Shown here piece by piece: positions 1 to 64,000 of a DNA stretch of 64,000 nucleotides. The notes below the pieces were generated by a model that ran no database searches, was not told the origin of the DNA, and was given only the letters and a program-made list of their open reading frames with translations. Both the position numbers and the translations under genes were made by a program. The first letter of the stretch is position 1; each line of letters begins with the position of its first letter. Origin of the DNA: Pseudoalteromonas piscicida (lineage in GTDB: Bacteria; Pseudomonadota; Gammaproteobacteria; Enterobacterales; Alteromonadaceae); assembly GCF_000238315.3 (NCBI RefSeq), contig NZ_CP011924.1, forward strand, positions 1,094,501 to 1,158,500, read 5' to 3'.

Positions 1-350
1 TTGCACCTGCGCTTTTAGCGCGTATGCAGGTTGTGCCTTTCTTCCCGCTTGATACTGATGTGTTAAAACATATCGTGGCACTAAAGCTTGAGAAGGTCGC
101 GGCGCGACTTCGTGACAATCACGCTATACAACTGCGCGTAGATCAAACGGCGCTGGATTATCTAGCCGATAAATGCGCTATGTCTGATAGCGGCGCACGA
201 TTGGTTAACGCAACAATTGAACAACAAATTTTACCTGGGATCGCTCGCTCAATTTTGGGCTTTATGAGCGAAGAAGATATGCCAGATCTGCTGACGCTGA
301 CACTGGATGAAAATGGTGAAATTGAAGCCGTATTCGCCGACTTAAGTTAA
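1..350 (+). CDS. clpV: T6SS ATPase ClpV, C-terminal fragment
   Basis: The reading frame is open from base 3 to the stop at 350, so this is the 3' end of a gene that begins before the window. The segment just before and after the first ATG (position 24) reads APALLAR-MQVVPFFPL, the typical start of the small C-terminal domain of ClpV, the hexameric AAA+ ATPase that disassembles the contracted T6SS sheath in the cytoplasm. The end, with GARLVNATIEQQILPGIAR, fits the same domain. The internal ATG is unlikely to be a true start. VgrG follows 26 bp downstream with its own ribosome site (taaggagac), so this is the end of the structural T6SS operon. Family assignment is confident; the paralogue cannot be judged from so short a piece. 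Confidence 0.85.
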   Translation, partial: APALLARMQVVPFFPLDTDVLKHIVALKLEKVAARLRDNHAIQLRVDQTALDYLADKCAMSDSGARLVNATIEQQILPGIARSILGFMSEEDMPDLLTLTLDENGEIEAVFADLS

Positions 351-376
351 CGGTAGATACGAGTAAGGAGACAAAA

Positions 377-2416
377 ATGGAAATGTTCGCATCACTTGCC
401 GATAAACTGCCTAAGGCAAACGAAAGTCACTTTGCAATCGAAATTGCGGGGCTGTCTGGGAGTTTATTTAAAGTATTGAGTTTTGAATCACAGAATGACA
501 GCCTATGCAGTGACTATCGCTTCGATATTGAGGTGTTAAGTGAAGAGCTAATTGAGCCTGATCTGGTGATTGGTAAAGATGTTACATTTTCCATTACGTG
601 GGCCATGTCTGACAGAACGGTTTCGGGAATTATTACCGAATATGTTTGCCATGGTCGCAGTCATCAAGGCTACGTCTATACCTTATCTTTTCAATCACTT
701 TTGGTGTTGCTCAAACATCAGCGATCTAATCGCGTTTTTACCGACATGTCGGCGGATGCCATTATTAAAAGCGTGTTAGATAAGGCAGGGTTCCCGTCAG
801 GAAAATTGCAATTTAAGGCTTCATCACCATCCCTTGCCATGACAGTGCAATACGACGAGAGTGATTTTGACTTTGTAACGCGTTTAATGCGCCGCTACGG
901 TTTTGTTTACGGCAGCACAGAGTCAACGGGTAGCCAAGCCAACCTGTCGGTGTTTGGCAGTAGCAGTGATTTTTCTTCAGAGATGGAAGAGATCACCTTG
1001 CCTTATGCGTCACCCACCGGACAAGTTAGACCGAGTGAGTCTGTCTTTGCCTTTTCTAAAAAAGCGAGCCTACTAAATAGCGGCTTTAGGCTGTATGACG
1101 AAGACTATGAAAAAGGCTGCGCACTGTCTGTTAATAGCAATAATCAATCAGAGGTTGGTGGCTTTGGTGAAGACTGTATATTTGCTGAAAACTTCATGAC
1201 TGAAGGAGATGGCGATGCGCTTACCAAAGTACACCAGCAAAGCATCGACTGCCGGAGAAATGTTTTTGTTATCGATACCGACTGCCGAGCGCTTCGCCCG
1301 GGCGTAGCTTTAACCATAACCGATCACCTTAATTATAGTGGTCGTTACTTAGTGGTGTCCGTTGCCCACAAAGGCTGTCAAGGCGGTAGTGTTGAATACG
1401 GTTCCAAGGTAAAAGGCTTAACCTATAAAAACCAAGCGACGATTATCCCAATTGATGTGCAGTTTAAAGCGCCTGTTATTAAGCGCAAAAAGGTTTTTGC
1501 ATCGTTTAACGCCAAGATTGAGCAAGAAGTGGATGACAAAGGACGCTATAAAGTCAAGCTGCCATTCAACCAAGATGGTGAAGGGGAAGAGAGTAAACCG
1601 ACTCGACTTATGCAGCACTATGGTGGGCCTGGCGGGCACGGCATGCACTTTCCTTTAAACAAAGGAACCGAGGTTATGGTGGCGGGCGAAAATGGCGACT
1701 TAGACAGGCCGATTATTCTCGGTGCACTATTTAACGATGAAGCACTAAGCCCGGTGACAGCCGAGAATGCTACTGAAAATAAATTGGTAACAAAGGCAGA
1801 AAACACCTTGTTGATGGATGACAAACAAGGCGAAGAGAAAATCCAACTGTTCACCAAAGCGCAAGAAAACATGCTCGAATTTAATGCCACCGAAGGCAGC
1901 GAATTTATCAAGCTTGAAACCAAAAAAGGTTACATCGATATTAAATCGAAAGAAGCGATGACGCTGCAATCACAAGCGAATATTGTGGCACAAGCCGACA
2001 AAGAAATAAGCATTCGCGTAGAAGATGCTGTTTATATCCAAAGTATCGAGTCCAATATTGAGATCAATGCCAAAGAGGCGATTCAACTCACCGCAGATAC
2101 CGACATTAAAATTCAGTCTGCTGACAGCAATATTCAATTTGAAGCGCAACAATCCATCAACCTAGAGGCCGCGCAAGACATCAGTTACTTCAGTGTTGAT
2201 GGTAACGTCGAGCTTGCGGCACAAAATGGTAACTTCACTATCAATGCCGATAGAAACATTTCTATTGTTGGGCAAGGTAGCGGTTCAATTCAGCTTTCTC
2301 AAGGCGGCGGCAAAATAGAAATAGATGCGGCAGGTAATATTACCATTGATGCCAACAACTTGAACTTAAGCGCCAGCAACATTTCAGTGTCTGGCTCAGC
2401 AATTAGCCATAACTAA
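377..2416 (+). CDS. vgrG: T6SS spike protein VgrG
   Basis: A 679-aa VgrG. The N-terminal half has the phage gp27-like fold, with the pattern around LLKHQRSNRVFTDMSADAI (about residues 112-130) and YDESDFDFVTRLMRRYGF (about 154-171) that marks VgrG proteins. A gp5-like OB region lies near residue 370-460 (GRYKVKLPF, GGPGGHGMHFPL, GTEVMVAGENGDLDRPIILG). The last ~180 residues are a repetitive beta-helix needle rich in Asn, Ile and Glu (for example IEINAKEAIQL). There is no extra C-terminal enzyme domain, so this is a structural rather than an evolved VgrG. It trimerises at the tip of the Hcp tube and probably carries the effector encoded downstream through the PAAR-like protein. Ribosome site taaggagac lies upstream of the ATG at 377. 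Confidence 0.95.
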   Translation: MEMFASLADKLPKANESHFAIEIAGLSGSLFKVLSFESQNDSLCSDYRFDIEVLSEELIEPDLVIGKDVTFSITWAMSDRTVSGIITEYVCHGRSHQGYVYTLSFQSLLVLLKHQRSNRVFTDMSADAIIKSVLDKAGFPSGKLQFKASSPSLAMTVQYDESDFDFVTRLMRRYGFVYGSTESTGSQANLSVFGSSSDFSSEMEEITLPYASPTGQVRPSESVFAFSKKASLLNSGFRLYDEDYEKGCALSVNSNNQSEVGGFGEDCIFAENFMTEGDGDALTKVHQQSIDCRRNVFVIDTDCRALRPGVALTITDHLNYSGRYLVVSVAHKGCQGGSVEYGSKVKGLTYKNQATIIPIDVQFKAPVIKRKKVFASFNAKIEQEVDDKGRYKVKLPFNQDGEGEESKPTRLMQHYGGPGGHGMHFPLNKGTEVMVAGENGDLDRPIILGALFNDEALSPVTAENATENKLVTKAENTLLMDDKQGEEKIQLFTKAQENMLEFNATEGSEFIKLETKKGYIDIKSKEAMTLQSQANIVAQADKEISIRVEDAVYIQSIESNIEINAKEAIQLTADTDIKIQSADSNIQFEAQQSINLEAAQDISYFSVDGNVELAAQNGNFTINADRNISIVGQGSGSIQLSQGGGKIEIDAAGNITIDANNLNLSASNISVSGSAISHN

Positions 2417-2432
2417 GCAGGGAGCAAAGTCT

Positions 2433-2855
2433 ATGAAAACCAATGTCGTACAATTTCCACAATCGTTGAGTAACATCGTATGGCGTGTATCTGCCATTGA
2501 TAAATTAGGTAAAGTGTTACGAGTGAAGTGTGACGAATCTAATGTAGAAATGAAGGTTAAAGGCCAATTAGACAGTGTGACACGCGTAAGTATTGACGAT
2601 GAAGTGTTGCTACATAGCGTGGCAATGCCTATTGTTATTGGTCGCTTAGCTGCACCGCAAGACTTTCCGGCAGCGTCGGTGACAAATAACAACGGCACCG
2701 TGGTGTTAAATGGCGAGCAAAAAGTCTGTGTCAAAACCAAAAATGGCAGCATTGCAATCAACGGCAATGGTGAGATACAGCTTGAAGGTAAACTGCTAAA
2801 CGCCGATATTGAGCAAGATCTCAGCCTCCAAGGCTGGCCAATTCGATTAAATTAA
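2433..2855 (+). CDS. Small VgrG-linked T6SS protein (DUF6484-like)
   Basis: A 140-aa soluble protein starting 17 bp after vgrG. It has no signal peptide or membrane segment. The middle part (DEVLLHSVAMPIVIGRL, about residues 57-73) and the later repetitive beta-rich stretch (NNNGTVVLNGE, NGSIAINGNGEIQLEGK) resemble small proteins next to vgrG that are often labelled DUF6484; that label is recalled, not searched. The C-terminal half has a beta-helix look similar to the VgrG needle, so it may extend or cap the spike. Position and spacing put it in one operon with vgrG and the genes that follow. Function is otherwise unknown. Confidence 0.55.
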   Translation: MKTNVVQFPQSLSNIVWRVSAIDKLGKVLRVKCDESNVEMKVKGQLDSVTRVSIDDEVLLHSVAMPIVIGRLAAPQDFPAASVTNNNGTVVLNGEQKVCVKTKNGSIAINGNGEIQLEGKLLNADIEQDLSLQGWPIRLN

Positions 2856-2872
2856 GCTGATACGGTGTGACT

Positions 2873-4024
2873 ATGTTTTTAGCTGCAACCAAATTGGCCG
2901 TTCACCGTCAACAACTCAAGTCGCTTTGGCGTCATTATCAAAAGTTTAATGCACGTCAAGTAGTTGAGACTGGGCGTTTACATGCCCTTGAAAAACAATT
3001 ATTAAATCATTTGTATACCTTAGCTGAGACGGACGACGAGCACTGGATAAATCGCTCCCAACTAGATTGTATCTCGCACGGGTCGATTGACGATGTATTT
3101 ACGTTAACCCAAGAGATTGACTCACCACAGCTGTTGTTACTTATTAACCATCTTTTTGGGACAAGAGCACTTGAAGCCCAAGCTAGTGAAATCATCACGG
3201 CGATTAACAGCGAGCCTGCGCTTGCTGAGCTGCTCATTCATAACTTGTCAGCATGGCGCATTGATCTTGGTGATGCACTCAGACAGCGAATTTTATCAAC
3301 AGATGAAAATTGGCCTACGAGCCTTATCTATTTAGCATTTAGTACGGCTAACTTGTCGCGCCACCAACTCATGGCCGCACTTGATCATAGCAACCCTGAA
3401 ATTGCCTACACGGCATTGGTAAATATGTGGTTGTGTAATACAGAGCAACTTTCAGAGCACTTAGTAAAGCGGTTTGCGATGACAGATGATGCCGCGCTCA
3501 AAGCAAAATTATTGCAGCTGGCAGGTTTACTCGATGAGCCAAAATGGGATGAACCATGCTTACTTTATTGTCAGCATAATCCAAGCTACATTGCAGAAGT
3601 ATTTCCATACTTTTCTCATATCCGCTCGTTACAAAATCTAGTTAAGTTACTCGAAGTCCCCAGTACCGCTCGTCCAGCTTACGAGGCGTGGAAACAAATC
3701 ACCGATCTCGACTTGCCTGAAGAATTCTCAATAAGTGATGCGCAAACTGGCGTTAAATCTCAAAAATCGCAAAAACTACCCAGTTTTAAGCAAGCAGAAT
3801 ACGAACGCCAAGCCCTAATTACGGCAAATATCCAACATCAACTCGCAGGGCGTAAAGTCTCTGAGCCAGCGGCTTGGTTACAACAGGGATTGGCTGGCCT
3901 TGCTATACAGCGCAAGCTTTCCAAAATTTCCTCGCATGCACCTGGCGCTGCGCTTTTTTACATGCCGATGGCTTATCTTCAATGGCAATCAGTGAAACAG
4001 GAGTTGAACCATGCTAGTGAATGA
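2873..4024 (+). CDS. T6SS-associated HEAT-like protein (TIGR02270 type)
   Basis: A protein of about 383 aa made almost wholly of short amphipathic helices, for example HLFGTRALEAQASEIITAI and ALDHSNPEIAYTALVNMWL, with the spacing of HEAT-like repeats. This look and the position between vgrG and a DUF2169 gene match the TIGR02270 group of T6SS-associated proteins, whose role is not established (inference: scaffold or effector-loading adaptor). Two starts are possible, GTG at 2867 and ATG at 2873; the ATG was chosen because the GTG adds only two residues. The 3' end overlaps the next gene by 14 bp, which suggests translational coupling. Confidence 0.6.
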   Translation: MFLAATKLAVHRQQLKSLWRHYQKFNARQVVETGRLHALEKQLLNHLYTLAETDDEHWINRSQLDCISHGSIDDVFTLTQEIDSPQLLLLINHLFGTRALEAQASEIITAINSEPALAELLIHNLSAWRIDLGDALRQRILSTDENWPTSLIYLAFSTANLSRHQLMAALDHSNPEIAYTALVNMWLCNTEQLSEHLVKRFAMTDDAALKAKLLQLAGLLDEPKWDEPCLLYCQHNPSYIAEVFPYFSHIRSLQNLVKLLEVPSTARPAYEAWKQITDLDLPEEFSISDAQTGVKSQKSQKLPSFKQAEYERQALITANIQHQLAGRKVSEPAAWLQQGLAGLAIQRKLSKISSHAPGAALFYMPMAYLQWQSVKQELNHASE

Positions 4025-5051
4025 ATCCGAGTGGCAAAGTAGCACGGTTGAGGCTTGGGATGAGGAAAAAGATCCCATCGTAGTCATCGCTGTAAAGCAA
4101 AACTTTGAATACGACGTAAAGGGTAATGTGTATCCCGATCCAACTGGAGCGCCTGTTGTACTTGCTGATGACTTTGACGGTGAAGGGCTTGAAGCCAGCC
4201 TAACCGCCGTTAGCGAAGTTCAGCCTTATAAAACCGGTTTTGAAGTATATGGTGAATTGACCTGCTTTCCACCAACCGACAAACAAGCGCGAGTGATTGA
4301 AGTAGGACTCAAACTCGGCTGTAACGACAGGGTCTTTGTTGATAAATTACTTCGAGTTACTGGTGAGCGTGTGTGGAAGCGATCTCTATTTGGGCCCGTG
4401 GCGAGCGATCCACAAGTGTTATCGCCCTGTGTATTAAATTACCAACTTGCCTATGGCGGCACAAGTCCGTCGGATGAAGAACAAGTTTCAACCCAAAATC
4501 CCCTTGGTCGTGGCTATAAGCTCAAAAATAAAGAAGCGAAAGGCCAGCCATTGCCGCAAGTGGAATATGCCAATCAGGTATTAAAAAAGCCGAGTCACGA
4601 CACTGCGGTTGCAAGTTTTGCAGCGATCCCACCATTTTGGTCGCCAAGGGTGGATAAACTTCCTGAGGTTGACGAATCCCAAGCTTTAGAGGGCAAGTTC
4701 CCATTTAAAGCAGCAGTCCCTGCTGCGCATTATCAAGTCGCACCGCAAGACCAACAAACTCAAAACCCATTTAGTGATGGCTGGTGGATTGACATGATGG
4801 GCTTGACACCAGATTTACCTTATGGACAAAGTCTAAAGCTAACGTTGCCCAGAATCATGCCTCGCTGTCGTTTGGTTAATGGCCCAGACGGCATGCCTAT
4901 TGATATGCAGTGTGATACGCTGGTAATTGACTCGCAAACACAACAGTTTTCATTAATATGGCGAGGAAGGGTAAAAAAGAGCCAAACAGGCAGTAACAGT
5001 GTGTTCTTAGTAGAAGAGGCGCAAGCGCAAGGAGTGGCACATGCAGTTTGA
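4011..5051 (+). CDS. DUF2169 domain T6SS adaptor protein
   Basis: A 346-aa cytoplasmic protein. The patterns VIAVKQNFEYDVKGNVYPDPTG, FEVYGELTCFPPTDKQARVIEVGLKLG and LRVTGERVWKRSLFGPVASDP match DUF2169 proteins as recalled. These are found with VgrG, PAAR and toxin genes and are thought to act as adaptors that load effectors on the spike. Evidence for the family is motif recognition only. It overlaps the preceding gene by 14 bp and the following gene by 11 bp, so the whole group is probably one coupled transcript. No membrane segment or signal peptide is visible. Confidence 0.75.
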   Translation: MLVNESEWQSSTVEAWDEEKDPIVVIAVKQNFEYDVKGNVYPDPTGAPVVLADDFDGEGLEASLTAVSEVQPYKTGFEVYGELTCFPPTDKQARVIEVGLKLGCNDRVFVDKLLRVTGERVWKRSLFGPVASDPQVLSPCVLNYQLAYGGTSPSDEEQVSTQNPLGRGYKLKNKEAKGQPLPQVEYANQVLKKPSHDTAVASFAAIPPFWSPRVDKLPEVDESQALEGKFPFKAAVPAAHYQVAPQDQQTQNPFSDGWWIDMMGLTPDLPYGQSLKLTLPRIMPRCRLVNGPDGMPIDMQCDTLVIDSQTQQFSLIWRGRVKKSQTGSNSVFLVEEAQAQGVAHAV

Positions 5052-5943
5052 ATTAATCGCGCTAGAAACCCCCGCCGGTAACCATCCCAGTGCTTTATAT
5101 ACCGCCGTCGCAAACAACATGCGCTTTTGCACGCCGAGCAAAGCCATTGTTAGATACGATAGAAGCCTCGATGCCCCATACTTGCGCGCACAAATTGAAG
5201 AAATCTCGGTCACACTACGTAAAGACCGCTGTTTAGCCATTCTAGAATCGTTATTAAGCCAGGCTAAGCAACGGTTTGATGGCAGTGCCAACACGTGGGA
5301 TGGCACCATTAATCTAGTTACTGCCAACACAAAAGCAGAAGAGCCATATATAGAGCTGTCTGATATTAGGACGCTTTGTGACCACCTTGAGCTGAAAGTT
5401 GACGATATTCAGTTGCATCAAACGCTTGATATTGATTCGCTCTTGCCAAATAGCCTCTATGTATTTGTAGACAGTTGCGTTGGTTATGATGAAGCGTCAA
5501 AACCAAACTGGGTAGGCAAGCTACAAGTTGTTGGCGGCCCTGAAGGTGTTGTATTAAGTGAAGGCGGTTGCGCATTGCTTGGTACAAGTGCTAATAAAAA
5601 TGCATGCCAAACCAAAGCATACCAGGGCGACTTAGGTGAGCTATTAAAAGAGCTGCACGCAGAGATAAACGAGCCTTATATTTCGACCCGCTTACTTAGT
5701 GAGCAGTGGCAAAGAGAATGGCTTAATGCTAGCCGCGTCTTGTACCAAGAACACGACGCGTTAATTGAACTCAACAACACGGCAAATACCATTGGTTATA
5801 TTGGCGCTGGCCATAATGCAATGGGGCTTGCGGTTGCCAGCAGTTATTTACACAACCCGTTAAATAGCCACATTGAAAGAGTGTGGCTGATCACAGAGCA
5901 AGAAAAACCACAATTAATCTCAGTAACAAGGAGTGTGTTATGA
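5041..5943 (+). CDS. Uncharacterised T6SS-cluster protein, possibly thiolase-like fold
   Basis: A 300-aa protein that I do not recognise by name. Some patches recall the beta-ketoacyl synthase/thiolase fold: LYVFVDSCVGYDE, GVVLSEGGCALLGTS (about residues 160-175) and IGYIGAGHNAMGLAVASSYL (about 247-267). No clear Cys-His-His active site can be placed, so if it has that fold it may be catalytically dead. It sits between the DUF2169 and PAAR-like genes, overlapping both by a few bases, which implies a role in effector handling. No signal peptide or TM helix. The fold suggestion is an inference from short motifs. Confidence 0.4.
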   Translation: MQFELIALETPAGNHPSALYTAVANNMRFCTPSKAIVRYDRSLDAPYLRAQIEEISVTLRKDRCLAILESLLSQAKQRFDGSANTWDGTINLVTANTKAEEPYIELSDIRTLCDHLELKVDDIQLHQTLDIDSLLPNSLYVFVDSCVGYDEASKPNWVGKLQVVGGPEGVVLSEGGCALLGTSANKNACQTKAYQGDLGELLKELHAEINEPYISTRLLSEQWQREWLNASRVLYQEHDALIELNNTANTIGYIGAGHNAMGLAVASSYLHNPLNSHIERVWLITEQEKPQLISVTRSVL

Positions 5944-6962
5944 GCTTTATCGCAGCAGTAAAGGGAAAAGAGCCAGATTCGATTCAGTACGATCAAGATG
6001 CCATGTCTGCAACGCTGAGAGTAGGCGGGAGTGTGTCGTGGCGACATAACAATCCTGCATTGTTAAAGCTTACTATCGCAGCGAAAAATAATGGTGCCAT
6101 TGGTTGTGTAAATGGGATAGCCGTATTTCCTGACAAGGCCAGCGATGAAAACGCATTTATAGATGAGATTGCGCGCGCTAAATATGGCGATATGGTATTG
6201 GGTGAAATGATAACTGAGTTTGCCAGTGACTATATTGTCCCACCGCCAAACTGGAACGACGAAAAAAACGAGCCAATTTTACCTCATCAAGAGCCAGATA
6301 CTGGCATGGATATGCATAAGCCAATTGATGACGCTCGGGCATTTTTAGGTTTGGTTGAACGCAAAATAGGATGGCAAGCTGGCACTGAGGAACAAATTGA
6401 AAAAGATGTAGATAGCGAAGCACAGCAAGTCGGTATCGTAAGCGGGCAAAACGTATTAATTAATGGTCGCACTGCAGTCCATAAAGACAGTGGTGGCATG
6501 CTAAATACCATAGATGTGTGCTGGACTAAAATTGGCAAAGTTGTTGTGCCAATTCCTTATAGCAATCTTGCTAAGTCCGGTGATGCAGCGAGCACGGCAA
6601 GCTCGGTAAAAATCAATGGCAATCCCGCAGCAAATATCAAAAGTAACTTTTCAAAAAGCACAGGTGACCAACCCGGTAAAAAGAAAGGCATTGCCAGTGG
6701 CACAATCAAAGGCAAAGCAGAGTTTATTACCAGCTCTTTTGATGTGTATATCGAAGGAAAACCTGCAGTTCGCCAAGGAGATCTTATGATCTCTAACAGT
6801 AAAAACACGCCGCCTTCTCCTCTTAATCAACCGGGCGGTGCGACCCCTAGCTCACTGTCAGTGGCAAAAAGAGATGCAACCCCCGATAAATCAGGAAGTA
6901 AAAAGTTAAAAGTAAGCGTATCAGGTAAAGAGTATTACAAGGATGGAGTGAAACTAGGATGA
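5940..6962 (+). CDS. PAAR-like (DUF4150-type) spike-tip protein
   Basis: A 340-aa protein. The start ATG at 5940 overlaps the stop of the previous gene (ttATGA) and is preceded by aaggag, which favours it over the longer frame beginning at 5883. The central part has the repeated, Gly- and Asn-rich beta pattern of DUF4150/PAAR-like tips: VLINGRTAVHKDSGGMLNTIDVCWTKIG, VKINGNPAANIKSNFSKSTGD and DVYIEGKPAVRQGDLM (about residues 180-300). PAAR-like tips sharpen the VgrG spike and tether effectors. The tail is Ser/Lys-rich (PSSLSVAKRDATPDKSG). The gene overlaps the effector start by 4 bp (ATGA), so the two products are very likely made together and probably form the delivery pair. Confidence 0.75.
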   Translation: MSFIAAVKGKEPDSIQYDQDAMSATLRVGGSVSWRHNNPALLKLTIAAKNNGAIGCVNGIAVFPDKASDENAFIDEIARAKYGDMVLGEMITEFASDYIVPPPNWNDEKNEPILPHQEPDTGMDMHKPIDDARAFLGLVERKIGWQAGTEEQIEKDVDSEAQQVGIVSGQNVLINGRTAVHKDSGGMLNTIDVCWTKIGKVVVPIPYSNLAKSGDAASTASSVKINGNPAANIKSNFSKSTGDQPGKKKGIASGTIKGKAEFITSSFDVYIEGKPAVRQGDLMISNSKNTPPSPLNQPGGATPSSLSVAKRDATPDKSGSKKLKVSVSGKEYYKDGVKLG

Positions 6963-9900
6963 GTGATTTTACAGTACCAGACTTAACGAATCTTGAAACC
7001 GCTCACAGAGAGCTAGTTTTTGAAGGGCTAGCAAACGACCAAGAGAAAGTGTCTTTGATGGTTGCTGATACTAACCCAGATCTTGGCACCTCGGGATACT
7101 ACAAAATACCACTTGGTACTTCTTCGGCGAATGACACTGCGCAAGATGCAGAAGTGGAGCTGGTCCATATTTATCCGTTGAGAATGGGGATAGAGGGAGA
7201 AGATCAGCTAAGAGAAGGGTTTATCTATATTTACGTTGACGGACACTTATGGCGAGAGCTGGAAGTACTTCCAAGGGAAAATGGTGAAGGTGTCGCGTTT
7301 AAAGATGTCAATTTAGCCTTTCAAAAGGGTCATAGAGTTATTCGTGTTGCTGAATATTCGTATAAAAAAGATAACTATGGCAAAGAGTGTAGTGTAGACA
7401 ATACAGAATTAGCACTTGAGATGGTCGACAAAGGGGAGCGGAAAGCCACCACAGAAGAATTAAGTACCATCATCGTCCCAAACAGGTTGTATGGCCAACA
7501 GTGTAGTGTAGAAATCGCCTATTCAGAAACGCAATGGAGCTGGAAGCAAATTGAAGCATTTGGCGGTATGGCTGAAACGGATCCGCGTTTAAATTATGGA
7601 CCAAGTGTAAAGCCCGGTCTTAATGGGGAGAAAGCGACCAACAGACGTGCCAACAGAATGCAAAAACTCGATAAACTGGCAAGTTTTAAGCGGGGTTACG
7701 ATAATTCGACATTACCCGATCACCTAGTTTTACCTGTTCCAGATATGTCAGGTGTGTATGTACCGGTACTAGCCGACAGTTTAGGGTTAGCCCGTGACAC
7801 CAGTGCCAGAGTTGCGATATATCGCAAGGAGTTGTTAAGCCTTCCCGTAACGTCAATACAACAAGATCCTGAATTTAAATCAGAGTCAAACACAGAACGT
7901 TTTGAACCTAGTCCAAACCAATTGGCAAAGCATTCGTTAGCAACTGCAATTCAGAGCACTTTCTTTCACTATCCAAAAGGAATAGAAAAGAAGAAGGCGC
8001 TCGGAGTGGAAGTTGATGAAGACGCCGAAGATCTTGCACAGCAGTATCAGGAGTATATAGAAGATAGCTTCAGCACCACTGAATTTAGAAAATATCTACA
8101 TACTGACCGCGCCTTTGAACTTGGTCTGCAAATTAATCAATCAAAAGCGAAGCTCTTTGAGATTATGAGCGACGAGCAAAAAAACAATTCTTTTTATTAC
8201 TCCATTGAAGACTATGCCTACTACGATGATATACGCCGATGCTTACTATACGCAGTATGCTCCGATGTACTCGGCCCAATAAAGGACTTAACCATTACCC
8301 TGATCAGTCATTTTGCGGTGTCAGACGATGATTTCAAAAAGTTAGATGAATTGGATGCGAATGACGTAGGGCAAGAATGTTGGCTAAAAGCGATGGGGAC
8401 GCATCCGACTGAAAGGCTAAGATTAATTGAGCTGCTCTATCCTAAAAAGATAAAGGATGAAATGACTGCGTATGAGTGCCGTCTTAAAGGTTCAAACGAC
8501 GAATTTGACACGCGCTTTGATCTTACGCTTATGCAAGATAACTTGCAGCCCATGCATGACCAAGACGCATCATTTACAGATGCGGTAATACAAGTACTCC
8601 GAAGAGCCTCACAGGCGATGTGGGGATTCTTGGTGATTGGTCTCGAGGTGCCAACTGGATTAAATGCAGCGCAAGGGCAGGATATTAAATCGGTATACGG
8701 AGACCGTAAAGCTAAAGCAGAAACGTTAGCGCTTGATACAAATGCACTAAAAGATGAAAAAGTGGCACTAGAGCGCTCTATTGAAGCTAAACAAGCGGAA
8801 ATTAATGCTTACATTAAAGCGCGTAACCAAATTTTAAATGCGGCTGTTGCAGGAGGGATGAATCCTGACTCAGTAGTGGCACAGCTAGACTTACAAATAA
8901 AGCGCCAAGAGCAAGCATTACGTGATATCAAAAAAACTGCCTCCAATGTGCAATACCAACTAACGAATGCAAAGAGAGAGCTTAGTGCATTGTCAAGCTC
9001 TATAGAGTATGCAAAATCAGCTAGATTTGAAAACAGTGTCAGAGGGGATCTCTTTGGTCGATTTAAGCAATTAGTAGATGTTTCGACAAATGGTTTGATA
9101 AAAGAGATTAACCTATCAATTGCAGACTATTTAGATGGCAATTTACCTGATGGATTTTTACCTCTGGATTTTCAGTCAAAAGCTGAACGAGCATCTAAGC
9201 GCCTCAGTGAGCTGGAAAAAGCGGCAGAGGCGTTTGCTGATAGTCATCAGAAGACCCCTGTAGCACACCCTTATGTCAGAACTGAGTTAGGTGGAGGACA
9301 GATTGTTCAGCAACAGTTAGATCATATTTTGTCTCTGGATGGTACCTTGGGTGAAATTGAAAAAACACTGGAGCGACAAAAAATAAAAGCCGAATTTGCA
9401 CAAAAACGCTTACAGCAAAAAGTATTGGTGTTGGATGCGAGTAGGATTGATGCATTGGAAAGTAATAAAGAAAGTGCCAATTTCAAACGAAAAAGCGTGT
9501 CTAGGCTTATCGACTTGAATATCTGGAAACAAGAAAGCATCCTAAAAGAAGTGGACTCCTTGGGAAGACTCTCAAAGTTTGCTGTAAAACCTCGCACATA
9601 CAATATAGCATTAAACGGTGCACTATCTTTTGTTGCCGCATTAGAGGCAGTTAATTTATTCGATACAATGAAAAATGCCAGTGCAAGTGGACTTACAAAA
9701 GCCTCTGCAATTCTTGATTTTGCCGATATTATGATCAATATCGGTGCGAATGTGGTAGAAAAAAAAGCTGGATTACCAACCCCTAGGCAAGTAAACGCCA
9801 TATTGAAAAACTCAGCATCGCATGTTTCAGGCATGGTCGTATTAAGAGGGGTATTGGTTTTTACAGCAAACGCGGTTTCCCTACTTGCCGCTGTCGTTAG

Positions 9901-10768
9901 TGCTTATGTTGCGTTTAAGGATGCGATGTTAGAAAAGGAAAGCGGAGATACTGCATTATATTATGCCAATATGACGATGATGGTGGGTTTTTTGTCACTA
10001 ACCGCTTCAGCAAGTTTAGTCGCTGCAACACATTTAATTTCCGCTTTAAGTGTTGGCGCAGTCGCAACATTTGGCGCTATTGCAAGTGCGCTAGGGTTAT
10101 TGGGTTTGTTGATTATCTTGATTGGTGCTGGTTTACTGCTTATTTTTCATGAGTCTGAAATTGAGGCTTGGCTAAATGCCTGTCCTTGGAGTAAAAATCG
10201 TCAACAAAAATATATAGACGATAGCAATAAGTGTTCTGCTGTAAGGGCATCAACATGGCAACACAAAATGGAAAATGCATTAACCGATTTTTATAGTATG
10301 TTGTACTCGCCTGCGATAAATATTCAAAGATTTTTAAGTGTGTTTAAAGTGCAGATAAGCGCGCCCCTTACCAATGAGTTAGAAGGCTTTTCTGCTCGTT
10401 TTTATTGGTCAAAAGAAGGTGATGACAAAATACAGGAGATAAATCACCATCAGTTGGCCAAGCTTAGCAGTGGTTGGAAGCTATATCCTAATCGAACCGG
10501 TTATTACTTTGAGTTCACTGAAGGAAGACTCTGTGAACTGTTAAACCTAGAAGTTGGTAGCTCTATTGAGTTAATCATAGAAGTAGAAAGCTACCCCAAT
10601 GGTAAAGGAAAAAAAGTGATCGAAAGTGCTACTGAATTGTACTCTTTACCAACGGTGGTGACCAAAAAAGACGATGGCTATTTGATTGCGAATGGGGTTA
10701 GATATATCAAAAAACTATCCAGATTAAATCAAAAGTTCAGATTTCCTGAAAGGCCGCCAATCAGATAG
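6959..10768 (+). CDS. Large T6SS effector, VasX/colicin-like membrane-disrupting toxin
   Basis: A 1269-aa protein. The soluble N-terminal part has a beta-rich domain (HIYPLRMGIEGEDQLREGFIYIYVDG, about residues 62-87) like the N-terminal region of VasX-type effectors; that assignment is from memory of the family. A long coiled coil spans about residues 575-700 (ALKDEKVALERSIEAKQAEI). The C-terminus holds several hydrophobic helices: about 956-985 (VVLRGVLVFTANAVSLLAAV), 1007-1028 and 1030-1062 (GLLGLLIILIGAGLLLIF), followed by a ~200-aa hydrophilic tail. This arrangement points to pore formation in target cells. The start overlaps the PAAR-like gene by 4 bp; the first downstream reading frame starts 13 bp after the stop with a good ribosome site (gaagga). 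The last 263 codons recur downstream, apparently unchanged. Confidence 0.75.
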   Translation: MSDFTVPDLTNLETAHRELVFEGLANDQEKVSLMVADTNPDLGTSGYYKIPLGTSSANDTAQDAEVELVHIYPLRMGIEGEDQLREGFIYIYVDGHLWRELEVLPRENGEGVAFKDVNLAFQKGHRVIRVAEYSYKKDNYGKECSVDNTELALEMVDKGERKATTEELSTIIVPNRLYGQQCSVEIAYSETQWSWKQIEAFGGMAETDPRLNYGPSVKPGLNGEKATNRRANRMQKLDKLASFKRGYDNSTLPDHLVLPVPDMSGVYVPVLADSLGLARDTSARVAIYRKELLSLPVTSIQQDPEFKSESNTERFEPSPNQLAKHSLATAIQSTFFHYPKGIEKKKALGVEVDEDAEDLAQQYQEYIEDSFSTTEFRKYLHTDRAFELGLQINQSKAKLFEIMSDEQKNNSFYYSIEDYAYYDDIRRCLLYAVCSDVLGPIKDLTITLISHFAVSDDDFKKLDELDANDVGQECWLKAMGTHPTERLRLIELLYPKKIKDEMTAYECRLKGSNDEFDTRFDLTLMQDNLQPMHDQDASFTDAVIQVLRRASQAMWGFLVIGLEVPTGLNAAQGQDIKSVYGDRKAKAETLALDTNALKDEKVALERSIEAKQAEINAYIKARNQILNAAVAGGMNPDSVVAQLDLQIKRQEQALRDIKKTASNVQYQLTNAKRELSALSSSIEYAKSARFENSVRGDLFGRFKQLVDVSTNGLIKEINLSIADYLDGNLPDGFLPLDFQSKAERASKRLSELEKAAEAFADSHQKTPVAHPYVRTELGGGQIVQQQLDHILSLDGTLGEIEKTLERQKIKAEFAQKRLQQKVLVLDASRIDALESNKESANFKRKSVSRLIDLNIWKQESILKEVDSLGRLSKFAVKPRTYNIALNGALSFVAALEAVNLFDTMKNASASGLTKASAILDFADIMINIGANVVEKKAGLPTPRQVNAILKNSASHVSGMVVLRGVLVFTANAVSLLAAVVSAYVAFKDAMLEKESGDTALYYANMTMMVGFLSLTASASLVAATHLISALSVGAVATFGAIASALGLLGLLIILIGAGLLLIFHESEIEAWLNACPWSKNRQQKYIDDSNKCSAVRASTWQHKMENALTDFYSMLYSPAINIQRFLSVFKVQISAPLTNELEGFSARFYWSKEGDDKIQEINHHQLAKLSSGWKLYPNRTGYYFEFTEGRLCELLNLEVGSSIELIIEVESYPNGKGKKVIESATELYSLPTVVTKKDDGYLIANGVRYIKKLSRLNQKFRFPERPPIR

Positions 10769-12083
10769 AAGGAAACGACGAATGAAAAAGATTGAAGAGA
10801 TGACTCAAGAAGAACTTGAAGAAATCATCAAAGAAGGCGACAAAAGAAGAGAAAGATATTATCAAGAAGAAGCTAGTGAAGCTGAGAAAAAAGAATTGGA
10901 GGAAATGCAAAGGTACTCAGAACGAAGGTTAAAATATATTAGAGAGGGAAATTTTTATGATGCGTTATCAAAAGACTACCTCCATAACCAAAGCTATAAG
11001 GAACGCTTAGCCAAGGCTGAAGAATTAAACGGCTGTAAGTTTAAAGAAGCAAATGCAACACATTTAATTTCCGCTTTAAGTGTTGGCGCAGTCGCAACAT
11101 TTGGCGCTATTGCAAGTGCGCTAGGGTTATTGGGTTTGTTGATTATCTTGATTGGTGCTGGTTTACTGCTTATTTTTCATGAGTCTGAAATTGAGGCTTG
11201 GCTAAATGCCTGTCCTTGGAGTAAAAATCGTCAACAAAAATATATAGACGATAGCAATAAGTGTTCTGCTGTAAGGGCATCAACATGGCAACACAAAATG
11301 GAAAATGCATTAACCGATTTTTATAGTATGTTGTACTCGCCTGCGATAAATATTCAAAGATTTTTAAGTGTGTTTAAAGTGCAGATAAGCGCGCCCCTTA
11401 CCAATGAGTTAGAAGGCTTTTCTGCTCGTTTTTATTGGTCAAAAGAAGGTGATGACAAAATACAGGAGATAAATCACCATCAGTTGGCCAAGCTTAGCAG
11501 TGGTTGGAAGCTATATCCTAATCGAACCGGTTATTACTTTGAGTTCACTGAAGGAAGACTCTGTGAACTGTTAAACCTAGAAGTTGGTAGCTCTATTGAG
11601 TTAATCATAGAAGTAGAAAGCTACCCCAATGGTAAAGGAAAAAAAGTGATCGAAAGTGCTACTGAATTGTACTCTTTACCAACGGTGGTGACCAAAAAAG
11701 ACGATGGCTATTTGATTGCGAATGGGGTTAGATATATCAAAAAACTATCCAGATTAAATCAAAAGTTCAGATTTCCTGAAAGGCCGCCAATCAGATAGAA
11801 GGAAACGACGAATGAAAAAGATTGAAGAGATGACTCAAGAAGAACTTGAAGAAATCATCAAAGAAGGCGACAAAAGAAGAGAAAGATATTATCAAGAAGA
11901 AGCTAGTGAAGCTGAGAAAAAAGAATTGGAGGAAATGCAAAGGTACTCAGAACGAAGGTTAAAATATATTAGAGAGGGAAATTTTTATGATGCGTTATCA
12001 AAAGACTACCTCCATAACCAAAGCTATAAGGAACGCTTAGCCAAGGCTGAAGAATTAAACGGCTGTAAGTTTAAAGAAGCAAA
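10024..12083 (+). repeat. Direct tandem duplication, unit 1030 bp
   Basis: Bases 10024-11053 are repeated at 11054-12083, apparently without change over the parts I compared. The unit covers the last ~247 effector codons and the first ~90 codons of the immunity gene. The junction reads gcaaa|tgcaaca, against gtcgc|tgcaaca at the left end of the unit and gcaaa|accctg at the right end, so there is essentially no junction homology. The event created the chimeric gene at 10782 and left a complete effector upstream and a complete immunity gene downstream. Confidence 0.9.
10782..11798 (+). CDS. Chimeric immunity-head/toxin-tail protein
   Basis: A 338-aa fusion. Residues 1-90 equal the N-terminal part of the immunity protein encoded at 11812; from about residue 92 to the end it equals effector residues 1023-1269 (ATHLISALS to PERPPIR). 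The join lies after base 11053, following gaagcaaa. It arose because a 1030-bp segment (10024-11053) is repeated in tandem, so the immunity gene head now runs in frame into a second copy of the toxin tail. The product keeps the last long hydrophobic helix of the toxin but no delivery region, so it cannot be secreted in the way the effector is. Whether it is expressed, toxic or harmless cannot be told; the frame is intact. Confidence 0.7.
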   Translation: MKKIEEMTQEELEEIIKEGDKRRERYYQEEASEAEKKELEEMQRYSERRLKYIREGNFYDALSKDYLHNQSYKERLAKAEELNGCKFKEANATHLISALSVGAVATFGAIASALGLLGLLIILIGAGLLLIFHESEIEAWLNACPWSKNRQQKYIDDSNKCSAVRASTWQHKMENALTDFYSMLYSPAINIQRFLSVFKVQISAPLTNELEGFSARFYWSKEGDDKIQEINHHQLAKLSSGWKLYPNRTGYYFEFTEGRLCELLNLEVGSSIELIIEVESYPNGKGKKVIESATELYSLPTVVTKKDDGYLIANGVRYIKKLSRLNQKFRFPERPPIR

Positions 12084-12768
12084 ACCCTGTAAAGACAGAT
12101 TTGCGCCGAGAGACGACTTTAGTGGTGTAAGTTACCCTAGCCAATGCGATGGTCGGGTTGTTTCCGTACCGCGCTCACCGGGATTATGGTCTATTAGGCT
12201 ACATGGGTTGGTGTTAGGCCCTATCATTGGGGTTTGTCTGTTAGGGGTAAGTATGACAGACGACAGTATGCCAGCTTGGCATTCATGGTTGGGGCTGTTT
12301 TTACTGACTGCATTCCCTTTTATAATGTACAAAATAGGGAATGCAATTCGTATTGTGGATGCAATCGAGTTTAATCGCCATACCGGATTGGTAAGAACGC
12401 CGTACACCTTATTCAGAAAGCCATTTTATATCCCCATAGAAGATCTTGAGTATGTTGTTGGTCCAGAAGTAAAAAATATGCGAGGCAGCGCATCGATGCA
12501 AACGGGTTACTTAAGTTGTAGAAAATACCCCGAGCACTATTGGTTTGGAAATCGTATTGGTATTGCGGGAGGTGGCGATACTCACGATTGGTCACAAATG
12601 AATAGATTTATGGATATTACTCAACCAATTGACGAGTACTATCACAGTGCTATGGAGTATACGTTTAAAAAGAATAGGAATGCTCACGGCAATGGCCCAT
12701 TTCCAGAGGTGATGAAAAAGTACTTTGATGCAGATGACTGCCAAATTAATCGCATGGAAGTGTGGTAG
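11812..12768 (+). CDS. Two-TM immunity protein 1 (DUF6708-like)
   Basis: A 318-aa protein directly after the toxin tail (13-bp gap with gaagga ribosome site). The first ~80 residues are very charged and helical (TQEELEEIIKEGDKRRERYY). Two membrane helices follow at about 130-150 (LVLGPIIGVCLLGVSM) and 157-175 (WLGLFLLTAFPFIMYKI), then a soluble domain with IEFNRHTGLVRTPYTLFRK and YFDADD near the end. Two-TM proteins of this layout next to VasX-type effectors act as immunity proteins in the inner membrane; the DUF6708 link is recalled, not searched. A second gene at 16134 encodes the same protein except for one Ile/Val change near the C-terminus. Confidence 0.7.
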   Translation: MKKIEEMTQEELEEIIKEGDKRRERYYQEEASEAEKKELEEMQRYSERRLKYIREGNFYDALSKDYLHNQSYKERLAKAEELNGCKFKEAKPCKDRFAPRDDFSGVSYPSQCDGRVVSVPRSPGLWSIRLHGLVLGPIIGVCLLGVSMTDDSMPAWHSWLGLFLLTAFPFIMYKIGNAIRIVDAIEFNRHTGLVRTPYTLFRKPFYIPIEDLEYVVGPEVKNMRGSASMQTGYLSCRKYPEHYWFGNRIGIAGGGDTHDWSQMNRFMDITQPIDEYYHSAMEYTFKKNRNAHGNGPFPEVMKKYFDADDCQINRMEVW

Positions 12769-12819
12769 GGCGTTAATCATTACAAGCGCTTTATGGTAGT
12801 CAACTAAAAGGAGTTGTTG

Positions 12820-13779
12820 ATGAAAAAGATTGAAGAGATGACTCAAGAAGAGTTAAACGAATATTTAGAGGAAAGAGCTAAGGAGAGAGAACGATATAAC
12901 CGTGAAGAAGCTACGGAAGAAGAAAAGAAAAAGGATGCTGAAATAGACGCATACTTTGATAGACAATTAGTTTATCGTCGAAGTGGTATTTTTTATGAAG
13001 AACTACCAATAGATCATCTTCATAACTTAAGCTATGAGGAACGACTAGCCAAGGCTGAAGAATTAAACGGCTGTAAGTTTAAAGAAGCAAAACCCTGTAA
13101 AGACGCATTTGCGCCGAGAGACGACTTTAGTGGTGTAAGTTACCCTAGCCAATGCGATGGTCGGGTTGTTTCCGTACCGCGCTCACCGGGATTATGGTCC
13201 CTTAGGCTACATGGGTTGGTATTAGGCCCTATTATTGGGATTTGTCTGTTAGGAGTAAGTATGACAGACGACAGTATGCCAGCTTGGCATTCATGGTTGG
13301 GGCTGTTTTTACTGACTGCATTCCCTTTAATAATGTACAAATTAGGGAATGCAATTCGTTTTATTGATGCAATCGAGTTTAACCGTCATACCGGACTGGT
13401 AAGAACGCCCTACACCTTATTCAGAAAGCCTTTTTATATCCCCATAGAAGACCTAGAGTATGTTGTTGGTCCAGAAGTAAAAAATATGCGAGGCAGCGCA
13501 TCGATGCAAACGGGTTACTTAAGTTGTAGAAAATACCCCGAGCACTATTGGTTTGGAAATCGTATAGGTATTGCGGGAGGTGGCGATACTCACGATTGGT
13601 CACAAATGAATAGATTTATGGATATTACTCAACCAATCAACCGCTATTATTATAAAAAAGCTATGGAGTATACGTTTAAGAAGAATAAGAATGCTCACGG
13701 CAATGGTCCATTTCCCGAGGTGATGAAAAAGTACTTTGATGCTGATGATTACCAAATAAACCGTTGGAAGGTGTGGTAG
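12820..13779 (+). CDS. Two-TM immunity protein 2 (DUF6708-like paralogue)
   Basis: A 319-aa paralogue of the protein at 11812. ATG 12820 was chosen because aaaaggag lies at the right distance; a TTG at 12814 in the same frame is less likely. From about residue 85 on it is nearly identical to the first copy, with scattered changes (for example IRIVDA to IRFIDA). The first ~80 residues differ much more while keeping the same charged, helical style (EYLEERAKERERYNREEAT). Same two membrane helices. The gap to the previous gene is 51 bp. It probably protects against the same toxin or a variant of it; the variable head may set partner range (inference). Confidence 0.65.
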   Translation: MKKIEEMTQEELNEYLEERAKERERYNREEATEEEKKKDAEIDAYFDRQLVYRRSGIFYEELPIDHLHNLSYEERLAKAEELNGCKFKEAKPCKDAFAPRDDFSGVSYPSQCDGRVVSVPRSPGLWSLRLHGLVLGPIIGICLLGVSMTDDSMPAWHSWLGLFLLTAFPLIMYKLGNAIRFIDAIEFNRHTGLVRTPYTLFRKPFYIPIEDLEYVVGPEVKNMRGSASMQTGYLSCRKYPEHYWFGNRIGIAGGGDTHDWSQMNRFMDITQPINRYYYKKAMEYTFKKNKNAHGNGPFPEVMKKYFDADDYQINRWKVW

Positions 13780-13787
13780 GGGCGATA

Positions 13788-13943
13788 GACGCTGCAGATT
13801 TTAACTTCACTTACAGCCCTGAACGTGAGGAAATTGTAAAGCCTTGGTTAAAGTGGAAACCAGATCTGACTCAAGAGCAGGTCAATAAAAAGCAAAGCTT
13901 TATAAAAGTCGCGTTAATACAGATTCTAACAGGGTTACCATAA
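13788..13943 (+). pseudogene. C-terminal remnant of a divergent immunity gene
   Basis: An open frame of 51 codons ending in TAA at 13941-13943, with no start of its own. It begins just after the stop of the upstream immunity gene. The translation (DAADFNFTYSPEREEIVKPW, then LKWKPDLTQEQ, ending QILTGLP) aligns in style and spacing with the C-terminus of the protein encoded at 13976, which has FDWSEGKVQPEITKPWEVW then TPDPKRPPKPRG and LQLVF. It therefore looks like the tail of a lost immunity gene of the 13976 type. The alignment is by eye. Confidence 0.55.
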
Positions 13944-13975
13944 CGGTTGCTACAGCTTTTTCAGGGAGGAAAATA

Positions 13976-14935
13976 GTGAACACACTTCAGAAAAATAGTT
14001 TCTTTAATCGATTTTTTCGTGAAAATAGCTTTAAAGGTGGGCTAAGTAAAAATAGGCATGGCTTGGCAATTTATAGAAGGTTTTACACTCCAAAATTGGA
14101 TGTGTATTTAAATACTAATGAACGCTACTATTATGAAGAAAAGCCTAGTAGCACAACCTTTTTTCTATTTTATTTACCATGCGGTATTTCCTTTGCTATT
14201 TGGGTCTTGCTACTTTTGAACTTTCTTGTTGTTATTTTTACTGACGGAAGTTTCTACTGGCCGATTCTATTTATAATTCCAATTTACTCCTTTATAACGG
14301 TTAATATTTTAGGTTTGACATATGATCGTGTAAAGTTTAAAGGAGCTTATTTTGACCGCAAAGATCAAAAAGTCAGCTTTACATGGAAAGTAAAAAACGC
14401 TAGTGAATTTGATCGATTTGGTAATCCAACATTCGATTGGAAAGACATTGAGTGTCACACTAAAAATGAATTTGCAACTTTAGGTATTATGAAAGGGTTT
14501 ATTGAAATAAGACATAAAGACTTAGAGCTTTACCCGAATGCGAAACTAACAATAAATGCCTCTGGTGATACGTCGAAGCCTGTACGGTGTTTTTTGGAAT
14601 GGGAGGCGATTGTAAGGCATATGCAGCAAGATAAACCTCTACCTGATACACCGGAATACGAGCTGTATCGAGAGTTGGATCCGCTCACGAAATCGTTTGA
14701 TAAAAGCAATGGTCGACCAAAAGGCTTTTGGACACAATTCAGCCTTGAACAGCAAAGAGAAATTGAAGAGCAAATATTTCAAGAGGCTTTAAAATTTGAC
14801 TGGTCTGAGGGCAAAGTTCAACCAGAAATTACAAAACCGTGGGAAGTATGGACCCCTGACCCCAAACGGCCACCCAAGCCAAGAGGTATGTTCACCATGA
14901 TAATGTTACAGCTAGTATTTTGCTATCCGGAATAG
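13976..14935 (+). CDS. Divergent two-TM immunity-like protein
   Basis: A 319-aa protein with a GTG start at 13976 and a strong ribosome site (cagggagg). Two long hydrophobic helices lie at about residues 57-82 (FFLFYLPCGISFAIWVLLLL) and 91-116 (WPILFIIPIYSFITVNILGL). A soluble domain follows (GAYFDRKDQKVSFTWKVKN, FDWKDIECHTK). The plan equals the immunity proteins on each side but the sequence is unrelated by eye apart from the general layout, so it may protect against a different toxin. The end (MFTMIMLQLVFCYPE) may be slightly shortened compared with the tail fragment at 13788. Base composition is more AT-rich than the neighbours. Confidence 0.55.
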   Translation: MNTLQKNSFFNRFFRENSFKGGLSKNRHGLAIYRRFYTPKLDVYLNTNERYYYEEKPSSTTFFLFYLPCGISFAIWVLLLLNFLVVIFTDGSFYWPILFIIPIYSFITVNILGLTYDRVKFKGAYFDRKDQKVSFTWKVKNASEFDRFGNPTFDWKDIECHTKNEFATLGIMKGFIEIRHKDLELYPNAKLTINASGDTSKPVRCFLEWEAIVRHMQQDKPLPDTPEYELYRELDPLTKSFDKSNGRPKGFWTQFSLEQQREIEEQIFQEALKFDWSEGKVQPEITKPWEVWTPDPKRPPKPRGMFTMIMLQLVFCYPE

Positions 14936-14961
14936 GGTTTATAGTTATAACTGGCTTCAAA

Positions 14962-15056
14962 CTTGATGCCAATGACTGCTAAATTAATCGCATGGAAGTG
15001 TGGTAGGGGTTAATCATTACAAGTGCTTTATAGTAGTCAGCTAAAAGGAGTAGTTG
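14962..15056 (+). pseudogene. 3' remnant of an immunity gene plus its spacer
   Basis: This stretch matches 12724-12819 with a few changes: both carry atgactgc, aaattaatcgcatggaagt, gtggtaggg, then taatcattacaag and the ctaaaaggag ribosome site. It is thus the last ~12 codons of an immunity gene of the 11812 type, followed by the spacer that normally separates two such genes. The body of that gene has been lost and replaced by the divergent gene at 13976. The remnant still provides the ribosome site for the gene head at 15057. Confidence 0.65.
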
Positions 15057-15332
15057 ATGAAAAAGATTGAAGATATGACTCAAGCAGAGTTAGATGAATA
15101 CCTAGAGGAAAGAGCGAAGGAAAGAGAACGGTATTATCGAGAAGAAGCCACAGAAGAAGAGAAAAAAGTAAGAGAAGAAATACGTGAATATGTTGATAGA
15201 GAGAGCAAATACCTTATTAGTGGTATCTATTTTGAGGAACTATCAAAAGATCATCTCCATAATCAAAGCTATAAGGAACGCTTAGCCAAGGCTGAAGAAT
15301 TAAACGGCTGTAAGTTTAAAGAAGCAAAATGA
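15057..15332 (+). pseudogene. Truncated immunity gene head (91 codons)
   Basis: The frame from ATG 15057 (ribosome site aaaaggag) encodes a third variant of the charged immunity head: TQAELDEYLEERAKERERYY, then the constant block LAKAEELNGCKFKEAK. It stops at TGA 15330-15332 because the rest of the gene has been replaced by a toxin-tail copy. The break comes after gaagcaaa, the same position at which the head at 10782 is joined to a toxin tail. The stop overlaps the ATG of the downstream toxin-tail frame (ATGA), so the two could be translated in a coupled way. No membrane helix remains, so it cannot act as a normal immunity protein. Confidence 0.65.
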
Positions 15333-16120
15333 TGGTGGGTTTTTTGTCACTAACCGCTTCAGCAAGTTTAGTCGCTGCAACACATTTAATTTCCGCTTTA
15401 AGTGTTGGCGCAGTCGCAACATTTGGCGCTATTGCAAGTGCGCTAGGGTTATTGGGTTTGTTGATTATCTTGATTGGTGCTGGTTTACTGCTTATTTTTC
15501 ATGAGTCTGAAATTGAGGCTTGGCTAAATGCCTGTCCTTGGAGTAAAAATCGTCAACAAAAATATATAGACGATAGCAATAAGTGTTCTGCTGTAAGGGC
15601 ATCAACATGGCAACACAAAATGGAAAATGCATTAACCGATTTTTATAGTATGTTGTACTCGCCTGCGATAAATATTCAAAGATTTTTAAGTGTGTTTAAA
15701 GTGCAGATAAGCGCGCCCCTTACCAATGAGTTAGAAGGCTTTTCTGCTCGTTTTTATTGGTCAAAAGAAGGTGATGACAAAATACAGGAGATAAATCACC
15801 ATCAGTTGGCCAAGCTTAGCAGTGGTTGGAAGCTATATCCTAATCGAACCGGTTATTACTTTGAGTTCACTGAAGGAAGACTCTGTGAACTGTTAAACCT
15901 AGAAGTTGGTAGCTCTATTGAGTTAATCATAGAAGTAGAAAGCTACCCCAATGGTAAAGGAAAAAAAGTGATCGAAAGTGCTACTGAATTGTACTCTTTA
16001 CCAACGGTGGTGACCAAAAAAGACGATGGCTATTTGATTGCGAATGGGGTTAGATATATCAAAAAACTATCCAGATTAAATCAAAAGTTCAGATTTCCTG
16101 AAAGGCCGCCAATCAGATAG
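15329..16120 (+). CDS. Orphan toxin C-terminus
   Basis: A 263-aa frame equal to effector residues 1007-1269 (MMVGFLSLTAS to PERPPIR). It has the last two hydrophobic stretches and the hydrophilic tail of the toxin but no N-terminal delivery part. It starts with ATG at 15329, which overlaps the stop of the truncated immunity head (ATGA), and is followed 13 bp later by a full immunity gene, as in the parent effector. It looks like the orphan toxin modules seen downstream of Rhs, CdiA and MafB genes: a stored tail that could be moved into the effector by recombination. That comparison is an inference. Confidence 0.7.
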   Translation: MMVGFLSLTASASLVAATHLISALSVGAVATFGAIASALGLLGLLIILIGAGLLLIFHESEIEAWLNACPWSKNRQQKYIDDSNKCSAVRASTWQHKMENALTDFYSMLYSPAINIQRFLSVFKVQISAPLTNELEGFSARFYWSKEGDDKIQEINHHQLAKLSSGWKLYPNRTGYYFEFTEGRLCELLNLEVGSSIELIIEVESYPNGKGKKVIESATELYSLPTVVTKKDDGYLIANGVRYIKKLSRLNQKFRFPERPPIR

Positions 16121-17088
16121 AAGGAAACGACGAATGAAAAAGATTGAAGAGATGACTCAAGAAGAACTTGAAGAAATCATCAAAGAAGGCGACAAAAGAA
16201 GAGAAAGATATTATCAAGAAGAAGCTAGTGAAGCTGAGAAAAAAGAATTGGAGGAAATGCAAAGGTACTCAGAACGAAGGTTAAAATATATTAGAGAGGG
16301 AAATTTTTATGATGCGTTATCAAAAGACTACCTCCATAACCAAAGCTATAAGGAACGCTTAGCCAAGGCTGAAGAATTAAACGGCTGTAAGTTTAAAGAA
16401 GCAAAACCCTGTAAAGACAGATTTGCGCCGAGAGACGACTTTAGTGGTGTAAGTTACCCTAGCCAATGCGATGGTCGGGTTGTTTCCGTACCGCGCTCAC
16501 CGGGATTATGGTCTATTAGGCTACATGGGTTGGTGTTAGGCCCTATCATTGGGGTTTGTCTGTTAGGGGTAAGTATGACAGACGACAGTATGCCAGCTTG
16601 GCATTCATGGTTGGGGCTGTTTTTACTGACTGCATTCCCTTTTATAATGTACAAAATAGGGAATGCAATTCGTATTGTGGATGCAATCGAGTTTAATCGC
16701 CATACCGGATTGGTAAGAACGCCGTACACCTTATTCAGAAAGCCATTTTATATCCCCATAGAAGATCTTGAGTATGTTGTTGGTCCAGAAGTAAAAAATA
16801 TGCGAGGCAGCGCATCGATGCAAACGGGTTACTTAAGTTGTAGAAAATACCCCGAGCACTATTGGTTTGGAAATCGTATTGGTATTGCGGGAGGTGGCGA
16901 TACTCACGATTGGTCACAAATGAATAGATTTATGGATATTACTCAACCAATTGACGAGTACTATCACAGTGCTATGGAGTATACGTTTAAAAAGAATAGG
17001 AATGCTCACGGCAATGGCCCATTTCCAGAGGTGATGAAAAAGTACTTTGATGCAGATGACTGCCAAGTAAATCGCATGGAAGTGTGGT
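15329..17088 (+). repeat. Displaced copy of effector tail plus immunity gene
   Basis: Bases 15329-17088 repeat the effector tail from 9977 onward together with the immunity gene in its undivided form (as if the 1030-bp tandem repeat were not there). Sequence is the same wherever I compared it, until the end of the immunity gene, where aaattaat became aagtaaat (one Ile to Val). Homology stops at the stop codon (gtggt|gatacg here, gtggt|agggcg at 12768). The source is about 4.3-5.4 kb upstream, so this is a separate copying event from the tandem repeat. Confidence 0.85.
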
Positions 17089-17090
17089 GA
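16134..17090 (+). CDS. Two-TM immunity protein 3 (copy of protein 1)
   Basis: A 318-aa protein equal to the one encoded at 11812 except that the C-terminal DDCQIN is DDCQVN here. Same ribosome site (gaagga) and 13-bp gap after the toxin tail, same charged head, same two membrane helices. It is the last member of the array; 218 bp of non-coding DNA then separate it from the next gene. It presumably gives the same protection as the first copy and keeps the orphan toxin tail harmless (inference). Confidence 0.7.
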   Translation: MKKIEEMTQEELEEIIKEGDKRRERYYQEEASEAEKKELEEMQRYSERRLKYIREGNFYDALSKDYLHNQSYKERLAKAEELNGCKFKEAKPCKDRFAPRDDFSGVSYPSQCDGRVVSVPRSPGLWSIRLHGLVLGPIIGVCLLGVSMTDDSMPAWHSWLGLFLLTAFPFIMYKIGNAIRIVDAIEFNRHTGLVRTPYTLFRKPFYIPIEDLEYVVGPEVKNMRGSASMQTGYLSCRKYPEHYWFGNRIGIAGGGDTHDWSQMNRFMDITQPIDEYYHSAMEYTFKKNRNAHGNGPFPEVMKKYFDADDCQVNRMEVW

Positions 17091-17308
17091 TACGAATTCT
17101 AAAAAACTTTCATCTGCAGCTGCGCGGGCCTCAGCATGATAGCTATTTCAACAAGCAAACCAATTTAATATCAGTCTCCAATTAGGTGGATACCAAGGTA
17201 CCAGTAATAAAGCGGGTATTCATTTTTGGCCGTCTAGAGTGCATGTTAAGTTTTTGTGGCAAAGCAGCTGCATGTACTAAATGAGCCAAAAATTTAGGAG
17301 ATTATGTA

Positions 17309-19816
17309 ATGGATAGAAAATGGTTATTACCATCATTATTGGCATCAAGTAGCCTTCTGGTCGCATGTGGGGGCGGAAGTGATGACGATCCGCAACCTGG
17401 CGATAACACCGGAGCCAAAGGTTCAATAAAAGTCATTGTACAGGGCTTACCCGCTGGAGCTGAGGCTGATCTAACGTTAACAGGTCCATCAAGCTATAGC
17501 GAAGATATTTCTACTACCACTACACTCAGTGCGCTTGCTACAGGTGAATATAAGCTAACCGCTACCTCTCGCTCTGTAAATCAGGCGCTTTATCAGCCCA
17601 ATGAAGAATCAATTACCGTTGATTTAAGCAGCAATGAGGAAGAAACAATCACCATTACCTACCGTACATCAGTAAGTGCACAGGGAACCGTAACTGGATT
17701 CGGCAGTGTGTACGTAAACGGTGTGCGTTATGAAACAACGCCAGAACAACAAGCAAATCTTAAAGTGGGTATGCAGGTAAATCTGCAAGGTAAGCAAGGC
17801 GCAGATGGTGATTTTGCAGTAGCTGATTCTATTAGCTACGACGCAACCGCTAAAGGTGTAGTGACGGCAGTCGACTACGCCAAACAAACAATCACTGTGT
17901 TGGGTCAAGAATTTGGTGTTGATAAGCGCACAAAGCTAGATATCGCATTTATTGAGTTAAATACGGGAGACTTCGTTGAGATCAGTGCGCTGCATCAAGG
18001 GCAGGGTCAATATATCGCTACCCGTATTGATGTTGAAGAACAAAGTGGCGAGTTTGAGGTTGAAGGCAAGGTTTCTGAACTAAATCTCGATGCCAAGACA
18101 TTTAAATTAGGCGCGCTTATTGTCGACTACAGCCAAGCGTCAGAGGTCGAAGGCACGATAGAAAATGATGCAATAGTAGAAGTAGAGGCATCGAACTTGC
18201 CTGTAGAGGGCGTTTTACTTGCTGACAGCATCGAAGTTGAAAGCGCCAATTCAGCGCCTTCGGGAGCGGTGGCTAAATTCGAAGGAATAGTAACGCAAGT
18301 CAGTGACGATGCTTTTGCAATTGGCGGCCATACTTTTACATTGAGCGATGAGACTGACTATAAGAAAGGCGACGATGACGACTTACAAGTCGGTATGCGT
18401 GTATTTGTGCTTGCAGTTGCAACTGAAGAAGGTTTAATCGCCAAAAAAGTACGCTTTGATAAGCACTCTGAAATCGAACTAACTGGTGTAATTGACGCAA
18501 TTGATCTTGAAGCACAAACACTAACGGTATTTGGTAGCAGTTATTTTGTAGATAACTATACCCAATTTGAAGATGAGTCAGATGCTGAGGACAACGAACT
18601 TAAACTTGAGAAGCTTAATATTGGCGATGTCGTTGAAATTGAAGCTTTTGGCTTTGAAGGTGCTTATGTCGTGAGAGACTTAGAGCGCCTCTCTGCGAGT
18701 GATTTTAATGATCAGCAAGAGCATGAAGTTGAAGGAAAAGTTACTGCTGTGAATGCAGCTGAGCAGACAATCACTGTTGGTAAACTGGTCTTTGCTATCA
18801 ATGGAGCAACCGAACTTGAGCTTGAGAGTGATGTTGATCTAACGGTATTTTTTGAAAAAGTGGCGGCAGGTGATATCGCGGAAGTTGACTATGTGATCCA
18901 AGGTGATGCACTTATCGCCACGAAAGTTGAGGTTGACGACAAAGACGACGACTTTGATGACCGAACTTTTGAATTAACAGGTAAGGTTTCGGACTTTAAC
19001 CCTGTCGATGCAACTTTTAGCCTCAATGGTAAAACCGTATTTTTTGATGAAAACACCGAGTTTAAAAACGGCATATTTGTCAATGACGACTTCGTTGAAG
19101 TCAAAGCGATTCAGCGTGCCGACGGCTCAGTTTTTGCGCTTAAAATTGAAATCGAGTCTGAAGACGGCATTGAGCTTGAAGTTGAAGGTAACGTCACCAA
19201 CTTTGTCTCAGCGTCTGAGTTTATGGTAAATGGCATTTCAATTATCACGGATAACAATACTGAGTTTAAAGATGGCAGCCGTGAAAACTTAGCGAATGGC
19301 GTCTCTGTTGAAGTCGAAGGGGTGTTAACCCAAGATAACCTACTATTGGCTAAGAAAGTTGAATTTGATGATGACGATGCCGAAGAAGTAGAGATTGCGG
19401 GGTTTATCGAAGATTTAGTTAAGGACTCTCCGTTTGATTATCAGTTCAATCTCGGCGCGCAGCGTGTTCAAGTTACCGCAAACACAGAGTTTAAGCATGG
19501 TAATTTTGAAAAGCTAGATAATGGTTTAGAAGTGGAAGTCGAAGGATACACCATAGATGGCGTGACAGTGGTTGCTAAAGAGCTGAAGTTTCAAGCAATA
19601 AAGTACGTAGAAGTTGAGGGGGCAATCACGCAGGTTGATTCAGCAACCATGTTTTATGTACTCGATCAGAAAATTAAAGTGTCTGAGCAAACTCAGTTTG
19701 AAGATGGTGAACAGTCTGATATTGCAACGGGTAAAAACGTTGAAGTAGAGGGCTATTTAGTAACCGAGGATGGTGAAACTTATATTCAAGCAGAAAAAGT
19801 AGAGTTCGAAGACTAA
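17309..19816 (+). CDS. DUF5666 repeat lipoprotein
   Basis: An 835-aa lipoprotein. The N-terminus MDRKWLLPSLLASSSLLVAC has a lipobox (LVAC, Cys20), followed by GGGSDDD, so it is probably anchored in the outer membrane. After a short beta domain come about nine repeats of some 65-75 residues with the pattern VEGKVSE...F.L.G..V...T.F..G....L..G..VEVE, typical of DUF5666 (an OB-like beta unit). The protein is strongly acidic (runs such as DDKDDDFDD). The function of this family is not known to me. ATG at 17309 has a ribosome site (taggag). A hairpin with a T-run follows the stop. Confidence 0.8.
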   Translation: MDRKWLLPSLLASSSLLVACGGGSDDDPQPGDNTGAKGSIKVIVQGLPAGAEADLTLTGPSSYSEDISTTTTLSALATGEYKLTATSRSVNQALYQPNEESITVDLSSNEEETITITYRTSVSAQGTVTGFGSVYVNGVRYETTPEQQANLKVGMQVNLQGKQGADGDFAVADSISYDATAKGVVTAVDYAKQTITVLGQEFGVDKRTKLDIAFIELNTGDFVEISALHQGQGQYIATRIDVEEQSGEFEVEGKVSELNLDAKTFKLGALIVDYSQASEVEGTIENDAIVEVEASNLPVEGVLLADSIEVESANSAPSGAVAKFEGIVTQVSDDAFAIGGHTFTLSDETDYKKGDDDDLQVGMRVFVLAVATEEGLIAKKVRFDKHSEIELTGVIDAIDLEAQTLTVFGSSYFVDNYTQFEDESDAEDNELKLEKLNIGDVVEIEAFGFEGAYVVRDLERLSASDFNDQQEHEVEGKVTAVNAAEQTITVGKLVFAINGATELELESDVDLTVFFEKVAAGDIAEVDYVIQGDALIATKVEVDDKDDDFDDRTFELTGKVSDFNPVDATFSLNGKTVFFDENTEFKNGIFVNDDFVEVKAIQRADGSVFALKIEIESEDGIELEVEGNVTNFVSASEFMVNGISIITDNNTEFKDGSRENLANGVSVEVEGVLTQDNLLLAKKVEFDDDDAEEVEIAGFIEDLVKDSPFDYQFNLGAQRVQVTANTEFKHGNFEKLDNGLEVEVEGYTIDGVTVVAKELKFQAIKYVEVEGAITQVDSATMFYVLDQKIKVSEQTQFEDGEQSDIATGKNVEVEGYLVTEDGETYIQAEKVEFED

Positions 19817-19843
19817 ATACTACTAAATGTTAAGTAAGCAATT

Positions 19844-19870
19844 AAAGCCTCCAATGTGGGGGCTTTTTTG
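19844..19870 (+). terminator. Rho-independent terminator after the DUF5666 gene
   Basis: AAAGCCTCC, a short loop, GGGGGCTTTTTT: a GC-rich stem followed by six T, 28 bp after the stop of the DUF5666 gene. It should end that transcript before the nucleotidase gene. Confidence 0.75.
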
Positions 19871-20135
19871 TATATTTATCACTTTAAAGTTAATTCACTT
19901 CTCCTGACTTAGTACCGTCATATTTCTAGCACTTAACTGCCATAAAAGCTTAGCTTTCTTGACTTTTTTCCCTCGTATAGTGACACCCGCCACGCAAAAC
20001 GCAACGGTTTATTCTGACTCGCTGTGCTTCTTGGTTCAGCTTCTATGAAGTGGAATAAGAAGAGACGTGAATTGGTATTACTGAAATAACTAAAAGCATG
20101 CGCACGGGTATGCAAACAAAGTAAAGAAAGGACTT
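19871..20135. other. Non-coding gap before the nucleotidase gene
   Basis: About 315 bp without a gene between the DUF5666 gene and the nucleotidase gene, including the terminator at its left end. The rest probably holds the nucleotidase promoter, but I see no well-spaced -35/-10 pair. A ribosome site (gaaagga) lies just before ATG 20136. Confidence 0.5.
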
Positions 20136-22175
20136 ATGAAAACAAAACTACTTCCAATCGCACTACTGTGCGGTGCCACAAGCATTATTACTGGCTGCTC
20201 AGATTCAGATAACGATGTTGATATAAACGTGCCGAAAGGACCTGATATTCCAAAAGAGGGCACTGCGGTGTCTTTGCGTTTACTAGAAACCACAGATTTG
20301 CATGCAAATGTATTGAACTACAACTACTTCTCAGACAAGCAAGATGACAAAGTGGGTCTAGTGAAAACCGCGGCGTTAATCCATCAAGCGAGAAGCCAAG
20401 TTAAAAACTCCATGCTGGTAGATAATGGCGACTTGATCCAAGGTAGTCCGCTTGGCGACTATATGGCGAAGATAAAAAACCTCAAAGAGGGAGAGGTTCA
20501 TCCTGTTTATAAGGCCATGAACACACTAGAGTACGATGTAGCAAATATTGGTAATCATGAGTTTAACTTTGGCTTAGCGTTTTTAGACGAAGCAATCGAC
20601 GATGCGAATTTTCCCTATATTAGTGCAAACGTATTTAAGGTTGATGGCGACGAAGATGAAACAAATGATGTTCCGTTGTTTAAGCCTTACCTAATTCAAG
20701 AAAAACAATTCTTTGATGAGAATGACAAACTTCAGGTGATTAAAGTCGGCTTTATCGGGTTTGTTCCACCGCAAATTATGCAATGGGATAAGGCCAATCT
20801 TGAAGGCAAAGTGATCGCTAAAGACATCGTAAAAATGGCAAAGCACTACGTACCTAAGATGAAAGCTGAAGGCGCGGATATTGTCGTTGCTATTCCGCAC
20901 TCAGGCCTAGACGTGTCAGCCGATAAGCCAATGGCTGAAAATGCATCTTATGCTTTGTCCAAGGTGGATGATATAGACGCCATTATGTTTGGTCACGCGC
21001 ATGCAAACTTCCCTGGTTCGGGCTACGCAGACTTAGCGGCACATGGTGTCGATAACGACAAAGGCACAATCAATGGCGTTGCGGCTGTAATGCCTGGTTT
21101 TTGGGGCAATCATCTTGGTGTAATTGATCTAGATATCCAATTTAAATCAGGTAAATGGGTGGTGGTTGACTCACAGTCTACGCTGAAAGCTATCTATGAA
21201 ACGGATGAAAATCGTAATACGGTATCGTTGGTAGAAAGCGATGCGGCAATTGAAGCAGCGGTACATCGTGAGCATGCTGAAACTCGCGCATGGGTGAATG
21301 AGCCTTTTGCTAAAATTACCAACACAGTGAACAGCTATTTTGCGTTAGTGAATGACGATCCCTCAATCCAAATCGTGACTGACGCACAAGCATGGTATAC
21401 AGCAAAAATCGTGCAAGGTACTGAGCTTGATGGATTACCTATTCTGTCTGCGGGTGCGCCTTTCAGAGCAGGGCGTGGCGGGCCAGATGACTTTACCGCA
21501 ATACCTGCAGGTGATATCGCCTATCGTAACGTTGCGGATATGTACATTTACCCGAACGTACTTAAGGTGCTGAAGCTCAAAGGGAGCGAAGTGCGCGAAT
21601 GGCTTGAAATGTCTGCAGGACAGTTCAATCAAATCACACCAAATACTGAAGGCGTTCAAGCGCTGATCAATCCAGACTTTCCTTCATATAACTATGATGT
21701 ACTAGATGGTGTGACGTATCAAATTGATGTCACTGAGCCTGCACGCTACGCGGCAAACGGTGAAAAGGTGTCAAACGGTAACCGCATTAAGGCATTGAAG
21801 TATCAAGGTGAGTTGGTGAAGGACGACCAAGTATTCTTGGTTGCAACGAATAACTATCGTGCATCTGGTGGCGGTAATTTCCCAAATATTAAGGGAGATA
21901 AAATCGTTGTCGACTCGCCAAATGAGAACCGTCAGGTCGTTGCTGACTATATTACTTTTGTTAGCGACCAAAATGGTGCTGCAGGACTTGATCCGTCCGC
22001 CGATATGAACTGGTCGTTTGCACCTGTAGTTGGCGCCAATATTGAATTCTTTAGCTCAACCAGTGCGGATGCTGAAACTTACAGTCAGCAATTTAATCAT
22101 ATTCTACCTACCGGCAAAACCGACGAAAGAGGTTTTGCACTTTATCAGCTGGATTTAACACAACCGCTGAACTAA
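20136..22175 (+). CDS. 5'-nucleotidase/2',3'-cyclic phosphodiesterase lipoprotein
   Basis: A 679-aa metallophosphoesterase of the CpdB/UshA family. Metal-binding motifs are visible in order: TTDLHAN (about residue 52), DNGDLIQGSPLGDY (about 97), GNHEFNFG (about 140) and GHAHANFPG (about 288). The C-terminal substrate domain has SAGAPFRAGRGGPDDF and NNYRASGGGNFP. The signal sequence ends in a lipobox (ITGC, Cys21), whereas E. coli CpdB is a free periplasmic protein, so this one is probably tethered to the outer membrane. It likely removes phosphate from extracellular nucleotides to supply phosphate and nucleosides. It is monocistronic, with a terminator right after the stop. Confidence 0.9.
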   Translation: MKTKLLPIALLCGATSIITGCSDSDNDVDINVPKGPDIPKEGTAVSLRLLETTDLHANVLNYNYFSDKQDDKVGLVKTAALIHQARSQVKNSMLVDNGDLIQGSPLGDYMAKIKNLKEGEVHPVYKAMNTLEYDVANIGNHEFNFGLAFLDEAIDDANFPYISANVFKVDGDEDETNDVPLFKPYLIQEKQFFDENDKLQVIKVGFIGFVPPQIMQWDKANLEGKVIAKDIVKMAKHYVPKMKAEGADIVVAIPHSGLDVSADKPMAENASYALSKVDDIDAIMFGHAHANFPGSGYADLAAHGVDNDKGTINGVAAVMPGFWGNHLGVIDLDIQFKSGKWVVVDSQSTLKAIYETDENRNTVSLVESDAAIEAAVHREHAETRAWVNEPFAKITNTVNSYFALVNDDPSIQIVTDAQAWYTAKIVQGTELDGLPILSAGAPFRAGRGGPDDFTAIPAGDIAYRNVADMYIYPNVLKVLKLKGSEVREWLEMSAGQFNQITPNTEGVQALINPDFPSYNYDVLDGVTYQIDVTEPARYAANGEKVSNGNRIKALKYQGELVKDDQVFLVATNNYRASGGGNFPNIKGDKIVVDSPNENRQVVADYITFVSDQNGAAGLDPSADMNWSFAPVVGANIEFFSSTSADAETYSQQFNHILPTGKTDERGFALYQLDLTQPLN

Positions 22176-22183
22176 TACACTAC

Positions 22184-22209
22184 GCCGCCATATTTTGGCG
22201 GCTTTTTTA
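22184..22209 (+). terminator. Terminator after the nucleotidase gene
   Basis: GCCGCC, loop ATATTTT, GGCGGC and TTTTTTA, nine bases after the stop codon. A textbook Rho-independent terminator. Confidence 0.85.
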
Positions 22210-22245
22210 TTGCTTCTTTTTATAATTTTCAACAGGATTTGACGA

Positions 22246-24414
22246 ATGAAACAAGTAAACTTCAAGCTTTGCAGCGTAGTTTTGGCTGCAGCTATATCCA
22301 CCTCTGTATTTGCAGCGCAGCCGTATGACTGGAATAACCACATTCCAGTCAAAACACCAAGCACAAACAACAATGGTAAGACAGTATTATTTGATGTGTC
22401 ACACGGTGGCGTTGAAGGAAACGCTGATTGGGTTATTGACGGTGCGTTTTCAGACTTTGCGGATGCATTAGTTAATGAAGGATATACCGTAAAAGAATAT
22501 CGTGGTGTTGATTTAAACAATGACGGCAAGATTAGATTCTTTGACGACCGTACCTCTCAAAGCAATCAAAATGAAGCGGTTATCAGCTATGATGCGATTA
22601 AAGATGCCGATGTCTTTGTATTGGCAGAAACTAACCGTCCTTTCACTCAATCAGAGCAAGCGGCGTTATTGCAGTTTGTAGCGGATGGAAAAGGGATATT
22701 TTTTATTGCAGATCATTATGACGCGGATCGTAATCTAAATACGTGGGATGCCACTGAAGTCTTTAACGGCTACAACCGCTCAGATCTGGCTAAGTATAAT
22801 CTAGGTGGTGAGTACGGTGACTGGCGTAATCCAAAATCAGCAGACATGGGATGGCTTGCAGAAAATTTTGGGATCCGCTTTCGCTTTAATGCCGCGGATT
22901 ACAAACAAGGCGTAAGTGGTATTGAGTCTGCGAGCAAAACAGAAGGGATCACACTCGGAGTTACTCCTGTATTGATGGCCGCAGGCGCGACGCTTGCGAT
23001 TGTAGATGAACAAAAAGCGAAAGGCTTGGTTTATTTTTCACCTTCAGATACACCAGCTAAGTGGCGTCATGCTAAAGATGATGGACTTTACTTTGGTGGT
23101 AGAAATGAAGGCCCGTATGTTGCTATCTCAAAAGCTGGGTTAGGCAAAGCCGCATTTATTGGTGATTCTTCCCCAATTGAAGACGCTACACCTAAGTACA
23201 AGCGTCAGGATAATGGCAATAGTAAAAAGACGTACCCTGGCTGGACAGACAATGGTAATGCCGCTGTACTTTCGGTCAATATCATCAACTGGCTAGCGAC
23301 TCCTGAGTCGTATCAGTACTTTGATGGTACTAACGGTCATGCAAGCGGTGAAGTAACACCTGTGCCAATGGCGCCGCAAGAAATGTCTGATCCAAACAAT
23401 GGTCAGCCATGGGGGACGCCTGCATCGGGTTTTGATGCGTGGAATACAGATAGCTATAAAAATAACTCTTTCAATGCGCCTTATGGTTCAGGGCAAACCA
23501 ACCCAGATCCTAATCCTGATCCAGAGCCAACTCCTGATGGCACGATTTCTGTAGCACAGGCCCTTGCTGCTTCTACTGGGTCTAAATTTGCTGTGTTAGG
23601 TAAAGTGACAGCCGAAGTAAACGGCATCTATGGCATACTACTCACAGATACTGCCAACGCATCGTTAAGTATCAACGTAAAGCTTGAATCTGCTCAGCGC
23701 AGTGACTTTAACCCGCAACTCAATCCTGAGATCCTTGGTCAATCAGTTATAGTGACTGGTACTCGAGACAGTTACATGGGTGAGGCTGGTATTCGTTATG
23801 TAAGCGATATTCAGATTGCACCAGTGGCATTGTCGGTTGAGCAGGCGCTTGCAACCGCCGAGGGCAATGAAATTGAGCTTGTAGGGCGTGTTAAATCTGC
23901 ACTTAATGATATCTATGCTTTAGTACTTGAGGACAGCCAAAATCCAAATCATACGATAAATGTTAAACTTGAAAGTCACCAGCGTGCTGCATTTAGTCCG
24001 CAGCTTAATCCATCCATTCTTGATTCTACTTTAGTTATCAAAGGTGTTCGCTCATCGTATATGAGTGCACCGGGGATACGAGAAGTCAGTGAAATACAAA
24101 CCGTTGGTACAACGACAGAGCCATCAAGTGATATGAGTGTTGCTGACGTATTGGCGCTGAATAATGGCTCGGCAGTGGTAGTCAGTGGCAAAATCACAGC
24201 TGCGGTAAACGATATCTATGCGCTTGAATTAAGTGACTCAACTGTCGTTGGCAACAAACTATATATTAAGTTGGAATCAGCTCAGCGCGATGCATTTAGT
24301 CCCAAGCTTAACCCGAGTTTGATTGGTAAATCACTGAGAGTTGAAGGGATTAAAAATGACTATATGAGTCATCCCGGTGTTCGCAATGTTACTTCACTTG
24401 TATTGTTAAATTAA
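22246..24414 (+). CDS. Secreted protein with three C-terminal OB-like (DUF6359-like) repeats
   Basis: A 722-aa exported protein; signal peptide MKQVNFKLCSVVLAAAISTS ends near VFAAQ. The N-terminal ~390 residues (VLFDVSHGGVEGNADWVI, DADVFVLAETNRPFTQSE, GIFFIADHYDADRN) look like a glutamine-amidotransferase-like or DUF4350-like fold, as found in some secreted hydrolases. A Pro/Asp-rich linker (NPDPNPDPEPTPDG) leads to three repeats of ~95 residues starting near 435, 530 and 630, each with VNGIY or LNDIY, NVKLES.QR and NP.ILG..V...G.R..YM...GIR. The repeats resemble DUF6359 OB domains seen in secreted nucleases. No clear nuclease catalytic motif is visible. Together with the upstream nucleotidase it may serve use of extracellular nucleic acids (inference). 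Confidence 0.6.
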   Translation: MKQVNFKLCSVVLAAAISTSVFAAQPYDWNNHIPVKTPSTNNNGKTVLFDVSHGGVEGNADWVIDGAFSDFADALVNEGYTVKEYRGVDLNNDGKIRFFDDRTSQSNQNEAVISYDAIKDADVFVLAETNRPFTQSEQAALLQFVADGKGIFFIADHYDADRNLNTWDATEVFNGYNRSDLAKYNLGGEYGDWRNPKSADMGWLAENFGIRFRFNAADYKQGVSGIESASKTEGITLGVTPVLMAAGATLAIVDEQKAKGLVYFSPSDTPAKWRHAKDDGLYFGGRNEGPYVAISKAGLGKAAFIGDSSPIEDATPKYKRQDNGNSKKTYPGWTDNGNAAVLSVNIINWLATPESYQYFDGTNGHASGEVTPVPMAPQEMSDPNNGQPWGTPASGFDAWNTDSYKNNSFNAPYGSGQTNPDPNPDPEPTPDGTISVAQALAASTGSKFAVLGKVTAEVNGIYGILLTDTANASLSINVKLESAQRSDFNPQLNPEILGQSVIVTGTRDSYMGEAGIRYVSDIQIAPVALSVEQALATAEGNEIELVGRVKSALNDIYALVLEDSQNPNHTINVKLESHQRAAFSPQLNPSILDSTLVIKGVRSSYMSAPGIREVSEIQTVGTTTEPSSDMSVADVLALNNGSAVVVSGKITAAVNDIYALELSDSTVVGNKLYIKLESAQRDAFSPKLNPSLIGKSLRVEGIKNDYMSHPGVRNVTSLVLLN

Positions 24415-24435
24415 ATCATTGTAATTGACCCTCCT

Positions 24436-24469
24436 TAAAGTAGGCATAGCGACGTTTATGTCTACTTTA
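24436..24469 (+). terminator. Hairpin after the OB-repeat protein gene
   Basis: TAAAGTAGGCATA and TATGTCTACTTTA form a near-perfect 13-bp stem with an 8-base loop. There is no long T-run, so it may be a weak or bidirectional terminator. The rest of the gap to the next gene shows nothing further that I can support. Confidence 0.5.
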
Positions 24470-24692
24470 TTCTAAGCGTTATTCCTGTATATTCTTTGTT
24501 CATTCATTATTTCACAAACTACACTTTTGAGGTCATTTACCTAGTTTGGATGGTAATGATTTTTATTTGTGTTAGTGTGTCGGCGTTATAGTGACATAAA
24601 CTCGCCAGCTGCAATGCTTCGTCGAGATCAGTAGGTGCTATTGCATAGTGTTTACTGAAAGGAATAGTGTTTTTAACTTTGGAACAAACTAC

Positions 24693-25733
24693 ATGAAATG
24701 CGTTTGCTTAATACTCTCTCTTTTATCCTTTAACCTTTATGCTGCAGCGGTCAATGTTGTGGTCACTGATGTAAAGCAACAACAGCTTGAACGAACATTG
24801 TCTTTAACGGGCTCAATTAGTGCAGCACAATACGCACAAGTGTCAAGTTTAACCGATGGTGTAATAACTAAGATTTCAGCTGAAGCCGGTGATATTGTTG
24901 AAGCAAATACTGTACTGCTGAGTCTCGATGCAGCTTTAGTAAAAGCTGAGCTGAAAAGTGTAGAAGCTGCACTTGAGCGCGCCAAGGTCGATCGCAACAA
25001 TGCGATAAGGTTGGTAAAAGAAGCACAGTCTCTGTCGCAGCAAAAATTATTTGCGCAAACTGAGCTTGCTGACAGAGAGGCTAAGTTACAAGCATCAGAA
25101 GCCACTCTTTTAGAAGCACAAGCTAAGATAACTTATCAGCGAGAGCTCGTTAACCGCCATCAATTAAAAGCGCCTTTTACGGGGGTGATTGCAAAGCGCA
25201 CAGTTAATTTAGGTGAGTGGGTGACGCGTGGACAAACGGTGTTTGAATTAGTGAGTAGCGATATACTATGGCTCGATTTGCAAGTGCCACAAGAGTACTT
25301 TCAGCTTATTAATCTCGGCCGTGTCGTTAATTTTAGCGTCGCAAGCGAGCCAAGCGTGCAGCATCAAGCTCATGTATTAGCAAAACTTCCTGTCATTGAC
25401 AAAACCAGTCGCTCGTTTCTATTAAGATTGGCAATCCCAAAAGGTGCGCAGATACGTGTCGGCGCATCGGCTACGGCAAAACTGCCGCTAATTCGAGCAC
25501 AAGACCAAAGCGTGATTATTCCTAGCGATGCGATTTTGCGTCACCCCGACGGTGGGTTCAGTGTCTTTGTGGCCGTTGACGGTCAAGCAAAGCGGTTAAA
25601 CGTTGAAATTGGTGAGCGAATTAATGGTCATATTGAAGTTTTATCTGGCTTAGAGATAGGGCAACAAGTGGTGGTTGAAGGCAATGAGTTACTGCAAGAA
25701 GGCCAGGCATTAAACATTGTACCGGGATTATAG
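24693..25733 (+). CDS. RND efflux periplasmic adaptor (HlyD/AcrA family)
   Basis: A ~346-aa membrane fusion protein. ATG 24693 is preferred over 24648 because it gives a clean signal peptide (MKCVCLILSLLSFNLYAAA). The order is typical: a first lipoyl half (VSSLTDGVITKISAEAGDIV), a coiled-coil hairpin (about residues 75-125, LKSVEAALERAKVDRNN), the second lipoyl half (LKAPFTGVIAKRTVNLGEWV), then beta-barrel and membrane-proximal domains. It links an inner-membrane RND pump to an outer-membrane channel. The permease gene starts 6 bp after the stop, so the two are co-transcribed. No outer-membrane factor gene is nearby. Confidence 0.9.
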   Translation: MKCVCLILSLLSFNLYAAAVNVVVTDVKQQQLERTLSLTGSISAAQYAQVSSLTDGVITKISAEAGDIVEANTVLLSLDAALVKAELKSVEAALERAKVDRNNAIRLVKEAQSLSQQKLFAQTELADREAKLQASEATLLEAQAKITYQRELVNRHQLKAPFTGVIAKRTVNLGEWVTRGQTVFELVSSDILWLDLQVPQEYFQLINLGRVVNFSVASEPSVQHQAHVLAKLPVIDKTSRSFLLRLAIPKGAQIRVGASATAKLPLIRAQDQSVIIPSDAILRHPDGGFSVFVAVDGQAKRLNVEIGERINGHIEVLSGLEIGQQVVVEGNELLQEGQALNIVPGL

Positions 25734-25739
25734 GAGCGG

Positions 25740-28700
25740 GTGATGTTAAGAGCCAGTGTAAATCACGCCATTTTAGTTGCTGTCACGGTATTGATCTGTT
25801 CGATATTGGGCATTGTTGCGGCGTTTAAAATTCCGGTGCAAATGATCCCAGATCTTGAAGTAAGAACCATCACTGTGGTGACCAATTGGCCCGGTGCCAC
25901 GCCGCAGGATGTTGAAAAAGAAATACTTATAGAGCAAGAAAGGTATCTTCGCTCACTTGCGAATCTAACTCGAATGTCCAGTTATGCCAATACTGGTGAG
26001 GCAGAGATAGAGCTTGAGTTTCCATTTGGTGTCGACGTCAACGAAGCGCTCATAAACGTGAGTAATGCGTTATCTCAAGTGCCAAATTATCCTGAAAACG
26101 TTGACCAGCCGGTGTTATACAGCAGCGCGTTTTCGAGCAATGCCTTTATGTTTTTTAATCTAAAACCACAACCGGGGAACCCACTCAATCTTGATATTGA
26201 TATGCTTCGCGATTATGCCGAAGACTTTATTCGTCCAGAAATGGAGAGAGTCAGCGGAGTATCACAGGTTGGTGTGCGTGGTGGTGCACTCTATCAAGTA
26301 CAAATTTTGGTAGATCAAGAACAACTGGCGAGCCGTGGAATTAGCTTAGTTGATGTTAGAAATGCAATACGCAGTCGTAACCAAGATGCCTCTGCCGGCG
26401 ATATAGACAGCGGTAAACGGCGTTATTTACTGCGTATGGTCGGCCGCTTTGAGTCAGCTAAAGTGCTAGAAGAGCTGGTAGTCAGTCACCGTGCGGGCAC
26501 CACAATTAAGCTCAAAGACATCGCTCAGGTAAAGCTTGATCATTATGAAGTGCGCGATATTGCCTATAACAATGGCGAGCGAGCCTTAATGCTCTCGGTG
26601 AGACGGGAAAGCGGTTCTAACGTGATGGCCATTAAAGAAGAAATGATGGAGGTGGTGGCTCGCGTCAACCGTGACATGCTCGCAAGTAATGGACTACAAC
26701 TGACGCTATTGAGCGATGATGTTCGTTACGTTAAAGGCTCTGTTGAAAATGTTTGGACTAATTTAGCGCTGGGTGCGGTGCTTGCGACTCTGGTGATGTT
26801 TTGGTTTTTAAAGAGCCCACGCTCGACCTTTATTGGTGTGATGGGCGTTCCAATTTGTACCATCGCGGCATTTTTGGGTCTGTTGCTATTTGACAGAACG
26901 ATCAACGTGATTTCCCTCGCCGGCGTTGCGTTCGCCATTGGCATGACGGTTGATAACACCATTGTTGTACTTGAGAACATAGAGCAAGCCAGACGCCGAG
27001 GTCTCGACAAACTTCAAGCAGCTATTACCGGAGTTCAAGAGGTATGGCCTGCGGTGCTCGCTTCAACCCTGACCACAGTGTTGGTATTCGCACCTATTTT
27101 ATTTATTCAGCAAGAAGCCGGACAGCTTTATTCCGATGTCGCAATTGCGATTTCTGCTGCAATTATCGCTTCTATGTTGGTGGCCTTGTTTGTGGTGCCT
27201 GCGGCAAATGCAAATTTTGCCTGTAAGGAGATCTCCAATGGCATGTTGTCTACGCCTAAACTGCCAACGTTTATTCCGGCGATGTTATCAAGTCCGCGTG
27301 CTCGCATAGTGTGTATTGTATTCGGTAGTGTGTTGTTACTCGGTGGTGCGTGGTTATTTATGCCTAAAGCCGAATATTTGCCAGAGGGAGAGGAGCCAAA
27401 AGCGTTCTCTATGATGATAGCGCCTCCGGGCTATAACCTCAGCCATATGCGAAAAATTGGTGATGAACTACTTCCTTATTTAAATAAGCATTTGGAAAAA
27501 GATGACAGCGATTTTGTATCAGGTAACACGTCGTTGCCACCTTTAAAGTATTATTCGATGTCTGTTGGTGTCGGTAGCATTTGGCTATTGAGTGAACCAT
27601 ACAACCGTGAATACATCGATGAAATGATGGAGGCAATCACGACCAAGTTTAGAAGCTACCCAGGAATGCGTGCATTTTCTTCACGAGGCTCGATTATCTC
27701 CAGTAATGATGGCGGTTCAAGAGCGGTGGCTTTGGATATTAGCGGTACAGATCAAACGGCGCTCTACCGAGCGGCAGATGCAGTGTACCGGTTAGCGGGG
27801 GAGGTCTTTGATAATCCACAAGTGGATTCTGCGCCATCTTCTCTGACACTCGACCAACCGTTAATAGAGATTCAACCAAGGTGGCAACGGCTGGCTGAAG
27901 TGGGTATGAGTGCTGACGAACTCGGCTATACGGTCGCAGCTCTGAGTGACGGCGCTTATGTTGATGAGTTGATTTTAGACGATGACAAAGTAGACGTCTT
28001 TTTATTTTCTGAGTCGGGTAATCAGCAAAGTCTTTCGCAATTAGCGCAATCTCCAGTTGTAACCAAAGCTGGACTGATCCCGCTGAGCGCTTTGGCCGAT
28101 CTACGAGAAAAAGCAGACAGTGATAGTTTGCGTCGAGTTGATGGGCGTAGAACCGTGACTGTATATATTATTCCACCAAGAAATGTTGCGCTAGAGGAAG
28201 CGCAGGAATTAGTAAGAACGGAATTATTACCGCAGCTTCAGAGGCAGGGCGATCTGCTTCCTGGTGTCAATGTGAGTATCGGTGGCGCTGCCGACCAACT
28301 AGACAAAACCAAAGAAGCGCTGGGCAGTAATTTTGTCGTTGCATTAGCGCTGTGTTACTTATTACTTGTCGCAATCTTCAAGCATTGGGGCTATCCGCTA
28401 TTTATTATGGCAACAGTGCCGCTTGGCATGGCAGGGGGTTTACTTGGACTAATTGCTATTAATGGCATTGGTAGCATAACAGGCACTTTCCATCAGCCTT
28501 TTGACATGATCACTATGCTCGGCTTTTTAATCTTGTTAGGGACTGTGGTGAATAACCCTATTCTGATTGTCGATCAAAGCCGCAGAAACCTTGAGAGTAC
28601 TGCGATGAGTGTGTATGAGGCGGTGATCTCAGCACTACAAACGCGATTAAAACCGATTGTGATGTCAACGATGACAACCCTATGCGGTCTTGCGCCATTG

Positions 28701-28859
28701 GTGTTCATTCCAGGAGAAGGAGCTGAGCTTTATCGAGGCGTTGGCATGATAGTGCTTTGTGGTATTGCTATGGCAACTATCGTTACACTCACCATTTTAC
28801 CGGCGCTATTAGTCAGCTTTTTAAAACGGCCGATAGAGAGTTCTGTAAGCAAACTTTAA
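25740..28859 (+). CDS. RND efflux permease (AcrB family)
   Basis: A 1039-aa inner-membrane pump. Landmarks: the N-terminal helix, VTNWPGATPQDVEKEI (periplasmic entry), GMTVDNTIVVLENIEQARRRG in TM4 (family Asp pair region) and GTVVNNPILIVDQSRRN in the second half, with twelve hydrophobic helices and two large periplasmic loops. In TM4 the sequence is GMTVDN rather than the GLLVDDAIV common in drug pumps; it keeps one Asp of the usual pair, which may alter proton coupling. Substrate cannot be told. It follows the adaptor gene by 6 bp and is closed by a strong terminator at 28890. Confidence 0.9.
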   Translation: MMLRASVNHAILVAVTVLICSILGIVAAFKIPVQMIPDLEVRTITVVTNWPGATPQDVEKEILIEQERYLRSLANLTRMSSYANTGEAEIELEFPFGVDVNEALINVSNALSQVPNYPENVDQPVLYSSAFSSNAFMFFNLKPQPGNPLNLDIDMLRDYAEDFIRPEMERVSGVSQVGVRGGALYQVQILVDQEQLASRGISLVDVRNAIRSRNQDASAGDIDSGKRRYLLRMVGRFESAKVLEELVVSHRAGTTIKLKDIAQVKLDHYEVRDIAYNNGERALMLSVRRESGSNVMAIKEEMMEVVARVNRDMLASNGLQLTLLSDDVRYVKGSVENVWTNLALGAVLATLVMFWFLKSPRSTFIGVMGVPICTIAAFLGLLLFDRTINVISLAGVAFAIGMTVDNTIVVLENIEQARRRGLDKLQAAITGVQEVWPAVLASTLTTVLVFAPILFIQQEAGQLYSDVAIAISAAIIASMLVALFVVPAANANFACKEISNGMLSTPKLPTFIPAMLSSPRARIVCIVFGSVLLLGGAWLFMPKAEYLPEGEEPKAFSMMIAPPGYNLSHMRKIGDELLPYLNKHLEKDDSDFVSGNTSLPPLKYYSMSVGVGSIWLLSEPYNREYIDEMMEAITTKFRSYPGMRAFSSRGSIISSNDGGSRAVALDISGTDQTALYRAADAVYRLAGEVFDNPQVDSAPSSLTLDQPLIEIQPRWQRLAEVGMSADELGYTVAALSDGAYVDELILDDDKVDVFLFSESGNQQSLSQLAQSPVVTKAGLIPLSALADLREKADSDSLRRVDGRRTVTVYIIPPRNVALEEAQELVRTELLPQLQRQGDLLPGVNVSIGGAADQLDKTKEALGSNFVVALALCYLLLVAIFKHWGYPLFIMATVPLGMAGGLLGLIAINGIGSITGTFHQPFDMITMLGFLILLGTVVNNPILIVDQSRRNLESTAMSVYEAVISALQTRLKPIVMSTMTTLCGLAPLVFIPGEGAELYRGVGMIVLCGIAMATIVTLTILPALLVSFLKRPIESSVSKL

Positions 28860-28889
28860 CCATATATTAATCACACTGTGGATATTATG

Positions 28890-28930
28890 AATGCCTTGCT
28901 TGAACGTTTCTGTTCAGCAGGGCATTTTTT
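28890..28930 (+). terminator. Terminator after the first RND operon
   Basis: AATGCCTTGCT and AGCAGGGCATT form an 11-bp stem (one wobble pair) with a 15-base loop and six T. The patatin tandem duplication begins inside its left arm, at 28897, so the copied version near 29994 has lost most of the left arm. Confidence 0.8.
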
Positions 28931-29020
28931 ATTGCTAAGTTGTATGGAAGCTTGAATTTCTAGGTTTTGCCCTCAGTAAAATAAGATGCGTACAGGTTTA
29001 TATAATAAAAAGAGCACAAC

Positions 29021-29902
29021 ATGACAAATAACATACGCTCTGCAATTATCGCTGAGGGCGGAGGTCAAAAAGGCATTTTTACAGCGGGCGTGCTTGATGC
29101 TTTTCTTGAGAAAAAATTTACGCCTTTTGATTTAAAAGTGGGTGTCTCAGCGGGCGCACAAAACCTCGCAGCTTATTGCGCTCGCGCCAGTCAATATGCG
29201 CAAACCGCTATCGAATCACTTACAACGGAGCAGCAGTTTTTCCGTCCCGCGCGATTTTTTACTGGTGGTAACGTCATTGACTTGGATTGGTATTTTCAAC
29301 AAGTAGAGCACAGCGGCAAAGTACGGTTTCCAACTGAGCCTAATCACCTCACGCCGGAAAGTAACTTTTATGCGGTTGCAAGTCACTTAGACTCGCTTGA
29401 GCCACATTATTTGCATACCTGGCACGATAACATGTTTACCCATTTAAAGGCTTCTAGTGCAATCCCTTTTTTATATCGTCCAGGCGTTAAAGTTGCGGGT
29501 CACGGCATGATGGATGGTGGTGTAGCCGATCCTTTACCCGTACGCTGGGCACACAGTCAAGGGGCAAAGACGATTTGGGTGATCAGAACCATTGAGGCAC
29601 ATGACGATGGCAAAATGCCAGTGCTTGAGCGCTTAAAGCCAATCATGCGACGCGTTAATCAATCTCCTCGAATGTTTGAAATGTATCATCACTATCAAAG
29701 TCGTTATGCCGATGCGGTTAACTTTATGAATTCACCACCAGAAGATGTTAACGTCATTCAAATAGCGCCCAATAGACCACTGGAATCTATGATTTTAGGC
29801 TCAAGCCCAGAGACCTTAAAGTCAGATTATAAATTGGGATTTGAACTTGGATTAAAAGCGGTAGATAAATGGCGAGATATGCTTGAAGTAAGTGTAATGT
29901 GA
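29021..29902 (+). CDS. Patatin-like phospholipase, copy 1
   Basis: A 293-aa patatin-family lipase. It has the oxyanion motif GGGQKG (residues 13-18), the nucleophile elbow GVSAG (Ser at about residue 42) and the catalytic DGG (about residue 166, MMDGGVADP). Length and layout fit the small cytoplasmic patatins such as E. coli YjjU. It probably hydrolyses acyl esters of phospholipids; the true substrate is unknown. The gene stands alone with its own upstream region and a perfect hairpin after the stop. An exact second copy lies 1097 bp downstream. Confidence 0.9.
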   Translation: MTNNIRSAIIAEGGGQKGIFTAGVLDAFLEKKFTPFDLKVGVSAGAQNLAAYCARASQYAQTAIESLTTEQQFFRPARFFTGGNVIDLDWYFQQVEHSGKVRFPTEPNHLTPESNFYAVASHLDSLEPHYLHTWHDNMFTHLKASSAIPFLYRPGVKVAGHGMMDGGVADPLPVRWAHSQGAKTIWVIRTIEAHDDGKMPVLERLKPIMRRVNQSPRMFEMYHHYQSRYADAVNFMNSPPEDVNVIQIAPNRPLESMILGSSPETLKSDYKLGFELGLKAVDKWRDMLEVSVM

Positions 29903-29904
29903 CA

Positions 29905-29929
29905 AGCAAGTCTCAGGTTGAGACTTGCT
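29905..29929 (+). terminator. Perfect hairpin after patatin gene copy 1
   Basis: AGCAAGTCTCA, loop GGT, TGAGACTTGCT: an 11-bp perfect stem three bases after the stop, without a T-run. It is repeated after copy 2 at 31002-31026. Confidence 0.55.
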
Positions 29930-30117
29930 AAGTAACCTGAGCTGCGGATAATTAATGCCTTTCTAGCAGCCAGTTTTAGCGCTAACTGCGTTGTGCTTGA
30001 ACGTTTCTGTTCAGCAGGGCATTTTTTATTGCTAAGTTGTATGGAAGCTTGAATTTCTAGGTTTTGCCCTCAGTAAAATAAGATGCGTACAGGTTTATAT
30101 AATAAAAAGAGCACAAC

Positions 30118-30999
30118 ATGACAAATAACATACGCTCTGCAATTATCGCTGAGGGCGGAGGTCAAAAAGGCATTTTTACAGCGGGCGTGCTTGATGCTTT
30201 TCTTGAGAAAAAATTTACGCCTTTTGATTTAAAAGTGGGTGTCTCAGCGGGCGCACAAAACCTCGCAGCTTATTGCGCTCGCGCCAGTCAATATGCGCAA
30301 ACCGCTATCGAATCACTTACAACGGAGCAGCAGTTTTTCCGTCCCGCGCGATTTTTTACTGGTGGTAACGTCATTGACTTGGATTGGTATTTTCAACAAG
30401 TAGAGCACAGCGGCAAAGTACGGTTTCCAACTGAGCCTAATCACCTCACGCCGGAAAGTAACTTTTATGCGGTTGCAAGTCACTTAGACTCGCTTGAGCC
30501 ACATTATTTGCATACCTGGCACGATAACATGTTTACCCATTTAAAGGCTTCTAGTGCAATCCCTTTTTTATATCGTCCAGGCGTTAAAGTTGCGGGTCAC
30601 GGCATGATGGATGGTGGTGTAGCCGATCCTTTACCCGTACGCTGGGCACACAGTCAAGGGGCAAAGACGATTTGGGTGATCAGAACCATTGAGGCACATG
30701 ACGATGGCAAAATGCCAGTGCTTGAGCGCTTAAAGCCAATCATGCGACGCGTTAATCAATCTCCTCGAATGTTTGAAATGTATCATCACTATCAAAGTCG
30801 TTATGCCGATGCGGTTAACTTTATGAATTCACCACCAGAAGATGTTAACGTCATTCAAATAGCGCCCAATAGACCACTGGAATCTATGATTTTAGGCTCA
30901 AGCCCAGAGACCTTAAAGTCAGATTATAAATTGGGATTTGAACTTGGATTAAAAGCGGTAGATAAATGGCGAGATATGCTTGAAGTAAGTGTAATGTGA
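30118..30999 (+). CDS. Patatin-like phospholipase, copy 2
   Basis: The same 293-aa protein as copy 1, residue for residue, with the same GGGQKG, GVSAG and DGG motifs. The copied upstream segment covers all 124 bases before the start down to the breakpoint, so the same promoter probably drives both copies, unless it lies further upstream. Identity of the two copies means the duplication is very recent, kept equal by recombination, or an assembly artefact. Confidence 0.9.
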   Translation: MTNNIRSAIIAEGGGQKGIFTAGVLDAFLEKKFTPFDLKVGVSAGAQNLAAYCARASQYAQTAIESLTTEQQFFRPARFFTGGNVIDLDWYFQQVEHSGKVRFPTEPNHLTPESNFYAVASHLDSLEPHYLHTWHDNMFTHLKASSAIPFLYRPGVKVAGHGMMDGGVADPLPVRWAHSQGAKTIWVIRTIEAHDDGKMPVLERLKPIMRRVNQSPRMFEMYHHYQSRYADAVNFMNSPPEDVNVIQIAPNRPLESMILGSSPETLKSDYKLGFELGLKAVDKWRDMLEVSVM

Positions 31000-31001
31000 C
31001 A

Positions 31002-31026
31002 AGCAAGTCTCAGGTTGAGACTTGCT
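31002..31026 (+). terminator. Perfect hairpin after patatin gene copy 2
   Basis: Second copy of the AGCAAGTCTCA/TGAGACTTGCT stem with loop GGT, three bases after the stop; identical to the hairpin at 29905. Confidence 0.55.
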
Positions 31027-31029
31027 AAG

Positions 31030-31227
31030 TAACCTGAGCTGCGGATAATTAATGCCTTTCTAGCAGCCAGTTTTAGCGCTAACTGCGTTGAATTCACTTC
31101 CAATAGCCAGCTATTGGTGCGTAAATTCGCCTTGTTTTCCCTAAAACTCTCTGGCTAGACAAGGAAAAAACTAAGTTGTTCTTTAGCAACAATGAGTTGG
31201 AACATTCCTTATCCAAACCTCAGGTTA
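31030..31227. mobile_element. 198-bp inverted-repeat (MITE-like) element, intact copy
   Basis: The element begins TAACCTGAG and ends CTCAGGTTA, perfect 9-bp terminal inverted repeats that extend imperfectly (GGATAA near the left end, TTATCC near the right). Inside there is a hairpin, CCAATAG-CC-AGCTATTGG. It has no coding capacity. Its left third (29933-29993) is also present in the first unit of the patatin duplication. Two other copies lie in this window, at 54551 (partial) and 61348 (split by an IS). Relation to a full transposon is unknown. Confidence 0.75.
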
Positions 31228-31241
31228 AGTATTATGTGCGT

Positions 31242-32072
31242 TTAAGACTTGCGAATTGAAATAGAAGTCGCTTCAATATCAATTCGGCCGTCTTTAAACA
31301 AACCACCGATGGCTTTTTTAAAGTTAGCTTTAGAGGTAGAGAAAGTACGCTTGATTGCGTCAGGATCTGACTTATCGCCTAGCGGTAAATAGCCCCCACT
31401 TTCTTCGAGCTTGCTATAAATGATTTCCGCAAGGTCTTTAACCTTACCAATACCCGGCTTTTCTAACACGATATCAATCTTATCTTCGTCATGAACTGCT
31501 TTTACAAAGCCCTTCATGCGCTGACCAATATACATCCGCTTAAATACATCATTGAAAAAGACCAATCCAAAGTGTTTTTCATTGACTATCACTTTATAGC
31601 CAAGATCGGTTTTTGCCGCGACGATTAGGTCTACTTCTTCGAATTTTTCGTACTCGGCTTTTGATTTACTCAAAAATTTACCCAACGCACTAGACGCACA
31701 AATACGCTTACTGGCGTTGTCTAGGTAAAGCCTAACCAAATAGCTATAGCCGTCGCGCATTTTCGGTTTTTGTTCATTGAAAGGCGCTAACACGTCTTTT
31801 TCAATACCCAAATCCATAAAAGCACCAACCTTATTGATCTCTTTTACGCGAAGCAGGGCAAACTCACCGACTTGTGCAAGTGGCTTTTTGGTTGTTGCCG
31901 TTGCGTGTCCCAAGTTATCTAAATAGATAAATACTTCAACAGAGTCACCTTCTTCGGTGTGCTTTGGCACCTCTGCTCGAGGAAGAAATACGTCACCAAG
32001 CTCACCACCGTTTAAATAAGCCCCTTCAGCGGTAAGCTCTTCAATGGTTAACATTTTGATTTGACCTAACAT
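31242..32072 (-). CDS. S1-domain RNA-binding protein, CvfB-like
   Basis: A 276-aa cytoplasmic protein. It has the layout of CvfB/YitL proteins: an N-terminal S1-like domain (residues ~1-65), a central S1 domain with EFALLRVKEINKVGAFMDLG (about 67-87), a third S1-like part (GQRMKGFVKAVHDEDKIDIVLEKPG, about 178-203) and a C-terminal winged helix (FSTSKANFKKAIGGLFKDGRI). CvfB in Staphylococcus affects virulence gene expression; the role in this group is not settled. The gene lies 2 bp downstream of the helicase gene on the same strand, so both RNA proteins are co-transcribed. Confidence 0.85.
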   Translation of the reverse strand: MLGQIKMLTIEELTAEGAYLNGGELGDVFLPRAEVPKHTEEGDSVEVFIYLDNLGHATATTKKPLAQVGEFALLRVKEINKVGAFMDLGIEKDVLAPFNEQKPKMRDGYSYLVRLYLDNASKRICASSALGKFLSKSKAEYEKFEEVDLIVAAKTDLGYKVIVNEKHFGLVFFNDVFKRMYIGQRMKGFVKAVHDEDKIDIVLEKPGIGKVKDLAEIIYSKLEESGGYLPLGDKSDPDAIKRTFSTSKANFKKAIGGLFKDGRIDIEATSISIRKS

Positions 32073-32074
32073 GA

Positions 32075-33406
32075 TTATTCCTCGTCAGTTTGTGGTTTTG
32101 GTTTGCGACGCATCGGCATAGTACCGTCAATATCAATCGGTGGCGGGACCACTTTTCTCGGTTTTGACTTTTTCACCGGCTTTTTCTTAGGTTTACTTGT
32201 TTGCTTTGGCGCAGACTCTGCAGGGCGATTTTTACTCTGCTGCGGTTTTTGCTTAAGTCCTTTGAATTTACCAACAAGACCGGGGACTTCTTCAAAACGT
32301 AGTGGCTCATCAAGATAGTTTTTGATTGCCACATAGCTATCCCAATCTTTAGGACCAACAAATGAAATCGCAGTGCCTTTAAACCCGGCACGTCCTGTAC
32401 GACCGATACGGTGGACATATTCTTCTGCCTGCTTAGGCAAGTCAAAATTCATAACATGGGTAACAGAGAGCAAATCGAGACCACGAGAAGCAACGTCTGT
32501 GGTAACAAGTACTTTATAGATACCACGGCTGAAGCTTTCCATAATGTCTAACCGCTTATTTTGCGGCATATCGCCCGACAACGATACCGCTTTAATCGAC
32601 ATCTCATTTAACAGTTTGCTTAATCGGTCTGTGTCGCCACGAGTTGCGGTAAAGATAATGCACTGTCCTACGTCATCTTGTGTGATGAAGTGCTTAAGCA
32701 GCGCTTCTTTATGATCTAAATGATCGGCAAAGTAGAGTGCTTGCTTAATGTCTTCATGCTGCTGGTGGGCATTGCTTAACATAATGCGCTTTGGCGATTT
32801 AAGTAATTGACGTGACGATGCTTCAACTTGGGTATGGTCTAGCGTGGCTGAAAATAGCAGCGTTTGTCTTTGGCGGTGATCCGCAGAATCATTAATGACG
32901 TCCAACTGTTTTTCAAAGCCAAGGTCAAACATACGATCTGCTTCATCAAAAATAAGCAGTTCAAGACCGCCTAAAAATAATGAACGATTTTCAACGTGAT
33001 CGGCAATACGACCAGGAGTACCCACCACAAAATGCGGGTCGCGGCGTAGCGCTTTTACCTGATCATTGTAGTTTTCACCACCCAAAATCTTACAGACTTG
33101 AATATTAGTGCCAGCACACAGTGCACGACACTCAGAGAATACTTGAGTCGCGAGTTCACGAGTTGGAGCTACGATAACAACGCGAGGATCGCGTTTACTC
33201 AGCGCTTTTTGTTTCATTACACGCTGTACGGCAGGCAGCAAGAAGGCTAGGGTTTTGCCAGAGCCTGTTTTAGACTGCGCAAAAACATCGTGGCCAGCTA
33301 GAGCCGTTGGGATGGCATGCGCTTGGATCTCGGTCGGTTCCGTGATCCCTTGGTGAGCCAGTTGTTGTTCTAGGCGCGTATCTATCCCAAGTTCAGTGAA
33401 TCTCAA
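32075..33406 (-). CDS. DEAD-box ATP-dependent RNA helicase
   Basis: A 443-aa helicase. All core motifs are present: Q motif (FTELGI...GITEPTEIQ), motif I AQSKTGSGKT, Ia PTRELA, Ib TPGR, II DEAD (FDEADRMFDLGF), III SAT, V DVASRGLD, VI HRIGRTGRAG. The C-terminal ~60 residues are a basic tail (KPKKKPVKKSKPRK) that should bind RNA. It probably unwinds RNA in ribosome assembly or cold adaptation; the exact orthologue (SrmB/RhlE-like) is not decided. First gene of a two-gene operon with the CvfB-like gene. Confidence 0.92.
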   Translation of the reverse strand: MRFTELGIDTRLEQQLAHQGITEPTEIQAHAIPTALAGHDVFAQSKTGSGKTLAFLLPAVQRVMKQKALSKRDPRVVIVAPTRELATQVFSECRALCAGTNIQVCKILGGENYNDQVKALRRDPHFVVGTPGRIADHVENRSLFLGGLELLIFDEADRMFDLGFEKQLDVINDSADHRQRQTLLFSATLDHTQVEASSRQLLKSPKRIMLSNAHQQHEDIKQALYFADHLDHKEALLKHFITQDDVGQCIIFTATRGDTDRLSKLLNEMSIKAVSLSGDMPQNKRLDIMESFSRGIYKVLVTTDVASRGLDLLSVTHVMNFDLPKQAEEYVHRIGRTGRAGFKGTAISFVGPKDWDSYVAIKNYLDEPLRFEEVPGLVGKFKGLKQKPQQSKNRPAESAPKQTSKPKKKPVKKSKPRKVVPPPIDIDGTMPMRRKPKPQTDEE

Positions 33407-33488
33407 GTCAATTTCTCCAAGTCTTGAATTTTAAAAACACGAGATTATACCAAAGCATAGACGCTATCGGATATAGAATTTGTGTTTT

Positions 33489-33516
33489 TTGCATTTTAAT
33501 CAAAAATCCGTAAAAT
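33489..33516 (+). promoter_or_regulatory. Candidate promoter for trhO
   Basis: TTGCAT, 16-base spacer, TAAAAT, about 100 bp before the trhO start. The intervening leader has a GC-rich stretch (gcctcagcgccggg). Prediction from consensus only. Confidence 0.4.
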
Positions 33517-33614
33517 ACGCGCCTCAGCGCCGGGTTTGCGACTCGGTTTTCGTGCTTTACACATCGTCATGCTTAATGTGTAAGCTAATCAAAGCTTAAA
33601 TCTAGGAAAATACA

Positions 33615-34598
33615 ATGTCAGAACAATACGTTGTTTGTGCTATGTACAAGTTTGTCTCTTTACCTAACTATCAAGAGATAAGACAGCCACTTCACGATGT
33701 GATGGAAGCGAATGAAGTTCGCGGTACGTTACTACTTGCCGAAGAAGGCATTAACGGTACCGTTGCCGGTAAACGTGAAGGCATTGATGCGCTACTTACA
33801 TGGTTAGACAAACAACCGGGCCTTGATAACATCGTTTATAAAGAGTCGTTCGATGAAACTTGCCCTTTCTACCGCACTAAAGTAAAGCTTAAGAAAGAAA
33901 TCGTGACCATGGGTGTGCAAGGTATAAACCCTAAAGAAGTGGTTGGTACGTACGTAAAACCACAAGATTGGAACGCATTGATTTCAGATCCTGACGTTGT
34001 GCTAGTTGATACGCGTAACGACTATGAAATCGAGATCGGTACGTTTAAAAATGCCATCGATCCTAAAACCAAGACTTTCCGTGAGTTCCCTGAGTGGGCG
34101 CAAAATAACTTAAACCCAGAAAAACACAAAAAAGTGGCGATGTTCTGTACTGGCGGGATCCGCTGTGAAAAATCGACAGCGTATATGAAAGAGCAAGGCT
34201 TCGAAGAGGTTTATCACTTGGAAGGCGGCATTCTAAAATACTTAGAAGACGTGCCAAAAGAAGAAACCATGTGGGAAGGCGAGTGTTTTGTGTTTGATAA
34301 CCGTGTTGCTGTCGATCATGATTTAAACAAAGGGTCTTATGATCAATGCCATGCTTGTCGTATGCCAATCACGGAAGCAGAGAAACAACTCGAAGAATAT
34401 ATGGAAGGGGTGTCTTGTCACCACTGCCACAAAGACTTAACAGAAGAGCAAGTTGCACGATTTGCTGAGCGCCAAAAGCAAATTGAACTGGCGAAGCTAC
34501 GCGGCGAAGGTCATATCGGTCATGAAGCACAGGATGCTATTCGTAAGCGTAAAGAAGAAAAGCTAGCGCAAAAAGAAGCGCAACGTCAAAAGCGCTAA
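33615..34598 (+). CDS. trhO: tRNA uridine(34) hydroxylase TrhO (rhodanese-like)
   Basis: A 327-aa protein of the YceA/TrhO family, which hydroxylates uridine 34 of certain tRNAs in an oxygen-dependent, prephenate-independent route. It has the N-terminal acylphosphatase-like domain ([14 protein letters not shown], about residues 40-53), a rhodanese domain with the catalytic loop [11 protein letters not shown] (Cys at about 178), and a C-terminal Cys-rich part (CHACRMP, CHHCHKD) that may bind metal. The Lys/Arg-rich tail ([17 protein letters not shown]) is usual. The gene is single, with a terminator after it. Confidence 0.93.
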
Positions 34599-34628
34599 AG
34601 GTGCATTGTACTAAGAATACATAACAAG

Positions 34629-34648
34629 GGGACCAGATGGTCCCTTTT
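34629..34648 (+). terminator. Terminator after trhO
   Basis: GGGACCA-GA-TGGTCCC followed by TTTTCT, about 30 bp after the trhO stop. The remaining ~250 bp to the next gene are AT-rich and hold no gene that I can see. Confidence 0.8.
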
Positions 34649-34900
34649 CTCTGCTAAACTTTCATTGCAAGCTATTTGCGCAGGCGCCATTCGCTCTGCA
34701 AACTTTTCATATTAGGTGTGTAGCCTTTTCTAATTCACGTATTCAAATTCTTTTAAATCTAATTCTGAAATTAAATTAATTCATAATAATCAATGGGATA
34801 TTCATTATTCTCAGATTGGTGTCTTCCTTGCTTATTTAAAGGCTATCGCTGTAAATCTAAAAATTGATTTACGCCGTTAAATTTTTGAAGGAGCTTTATG

Positions 34901-36283
34901 ATGTCAAATACGGTAACCACAATTAATCCTGCGACAGAGCAACCCGTTAATGAATATACGTTAATGAGCTTGGACGAGGCGCAAAAGTCGGTGGACTTAG
35001 CCAATGATTGTTATTCATTTTGGAAGAAAACCACATTTACGCAAAGAGCACAAAAGCTAAACAGGCTTGCTGACTTAATCGAGGAAAATAAATCCAAGTT
35101 AGTCTCACTGATGACCGAGGAAATGGGCAAGGTGACGGAGCAGGGTGAACAGGAAGTTTCTTTGTGTGCTGAAATTTGCCGATATACCGCTGAACATGGC
35201 GAAAAAGAATTACAGGATGAGCATCGGGTATTTGAGCAGGGACACGCCATTATCACTTATCAACCAATAGGCGTGATCTTAGGAATACAACCTTGGAACT
35301 TTCCGCTTTATCAGGTTATCAGATACAGTGTTTCGAACGTGATGGCGGGTAATACCACGGTAATGAAACATGCCTCAAATGTATTTGGAATGGCTAAATT
35401 AATTGAAGAGTTGTATTTAGAGGCCGGTTTTCCAAAAGGTTGCTATCAATCACTGTTAATTGATGGTGAGACAGCAAGCGAATTGATAAAGAATCCATAT
35501 ATTCGCGGGGTTACGTTTACCGGAAGCGATAAAGTAGGTAAACAAGTTGCAAAACAAGCTGCTGAGCTCTCTAAGAAAACCGTCCTAGAACTTGGCAGTA
35601 ACGATGCCTTTGTGGTGCTGGCAGATGCTGATATTAATAAAGCGGTGTCCGCGTGTATTCAAGGTCGTATTGTCAACAACGGTGAAACCTGCGTTGCAGC
35701 AAAGCGCTTTATTATCGTTGATGAGATTTATGATCAATTTAGAGAGGCTTTTGTGGCTGGCTTTAAGCAGCTTAAGGTGGGAGATCCAAGCGCAGCAGAC
35801 ACCGACTTAGGTCCAATGGCGCGTAAAGATCTACGTGATGAATTACACCAACAAGTCGAAGAATCGGTTAATGCGGGTGCAAACTGTACACTTGGTGGAG
35901 AAATTCCAAAGCAACAAGGCTTTTATTATCCAGTCACCATTTTGGAAGACGTTAAACCCGGTATGCCGGCTTATGATGATGAACTCTTTGGCCCTGTGGC
36001 GTCGCTGATCCGTGTGCATGATGAGGCTGAGGCGATGATGGTAGCCAATGATTCACGCTATGGTTTAGGTGGCGGGATTTTTTCTGAAGACACACAACGT
36101 GCAACAGAGCTTGCTATTAAGGAGTTTGATACTGGCATGGTGAATATCAATGGCTATTCGTTGGCACAACCAAACTTGCCGTTTGGTGGTGTTAAAGACA
36201 GTGGCTATGGTAGAGAGCATGGTGGCTTTGGGATCAAAGAGTTTGTTAACGTGAAAACCGTGATGGTCGCAAGCGCTGAATAA
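34901..36283 (+). CDS. NAD(P)-dependent succinate-semialdehyde dehydrogenase family
   Basis: A 460-aa aldehyde dehydrogenase. Visible: QPWNFPLYQVIRYSV (substrate/cofactor region), FTGSDKVGKQVAKQAA (Rossmann Gly motif), catalytic Glu in VLELGSNDAFVV, catalytic Cys in NNGETCVAAKRF, and LPFGGVKDSGYGREHGGFG near the end. The pattern fits GabD/Sad-type enzymes that oxidise succinate semialdehyde to succinate. Two ATGs are adjacent (34898, 34901); the second was chosen because its distance from aaggag is better. It stands alone, so the pathway (GABA, putrescine) is not shown by context. Confidence 0.85.
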   Translation: MSNTVTTINPATEQPVNEYTLMSLDEAQKSVDLANDCYSFWKKTTFTQRAQKLNRLADLIEENKSKLVSLMTEEMGKVTEQGEQEVSLCAEICRYTAEHGEKELQDEHRVFEQGHAIITYQPIGVILGIQPWNFPLYQVIRYSVSNVMAGNTTVMKHASNVFGMAKLIEELYLEAGFPKGCYQSLLIDGETASELIKNPYIRGVTFTGSDKVGKQVAKQAAELSKKTVLELGSNDAFVVLADADINKAVSACIQGRIVNNGETCVAAKRFIIVDEIYDQFREAFVAGFKQLKVGDPSAADTDLGPMARKDLRDELHQQVEESVNAGANCTLGGEIPKQQGFYYPVTILEDVKPGMPAYDDELFGPVASLIRVHDEAEAMMVANDSRYGLGGGIFSEDTQRATELAIKEFDTGMVNINGYSLAQPNLPFGGVKDSGYGREHGGFGIKEFVNVKTVMVASAE

Positions 36284-36316
36284 CGCTAACCGCTCCTGAT
36301 GTTAGCTTTTACGCTG

Positions 36317-36335
36317 GAGCCAGTAATACTGGCTC
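36317..36335 (+). terminator. Hairpin between the dehydrogenase and Sua5 genes
   Basis: GAGCCAGT-AAT-ACTGGCTC with only a short T-run (TTTG), 33 bp after the dehydrogenase stop. Probably a modest terminator. Confidence 0.55.
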
Positions 36336-36390
36336 TTTGCATTTTAAATTGGTTATAATTCGCGTCCATTTTTTACAGCGAGAAAGACAC

Positions 36391-37401
36391 GTGGGCGAAG
36401 CAAGCTTAACTACCTTACATTTACTGGCAACCGATCCAAGCGCAGTGGCGCAAGCGGCTGAACTTGCACGTGATGGTCAACTTGTTGCGGTTCCAACAGA
36501 AACCGTTTACGGATTAGCAGCAGATGCAAGGCAACCCGATGCGGTAAAAAAAATCTTTGCAGCAAAAGGACGCCCAGCAGATCACCCGTTAATCGTACAT
36601 CTCGCTGACAAGTCTTTGGTCACTGAGTGGGTGGAAACTTTGCCAGACTATTTTGATGCTTTAGCTGATGCGTTTTGGCCGGGACCACTGACGATCGTTG
36701 CCAAAAAGCAAGCACATGTGAGCGATATAGTGACAGGCGGCCACCCAACCGTGGGTATTCGTGTGCCAAATCATCCTGCAATGCTAGCTTTATTGCAGCG
36801 CATTAACTCCGGACTTGCTGCGCCTTCTGCCAATCCTTACAAAAAAATTAGTCCAACCACCGCCGAGCAAGTGTTGTTTGGATTGTCTGGCAAAATAGCA
36901 GCTGTGTTAGACGGTGGTCCGTGTGAAGTAGGACTTGAGTCGACGATTGTCGATATATCTTCAGCCACACCGAGGATATTGCGAGCGGGCCCTATTACCA
37001 AAGCTGCACTTGAAGCGGTGCTCAATATTGAAGTAGATGAGCCTGATGTACACACTGTAGCCGTCCCAGGTAACGTAAAAGCCCATTACCAACCAAGCAA
37101 ACCGCTTACCCTGTTGTCGACGGAAGAATTAGTTGCTCGCCTAAGCGGCCAGTGCGAAGCGAATACCGGCGTGTTGTATTACTCATCGCAAATAGAGCAA
37201 ATGATCTCTGAGAATTCAGCAAACAACGAGCTGGTGGATCTCAAACTCGGTGCTGACAAAGCCAAGTATGCGCAGGGCCTTTATCACGGGTTACATCAAT
37301 TGGATCAATCAAGTGCAACCGAGATTTTGTTAGAAGCACCACCAACTGCCCCCGAGTGGCGCGATGTTAACGACAGACTGATGCGCGCGGCCGCACAATA
37401 G
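36391..37401 (+). CDS. L-threonylcarbamoyladenylate synthase (Sua5 type)
   Basis: A 336-aa enzyme of the Sua5/YwlC/YrdC family that makes threonylcarbamoyl-AMP for the t6A modification of tRNAs reading ANN codons. The YrdC core is clear: VPTETVYGLAADA (about residues 33-45), KIFAAKGRPADHPLIVHL and GLAAPSANPYKKISPT. The C-terminal ~130 residues after the linker form the Sua5 domain (LLSTEELVARL, GLYHGLHQLDQ), which short TsaC proteins lack. GTG 36391 was chosen as start because it follows gagaaaga; the longer frame from 36337 adds an unlikely hydrophobic lead. Confidence 0.9.
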   Translation: MGEASLTTLHLLATDPSAVAQAAELARDGQLVAVPTETVYGLAADARQPDAVKKIFAAKGRPADHPLIVHLADKSLVTEWVETLPDYFDALADAFWPGPLTIVAKKQAHVSDIVTGGHPTVGIRVPNHPAMLALLQRINSGLAAPSANPYKKISPTTAEQVLFGLSGKIAAVLDGGPCEVGLESTIVDISSATPRILRAGPITKAALEAVLNIEVDEPDVHTVAVPGNVKAHYQPSKPLTLLSTEELVARLSGQCEANTGVLYYSSQIEQMISENSANNELVDLKLGADKAKYAQGLYHGLHQLDQSSATEILLEAPPTAPEWRDVNDRLMRAAAQ

Positions 37402-37620
37402 TCATGATTTGGCGCGGTAGTCTATCGCGCCTCACTCTGCCTCAATCTTTACATAACTTTACCTTACTTTACATGGGCTTATCTTGCCTTTAAAACGCTG
37501 CAAGGCATACTGCATCTTATCGCACTTATACTGTGTGTTATCGAATAGTTTATCTTGATGTGAGTGATTAACTGTTACACTCAAATATAGCTAAGAACAA
37601 TGGAAATTATTAAGGTTAAT

Positions 37621-38637
37621 ATGTGTAAAGTAACGCGCTTGGTGGTTTTTACGGCCACTATGCTAATAACCAATATCGCTTTGGCCAAACCTTCGCAAGT
37701 GATTGCAGAGCCTATTCAATTTGAAAGCAGTAGCCAGCAAATTCAGGCTGTAGGTAATGCTGAAGCTATTCAATCAGTTATTTTGTATCCCGCAATTGGT
37801 GATAGGGTGACTGCGGTACATTTTAAACCGGGCGATCAGGTTAAAGCGGGTACTTTGCTATTGGAGCTAGACTCACGCCGCCAAAAAGCGGCGCTTGAAG
37901 AAGCTAAAATTCGTCTTGCAGATGCGCAGCGTACCGTTGACCGTTTAACCGATAGCCAAAAGCGCGGCGCCGTCCCAATTAATGAATTAGATAAAGCGGT
38001 AACGGACAGAGATTTAGCAAAGGTCGCCTTGATCCAAGCTAAGAATGAATTAGAAGACCGCCAAGTGATCGCCCCTTTTTCTGGCGTAATGGGACTCACC
38101 GACGTTGAGGTTGGAGATCGCATTACCACCCAAACCGCGATTGCGAGTATCGATAACTTTGACAAGTTGTATGTTCAATTTGCGGCACCGGAATCGGCGT
38201 ATGGCATGCTTAAATCGACCGATAGCGTGCTGCTGACACCTTGGAATGATAATTCAACACGGATCGACGCAAAGATAGCACAAATGGACTCTAGGATAGA
38301 CCCAACAGCCCGCACACTAAAAATCAAAGCCATCTTTGAAAACCGCAATGACCGTTTTTTGCCTGGAATGAGCTTTAGAGTATCGCTAACGGTATTAGGT
38401 GAAGAGTTTGCCGTTATTCCTGAAGCTGCACTGCTTTGGGGTGCAACAGGTCCTTATGTGTGGAAAGAAGTAGATGGCAAAGCTAAGCGTATTGATGTGA
38501 AAATCCAACAGCGTTTGCCGGGTAAATTGCTGGTATCAGGTGATTTGGCTGCAAGAGAGTTATTAGTTGTAGAAGGGGTGCAACGTCTTCGTCCTGGGCA
38601 AGAAATTGCGGTGACGAATGCACTGGCGAAGGAATAA
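37621..38637 (+). CDS. RND efflux periplasmic adaptor (second system)
   Basis: A ~338-aa membrane fusion protein with signal peptide MCKVTRLVVFTATMLITNIA, which supports ATG 37621 over 37600. Biotinyl-lipoyl halves VTAVHFKPGDQVKAGTLLLEL and VIAPFSGVMGLTDVEVGDRI flank a short coiled coil (ALEEAKIRLADAQRTVDRL). The style (IDARIDPTARTLKIKA-like stretch, SFRVSLTVLGEEFAVIPEAAL) is that of the MexH/AcrA-like adaptors that pair with HAE1 pumps. The permease gene begins 3 bp after the stop. This is a different system from the pair at 24.7-28.9 kb. Confidence 0.9.
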   Translation: MCKVTRLVVFTATMLITNIALAKPSQVIAEPIQFESSSQQIQAVGNAEAIQSVILYPAIGDRVTAVHFKPGDQVKAGTLLLELDSRRQKAALEEAKIRLADAQRTVDRLTDSQKRGAVPINELDKAVTDRDLAKVALIQAKNELEDRQVIAPFSGVMGLTDVEVGDRITTQTAIASIDNFDKLYVQFAAPESAYGMLKSTDSVLLTPWNDNSTRIDAKIAQMDSRIDPTARTLKIKAIFENRNDRFLPGMSFRVSLTVLGEEFAVIPEAALLWGATGPYVWKEVDGKAKRIDVKIQQRLPGKLLVSGDLAARELLVVEGVQRLRPGQEIAVTNALAKE

Positions 38638-38640
38638 ATC

Positions 38641-41600
38641 GTGACTAAACCGGAGTTACCACAGTTACAAGATTTACCGTCGATGGCCATTCGCCGTCCG
38701 GTATTAATCGTTGTATTAAATTTATTGATTATTATTGCAGGTATTGCAGCTCTTGCCGGCGTTGAAGTTCGTGAACTGCCCGATGTAGATAGGCCGCGTT
38801 TAACGGTGTCCGCATCGTTTCCTGGCGGCTCGCCTGAGACCGTCGACACCGAAGTCACGAGTAAGTTAGAAGGCGCTGTCGCGCGTGTCAGCGGTGTAAA
38901 AAGCATTCGTGCACAAAGTGAAGAGAATAATGCGCGGATTGTTGTTGAATTTCGTCCGGGTATTAATCTAGATGATGCAGCCAACGAAACACGCGAATCT
39001 GTATCTCGAGTACAAAGAGAGCTACCTGAAGAAGTTGAACGGGTGTCCATTATTAAAGCGGATAATGATGCAGAAGCGGTGGTGTCTTTAACTGTAAGTA
39101 GTGCCTCTTTAACACTTGAAGGATTGACCGAGCGAGTAGAAAAAGACTTAGCGCCGCAGTTTTTAACTATTCCTGGTGTAGCTGATGTGCGCCTGAACGG
39201 CGATAGAGAGCGGGTGCTGCGCGTAAGGCTTGATCCCTTAAAACTGACAAGCTTTAATCTAACCGTTCCAGATGTAGCTGCGGCGCTTAGACAAGCCCCG
39301 TTTGATGTGCCCGCCGGCAGTTTAAAGTCGAACGATCAACAGCTGATTGTCCGTGCCGATGCCACTTCTGTAACCGCTGAGCAGGTGAGTGATATCATCA
39401 TTCGTGGTGAGACTCGGGTGGGGGATATTGCCTCTGTGTATTTTGGACCGGCTGATCCTCGCTCTATGGTGAGGCTTGATGGAGAGCCTGTAATAGGCCT
39501 TGAGATCATTCGCCAAGCACAGTCCAATACCATTGAAATCTCAGATGAAGTATTGCAGCTCGTTGATAAGATAAAAGTACGCTTTCCAGATCTGGAGCTA
39601 TTCGTCACCTCCGATGATGCACAGTTTATTCGTTCATCCGTAGATGAAGTCTTGAGCTCTTTAGTGATAACCATATTGTTGGTGGTATTCACGCTTTGGG
39701 TATTTATTGGCTCGTGGCGTGCGACGCTTATTCCAGCTTTTGCGATCCCGGTCGCGCTTATCGGTTCTTTGGCGCTGATCTGGGCGCTTGGCTTCTCTGT
39801 TAATATTTTAACCTTGCTAGCACTGGTGTTGGCCACTGGACTTATCGTCGATGATGCGATTGTTGTTAGTGAAAATATTCAGCGTCGCCGTGGCGAAGGG
39901 ATAGGTCGTCGCGCTGCGGCGGTTCTTGGGACAAGAGAAGTCTTCTTTGCTGTAGTCGCGACAACCGCAGTACTTGCTGCGGTATTCATACCGATTGCCT
40001 TTTTACCGTCAACTGCGGGCCGACTGTTCAGGGAGTTTGGTGGCGTGTTAGCTGGTGCCGTGATTATTTCTTCATTTGTAGCACTGTCATTGGTGCCAGC
40101 ATTAACCTCTAAGTTAAAAGTAAAGCAAGATAGCAAAAAGCATCTATTTTCGAGTATTGGTGTGAAACTCGCAGAAATGTATCGCGGTACGATCCATTGG
40201 GTGCTTGACCATGCATGGCTAACCTTTGGTGTATTTGTGGTTATTGCGAGCTTATCTGGTGCGCTCTATTCGCAATTGGATAATGAACTTTTGCCATCTG
40301 AAGACAGAGGCAAGATCCGGATTTTCGCAAGAGGGCCTGACGGTGTTGGTCTTAACTTTATGGATAGACAAGCCAAACAAATGGAAGACATTTTATTACC
40401 TTTTGTGGAAAGCGGAGAAATAGAGTCAATCTATACGGTTGTTGGTCAGTGGGATCCAAATATTGTATTTATCACTGTGCCATTAAAGCATTGGGATGAG
40501 CGTCATTTCTCGCAACAGGAAATTATCGATAAGATCAGAGGACCGCTTGGTAACATACCCGGTGCACCTGCTCGTGCCTTTGGTGCAAACAGCTTAAACC
40601 TAAGAGGCCAAGGTGGCGGTATCGAGCTTGCGCTACTTGGTAACGACTATTTAGAGATATTTAAAGCAGCGCAACAATTTGCAGCTTTGGTTGAAAAAGA
40701 AATGCCAGACGTGGCGCCGGTGCAAATTTCTTATCAACCTTCGCAACCTCAGCTGCGCGTAAACATTGACCGTCGAAGAGCAGAAGAGCTTGGCGTTAGT
40801 TTGAGTGATATCTCAACGACACTTAGGGCGGCCATTAATGGCGATGATGTTGCTGATTTGAATGTTGGCGACCAATCCATACCAATTATGCTGCAGGCTC
40901 AAAACCATACCATCAGAGATCCAAGTGATTTGGCTAACCTTTATGTTGGCAGCCGCTCTGGTGCATTAGTTCCGCTAAGTAGCCTTGCCGTTATTGTGGA
41001 AGAGGGCGTAGCAGCCGAGCTTGAACGCCACGCTCAGCGTCGTAGTATCGAGCTGGATATGAAACAGCCAGAAGACATGCCTATGGCTGAAGTGGTCGAA
41101 AAATTACGAACGCTGGCAGATCAGAGTTTACCCGACAGCGTGACGCTGGCGTTTAAAGGGGAAGCCTTAACGTTTGAAGAAACGGCCAACGAAGTGTTAC
41201 TTACCTACGTGCTGGCGTTCTTAATTGTATTGCTCGTGCTTGCTGCGCAATTTGAAAGTGTGAATAGTGCCGTTGTAGTAATGATCACAGTTCCGTTTGG
41301 GATTACTTCTGCCATATTGGCGCTGTATCTTACAGGTACTTCGCTTAACATATATTCGCAAATCGGTTTAGTGATGTTGATTGGTTTAATTGCTAAAAAT
41401 GCCATCTTGTTAGTTGAGTTCGCAGATCAGTTACGTGATAAAGGACGGTCAGTAAGACAAGCCGTTGAAGAAGCCGCAGTGATCCGTTTACGCCCTATCA
41501 TGATGACTTTGGTGTCCACATTACTTGGTGCTTTACCATTGATTTTATCGGTTGGCGCAGGTGCTGAGTCGAGAAATGCAATTGGCTGGGTCGTATTTGG

Positions 41601-41733
41601 CGGTTTAGGATTAGCGGTTTTCTTTACGCTTTACCTCACACCTGTCGTTTATCTCGGTTTAGCGAGATTTACAAAACCGAGGGCTGATGAAACTAAATTA
41701 TTAGTGGATGAACTTGATAAAGCTGAAAGTTAA
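38641..41733 (+). CDS. RND efflux permease (second system, HAE1 type)
   Basis: A 1030-aa AcrB-family pump with GTG start at 38641. It has SASFPGGSPETVDTEVTSKLE (entry region), TM4 with GLIVDDAIVVSENIQRRRGEG (the conserved Asp pair), and in the second half QIGLVMLIGLIAKNAILLVEFA and IRLRPIMMTLVSTLLGALPL. Intact proton-relay residues suggest an active drug/proton antiporter; the substrate is unknown. A strong terminator follows. The last 179 codons are repeated at 42529-43065 as part of a tandem duplication. Confidence 0.92.
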   Translation: MTKPELPQLQDLPSMAIRRPVLIVVLNLLIIIAGIAALAGVEVRELPDVDRPRLTVSASFPGGSPETVDTEVTSKLEGAVARVSGVKSIRAQSEENNARIVVEFRPGINLDDAANETRESVSRVQRELPEEVERVSIIKADNDAEAVVSLTVSSASLTLEGLTERVEKDLAPQFLTIPGVADVRLNGDRERVLRVRLDPLKLTSFNLTVPDVAAALRQAPFDVPAGSLKSNDQQLIVRADATSVTAEQVSDIIIRGETRVGDIASVYFGPADPRSMVRLDGEPVIGLEIIRQAQSNTIEISDEVLQLVDKIKVRFPDLELFVTSDDAQFIRSSVDEVLSSLVITILLVVFTLWVFIGSWRATLIPAFAIPVALIGSLALIWALGFSVNILTLLALVLATGLIVDDAIVVSENIQRRRGEGIGRRAAAVLGTREVFFAVVATTAVLAAVFIPIAFLPSTAGRLFREFGGVLAGAVIISSFVALSLVPALTSKLKVKQDSKKHLFSSIGVKLAEMYRGTIHWVLDHAWLTFGVFVVIASLSGALYSQLDNELLPSEDRGKIRIFARGPDGVGLNFMDRQAKQMEDILLPFVESGEIESIYTVVGQWDPNIVFITVPLKHWDERHFSQQEIIDKIRGPLGNIPGAPARAFGANSLNLRGQGGGIELALLGNDYLEIFKAAQQFAALVEKEMPDVAPVQISYQPSQPQLRVNIDRRRAEELGVSLSDISTTLRAAINGDDVADLNVGDQSIPIMLQAQNHTIRDPSDLANLYVGSRSGALVPLSSLAVIVEEGVAAELERHAQRRSIELDMKQPEDMPMAEVVEKLRTLADQSLPDSVTLAFKGEALTFEETANEVLLTYVLAFLIVLLVLAAQFESVNSAVVVMITVPFGITSAILALYLTGTSLNIYSQIGLVMLIGLIAKNAILLVEFADQLRDKGRSVRQAVEEAAVIRLRPIMMTLVSTLLGALPLILSVGAGAESRNAIGWVVFGGLGLAVFFTLYLTPVVYLGLARFTKPRADETKLLVDELDKAES

Positions 41734-41761
41734 ATTCCCCGGGTAAAAATAAAGTGGGGTG

Positions 41762-41787
41762 AGCGCAGCAATGGCTGCGCTTTTTTT
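41762..41787 (+). terminator. Terminator after the second RND operon
   Basis: AGCGCAGC-AATG-GCTGCGCT followed by seven T; an exact copy lies at 43094-43119 in the second duplication unit. Confidence 0.88.
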
Positions 41788-41967
41788 ATACAGTGATTAA
41801 TGTTGTGGTAACACATTCTTTGATACTTTTTGTTGAACTTTTCATTATTTAAACTGTCACAACCGATGTGGTTGTTTTATAGCCAGTATGTTTGCTACTC
41901 TAAGACAGTAAATCCTGTTTTCTATAACAATAATAAAAATAACAAGCTAATTGAAAGAAGATGTGTC

Positions 41968-42339
41968 ATGGGTAATTTATTTTTAAAAGAACGGGAAAAT
42001 TGGACCGCTTGGATTATTTGGAGCTTGATAGGATGCACGGCAACCGTTGCATTATCGAGTTATACCAGTGAGATATGGATGGGGCTATTAGCGCCTATTT
42101 TGGTATTAGGATTACTAACAACATGGATGAGTTACACCAAGCGATTTGATTTTTCCAGAGCATTTAAAGTGCTCAGTACCGTTGTGTTGTTTTCATCTAT
42201 TCCGGTTATCATTGAAAAAGTGCTGCCTGCAAAAAACGCGGTCATTGGTATGATTGACTCAGGGATCATCGTGATTGCAATGGTTATCGCTAGTTGTATT
42301 TTTGCTTACATTGCCAAAAGGCCAAAGCAATATTATTGA
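41968..42339 (+). CDS. Small four-helix membrane protein, copy 1
   Basis: A 123-aa protein with about four membrane helices: WTAWIIWSLIGCTATVALSS, WMGLLAPILVLGLLTTW, VLSTVVLFSSIPVIIEKVL and GMIDSGIIVIAMVIASCIF. ATG 41968 is preferred (ribosome site gaaagaag); the longer frame from 41830 overlaps the likely promoter region. I do not recognise the family. An identical copy lies at 43300 through the tandem duplication. Confidence 0.6.
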   Translation: MGNLFLKERENWTAWIIWSLIGCTATVALSSYTSEIWMGLLAPILVLGLLTTWMSYTKRFDFSRAFKVLSTVVLFSSIPVIIEKVLPAKNAVIGMIDSGIIVIAMVIASCIFAYIAKRPKQYY

Positions 42340-42387
42340 TTATTCGGCTATTATTTGCGCTTTTGAATGCAAAAATCGAAATAGTGC

Positions 42388-42416
42388 TTTACAACCGATG
42401 GATAACTCCATAAAAT
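42388..42416 (+). promoter_or_regulatory. tRNA-Ser promoter, first copy
   Basis: TTTACA, 17-base spacer, TAAAAT, followed by a GC-rich discriminator (gcgcgcc). It drives only the truncated tRNA at 42430 and could read on into the duplicated permease fragment. Confidence 0.6.
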
Positions 42417-42429
42417 GCGCGCCAACAAC

Positions 42430-42493
42430 GGAGAGATGGCTGAGTGGTTGAAAGCACCGGTCTTGAAAACCGGCATACGTTAATAGCGTATCT
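42430..42493 (+). pseudogene. Truncated tRNA-Ser(TGA) copy
   Basis: The first 64 bases of the tRNA-Ser found complete at 43762, including D arm, anticodon arm and most of the variable arm. The T arm, 3' acceptor strand and CCA are missing; the sequence runs directly into the duplicated permease segment. It cannot make a working tRNA. Confidence 0.9.
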
Positions 42494-43065
42494 AAGCCTT
42501 AACGTTTGAAGAAACGGCCAACGAAGTGTTACTTACCTACGTGCTGGCGTTCTTAATTGTATTGCTCGTGCTTGCTGCGCAATTTGAAAGTGTGAATAGT
42601 GCCGTTGTAGTAATGATCACAGTTCCGTTTGGGATTACTTCTGCCATATTGGCGCTGTATCTTACAGGTACTTCGCTTAACATATATTCGCAAATCGGTT
42701 TAGTGATGTTGATTGGTTTAATTGCTAAAAATGCCATCTTGTTAGTTGAGTTCGCAGATCAGTTACGTGATAAAGGACGGTCAGTAAGACAAGCCGTTGA
42801 AGAAGCCGCAGTGATCCGTTTACGCCCTATCATGATGACTTTGGTGTCCACATTACTTGGTGCTTTACCATTGATTTTATCGGTTGGCGCAGGTGCTGAG
42901 TCGAGAAATGCAATTGGCTGGGTCGTATTTGGCGGTTTAGGATTAGCGGTTTTCTTTACGCTTTACCTCACACCTGTCGTTTATCTCGGTTTAGCGAGAT
43001 TTACAAAACCGAGGGCTGATGAAACTAAATTATTAGTGGATGAACTTGATAAAGCTGAAAGTTAA
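42494..43065 (+). pseudogene. RND permease 3' fragment (duplicated)
   Basis: Repeats the last part of the pump gene at 38641. A frame of 179 codons opens with GTG/TTA-region codons from about 42526 (LLTYVLAFLIVLLVLAAQFE) and runs to the same end (LVDELDKAES). It holds the last transmembrane helices only and has no ribosome site or signal, so it is a by-product of the 1332-bp duplication and not a functional pump. Confidence 0.88.
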
Positions 43066-43093
43066 ATTCCCCGGGTAAAAATAAAGTGGGGTG

Positions 43094-43119
43094 AGCGCAG
43101 CAATGGCTGCGCTTTTTTT
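43094..43119 (+). terminator. Terminator after the permease fragment (copy)
   Basis: Exact copy of the AGCGCAGC/GCTGCGCT hairpin with seven T found at 41762. Confidence 0.85.
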
Positions 43120-43299
43120 ATACAGTGATTAATGTTGTGGTAACACATTCTTTGATACTTTTTGTTGAACTTTTCATTATTTAAACTGTCACAACCGATG
43201 TGGTTGTTTTATAGCCAGTATGTTTGCTACTCTAAGACAGTAAATCCTGTTTTCTATAACAATAATAAAAATAACAAGCTAATTGAAAGAAGATGTGTC

Positions 43300-43671
43300 A
43301 TGGGTAATTTATTTTTAAAAGAACGGGAAAATTGGACCGCTTGGATTATTTGGAGCTTGATAGGATGCACGGCAACCGTTGCATTATCGAGTTATACCAG
43401 TGAGATATGGATGGGGCTATTAGCGCCTATTTTGGTATTAGGATTACTAACAACATGGATGAGTTACACCAAGCGATTTGATTTTTCCAGAGCATTTAAA
43501 GTGCTCAGTACCGTTGTGTTGTTTTCATCTATTCCGGTTATCATTGAAAAAGTGCTGCCTGCAAAAAACGCGGTCATTGGTATGATTGACTCAGGGATCA
43601 TCGTGATTGCAATGGTTATCGCTAGTTGTATTTTTGCTTACATTGCCAAAAGGCCAAAGCAATATTATTGA
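43300..43671 (+). CDS. Small four-helix membrane protein, copy 2
   Basis: Same 123-aa protein as at 41968, with the same ribosome site and upstream sequence, inside the second unit of the 1332-bp duplication. Both copies are complete, so gene dosage is doubled. Family unknown. Confidence 0.6.
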   Translation: MGNLFLKERENWTAWIIWSLIGCTATVALSSYTSEIWMGLLAPILVLGLLTTWMSYTKRFDFSRAFKVLSTVVLFSSIPVIIEKVLPAKNAVIGMIDSGIIVIAMVIASCIFAYIAKRPKQYY

Positions 43672-43719
43672 TTATTCGGCTATTATTTGCGCTTTTGAAT
43701 GCAAAAATCGAAATAGTGC

Positions 43720-43748
43720 TTTACAACCGATGGATAACTCCATAAAAT
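43720..43748 (+). promoter_or_regulatory. tRNA-Ser promoter
   Basis: TTTACA, 17-base spacer, TAAAAT, then gcgcgcc before the tRNA starting 13 bases later. A GC-rich discriminator is typical of stringently controlled stable-RNA promoters (established for this promoter class; inferred here). Confidence 0.65.
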
Positions 43749-43761
43749 GCGCGCCAACAAC

Positions 43762-43852
43762 GGAGAGATGGCTGAGTGGTTGAAAGCACCGGTCTTGAAA
43801 ACCGGCATACGTTAATAGCGTATCTAGGGTTCAAATCCCTATCTCTCCGCCA
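43762..43852 (+). tRNA. tRNA-Ser(TGA)
   Basis: A 91-base tRNA with encoded CCA. Acceptor stem GGAGAGA/TCTCTCC, D arm with GGCTGAGTGGTTGAAAG, anticodon TGA in the loop of GGTCTTGAAAACC, a long variable arm (catacgttaatagcgtatc) as expected for serine, and T loop GGGTTCAAATCCC. A terminator follows 10 bp later. It reads UCN codons (mainly UCA). Confidence 0.96.
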
Positions 43853-43862
43853 CCTCATTCCC

Positions 43863-43890
43863 AAAACCGCCTCCAAATGGCGGTTTTTTT
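43863..43890 (+). terminator. Terminator after tRNA-Ser
   Basis: AAAACCGCC, loop TCCAAAT, GGCGGTTTTTTT, 10 bp after the tRNA. Strong Rho-independent terminator. Confidence 0.85.
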
Positions 43891-43905
43891 CGTTTGGAGG
43901 CGTGT

Positions 43906-44289
43906 ATGTCTGCGGCTAGTAACATGGCAATAATAAAACATAGTTCTATTTGGATTGTATTTAGTTATTTTTATCTTAGTGGCCTAAACATGGCGCTTAC
44001 GTTGTCGATTGATTCGCAACAAGACCCTGATATTACGATGACGCTACTGCATATTTTTTTATTCAATTGCCTTGTCGGTCATCTGATCACTAAATATGAA
44101 AAATCTTGGCCAGAAATCGCCAGTGTGGTTATTGCATTATTTGGTGTGGTTGGATTTGGACACTACTTTGTTGGTAGCTTGGGTGAGTACAGTGATGAGC
44201 TTAATATTGGTCTTGTATTATTGCTGCCATTTGCAACCTTTGTAATGAAAAAACTCAAACAATATGCCGAAGAGAAAGCCGCTAGTTAG
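43906..44289 (+). CDS. Small membrane protein, unknown family
   Basis: A 127-aa protein with about four membrane helices (SIWIVFSYFYLSGLNMALTL, ITMTLLHIFLFNCLVGHLI, IASVVIALFGVVGFGHYFVG, IGLVLLLPFATFVMKKL). ATG 43906 is preceded by GGAGG at good distance, which decides against the TTG at 43894. The stop codon is embedded in the terminator stem. I do not recognise the family. Confidence 0.6.
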   Translation: MSAASNMAIIKHSSIWIVFSYFYLSGLNMALTLSIDSQQDPDITMTLLHIFLFNCLVGHLITKYEKSWPEIASVVIALFGVVGFGHYFVGSLGEYSDELNIGLVLLLPFATFVMKKLKQYAEEKAAS

Positions 44290-44299
44290 CGGTTTTTTT
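44279..44299 (+). terminator. Terminator overlapping a stop codon
   Basis: CCGCTA-GT-TAGCGG followed by seven T; the TAG of the small membrane protein gene lies in the loop and right arm. Confidence 0.75.
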
Positions 44300-44408
44300 G
44301 TGTCCGACGAATAGCTCGACTGCTTGATAATCAAGCAGCTCCGGTATCTTGCCTATTTTGGCTGTGATACAATCTAAGATTCTTGTTAATAAAAAATATG
44401 GAAAGACT

Positions 44409-45023
44409 ATGTCTCAATTCAACACAGACGCAGATAAAGCGAGCTACGGTATTGGTTTACAAATGGGTGAGCAACTTAAAGCAAACCCTTTTGAAGGTCT
44501 AAACCTTAACTCTGTATTCGAAGGTATGAAAGACGCTTATGCTGGTGACAGCTTCCGCGTTGAGATCCCTGAAATTCAAGCTGCATTTGAGAAGATCAAT
44601 GCTGAAATCCAACAGCGTCGTGAAGAAGAAGCGAAAGTATTAGCAGCTGAAGGTGTTGCATTTCTAGAAGAAAATGCAAAACGTGCTGAAGTAACAGTAA
44701 CTGAGTCAGGTCTTCAGTATGAAGTAGTTGAAACTGGCGAAGGTGATAAGCCTGTTGAAGATTCAAAAGTACGTGTTCATTACCACGGTACACTAATCAA
44801 CGGTACGACTTTTGACAGCTCGTACGAGCGTGGTCAACCAGCTGAATTCCCAGTAAATGGCGTGATCAAAGGTTGGACTGAAGCACTTCAAATGATGCCT
44901 GCAGGTTCGAAATGGCGTCTATACGTACCGCATGAGCTTGCATACGGCGAGCGCGGTGCTGGTGCTGCAATCGCACCTTTCTCAACGCTAATTTTCGACG
45001 TTGAGCTACTAGAAGTTTTATAA
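44409..45023 (+). CDS. FKBP-type peptidyl-prolyl isomerase (FklB-like)
   Basis: A 204-aa isomerase. It starts MSQFNTDADKASYGIGLQMG, as in FklB/FkpA-like proteins, with an N-terminal helical dimer domain and a C-terminal FKBP domain: VRVHYHGTLINGTTFDSSYE, FPVNGVIKGWTEALQMMPAG and YGERGAGAAIAPFSTLIFDV. No signal peptide from ATG 44409, so cytoplasmic; the longer frame from 44349 has a poor lead. It catalyses cis-trans isomerisation of prolyl bonds during folding. Single gene with a bidirectional hairpin after it. Confidence 0.92.
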   Translation: MSQFNTDADKASYGIGLQMGEQLKANPFEGLNLNSVFEGMKDAYAGDSFRVEIPEIQAAFEKINAEIQQRREEEAKVLAAEGVAFLEENAKRAEVTVTESGLQYEVVETGEGDKPVEDSKVRVHYHGTLINGTTFDSSYERGQPAEFPVNGVIKGWTEALQMMPAGSKWRLYVPHELAYGERGAGAAIAPFSTLIFDVELLEVL

Positions 45024-45042
45024 TAGTATCGCGTGATCAAAA

Positions 45043-45063
45043 AGGCCTTCTTAACGAAGGCCT
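45043..45063. terminator. Bidirectional terminator between the isomerase gene and asnS
   Basis: AGGCCTTC-TTAAC-GAAGGCCT between two convergent genes. The A-run on its left (aaaa) gives a U-run for asnS on the minus strand; the plus-strand tract is weak (ATTTG). Confidence 0.7.
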
Positions 45064-45117
45064 ATTTGCGTTTAGCCAAAGCTGCTGAAAATACAACTTT
45101 GGCTGTTCGACAAGACT

Positions 45118-46515
45118 TTAGTAAGTCGCGCTGCCTTTAGTACGAGGGAAGGCAATAACGTCACGTACGTTGCCCATACCAGTAACATAAGCAACCAAGC
45201 GCTCAAAGCCAAGACCAAAACCTGAGTGAGGCACCGTCCCATATTTACGAAGGTCGCGGTACCAGCTGTAATCTTCTTTGTTTAAGCCCATTTCTTCAAG
45301 ACGCGCATCTAGCACATCTAAACGCTCTTCACGTTGTGAACCACCAATGATTTCACCAATACCAGGCGCAACGACGTCCATAGCGGCAACGGTTTTACCG
45401 TCTTCGTTTTGGCGCATGTAGAATGCTTTGATATCACGAGGGTAGTTTTTGATAACTACTGGTGCGTTAAAGTGTACTTCAGCAAGGTAACGTTCGTGCT
45501 CTGATTGTAAGTCGACGCCCCACTCAACAGGGAATTCAAACTCTTTATCACATGCTTTTAGAATTTCGATAGCATCTGTGTAATCTACCTGAGCAAAGTC
45601 TTTATCGATGAATGATTCTAGGCGAGTAATGGCATCTTTTTCGATGCGCTGTGCGAAAAACTCCATATCATCACGACGTTCATCAAGTACTGCTTTAAAC
45701 ACATACTTCAACATGTCTTCTGCAAGCGCTGCTATGTCGTTAAGGTCGGCGAATGCCACTTCAGGCTCAACCATCCAAAATTCTGCTAAGTGACGAGAAG
45801 TGTTTGAGTTTTCAGCACGGAATGTTGGACCAAAAGTATAGATTTTTGAAAGGGCACTCGCGTATGTTTCACCGTTAAGCTGACCAGATACGGTCAAGAA
45901 TGCTTCTTTACCAAAAAAGTCTTCTGAATAGTCTACATCGCCTTTGTCTGTGCGTGGTAGGTTGTTCATATCAAGTGTAGATACACGGAACATCTCGCCT
46001 GCGCCTTCACAGTCACTTGCGGTAATGATAGGCGTGCTGATCCACTGGTAGCCACGCTCATGATAAAAACGGTGAATAGCTTGTGCAAGACAGTTACGTA
46101 CACGCGTAACCGCGCCCATAACATTAGTGCGAGGGCGAAGGTGCGCATGTTCGCGTAAGTATTCAATACTGTGGCGTTTTGCAGCCATTGGGTATGAATC
46201 TGGATTCTCAACCCAGCCTAATACCTCAACGCTGTTCGCTTGGATCTCAAAAGATTGACCTTGACCTTGTGATTGTACAAGCACACCAGTCACCGCTACT
46301 GAACACCCAGCAGTAAGACGAGTCACTTCGTCATAATTATTCAGCGAATTAGGGACTACGGCTTGAATAGGGTCAAAACAAGAACCGTCATGAACGGCTA
46401 GAAATGAAATACCTGCTTTTGAATCACGTCGTGTACGGATCCAGCCCTTTACTGTTACTTGGCTGTCAACCGCAACGGTGCCTGCTAGTAGCTCCGTTAT
46501 CGCTGTGTGGCTCAT
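45118..46515 (-). CDS. asnS: Asparagine--tRNA ligase
   Basis: A 465-aa class II aminoacyl-tRNA synthetase. The N-terminal OB anticodon-binding domain ([22 protein letters not shown], residues ~20-41) precedes the catalytic core with motif 2 ([21 protein letters not shown]) and motif 3 ([15 protein letters not shown]). Length is normal for AsnRS, and [11 protein letters not shown] and the lack of an AspRS insertion support Asn rather than Asp. It charges tRNA-Asn in the cytoplasm. Start ATG at 46515 with a short upstream A-rich leader (agtaaag before it). Confidence 0.95.
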
Positions 46516-46743
46516 CTTTACTCCAAATGATTTATTTTTTATTTGTAAATTAAAAGACAGAGTGTCTTATCGTCATGTAAGCCGTATCTTACCTGCGATG
46601 GACAAATAAAAAAACACTGAAATGCAAAAAACTGGGCTGAAAAGAATGAGTAAAAGCCATGAAAAAACAGTCGGACTGTGGCATTATGAATGTTCGATGA
46701 TAAAAATAGCTTTATTAATACTAACAGTGACGTTCAAAACTCG

Positions 46744-47178
46744 ATGAAACAAGTTTTTATTTTGAGGGGTCTACCTGGCTCTGGAAAATCGCATTATGCG
46801 CAAACGCTAGCCGACGATCTCGTCTCTGGCGATGAAACACAGTATTTTATCTGTTCAACCGATGATTATTTTCTTAATGAAAACGGCGAGTATCATTTTG
46901 AAAAACAACGCCTTTCAGAATATCACAACTTAAACTTAGCGCGGTTTATTAATGCTTTAGCTGAAGGAATCCCTTTGGTCGTTGTAGACAACACCAACAT
47001 AAAAAAATGGGAGTTTGTTGCTTATGCGTCAGCTGCTGTGGCAATGGGTTATCAAGTGAAAGAAGTCATTGTTGGCGAAATTAAAGATAAATCCCTACAG
47101 CACTTATATGCCAAGCGTAATAGCCATGGCATTGGCTTGAAAACAATTTCAAAAATGGCCCACCTTTTCGAATGGTGA
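46744..47178 (+). CDS. P-loop kinase-like ATPase
   Basis: A ~144-aa protein with a Walker A motif near its start (RGLPGSGKSHYA), then STDDYF and VVVDNTNIKKWEF, the pattern of polynucleotide-kinase-like AAA ATPases related to the NEDD4-binding protein 2 kinase domain. The Asp in STDDYF and the DNTN motif are as in that group. ATG 46744 fits the family's start (MKQVFILRGLPGSG); an upstream ATG at 46690 in the same frame would add 18 residues. Substrate is unknown; nucleic-acid 5' ends are possible (inference). Confidence 0.75.
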   Translation: MKQVFILRGLPGSGKSHYAQTLADDLVSGDETQYFICSTDDYFLNENGEYHFEKQRLSEYHNLNLARFINALAEGIPLVVVDNTNIKKWEFVAYASAAVAMGYQVKEVIVGEIKDKSLQHLYAKRNSHGIGLKTISKMAHLFEW

Positions 47179-47450
47179 TAAGGCTTAGGGTAGAGTAACC
47201 CTAACAACGCTCGTGCATGGTAAACAGGGTAGTATCATATCCGATCTTACAGTTAAAAAGAGCGGGTTTAGACTTCGCCTTCGAGCAAACAAGAGACGGT
47301 CATCAATGTTAGCTTCATTTTACATAGCGGCCGTTTAGTCAACTCATTCCTGCCCCATTTCGATTCAGCAGTGGAATGTGCAACCAACTTTTTTAGCTTC
47401 AGTTGACCCAATTTTCGTAATGCTACTGAGTTTCGAAAGGACTCTGACAT

Positions 47451-48410
47451 TTATATTGTGTCTAACGGGCTAGTTGTACCTGCAAAATGTTGGCCAAGTA
47501 CATGTGTATAGATTTGTGTGGTACTAACGTCATTGTGGCCCAGTAATTCTTGAACACTTCTTATATCACGACCAGCTTGAAGCAAATGGGTTGCGAAGCT
47601 ATGCCTAAACGTATGGCAGGTGACGCGTTTATTTATTTGAATATTACGCACGGCATTCCCGAGCGCTTTACGAATAACACTTTGATGTAAATGGTGCCTG
47701 CAAAGTGTTCTTGTATAAGGATTGATACAAGTAGTGCTGGAAGGGAAAATAAACATCCACCCATGCTGCCTAAACGCGTTGGGATACTTGCGTTCTAGTG
47801 CATTTGGCAGAGATGGACCTATCCCGTGAAGGTTGTCATCCTGTTGAATATTAATAGCCATTTCAATATATGTAGTGAGCTTTTTTGCGCATCTATTGCT
47901 GAGGATGGTTTGCCTATCTTTATGCCCTTTACCGTCTCTAACGGTCAGCGAAGCTCTATCAATATTAATATCTTGGATACGTAACCTGAGGCATTCTGAA
48001 ACTCTTAGTCCGCTACCATAGAGTAGTTCTATTATTAGTCTATCGCGGCCATCAAGTTCATTTAGTATTAGTGAGATTTCTGATGGGGATAACACTGTAG
48101 GTAAATGTCTTTGTTTAGTGGCATAGCAAAAACCTAAATCCCCAAGCTCATGGTGCAAATGCTTCTGATACAAATAGGCTAAGGCGTTAAGTGCAATTTT
48201 TTGTGTGTTGATAGCCACATTTCGTTGGTTGGCAAGGAAGGTTAAAAATTGTGTAACCTCTTCCGTTCCCATTGTTTCAGGGTGACGCTTGTGGTGAAAG
48301 TTAATGAATGCCTTAATCCAATATAGGTAGGTTTTTTCTGTTCTAATGCTGTAACCACGCATACGCATTTCTTCCTGAATACCTTTCAGAAATGGGCTTT
48401 TTAGACTCAT
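47451..48410 (-). CDS. intI: Chromosomal integron integrase IntI
   Basis: A 319-aa tyrosine recombinase. The N-terminal SAM-like domain (YSIRTEKTYLYWIKAFINFH) and catalytic residues are complete: Arg in GSGLRVSECLRLR, His and Arg in HTFRHSFATHLL, His in GHNDVSTTQ and Tyr in IYTHVL. Between them lies the extra segment specific to IntI proteins (ALERKYPNAFRQHGWMFIFPS, about residues 205-225), which separates it from XerC/XerD. IntI inserts and excises gene cassettes at attI and attC. A perfect LexA box lies 28 bp before the start. No clear cassette array follows, so the integron is probably reduced. Position on the minus strand places attI to the right. Confidence 0.92.
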   Translation of the reverse strand: MSLKSPFLKGIQEEMRMRGYSIRTEKTYLYWIKAFINFHHKRHPETMGTEEVTQFLTFLANQRNVAINTQKIALNALAYLYQKHLHHELGDLGFCYATKQRHLPTVLSPSEISLILNELDGRDRLIIELLYGSGLRVSECLRLRIQDINIDRASLTVRDGKGHKDRQTILSNRCAKKLTTYIEMAINIQQDDNLHGIGPSLPNALERKYPNAFRQHGWMFIFPSSTTCINPYTRTLCRHHLHQSVIRKALGNAVRNIQINKRVTCHTFRHSFATHLLQAGRDIRSVQELLGHNDVSTTQIYTHVLGQHFAGTTSPLDTI

Positions 48411-48437
48411 GATAGCTCCTTACCTTACCTTACGTTT

Positions 48438-48453
48438 CTGTATATATATACAG
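48438..48453. promoter_or_regulatory. LexA (SOS) box before intI
   Basis: CTGTATATATATACAG is a perfect CTGT-N8-ACAG palindrome located 28 bp upstream of the intI start. LexA control of integron integrases is established for Vibrio and class 1 integrons, so this integrase is very likely induced by DNA damage. Confidence 0.92.
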
Positions 48454-48732
48454 TGTTATCTAGAATTCTCGGATATCAAGGAAAATAATGAAAAAATTTT
48501 TGCGCGTTTACGCATGAATAAATTAAAAATATTATTTTTTATCAGAAGGTTATTTGTCTGCGATTTGAGATAATAGGTTTGGGGAAACGCGCATGCGCAT
48601 TTTTCCAGATGGTATATTTAGCCGAATGCTGATAAGTTCTTTGCATACTGATAGTTAACTGTGCGCGTTTTCACTGGTCCAACGAGGTAAACGCGCATGC
48701 GCACGAATAAAATGTTATATTCCCTGTGAGAT
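48454..48732. other. attI-side non-coding region with AAACGCGCA repeats
   Basis: Nothing coding is seen here. The motif AAACGCGCATGCGCA occurs at 48585-48599 and 48689-48703, 104 bp apart; shorter inverted copies (TGCGCGTTT) lie at 48501 and 48662. The region is AT-rich between these motifs. In integrons the attI site lies in front of intI, so these repeats may be integrase- or host-factor-binding sites. The exact crossover (GTT) cannot be assigned by eye. Confidence 0.5.
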
Positions 48733-48819
48733 ATGAGTAAACTCGAAACTAAACTACACGAATTCAAATGTAAAAAAGAGCATGAAGTCCTATACAACTT
48801 TCCCGGCCCGCACCCTTAA
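48733..48819 (+). pseudogene. Short coding fragment (28 aa), perhaps a cassette remnant
   Basis: Frame ATG 48733 to TAA 48817-48819 encodes MSKLETKLHEFKCKKEHEVL then YNFPGPHP. It reads like the natural start of a soluble protein that has been cut off. The orientation (away from intI) is that expected of an integron cassette. It overlaps the 3' end of the opposite-strand frame at 48764, so a breakpoint probably lies near 48805-48820. Confidence 0.3.
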
Positions 48820-49087
48820 AGTATTTCAGCTCAATTACTGCCTTTTTTAACCTTGTCTGAATGTGTAAATCTACTCTACTTTTTCTATTTTTAGCTGAAC
48901 GACCCCGCATGCGATACGATTGAAAGTCGCTTTTTAATGTGTGTTCAAAGCGAACGATAGCTTTTGGCATTGCTTTATAAAGCTCACCAAACAACACTGA
49001 TTGGAGGTCAACCTCACGTTCAATAGGGTAGGAGTTGTCAATTCTTACCATTGCATACTTCAGTGCCCTAATAATTATATCTTTCAC
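48764..49087 (-). CDS. PD-(D/E)XK-like nuclease fragment
   Basis: A 107-aa frame. SRVDLHIQTRLKKAVIELKYFKG (about residues 69-91) has the spacing Asp...Glu-x-Lys of the PD-(D/E)XK nuclease core, and an upstream Glu-containing helix is present (IEREVDLQSVLFGELY). The last ~16 residues overlap the opposite-strand fragment at 48733 and may be foreign, so the protein is probably shortened at its C-terminus. It points toward intI, opposite to a normal cassette. Function beyond the fold hint is unknown. Confidence 0.4.
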   Translation of the reverse strand: MKDIIIRALKYAMVRIDNSYPIEREVDLQSVLFGELYKAMPKAIVRFEHTLKSDFQSYRMRGRSAKNRKSRVDLHIQTRLKKAVIELKYFKGAGRESCIGLHALFYI

Positions 49088-49211
49088 GATTACTCCGAAG
49101 GCACTAGCCTCAATTAGATCTGATTCATTCTATATTTTCTAACGAGTTGAGCTAACTTCTAATAAAAACTTTGACTTGCAACGACTAAAACTATAGTAGT
49201 TGTTATCTGTT

Positions 49212-49699
49212 TTAACGTACCATACGTTGCATTTTCGTGAAGTTGTCAAGGCATTCGCTCGCTAAGAAAACATTCCAACCTTGAGCTCTTAAAGGGGAGA
49301 GTTGTTCCTTTTCGATGACTATTGCAAACTTTCTTCTTGGCCAAGCTAAATCGATAGAAACGAAATCATCACCGTTTCTGACACCGATCCCCAGCTCGGG
49401 GGTTGGCAAATTGTACTTTTTACATTTTAACAGTAACCCTTCAAGCGCAGAATCTGCGTATTGAAGTACGTCAGAGTATTCGCTGCAGTCAAATTTATGT
49501 TGTTCACGTCTTAGTTGATTGATAATCAGTTGGTCGTTGTGAGTGACATGCATATGCTCATGCTTAGGTTGCTTTTTATGGCAGTCCAAGCAAAGTGCGC
49601 GTAAGTTACTTATAGAGTTATCTGTTTTTACACCATTGATGTGATGGGTATGTAAAAGTCGTTTATATTGACTAAGCTCAACCCCGCACTGCTCACAAG
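49212..49699 (-). pseudogene. HNH endonuclease-like gene, N-terminus cut by IS3
   Basis: The frame reads CEQCGVELSQYKRLLHTHHI, then NLRALCLDCHKKQPKHEH, a zinc-type HNH motif with paired Cys (CxxC and CxxCH), followed by a C-terminal domain ending DNFTKMQRMVR. The frame continues upstream into the IS3 end (to 49760, [13 protein letters not shown]), so those first residues come from the IS and the real N-terminus is lost. The C-terminal part (WPRRKFAIVIEKEQLSPLRAQGWNVF) resembles a Vsr-like/restriction nuclease fold (inference). Probably inactive unless read from the IS. Confidence 0.55.
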
Positions 49700-49707
49700 T
49701 GTAGTGG

Positions 49708-50924
<1,217 letters not shown>

Positions 50925-50964
50925 TTCTTTCTTAATGGGTGGCCAAATTAACTATGCCACTACA

Positions 50965-51234
50965 CCCTAAGAATTTACTTTGTGTGGTTTTAACCACCTG
51001 TCTTTTATCCGTGTTAACAAGCAATTTGAGTTTAGTTTCAAGGAACCGAGTAACGCTGGCAAGTACACGTTCGCCCGCACGTTTTGATTTTACTAAGATT
51101 ATAAAATCATCAGCGTAACGGGCAAATTGGTGACCTCGTTGCTCCAATTCTTTGTCTAAATCATCCAACATAATGTTGGATAATAAAGGAGAAAGAGGGC
51201 CGCCTTGCGGTGAAGTATAATTGATGACACCCAC
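50965..51234 (-). pseudogene. Group II intron reverse-transcriptase fragment
   Basis: About 90 codons of a LtrA-type reverse transcriptase: SPQGGPLSPLLSNIMLDDLD, then the catalytic RYADDFIILVKSKRAGERV and KLKLLVNTDKRQVV. Only RT blocks around the YADD motif remain; the N-terminal part, maturase and endonuclease domains are missing. The downstream end runs into IS3 (SGIVNLATH comes from the IS). Group IIC introns often insert at integron attC sites, so it may be a relic of the cassette array. No intron RNA domains were identified. Confidence 0.8.
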
Positions 51235-51429
51235 CGTTATTTGTATCTAAGCTGGCAAAGTGAGATGAAAACGTGCGGAACCACTTAAAGAATATGGACA
51301 AAAAGCGTTCTTAGATAGGGTGACCTTTGGCGGATAAGCGTATCGCTACACTAAAACTGGGTTATCGAGCACGACAAAGCGATGTAAATACAACAGAAAG
51401 AAACTCTAGCGTTGAGAATGTGAGTTTTG

Positions 51430-52401
51430 CTAAGCCAACAAGCGCTCGCAGTTTGTGAGGTTCGTTCGTCGTCGTTTTTGAAGCGTTTCGCAGTAAGCGG
51501 TTATTTTTCGCTCTCGACCCACTGCACCATGGAATACCCGTGAAAATTGCGTGGTGAGTTTTATCCAGTTCTCCGGTTCGATATTTAGTCGAGTAAGAAT
51601 GGGTTGTGACTCAAAGATATGACCTCGCTTGTCGGCGCGAATACATTGGCCTGTGAGTTCAACCAACTCAATATAGGGTTTGAGCTCAAAAGGCAGTCCT
51701 TTCGGCATATGTTTTCTTGGGCTACCAGCAAAGCGTAGTAGGCTTTTTGGTTGTTTGCCCTGTTTAGCGTAGTCGATGCGTTTTTTGATGCTGGTGTAGT
51801 CTGAGGTTTCAGGCGTTGCGGCGACTTTAGCTCTAATGGGGTTTAGGTCTACGTAAGCGAGACAAGCAGCCAGTGCTGCCTCATCCAGTAGTGCTTGGGA
51901 TTTAAATCGTCCTTCCCAAAACCGGCCTGTACAATTATCTTCTTTATTTGCTCGGCGGGCGATGTCTTTGTTAAGCACTCGCATAAACCAGCTAATATCT
52001 GCGAGCCTTTCTCTGTACTCATCAACCAGCTCGTCGAATATCAATTGCTCCGATTCATTGAGAGCCTCACCTTCAATAAATTTTTGGCTTATCCAATTGC
52101 CTTTAAACAACTTGTGCCACCGCATCACAATTGCTTCATCCGACAGGCGCTTAGCTTTTTTATCATCAACATATAAAACAATGTGAGTGTGATTACTCAT
52201 CACGGCATAAGCACAGACATCAATACAAAACACGGAGCCCAACATCAGGAGCTTTTCTTCAACCCAATCACGGCGGTGTTCGTATGATTTGCCAGTAAAT
52301 TTATCTTCACCGCACAGAAAGGCGTGCCTGACGCAACGGGAGATACAGTGGTAGTATTTGGTGTCGGTTAAACTAATTTGTTTTTTACGGGCAGTTGCCA
52401 T
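51430..52401 (-). CDS. REP-associated tyrosine transposase (Y1/TnpA_REP type)
   Basis: A 323-aa HUH-type transposase. ISRCVRHAFLCG near residue 20, the metal-binding HUH motif in AVMSNHTHIVLYV (about residues 66-78), and ADISWFMRVLNKDIARRANKEDNC then TGRFWEGRFKSQALLD, hold the family pattern with its catalytic region. YVDLNPIRAKVAATPETSDYTSIKKRI is highly typical of this domesticated group, common in Pseudoalteromonas and Shewanella. The ATG at 52401 is preceded by gaggaaacc. REP-associated enzymes act on palindromic repeats; no matching REP pair was found beside it. Confidence 0.88.
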   Translation of the reverse strand: MATARKKQISLTDTKYYHCISRCVRHAFLCGEDKFTGKSYEHRRDWVEEKLLMLGSVFCIDVCAYAVMSNHTHIVLYVDDKKAKRLSDEAIVMRWHKLFKGNWISQKFIEGEALNESEQLIFDELVDEYRERLADISWFMRVLNKDIARRANKEDNCTGRFWEGRFKSQALLDEAALAACLAYVDLNPIRAKVAATPETSDYTSIKKRIDYAKQGKQPKSLLRFAGSPRKHMPKGLPFELKPYIELVELTGQCIRADKRGHIFESQPILTRLNIEPENWIKLTTQFSRVFHGAVGRERKITAYCETLQKRRRTNLTNCERLLA

Positions 52402-52839
52402 AGTTTGGTTTCCTCAATCCTTTGAGTGCAGAGTTAAAGCTTAGGAGGTATCTTAGGAAGGTGCAAATTAGTGGTGGGTGTCAGCGATTTGTTCTTAAGG
52501 GCGAGGTGAGCACTGGTAAGAGTTTTTAGGAGCAAGCTTTATATCTTTTAATTTTAAGCAAAAATATTATGGGGGGCACTTAGTACTGGTACAACATCGG
52601 GTGTTTTTCAGCAGTTAACTAATTCCTAATCATTGAGTGGTTCACCTTCCGTAAATTTTTGGCTTATCCAATGACCTTTAAAAAACTAGTGCCATCGTAT
52701 CACAATCGCTTCACTTGGCAGGCGCTTTGAGTAAACAATTGAATCAAATTAAGAACTCAGCTAAAGTTAATAGCACTGTGCTCAATGTATTAAAAAACGA
52801 GTAAATCTATAGGCTCGTTGGGCTTAATCAAATTCGCTT
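52402..52839. other. Gap with a transposase relic and the AraC promoter region
   Basis: A 438-bp stretch without an intact gene. It holds a 98-bp fragment related to the Y1 transposase gene (listed separately) and, near its right end, GTTGGGC at 52817, which fits the attC core GTTRRRY but has no visible partner. No clear promoter hexamers were found for the AraC gene. Confidence 0.4.
52634..52731 (-). pseudogene. Fragment of a second Y1 transposase gene
   Basis: About 98 bp align by eye with 52063-52160 of the upstream transposase gene: both share atttttggcttatccaat, then cctttaaa, gtgcca, cgcatcacaa or cgtatcacaa and caggcgctt, with scattered changes. Both ends are abrupt. It is a diverged remnant of a related element. 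Confidence 0.7.
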
Positions 52840-53655
52840 ATGCAGAAACTCATCGAAATCACACAGGCAATTAGTAAGGAAAAAGAACTCCTACCTTTTT
52901 CCATCTATCGCTCGTCCGAAGAGCAACATATATTGAATGTGCCTATTATAAAGCCACTTTTGATCTTGATATTATCTGGCACTAAGATTCTAGGTAGAGA
53001 AAACGAGATTAATTGCCCTTCAGGTAGTTTTGTTTTTCTTTCAAATACGCCAAAAATCACAATGAGGAACATACCGAATAATGTGACTTACTATGCCTTG
53101 TTATTTGAGTTTGATTATTCAGATTTTAATTTTCTTTCTCACAGAAAACCTAATCTTAAAACTTATTTCCAAGGACAAATTGAGAAGAGGCTAGAGCAAA
53201 CTATTCAGCAGTTTGTCGAATGGTCGACATACTCTCCCCCGAGCTTGTGGTATCTCCGTCGTCAGGAGATGCTTCAAGTATTACTTTCATTGGGTTTTGA
53301 TCAGGTTGCAGGGGTTATCGAGCCTCCTACTTTAAGTCATAAAGTATATGAAATTATTCGCGACCAAGTTTCGATCGACATGAGCGCTAAGACTTTGTCA
53401 TCCATGTTAGCACTCAGCGAATCAACTTTTCGAAGAAAATTGAGCGCCGAAGGAAACAGCCTACAAGCTATAAAAGATAGTGTGAAGCTGGGTCATGGTT
53501 TGCACTTAATTCAAACCAGTTACGAGCCAATTGGTTTGATTGCAGAAAAGTGTGGATATTCCTCTTCATCACGTTTTACCGATAGATTCAAACAGCTTTA
53601 CGGCCTAACCCCCTCAGCACTGCGGAAAACGAGGATGAGCGATTCAGGCGAATAA
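52840..53655 (+). CDS. AraC-family transcriptional regulator
   Basis: A 271-aa regulator with an N-terminal cupin-like sensing domain (SGTKILGRENEINCPSGSFVFLSN, about residues 45-68) and a C-terminal double HTH of the AraC type: MSAKTLSSMLALSESTFRRKL and IGLIAEKCGYSSSSRFTDRFKQLYGLTPSALRK. This domain order is usual for AraC regulators of the 'cupin-type' subgroup. It probably controls the PEBP gene that follows 77 bp later (inference from position). Weak ribosome site. Confidence 0.88.
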   Translation: MQKLIEITQAISKEKELLPFSIYRSSEEQHILNVPIIKPLLILILSGTKILGRENEINCPSGSFVFLSNTPKITMRNIPNNVTYYALLFEFDYSDFNFLSHRKPNLKTYFQGQIEKRLEQTIQQFVEWSTYSPPSLWYLRRQEMLQVLLSLGFDQVAGVIEPPTLSHKVYEIIRDQVSIDMSAKTLSSMLALSESTFRRKLSAEGNSLQAIKDSVKLGHGLHLIQTSYEPIGLIAEKCGYSSSSRFTDRFKQLYGLTPSALRKTRMSDSGE

Positions 53656-53732
53656 ATGATTGTTTTTGAGCTATTAGAGCATGATGTTTAACAATAAGAT
53701 AAGTGCTCCTAATAGCTCACTTGGAGATACAA

Positions 53733-54290
53733 ATGAAATTATCAATCAAATTATTCAGTGGCATGTTGTCATTACTATTTATTTCAACTTCGACTTTAGC
53801 TGACTCATTTACACTCAGTAGTACTGATATAAGCCATGGAACGTTTATGAAGTCTTCCCATGAATTTCAGGGCTTCGGTTGCAGCGGTGAGAATAGGTCT
53901 CCTCAATTATCATGGAGTAATGCTCCGGCTGGTACACAAGCTTTCGCAGTTACCGTATATGATCCAGACGCACCAACAGGCAGCGGTTGGTGGCACTGGC
54001 AGTTAGTTAACATTCCCAAAGGTGTATCCACTTTACCTACTGGAGCTGGTGACGTGAATAAAAACCAAACGCCTAAAGGCAGTTTTAATATCGTCAACGA
54101 TTACGGTTTTGCCGGCTTTGGTGGTGCTTGTCCTCCCGAGGGTCATGGTGCACATAGGTATCAATTTACAGTGCATGCTTTATCTAAGAAGTTGGAGTTG
54201 CCTGAAAACGCTTCTGGAGCATTGGTAGGGTATATGATTAACGCTCATTCACTGGGCTCGAGCACCATCGAAGCTCTCTATAAACGTTAA
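53733..54290 (+). CDS. Secreted PEBP-family protein (YbhB/YbcL type)
   Basis: A 185-aa protein with a signal peptide (MKLSIKLFSGMLSLLFISTS then TLADS). ATG 53733 has a proper ribosome site (ttggag) and so is preferred over the GTG at 53703. The PEBP/Raf-kinase-inhibitor-like core is clear: SPQLSWSNAPAGTQAFAVTVYDPDAPTGSGWWHW, and FGGACPPEGHGAHRYQFTVHAL with the conserved His residues. YbhB/YbcL proteins are periplasmic in the signal-bearing forms; the ligand is unknown. The gene follows an AraC regulator in the same direction. Confidence 0.92.
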   Translation: MKLSIKLFSGMLSLLFISTSTLADSFTLSSTDISHGTFMKSSHEFQGFGCSGENRSPQLSWSNAPAGTQAFAVTVYDPDAPTGSGWWHWQLVNIPKGVSTLPTGAGDVNKNQTPKGSFNIVNDYGFAGFGGACPPEGHGAHRYQFTVHALSKKLELPENASGALVGYMINAHSLGSSTIEALYKR

Positions 54291-54307
54291 AAGCTTAACA
54301 AAAAGAT

Positions 54308-54329
54308 TAAGCCAATGCGCATTGGCTTA
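54308..54329 (+). terminator. Perfect palindrome after the PEBP gene
   Basis: TAAGCCAATGC-GCATTGGCTTA, a 22-bp perfect palindrome 18 bp after the stop, followed by TCTTG. It probably acts as a terminator although the T-run is poor. Confidence 0.55.
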
Positions 54330-54550
54330 TCTTGTCGTCAGCCCATAGAAGTTTTTATCCGCAACTGACGATTTAGAATTAAAGCTTTAACTAGGAAATT
54401 TCCAAATACGAGTTAGTCGAGTGTCCGTTATCGCAATTGGGTTTAAGATATGAAGTTGCTGTTGAACGGCCAAGTTTGGCCATTAAGCGACAGTCAGGTT
54501 TGATTAAGCCCTAGCAATGATAGATACAGTTAAGACTTATTCAAATTAGA

Positions 54551-54657
54551 GCTTTTAGCAGCCAGTTATCTGCAAAACTATCTGGCTAAATAAGGAAATA
54601 ATTTACTGTGATTTAAAAACAATGAGTTAGCCCATCCTTTATCCAAAACCCAGGTTA
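54551..54657. mobile_element. Partial copy of the 198-bp inverted-repeat element
   Basis: gcttttagcagccagtt, ctatctggcta, aacaatgagtt and tttatccaaaa with cccaggtta match the right and inner parts of the element at 31030; the left terminal repeat and the central hairpin are missing. It lies in a 430-bp gap between the PEBP and KamA-like genes; the remainder of that gap shows nothing I can name apart from the two hairpins listed. Confidence 0.6.
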
Positions 54658-54678
54658 TTTAAATGCGCCAAATAAAAT

Positions 54679-54705
54679 AAAAGCCAGCAATTTTCTGGCT
54701 TTTTT
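54679..54705. terminator. Bidirectional terminator
   Basis: AAAAGCCAG-CAATTTT-CTGGCTTTT, with T-runs in both directions. It lies 14 bp beyond the stop of the KamA-like gene on the minus strand. Confidence 0.8.
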
Positions 54706-54718
54706 GATATTTTCACAT

Positions 54719-56056
54719 TTACATGGCGTCGTACTCGTCTTGCCAGAAGAACTTTTCTTCCCCAAATGCAGGCTTTAAGTCATCCAGCCAGTGGGCATTT
54801 TCGTCGAACTTGGCAAAGAACGGACGCTGCACCCAGTCTGGGTTTCGTGCTTGAATAAAGCGCAGCACAAATACTTTTTCGCCCGCGACTTCGGTTACGC
54901 CAGACACTTCAACTTTACCAGGACCCGCACTCATTGAAGGGCCTCGAACTGTGCGGCTCACACCAGAGACTTGCTTATAAGCTTCACGGAATGTTTCCCA
55001 CGTTTTGTGTAACGGGATTTCAAAGTAACGCTTAGCGCCGGTATCTCGCTCGATAAACATGTAGTAGGGGATCATGCCAAGCTGCGTTTGCTCTTTCCAC
55101 ATGTCAGCCCACATATCAGCGTCTACGTTTATATTATTTAAAAGTGGTGCTTGTGTTCTGATCTGTGCGCCAGTTTTGCGGATAAGTTTAATCGCTTCAC
55201 GTATGACTTCAGTACGCAGTTCTTGTTTGTGGTTAACGTGTGCCATGATTGACACATGCTTTCCGGCATCAACCAACTCTTTTAGCAAGGTTAACAACTC
55301 TTGCGCATCTGGATCGGTGACGTATCTAAACGGCCAAAAAGTGAGAGATTTAGTGCCGATCCTGATGGTACGAATATGGTCAAACCTTGGCTCTTTTAGT
55401 GCCTCAAGGTATTTACGCAATTTAACGGTGCGCATTACCATAGGATCGCCACCAGTCATCAATAGATCGGTCACTTCAGTGTGTTCGGCTAAGTAGTTGT
55501 GGAGCAGCTCGGCGTCGTTATTGTTAAATCGGGTAGCTTTGCCAACAAACTGCGCCCAGCGGAAGCAGAAAGTGCAATATGAGTGGCAGTATTGTCCTTG
55601 AGACGGGAAAAACAACACGGTTTCTTTATATTTGTGTTGGATGCCGTCTACGCGTTCACCTTCATACTCAGGAACATTTTTTTCCATTTGACCAGCTGGG
55701 TGCGGGTTTAACTTTTGACGAATTTTGGTTGCAAGGTTAAACACTTCTTCTGGTGTATGTTCGCGGCTTAACAAGTCGGCCATTTGCTCGTATGACTCGT
55801 CATCCAGCATGCCACGCTGTGGGAAAGTTAACTGAAAAACGGGGTCGTTAGGCACTTTATCCCAATCGATGAGCTCTTCAATCACAAAGTTATTAACGCG
55901 AAAAGGGAATACATTGGCGACAACTTTCATTTGAAAGCGAAGATGTTCAGGCAGTTTATCCAGTTGCTCTATCTTATCGATTTGGCGGTGTTGGTAAACA
56001 GTAAAACGAGGGGGCTGATAAGCTTCAGCTGGCTGCAATTTGACGGTTTGCTGCAT
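54719..56056 (-). CDS. KamA-family radical SAM protein (lysine 2,3-aminomutase-like)
   Basis: A 445-aa radical SAM enzyme. The iron-sulfur motif CHSYCTFC (Cys-x3-Cys-x2-Cys, about residues 160-167) is followed by TDLLMTGGDPMVM (SAM Gly-rich region) and by QIRTQAPLLNNINVDADMW, as in the KamA family. A start at ATG 56056 (ribosome site gagaaaagag) is preferred to 56110. True lysine 2,3-aminomutases need PLP-binding Lys and a zinc Cys triad in the C-terminus; these were not clearly found, so the substrate may differ. Function in this organism is not known. Confidence 0.75.
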   Translation of the reverse strand: MQQTVKLQPAEAYQPPRFTVYQHRQIDKIEQLDKLPEHLRFQMKVVANVFPFRVNNFVIEELIDWDKVPNDPVFQLTFPQRGMLDDESYEQMADLLSREHTPEEVFNLATKIRQKLNPHPAGQMEKNVPEYEGERVDGIQHKYKETVLFFPSQGQYCHSYCTFCFRWAQFVGKATRFNNNDAELLHNYLAEHTEVTDLLMTGGDPMVMRTVKLRKYLEALKEPRFDHIRTIRIGTKSLTFWPFRYVTDPDAQELLTLLKELVDAGKHVSIMAHVNHKQELRTEVIREAIKLIRKTGAQIRTQAPLLNNINVDADMWADMWKEQTQLGMIPYYMFIERDTGAKRYFEIPLHKTWETFREAYKQVSGVSRTVRGPSMSAGPGKVEVSGVTEVAGEKVFVLRFIQARNPDWVQRPFFAKFDENAHWLDDLKPAFGEEKFFWQDEYDAM

Positions 56057-56244
56057 AGATAATATGTCTCTTTTCTCACTTGCTAATAATAAAAACGACC
56101 ATGGTAACATGCCATTGATATCATTTCAGGTACAAAGCGAGGAAAGTTCGAAATAACGCAATTTTGTTGATTATGCGCCATCGTTTTAGGTTACATTGTC
56201 GGAATTAGGTCAAAAAACAGACCTAATTCCAAATTTAATGCATT

Positions 56245-57534
56245 TTAGAAGTGTTCGCCTTCAATGGCAGCGTAAATCGCGTCAATGAGTGATTCAATAT
56301 CTTCATTTGAGGTGATATAAGGCGGCATAATATAAATTAGCTTGCCAAAAGGCCTTATCCATACACCGTGTTGTATGAAGAATTTTTGGATTTTTGCAAC
56401 ATCAACAACCCTTTCTACCTCCACCACGCCAATCGCACCTAGTACTCTGACATCTGTGACTGCACTTAGATCAAGACAGCGCTCGAGTGCGTTAAGCGCA
56501 CTCGCGACTCGATCAATATTGGCCATTGTTTCTTGACGCTTTAAGATTGTGAGACTAGCTACAGCGGCGGCACATGCCAGCGGATTTCCCATAAAAGTTG
56601 GTCCGTGCATTAACACTTTCGCTTCGCCTTGGCTAATACCCAAAGCCACTTCTTCTGTTGTCAAAGTGGCCGCGAGCGTCATGTTTCCGCCAGTAAGTGC
56701 TTTACCAACACACATAATGTCCGGTGCGATATCTGCATGTTCACAGGCAAACATTTTACCTGTACGGCCAAATCCAGTCGCAATTTCATCTAAAATCAGT
56801 AGCACCTCATACTTATCGCATAGCGCTCGAAGCGCCTTGAGATATTCTGGATGGTAGAAGTTCATGCCGCCCGCATTCTGTACTATCGGTTCGATGATAA
56901 ATGCCGCGACCTTTTCATGATGAGCAGCAAATGCGGTTTCTAACGCGTTAAGTTCATCTTGACTTTGGCTGCCGTAAAACTCACTTCTAGGGGCATCGAC
57001 AAACACTTGCTCAGGTAAAAAGCCTTGGTACATGGCATGCATCGAATTCACAGGGTCGCAAACGCTCATCGCCGCGAATGTATCTCCGTGATAGCCTTTT
57101 TTGGCTGTCATTATTTGCGTTTTATTCTTTTTGCCTTTACTCAACCAATATTGGATCGCCATTTTGATTGCAACTTCAACACTGACTGAGCCGCCGTCCG
57201 CTAGGAATACTCGATTAAGTGGGGCTGGGGTCAGCTCCACGAGTAGTTTGCATAATTCCACGGCAGGCTGATGAGTTAGCCCCCCAAACATAACATGGCT
57301 CATCGTGTCAGCTTGATTTTTTATCGCCGTGATTATTTCTGGATGACCATAACCATGCACAGCACTCCACCAGGATGCCATACCGTCAATGAGAGTTTCG
57401 CCGGTTTCAAGCTCAATTTTGTTCTCGAATGTTCTTGCGGCTGGATAGACGGGCAGAGGGTCAATCATTGATGTATAGGGGTGCCATATATGCTTGCGAT
57501 CAAATTCAATATCGATTGTATATTTATTGTTCAT
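56245..57534 (-). CDS. bioA: Adenosylmethionine-8-amino-7-oxononanoate aminotransferase
   Basis: A 429-aa class III PLP aminotransferase. MASWWSAVHGYGHPE (substrate site), YHGDTFAAMSVCDPV, DEIATGFGRTGKMFACEHA (PLP Asp) and CVGKALTGGNM (catalytic Lys) are all present, the BioA set. It converts KAPA to DAPA using SAM as amino donor. Start ATG 57534 lies directly next to the BirA-type operator; a GTG/ATG at 57555 would extend through it. Divergent from bioB, as in E. coli. Confidence 0.95.
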   Translation of the reverse strand: MNNKYTIDIEFDRKHIWHPYTSMIDPLPVYPAARTFENKIELETGETLIDGMASWWSAVHGYGHPEIITAIKNQADTMSHVMFGGLTHQPAVELCKLLVELTPAPLNRVFLADGGSVSVEVAIKMAIQYWLSKGKKNKTQIMTAKKGYHGDTFAAMSVCDPVNSMHAMYQGFLPEQVFVDAPRSEFYGSQSQDELNALETAFAAHHEKVAAFIIEPIVQNAGGMNFYHPEYLKALRALCDKYEVLLILDEIATGFGRTGKMFACEHADIAPDIMCVGKALTGGNMTLAATLTTEEVALGISQGEAKVLMHGPTFMGNPLACAAAVASLTILKRQETMANIDRVASALNALERCLDLSAVTDVRVLGAIGVVEVERVVDVAKIQKFFIQHGVWIRPFGKLIYIMPPYITSNEDIESLIDAIYAAIEGEHF

Positions 57535-57568
57535 TTGTAAACCTTGTGGGCGCATGTAACGTTGACAA
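57535..57568. promoter_or_regulatory. BirA-type biotin operator (bioO)
   Basis: TTGTAAACC, 16 bases, then CGTTGACAA; compare the E. coli operator with arms TTGTAAACC and GGTTTACAA also 16 bases apart. The right arm has two mismatches. It lies between the divergent bioA and bioB genes and next to the bioA start, so biotin-loaded BirA probably represses both directions. Confidence 0.8.
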
Positions 57569-57682
57569 TACTAAGCTAAGAAGTAGACTAAGCCAATCAC
57601 CGTCAGTTTGACTGCGCTAAATTTAATCACTAGAAAATACTTGTGTTGTAAATTTAGGCAAGAATAAAAAGAGAATGAAAAT

Positions 57683-58726
57683 ATGGAATTAGGCGCGCTA
57701 AGACACGATTGGACACATGAAGAAGTAAAAACACTGTTCACCATGCCTTTTAACGACTTACTTTTTTATGCAGCAAGTATTCATCGCAAAAACTTCAATC
57801 CCAATGAAGTTCAAATCTCCACTTTGCTGTCTATCAAAACGGGTGCCTGTCCTGAAGATTGCAAATACTGCCCACAGTCAGGTCATTACAAAACGGATCT
57901 TGAACGTGAGCGTTTGATGGAAGTGGAAAAGGTTGTAACTCAAGCTAAGTTGGCGAAAGAAAAGGGCGCGACGCGTTTTTGTATGGGTGCCGCTTGGTCT
58001 GATCCAAAAGACAGAGATATGCCTTACATCGCCAAAATGGTGAAAGAAGTTAAAGAGCTAGGCCTAGAAACCTGTATGACTTTGGGTAAACTGGATAATC
58101 AAAAAGCGCACACGCTAAGAGAAGCGGGCCTTGATTATTACAACCATAATTTGGACACCTCGCCTGAATACTACGAGCAAATTATCACGACAAGAACTTA
58201 CCAAGACAGACTCGATACCCTTGATCACGTCAGAGATGCAGGAATGAAAGTGTGTTCTGGTGGTATTGTGGGAATGGGAGAGCAGGCATCGGATCGTTAT
58301 GGCTTGCTGATCCAATTAGCAAACCTGCCAAAACAACCAGAAAGTGTGCCGATTAACATGCTTGTTAAAGTTAAGGGCACGCCACTTGAAAATGTTGATG
58401 ACCTCGATCACTTTGAATTTATCCGTACTATCGCGGTTGCGCGTATCATGATGCCACACAGTTACGTGCGTTTATCTGCAGGTAGAACGGCAATGAATGA
58501 ACAGATGCAGTCTATGTGTTTCTTCGCTGGCGCTAACTCAATTTTCTATGGTGATAAGCTATTAACCACGGAAAACCCGGAAGCAGACGCCGATATGAAT
58601 CTCATCAGAAAACTTGGGATGAACCCTGAAAAACGTGAAGATTATTCGGATGAGGCCTATGAGGCATCGTTAAGCTCTGCAATTGCAGACAAAGCGACAT
58701 CAGAGCTATTTTACGAAGCCAACTAA
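57683..58726 (+). CDS. bioB: Biotin synthase
   Basis: A 347-aa radical SAM enzyme. [17 protein letters not shown] carries the Cys-x3-Cys-x2-Cys cluster motif (Cys about 57, 61, 64), and [31 protein letters not shown] and [10 protein letters not shown] hold the conserved [2Fe-2S] and substrate residues. It inserts sulfur into dethiobiotin. First gene of bioBFCD; bioF starts 3 bp after the stop. Confidence 0.96.
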
Positions 58727-58729
58727 TCA

Positions 58730-59872
58730 ATGTCGTTTGAGTATATTCAATCTGCCTTAGCAGCCCGTCACGCTGAAGGGTTGCTAAGAAAGCGCATTGT
58801 GGTTGAAAAGGCCTCTGCAAGTAGAATTCAAATTGCTGATCAGCAATATATTAACTTTGCCAGCAATGACTACCTGGGACTTGCAGACTCGTTGGAGTTT
58901 AATACGCTCGTATGCACTGAAGCCGGAAGCCGAAGTTCGGCGCTTGTTACGGGTTATCTTGATATTCACCGTCAGCTAGAAGATAAGCTTTGCAGCGTTT
59001 TGGGTTATGATGCAGCACTGTTGTTTCCAAGCGGTTTTGCTGCTAATACCAGTGTGTTAAAGGCATTGTTCACGCCCCAAGAAAAACAATTAAGCGCTGC
59101 GGTGTTCCAAGATAAGCTCAACCATGCCAGTCTGTTAGACGGTGGTTTAGCGGGCTGCGCTAAGTTTGTTCGCTTTAATCACAATAATTTGACGCACTTA
59201 AGGTCTCGATTAGAAAAAACCAAAGCCGACAGTAAACTCATTGTGACTGAAGGGGTGTTTTCTATGGATGGAGACCAAGCGCCAGTATCTGAAATCAGTG
59301 TGCTGGCTAAGTCTCATTCTGCGTGGCTCATGGTAGACGACGCTCATGCGTTTGGCGCTGTGGGAGCGCAAGGACTTGGCACGATTGAAAGCGGCATTAA
59401 ACCTGAAATTTTGGTGATCACCTTTGGCAAAGCGATGGGCTGTCAAGGAGCTGCGGTATTAGCGAATCATGATGTGATAAATTACATGATGCAATTTAAT
59501 CGTGAGTTTATCTATACAACAGCGTTGTCGCCTATTATGGCAAGCGTTGCATTATGCCAATTGAATAGGTTGCTTGCTGCATCTGAAGCGAGACACAAAT
59601 TACAAGTAAACATCGACTATTTTAAGTGGTTAGTTGCACAAACTAACTTATCTCCCATTCCTAGTGATACGGCCATACAGCCTCTGGTGTATGGTAGCAG
59701 TGAAAATGTATTAGCGGCGCAACATAAACTTAAGGAAAAGGGGCTTTGGGTTGGCGCTATTAGGCCACCAACTGTGCCGCAAAATACCGCACGATTGCGA
59801 ATAACAATAACGGCACAGCACAGTCACGAAGATATAGACAAATTGGTTTCGGCCTTAGTGGAGGGAGCATGA
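58730..59872 (+). CDS. bioF: 8-amino-7-oxononanoate synthase
   Basis: A 380-aa alpha-oxoamine synthase. FASNDYLGLA, KLNHASLLDGGL, VDDAHAFGAVGAQGLG and TFGKAMGCQGAAVL (PLP Lys) are in order. It condenses pimeloyl-ACP with alanine. It begins 3 bp after bioB and overlaps bioC by 4 bp (ATGA), so translation is coupled. Confidence 0.95.
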   Translation: MSFEYIQSALAARHAEGLLRKRIVVEKASASRIQIADQQYINFASNDYLGLADSLEFNTLVCTEAGSRSSALVTGYLDIHRQLEDKLCSVLGYDAALLFPSGFAANTSVLKALFTPQEKQLSAAVFQDKLNHASLLDGGLAGCAKFVRFNHNNLTHLRSRLEKTKADSKLIVTEGVFSMDGDQAPVSEISVLAKSHSAWLMVDDAHAFGAVGAQGLGTIESGIKPEILVITFGKAMGCQGAAVLANHDVINYMMQFNREFIYTTALSPIMASVALCQLNRLLAASEARHKLQVNIDYFKWLVAQTNLSPIPSDTAIQPLVYGSSENVLAAQHKLKEKGLWVGAIRPPTVPQNTARLRITITAQHSHEDIDKLVSALVEGA

Positions 59873-60648
59873 GCAAAGCACAAAATACGCAAACAGCAAA
59901 GTGCTTTTCAAAAGCCGCGCAATCATACTCTCAACACGCTAACGTACAAAAACAGGCCGCAGATGTACTCTTTTCACGTTTAACACAGCAAAATAGCGAG
60001 CTTGGTGCGGTGCGTATGTTTCCTAGGTTGCTCGATTTAGGATGCGGGCCACATGAAAACTTTCATAGATTAAACGCCTTCACGAATCATTATGTTGGAG
60101 CGGATCTTAGCTTGGCGATGTTGGCAAGCGCTGAAAATACGACAAATAGTGTTTGCTGTGATATGGATAAACTCGCTATTCAGTCAAATTGTATCGACTT
60201 AGTCTTTAGTAATTTTGCAATTCAGTGGTCTAATTCCCCACAAGCGTTGTTTGCGCAATTGTATGAAGTACTAAAAAAAGAAGGACGAGTGTTGCTAAGC
60301 TCCGTGCTAGACGGCTCGTTAAACGAAATCAATAGCGCATGGCGAGCCATCGATCAATGTGGCCATATCAATTCATTTTATTCGCTGTCTACACTTAAAT
60401 CCTTTGCGCTACAGGCCGGATTCGAAGTGACTTGGGCGGATGAAGCGTTATTAATTGATAGTTATGACACGCCAATAAAGGCGTTGCGCTCGGTAAAAAA
60501 TATCGGTGCCAACGATGTAAAAGCAGCTTCTCGTCGACAAGGTTTGTTAGGCAAATCAGCCTACGCTCAGCTGTTGAGCAGCTACCCTGAGAGTGAAAAT
60601 GGTTTTGATGTAAGTTATCAAGTCGGGTTTTTGGAGTTAAGGAAATGA
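59869..60648 (+). CDS. bioC: Malonyl-ACP O-methyltransferase
   Basis: A 259-aa SAM-dependent methyltransferase. FSKAAQSYSQHANVQKQAAD at the N-terminus is the usual BioC start; motif I is LLDLGCGPHENF (residues ~50-61), with YVGADLSLAML and DLVFSNFAIQWS as motifs II and III. It primes pimelate synthesis by methylating malonyl-ACP. Its start overlaps bioF and its end overlaps bioD by 4 bp. Confidence 0.93.
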   Translation: MSKAQNTQTAKCFSKAAQSYSQHANVQKQAADVLFSRLTQQNSELGAVRMFPRLLDLGCGPHENFHRLNAFTNHYVGADLSLAMLASAENTTNSVCCDMDKLAIQSNCIDLVFSNFAIQWSNSPQALFAQLYEVLKKEGRVLLSSVLDGSLNEINSAWRAIDQCGHINSFYSLSTLKSFALQAGFEVTWADEALLIDSYDTPIKALRSVKNIGANDVKAASRRQGLLGKSAYAQLLSSYPESENGFDVSYQVGFLELRK

Positions 60649-61340
60649 ATCAAGCATATTTTGTAACTGGGACCGACACTGAAGTAGGTAAAACTTATAT
60701 TTCTACTCTATTACTGAAACTGTTAGCCAAGCACGGCAAAAAGGCTTTTGGCTTTAAGCCGATTGCGGCAGATGCTGAAGAGGCATTTGGTGAACTAGTG
60801 AACGTTGATGCTATCAGTTTAATGGAAGCTGCGACGGTGCACGGTACTTACGAGCAAGTGAACCCATTTTGTTTTGCACCACCAATTGCCCCGCATATTG
60901 CAGCCAAACAGGTAAATGTTGACATTACAGTCGATAAGCTACACGAGCGCTTTAGTGAAATTCAGCAACTGGGCGCTGAGTATATATTATGTGAAGGTGC
61001 AGGTGGCTGGGCACTGCCCATTAACGACAATGAATATCTGTATGATTGGGTCGCCAGAGCACAACTTCCCGTTATATTAGTGGTTGGCATGAAGCTTGGA
61101 TGTTTGAATCATGCGTTTTTAACGGCAGAATCTATCAAGCAAAAAGGGTTGAATTTGGTGGGGTGGATAGCAAATCAGATTGACCCTGAGATGTCTGTAT
61201 TTGAAGAAAACCTTGAAAGTTTAAAGCTTCGCCTAGACTGCCCGCTGCTTGCAACAGCGCCTTACAGTGAGGGCACACCAAAGCTACAGCTTCGCTCAGC
61301 GTTACTCGAGTTGTTTGAGCTTAAATCGGGCACCAGTTAA
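60645..61340 (+). CDS. bioD: Dethiobiotin synthetase
   Basis: A 231-aa P-loop enzyme with TGTDTEVGKTYISTLLL (Walker A, residues 7-23), KPIAADAEE, and EGAGGWALPIND. It closes the ureido ring of dethiobiotin with ATP and CO2. Last gene of the bioBFCD operon; the 198-bp inverted-repeat element begins only 8 bp after the stop. Confidence 0.95.
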   Translation: MNQAYFVTGTDTEVGKTYISTLLLKLLAKHGKKAFGFKPIAADAEEAFGELVNVDAISLMEAATVHGTYEQVNPFCFAPPIAPHIAAKQVNVDITVDKLHERFSEIQQLGAEYILCEGAGGWALPINDNEYLYDWVARAQLPVILVVGMKLGCLNHAFLTAESIKQKGLNLVGWIANQIDPEMSVFEENLESLKLRLDCPLLATAPYSEGTPKLQLRSALLELFELKSGTS

Positions 61341-61347
61341 TATTAAA

Positions 61348-61541
61348 TAACCTGAATTCGAGATAACAATTTGTTCTCTGGCAGCTGTTATCCCTTACTA
61401 CTGCGTTAAATTTGCTTGCAATAGTCCAGCTATTGACGCACAAATTTGCCTTGTATTAAGAAATAACTTCTGGCTAGAGTGATATTACGCTTTTTAACTT
61501 AGTGATTTTAGTGGATTAACTTACTTCTTATCCCGAGTTCA
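61348..61541. mobile_element. 198-bp inverted-repeat element split by an IS
   Basis: Begins TAACCTGAATTCGAGATAA; the matching end TTATCCCGAGTTCA stops at 61541 and its last bases (AGGTTA) are found beyond the IS at 62875-62880. The inner part (gcaatagtccagctattg, caaatttgccttgt) matches the element at 31030. Joined across the IS it would be about 199 bp, the same length as the intact copy. The remaining bases from here to the IS transposase gene belong to the IS. Confidence 0.75.
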
Positions 61542-61659
61542 TATATGGTCTCCTCCCTTATTGCAAGGTTTCTTTAGTAAATAACAGGGACAGGATTGCT
61601 GTCATATATACGGTCTGTTAATGAGTTTTATTTGAAACTCTGACCTAGATGTAAATCGC

Positions 61660-61724
61660 GCATATTGCCCTAATCAGGTTATCGGTATTTAGCTACCCCT
61701 GAGCTCGACAGGTTTTCAATATGC
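61660..61724 (-). ncRNA. Predicted target-binding loop of a bridge (seek) RNA
   Basis: Read on the minus strand: outer stem GCATATTG (61724-61717) pairing with CAATATGC (61667-61660); left internal strand with CGAGCTCAGG (61707-61698); inner stem GGTA-GCTAAA-TACC (61697-61684); right internal strand with TAACCTGAT (61681-61673). The left strand equals the target top strand CGAGTTCA(GG) except one base; the right strand is complementary to the right flank ATCAGGTTA (62872-62880). That is the layout of target-guiding loops in IS110/IS1111 RNAs. The full RNA boundaries and the donor loop are not defined. Confidence 0.6.
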
Positions 61725-61785
61725 CGGTTTGACCTGTTATGTCATCTACTTCAGTCACTTTCGCAATTCGGTGAAAGAAATCTAC

Positions 61786-62796
61786 TTATCTTGCTTGATA
61801 TGCCTCTTTTGATACTGTAATTGCCCAGGCCACTCTAGCCATTTTATTGGCATAAGCGACACAGGCTTTATTATGCCCTCGCGTTTGTACAAGTCGATTT
61901 ATCCAAAGACTCAGTTGGTCTGTTTTATACTTTGCTCTCGATACAACCGATTTCGCCCCTTGAATAAGTAAACATCTCAAATATCGATTACCACGCTTAC
62001 TTATCCCGAGCAAAACTGATTTTCCACCCGTACTACGTTGCTTGGGCACGAGACCTAATGAGGCTGAAACATCTCGCCCTTTTGTATAACCACTACCATT
62101 CCCCACTTCGTTAAAGTAACTACTTGCAACTATTGGCCCTATGCCCGGAATACTCTGTAAATTGACGCATATCTCATTGTTTTTAACTTGCTCTTTTATC
62201 TGTTGATTGTACGTTTCAATACTTTCATCAAGCACTTGTAGGAGTTTATAGAGTTGGCTAAGCACTTGTTTAAAGCTCGCGGTCAATACTCGCTCCTCAC
62301 CTAACAAAGCAGCCACTTCTTTGCGAACATTTTCGATACCTTTAGTAATGGCAATGCCGTACTCAAGTAGCAAACCTCGAATTTGATTACTCAGTGCTGT
62401 TCGTTGACCAATTGCAAGCTCTCTCACTTTATGGATTGTTTGACTATCTTGCTGCTCTAATGTTTTCACTGGAACTGAGCGAATATGTGCCTGCTGTGAT
62501 GCAATTAAAATTGCATACGCATCGTTGTAATCATTTTTATTCCCCGTCAAAAATGGCTTCACGTGTTGTGGTGGTATGAGCTCAACTTGAAAACCTAATT
62601 GGCTAATTTCACGACCCCAATAATTAGAGGTTCCACACGCTTCCATGACTAATTTACAATTTGGCATTTGTGCCAAATAAGTCAGTAGTTGACGACGTTT
62701 AATAGCTTTCTTTACTACAATCTTATTGGATAGGTTACATCCAATAAAATGAAAAATATTTTTTGCGATGTCGATACTGATTGTTGTAATCTGCAT
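61786..62796 (-). CDS. IS110-family (IS1111 group) transposase
   Basis: A 336-aa DEDD-type recombinase. ISIDIAKNIFHFIG (first Asp, near residue 9), VMEACGTSNYWG (Glu), and KNDYNDAYAILIA (Asp pair) form the N-terminal RuvC-like site; LQSIPGIGPIVASSYFNEVG and GLVPKQRSTGGKSVLLGISK, KRGNRYLRCLLIQGA form the C-terminal Transposase_20 domain with its serine region. ATG 62796 follows gggagaag and gives the usual MQITTISIDIAK start; the longer frame to 62868 would begin inside the inverted repeat. It moves by an RNA-guided mechanism (established for the family). Confidence 0.9.
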   Translation of the reverse strand: MQITTISIDIAKNIFHFIGCNLSNKIVVKKAIKRRQLLTYLAQMPNCKLVMEACGTSNYWGREISQLGFQVELIPPQHVKPFLTGNKNDYNDAYAILIASQQAHIRSVPVKTLEQQDSQTIHKVRELAIGQRTALSNQIRGLLLEYGIAITKGIENVRKEVAALLGEERVLTASFKQVLSQLYKLLQVLDESIETYNQQIKEQVKNNEICVNLQSIPGIGPIVASSYFNEVGNGSGYTKGRDVSASLGLVPKQRSTGGKSVLLGISKRGNRYLRCLLIQGAKSVVSRAKYKTDQLSLWINRLVQTRGHNKACVAYANKMARVAWAITVSKEAYQAR

Positions 62797-62921
62797 TTGG
62801 TCTTCTCCCATTTCGATTGTTTGCAATTCAATCATGGCACACCGATGCCGAGTGTGGGAGGAGACCATTACATCAGGTTAAATAAAGCGGCTTCTAAAAG
62901 TAGTAAGCCGCTTTGAGTCTG

Positions 62922-64000
62922 TTAGTTACAACCTTTTTGAATGGTTTGTGTTGTCACACTGACCTCAAAGTCATTGTAATCATTATCGTTTTGATCTTCC
63001 CAACGTTGGTTGGTACCTGAGACTTGGTACTTGGTTGATAGTGTATTGCTGTTACCATCAATAGCGAGCACATAGGTAAAGGATTGTCCTTGAAGGATGT
63101 CATAGCTGCCGGCACTTCCGTATTCATCAAGCAATTTAATATACTGGCCATTTACTTTGATACCCCAGTCATTATTGAATAATGAGTCTTCTCTGACGAA
63201 CGCGTAATTAATCCGCGTGTAGTTGTCAGGCACACATGCGGTTTCATTGTCGAGTATGTTTCCCGATAGGGTTTCATTGCCTGAGGTATTGCTCGCGCCT
63301 GTTACGCTCAAAGAGAGTTCCCGATCGCCAGTGTACTCAGCATCATCTATTGTTGCTATTTGAATGGTAGCAGTTGTGCTGCCCGCAGGTATTACCAATG
63401 AAGTAGATGGTGCTACGTAGTCATTTGATTGCGTTGTCACATCATTGACCGCCACCGAAAAGCTGACGTCCTGCTCGAAGGCCTTACTTAAGGTAATTTG
63501 ATAGCTAAGGGTACTTCCTTCATAAACCGTGTTTTCAATACTCGTTAACGTAAAAGAAGGTGGCGAAGGAGGGGTTGGTGTGCCGCCGCAACCAGAAACG
63601 GTATAGCATGTACTGCTACCATTTGGGTTATATGCGAGGTCATTTACTCGTATTGGTAATGTATTGATATAACATGTGCTTCCTGTATCAGGGTTTAGCT
63701 TATAAATCGCGCTTTTGTTGGTGTGTCCGGCGTCATTAATGATAACGCGACTGATAATAAGCTCTCCGTTACTATTAAGGCTTGCCCCTGTAACGGCAGT
63801 TAGGTCGTGATCAGATAATTTAGTCACAGAAAAGTCATTGGTATTAACTTGGTAAACGGCTGCACTAGTGACTAGGATTAAGCGACCATTATAAAACTCA
63901 AGATCGCCGCGGTATTTTCCCGCCAATGAGGGGAGGTCCGAGAGCTTAGTTGCGTCGCCTGTGTTTTTATCTATGCTGTAAATAGAATCGTAACTCGTTC
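62922..64000 (-). CDS. Secreted Calx-beta protein, N-terminus beyond the window
   Basis: The frame is open from the window edge (reads TSYDSIYSIDKNTGDATKLS) to the stop at 62922, so the start is missing. The first part has beta-propeller-like strands (SIYSIDKNTGDATKLSDLP, SAIYKLNPDTGSTCYI). A Pro-rich linker (GGTPTPPSPPS) leads to a Calx-beta domain (SLSYQITLSKAF-like, TIDDAEYTGDRELSLSV, SGNILDNE). The C-terminus (NDNDYNDFEVSVT) has a DxDxNDxx-type calcium-binding look of DUF4114-like domains. Probably a secreted surface or adhesion protein. The TTG at 63926 is not a true start. Confidence 0.7.
   Translation of the reverse strand, partial: TSYDSIYSIDKNTGDATKLSDLPSLAGKYRGDLEFYNGRLILVTSAAVYQVNTNDFSVTKLSDHDLTAVTGASLNSNGELIISRVIINDAGHTNKSAIYKLNPDTGSTCYINTLPIRVNDLAYNPNGSSTCYTVSGCGGTPTPPSPPSFTLTSIENTVYEGSTLSYQITLSKAFEQDVSFSVAVNDVTTQSNDYVAPSTSLVIPAGSTTATIQIATIDDAEYTGDRELSLSVTGASNTSGNETLSGNILDNETACVPDNYTRINYAFVREDSLFNNDWGIKVNGQYIKLLDEYGSAGSYDILQGQSFTYVLAIDGNSNTLSTKYQVSGTNQRWEDQNDNDYNDFEVSVTTQTIQKGCN

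Follow-up and report, generated by a model that had tools for sequence, protein, structure and literature searches.

The closest described systems are the IS1111 elements with a seekRNA and IS621 with its bridge RNA. In the Results and Discussion of Siddiquee et al. (2024; PMC11187229), the subterminal inverted repeats of IS1111 elements are usually 11-13 bp long and are extended by 7 nt on the left and by 3 nt on the right. The group is further characterised by a DEDD transposase of about 330-350 aa with the domains PF01548 and PF02371, a long non-coding region 3' of the transposase gene (tnp), and insertion without target duplication at a fixed site and in a fixed orientation. A seekRNA contains two segments matching the top and bottom strands of the target, the top-strand match coming first. 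In the IS110 group in the narrow sense (IS621-like), the RNA lies upstream of tnp, repeats are absent or very short, and the bottom-strand match comes first. Bridge RNAs were predicted in 93.0% of IS1111s, with donor nucleotides in a multiloop in many, in the sections of Durrant et al. (2024; PMC11208160) on these groups, where donor and target pairing was inspected by hand in six elements, three per group.

The element reported here was found in Pseudoalteromonas piscicida (genome of 5.49 Mb in two contigs), in a window of 64,000 nucleotides, which is the whole stretch of DNA that was analysed. It shows each of the IS1111 and seekRNA features named above and none of those of IS621-like elements, and is clearly a further case of the type of guide-RNA system that was first reported in 2024. 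Beyond these features, seekRNAs co-purify with the transposase and are required for transposition, and bridge RNAs have a donor-binding part pairing with both ends of the IS. The element and its target comprise the following features.

61542..62875, minus strand: IS1111-type insertion sequence (IS), 1334 bp, delimited by an empty orthologous site and by the same ends in four further copies in the same genome
61786..62796, minus strand: tnp, transposase/recombinase gene, 336 aa
62869-62875, minus strand: left 7-nt extension TGATGTA, preceding the left inverted repeat
62856..62868, minus strand: left subterminal inverted repeat, ATGGTCTCCTCCC in minus-strand reading
61545..61557, minus strand: right subterminal inverted repeat, GGGAGGAGACCAT in minus-strand reading
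61542-61544, minus strand: right 3-nt extension ATA, after the right inverted repeat
61348..61541, with the last bases GGTTA at 62876-62880, plus strand: interrupted MITE-like repeat (about 200 bp), targeted at its right terminal repeat and identified from an uninterrupted copy at the orthologous site of genome G034

Both transposase domains were above cut-off in the tnp product, which scored 295 bits against NCBIfam NF033542 (IS110 family RNA-guided transposase). Residues D10, E53, D90 and D93 were invariant in 13 aligned transposase proteins. A longer tnp reading frame (61786-62868) has its start inside the inverted repeat. The inverted repeats are perfect over 13 bp, and 247 nt of non-coding sequence lie downstream of tnp, between its stop codon and the end of the IS. 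The domains, NF033542 and the layout of repeats and extensions agree with the IS1111-type assignment made in the preliminary description. The transposase sequence had no match at 1e-3 in the Protein Data Bank, and Rfam at the gathering threshold reported only one tRNA in the whole 64-kb window.

The ends of the IS were fixed from the empty orthologous site together with the inverted repeats and their 7-nt and 3-nt extensions. In genome G034 the two flanks adjoin at C14:434289-434291, where the sequence runs on through the end of an uninterrupted repeat, about 200 bp long; in genome G071 adjacency of the flanks at C116:107734-107736 was taken from match coordinates only. The empty site means that target duplication is absent. 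The bounds given previously, 61558..62880, differ from these ends by 16 and 5 bases and were corrected accordingly. In G034 and G071 the IS also has its two closest relatives, both of which look inactive: tnp of L011 (G034) contains a stop codon, and L012 (G071) lacks its right end. Two further IS1111-type elements of the own genome (L068, 4371-6425; L069, 1826-3999), of about 36% identity, are inserted at GGTGG|AGCGGGTTCACCCC; in both, the first transposase match is closely followed by a second partial one.

The search for relatives covered the genus (108 genomes), the order (394) and the class (369) and was supplemented with the best 80 of 115 loci from named genomes; relatives were taken from among the matches listed, at most 30 loci per genome search, with E-value limits of 1e-60 and 1e-85. 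Among the best 80 of these 115 loci, the nearest relative by name was that of Pseudoalteromonas flavipulchra (L115). L115, L116 and L121 are second fetches of L011, L012 and L072. The search for inverted repeats applied distance limits. We kept 65 distinct non-coding regions with a transposase identity of at least 43.5%, a plausible repeat, a length of 220-320 nt and a right extension of ATA (or belonging to L011), counting identical regions once. They formed two groups, one of 31 elements with the repeat ATGGTCTC, the other of 34 elements in which the repeat is ATGGAC or a close variant. Among those dropped were 28 loci in which no repeat was found, L122 (damaged right end), L012 (truncated right end), loci with wrong repeats (e.g., L123 and L129), and all relatives below 43.5%. 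For the structure alignment and the donor tests 30 sequences of the first group were used, L133 being left out for an internal deletion.

The non-coding 3' part of the IS is predicted to fold, on the minus strand, into a guide RNA with the following parts.

61561..61766, minus strand: guide RNA core, stems P1 to P6 (predicted), from covariation in 30 sequences
61660..61724, minus strand: target-binding loop (predicted), bounded by the outer stem and containing the apical hairpin
61724-61717 / 61667-61660, minus strand: outer stem GCATATTG/CAATATGC, 8 bp, double changes in 5/8 pairs
61697-61694 / 61687-61684, minus strand: apical (inner) hairpin GGTA/TACC, 4 bp, double changes in 4/4 pairs
61707-61698, minus strand: strand in the target loop containing CGAGCTCAGG
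61681-61673, minus strand: strand in the target loop containing TAACCTGAT

Nine helices with 42 pairs were aligned over the 30 sequences, and 96.2% of 1258 cells were paired, against 34-40.5% when the helices were slid by 1-3 columns. The covariation score was 0.303 versus 0.148 in shuffled alignments, none of 500 shuffles being as high, and 19 pairs were changed on both sides versus 9.2 in shuffles. RNAalifold recovered the inner helices unaided and paired the outer parts otherwise, so that P1 and P2 rest on manual reading. Folding of the single 249-nt region recovered the target loop and gave mixed outer pairings. The 8-bp outer stem, the 4-bp inner hairpin and the two internal strands were thus found at the places where they had been read by eye, and covariance folding over homologous IS, a check proposed at that time, revealed a conserved structure with compensatory changes. 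In addition, joining the right and left IS ends yielded a promoter motif, TTGCnn, 16-18 nt, TAYGAT, in 30/31 elements; at the junction of the window element it reads TTGCAA, 17 nt, TATGAT.

The two internal strands were compared with the insertion sites in fixed alignment columns, as follows.

61700..61707, minus strand: first target guide, 8 columns, fixed-column permutation z 12.0, also located by a window scan
61675..61681, minus strand: second target guide, 7 columns, fixed-column permutation z 12.2, also located by a window scan

Both internal strands had been described as matching the insertion site of the element itself; the second does so at 7/7 positions, whereas the first has one mismatch (7/8), already visible in the letters given in that description. 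Taken alone, the window copy was only suggestive, with p 0.03 in a register-free comparison of exact matches with 200 shuffled targets, and another copy with the same right flank gave p 0.065 in that test. A register-free search proved too weak for distant relatives, with p <=0.05 in 18/62 rows, including 8/9 rows with at least 61% transposase identity, and fixed columns were used instead. Over the 31 elements of the first group, Watson-Crick matches to the own site amounted to 202/248 and 199/217, whereas 20,000 permutations, which ignore relatedness, averaged 110.9 and 98.1 and reached at most 144 and 133 (z 14.0 for both strands together). The own site was the best or tied for 25/31 elements. 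When 248 and 244 alignment windows were scanned with 300 permutations each, the maxima (z 12.8 and 12.4) fell exactly on the two strands; the next best windows had z 3.7 and, at the donor strand treated below, 5.7. Both strands are the variable parts of an otherwise conserved RNA in the 31 elements. The 34 elements of the second group likewise gave one peak per strand (z 9.5 and 8.9), and 14/34 had at most 4/8 right-guide matches in the fixed columns, partly through a shifted register or a contig end. The guide reading of the loop strands is therefore backed by own-site matches in relatives beyond all 20,000 permutations, and most relatives at other sites carry other, fitting strands. Six of the 31 elements fit another site better (L072, L131, L128, L097, L147 and L152). 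L125, L139 and L147 were apparently out of register, and left guides were weak in L117, L119, L141 and L144. We assume that such mismatches are tolerated, which would fit the concordance of mostly zero to two mismatches given for IS621 and its relatives in the published sections on guide matching.

Five copies of the IS are present in the genome; over a core of 1325 bp they show 0, 0, 1, 1 and 2 differing bases. Each sits at the end of a MITE-like repeat, where TAACC|TGA continues with ACTCGGG (two copies), GCTGCGG (two) or GCGCGGA (one), and all are oriented alike relative to the target word. Their right-guide matches were 7, 6, 7, 6 and 7 of 8, none being perfect; the target word matching the guide perfectly would be TAACCTGAGCTCG, and the natural word is TAACCTGAACTCG. 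The site in the own genome is the end of this abundant repeat because that end holds TAACC|TGA(A/G)CTCG or a close word. The repeat had 15 DNA matches in the own genome, and its terminal word TTAACCTGARCTCGGGATAA occurred 92 times at <=3 mismatches versus 0 for a reversed control, since this word ends the MITE-like repeat. Across the genus the word was matched at least once in 86/108 genomes, with 240 matches in G001; the reversed control also had one or two matches in some genomes, so that low counts per genome mean little. Around L011 and L120, which are inserted at words matching their guides, no further such word occurs within 400 bp. The repeat end is thus one carrier of the target word and no requirement. 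The earlier claim that the guide explains insertion into the terminal repeat of a 198-bp element stands insofar as this end holds a matching word, whereas L011 and L120 do without the repeat.

Several further observations were made on the repeat and its surroundings. The end word is widespread in the genus and occurs in the window at 29932 and 31029. Very similar inverted ends were present at IS sites in Shewanella (L188) and Paraglaciecola (L131) genomes. Two of the five IS copies, L240 and L241 (C1:1364k and C1:4111k), are in opposite chromosomal orientation and, besides the IS itself, have about 1.39 kb of left flank in common, inside a 2721-bp match at 99.85%, and are therefore not independent on the left side; the sharing reflects a real duplication, recombination between copies, or an assembly error. 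A tandem duplication was seen in 11/19 regions examined in the own genome, chosen mostly for paired repeat ends (window 28897-31090 and L242-L251), with a spacing of 962-1546 bp and 100% identity over the part seen. The position of the break within the MITE-like repeat varied, and wherever both ends were visible the microhomology amounted to 0-2 bp. In the window duplication (28897-31090) a 293-aa ORF, presumably patatin-like, is present twice. G034 and G071 each gave one match in a search aimed at this ORF region. We suspect that the tandem duplications are unmerged contig overlaps in the assembly rather than biology.

Because permutation ignores descent, a matched-pair test was made with 14 disjoint pairs whose guides differ at no fewer than three places; the matching used the identity outside the guides (0.62-0.90). 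In 13/14 pairs the result was reciprocal, each guide fitting its own site better than that of the partner. The closest pair, L118 and L120, both recorded as Colwellia, was 90.4% identical over 1339 aligned bp. L120 is inserted at TAACC|TGAGATCG and has the guides CGATCTCA and TAACCTG. L118 is inserted at CGAGC|TGAGGTTA, has the guides TAACCTCA and CGAGCTG, and its apical hairpin is new. Read from the other side, the L118 site is TTAACCTCAGCTCGGGATAA, a word like the repeat ends, as judged from the word alone. By sequence comparison, the guides of L118 have swapped roles relative to L120, its site being a similar word in reversed orientation. No report of role-swapped guides giving reversed orientation was found in the open-licence papers searched. 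A single-base version of re-aiming was seen in a 62% relative in G005, where the guide AGAGTTCA corresponds to TGAACTCT, a form frequently seen at repeat ends in G005.

Five RNAs were each found at more than one distinct site: L003 (5), L013 (3), L099 (2), L161 (2) and L077 (3). According to the preliminary description, one loop serving unrelated sites would speak against a guide. L003, L013, L099 and L161 show no such behaviour and match all of their own sites (6-8/8 right, 6-7/7 left), whereas L077 shows it in part: its right guide matches 4, 1 and 1 of 8 in the fixed columns and its left guide 6, 6 and 5 of 7. L077, with the same loop and unlike right flanks, is the one partial counter-example.

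The RNA also contains two strands, absent from the preliminary description, that correspond to the ends of the IS itself.

61648..61654, minus strand: right donor guide TTACATC, the complement of GATGTAA at the left end of the IS, from covariation
61602..61610, minus strand: left donor guide TATATATGA, of the same sense as the IS right end and core (8/9 bases), from equality of the core base

TTACATC is located between the target loop and the next stem, and TATATATGA past that stem. The TTACATC strand matched the own left end at 166/210 positions in 30 elements, versus a mean of 150.8 and a maximum of 163 in 20,000 permutations. By count it was the top window in both groups (166 vs 122 for the next, and 165/231 vs 136), and by z as well, with a modest margin (4.9 vs 3.9 and 7.3 vs 5.7); L113, which has a gap, was left out of the scan of the second group. 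Couples in that group included TAATGGA with TCCAT, TGATGAG with CTCAT and CAATGGG with CCCAT. The extension base adjoining the core was not Watson-Crick paired in 28/33 elements of the second group, 7 of which would be G-T. The right end hardly varies, so that only its core base could be tested by covariation. This base was equal in the left target and left donor strands in 30/30 elements, and equal to the first base of the right flank in 29/30; the first base of the left extension agreed with the right flank in only 24/31. Probably, judging from these sequence correlations, the guide RNA reads the ends of its own element.

Three other explanations bear on these data. The RNA might pick the target only, the transposase alone reading the IS ends through the inverted repeats, with donor-like strands that are not guides or are not needed. 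ISEc11 moved with a short 82-nt RNA bearing the target strands (42% transposition; Siddiquee et al., PMC11187229), and the Results and Discussion of that paper describe no donor loop and call end recognition unknown. The strand matching the right end is constant and thus beyond the reach of covariation, and the 28/33 elements lacking a Watson-Crick pair next to the core would suit this explanation as well. Against it, strand 61654-61648 covaries with the left extension in both groups, where it is the top window by count and z, and the core base is the same in both loops in every one of the 30 elements. We consider target-only guidance unlikely.

Recognition of the MITE-like hairpin by the transposase itself, the RNA having another role such as tnp control, would account for the five own-genome copies at repeat ends, and of eight loci inspected, L188 and L131, with L072 as a possible third, show a second, inverted end at a distance of 170-230 bp. 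However, the guide-matching words at which L011 and L120 sit lack a second end over 400 bp, the guides of L118 are swapped and its word is reversed, and other elements occupy quite different sites matched by their loops. Hairpin recognition is thereby strongly disfavoured and very improbable. Finally, the strands could match by accident or derive from target DNA acquired by an ancestor, and the p value of the window copy alone would leave room for this. None of 20,000 permutations was as high, however, and the guide strands, more than 100 nt into the element, occupy a constant place in the structure. Chance or captured flank is refuted by the permutations, the matched pairs and the window scan.

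The locus is thus best read as an IS1111-group element whose movement very probably relies on a bridge/seek RNA derived from the non-coding region downstream of tnp. The IS would circularise, and the joined ends would form the promoter seen at the junction, from which tnp and the RNA may be transcribed. The RNA is predicted from covariation to fold into the outer stem, the target loop and a donor multiloop. In the donor part, the least sure step, TTACATC would read the left IS end, as covariation suggests, and TATATATGA may read the right end. The DEDD recombinase would then exchange strands at a shared core starting with TG, without target duplication, by a chemistry presumed from IS621. For the IS1111 group as a whole, the data make it fairly likely that full two-loop bridge RNAs read the target as well as the ends of their own element, that target loop, donor loop and core base evolve together, and that guides can be replaced up to an exchange of strands with entry in the opposite orientation.

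The 65 distinct elements with their sites speak for IS1111 RNAs that read both donor and target, and L118/L120 is a natural pair showing re-aiming with reversed orientation. Natural pairs of guide and site may help in learning the mismatch tolerance of programmable recombinases. The guide RNA was picked from raw sequence by eye, and its relatives bear that out.

Compared with known systems, the element resembles the seekRNA elements ISEc11, ISPa11, ISKpn4 and ISPst6, as presented in the Results and Discussion of PMC11187229, in its downstream non-coding region, its repeats and extensions and the absence of target duplication. The order of guides is also alike, the top-strand match lying 5' of the bottom-strand match, as are the circle-junction promoter of the ISEc11 type and the natural re-aiming among relatives, there represented by ISEc11 and ISXne4 (same sections of PMC11187229). 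Unlike those elements, this new one has as its target the end of a Pseudoalteromonas MITE-like repeat. A donor strand, of which those sections of PMC11187229 give no description, is backed statistically here, and one relative is re-aimed to a reversed similar word. The IS621 bridge RNA, in the sections of PMC11208160 that describe it, is alike in having two guide parts, both of them with strands for the top and for the bottom DNA strand and with the core included, and in target and donor guides that covary with the DNA. It differs in that the RNA lies upstream of the gene and the guides are in the opposite order (PMC11208160). To the IS1111 part of Durrant et al. (PMC11208160), the present analysis adds covariation tests. 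Insertion linked to an abundant short palindromic repeat has a parallel in the IS elements targeting REP repeats, in the passages of Tobes and Pareja (2006; PMC1525189) on such insertions; here, in contrast, the repeat is a MITE-like element of about 200 bp, and its choice is explained by the guide strands.
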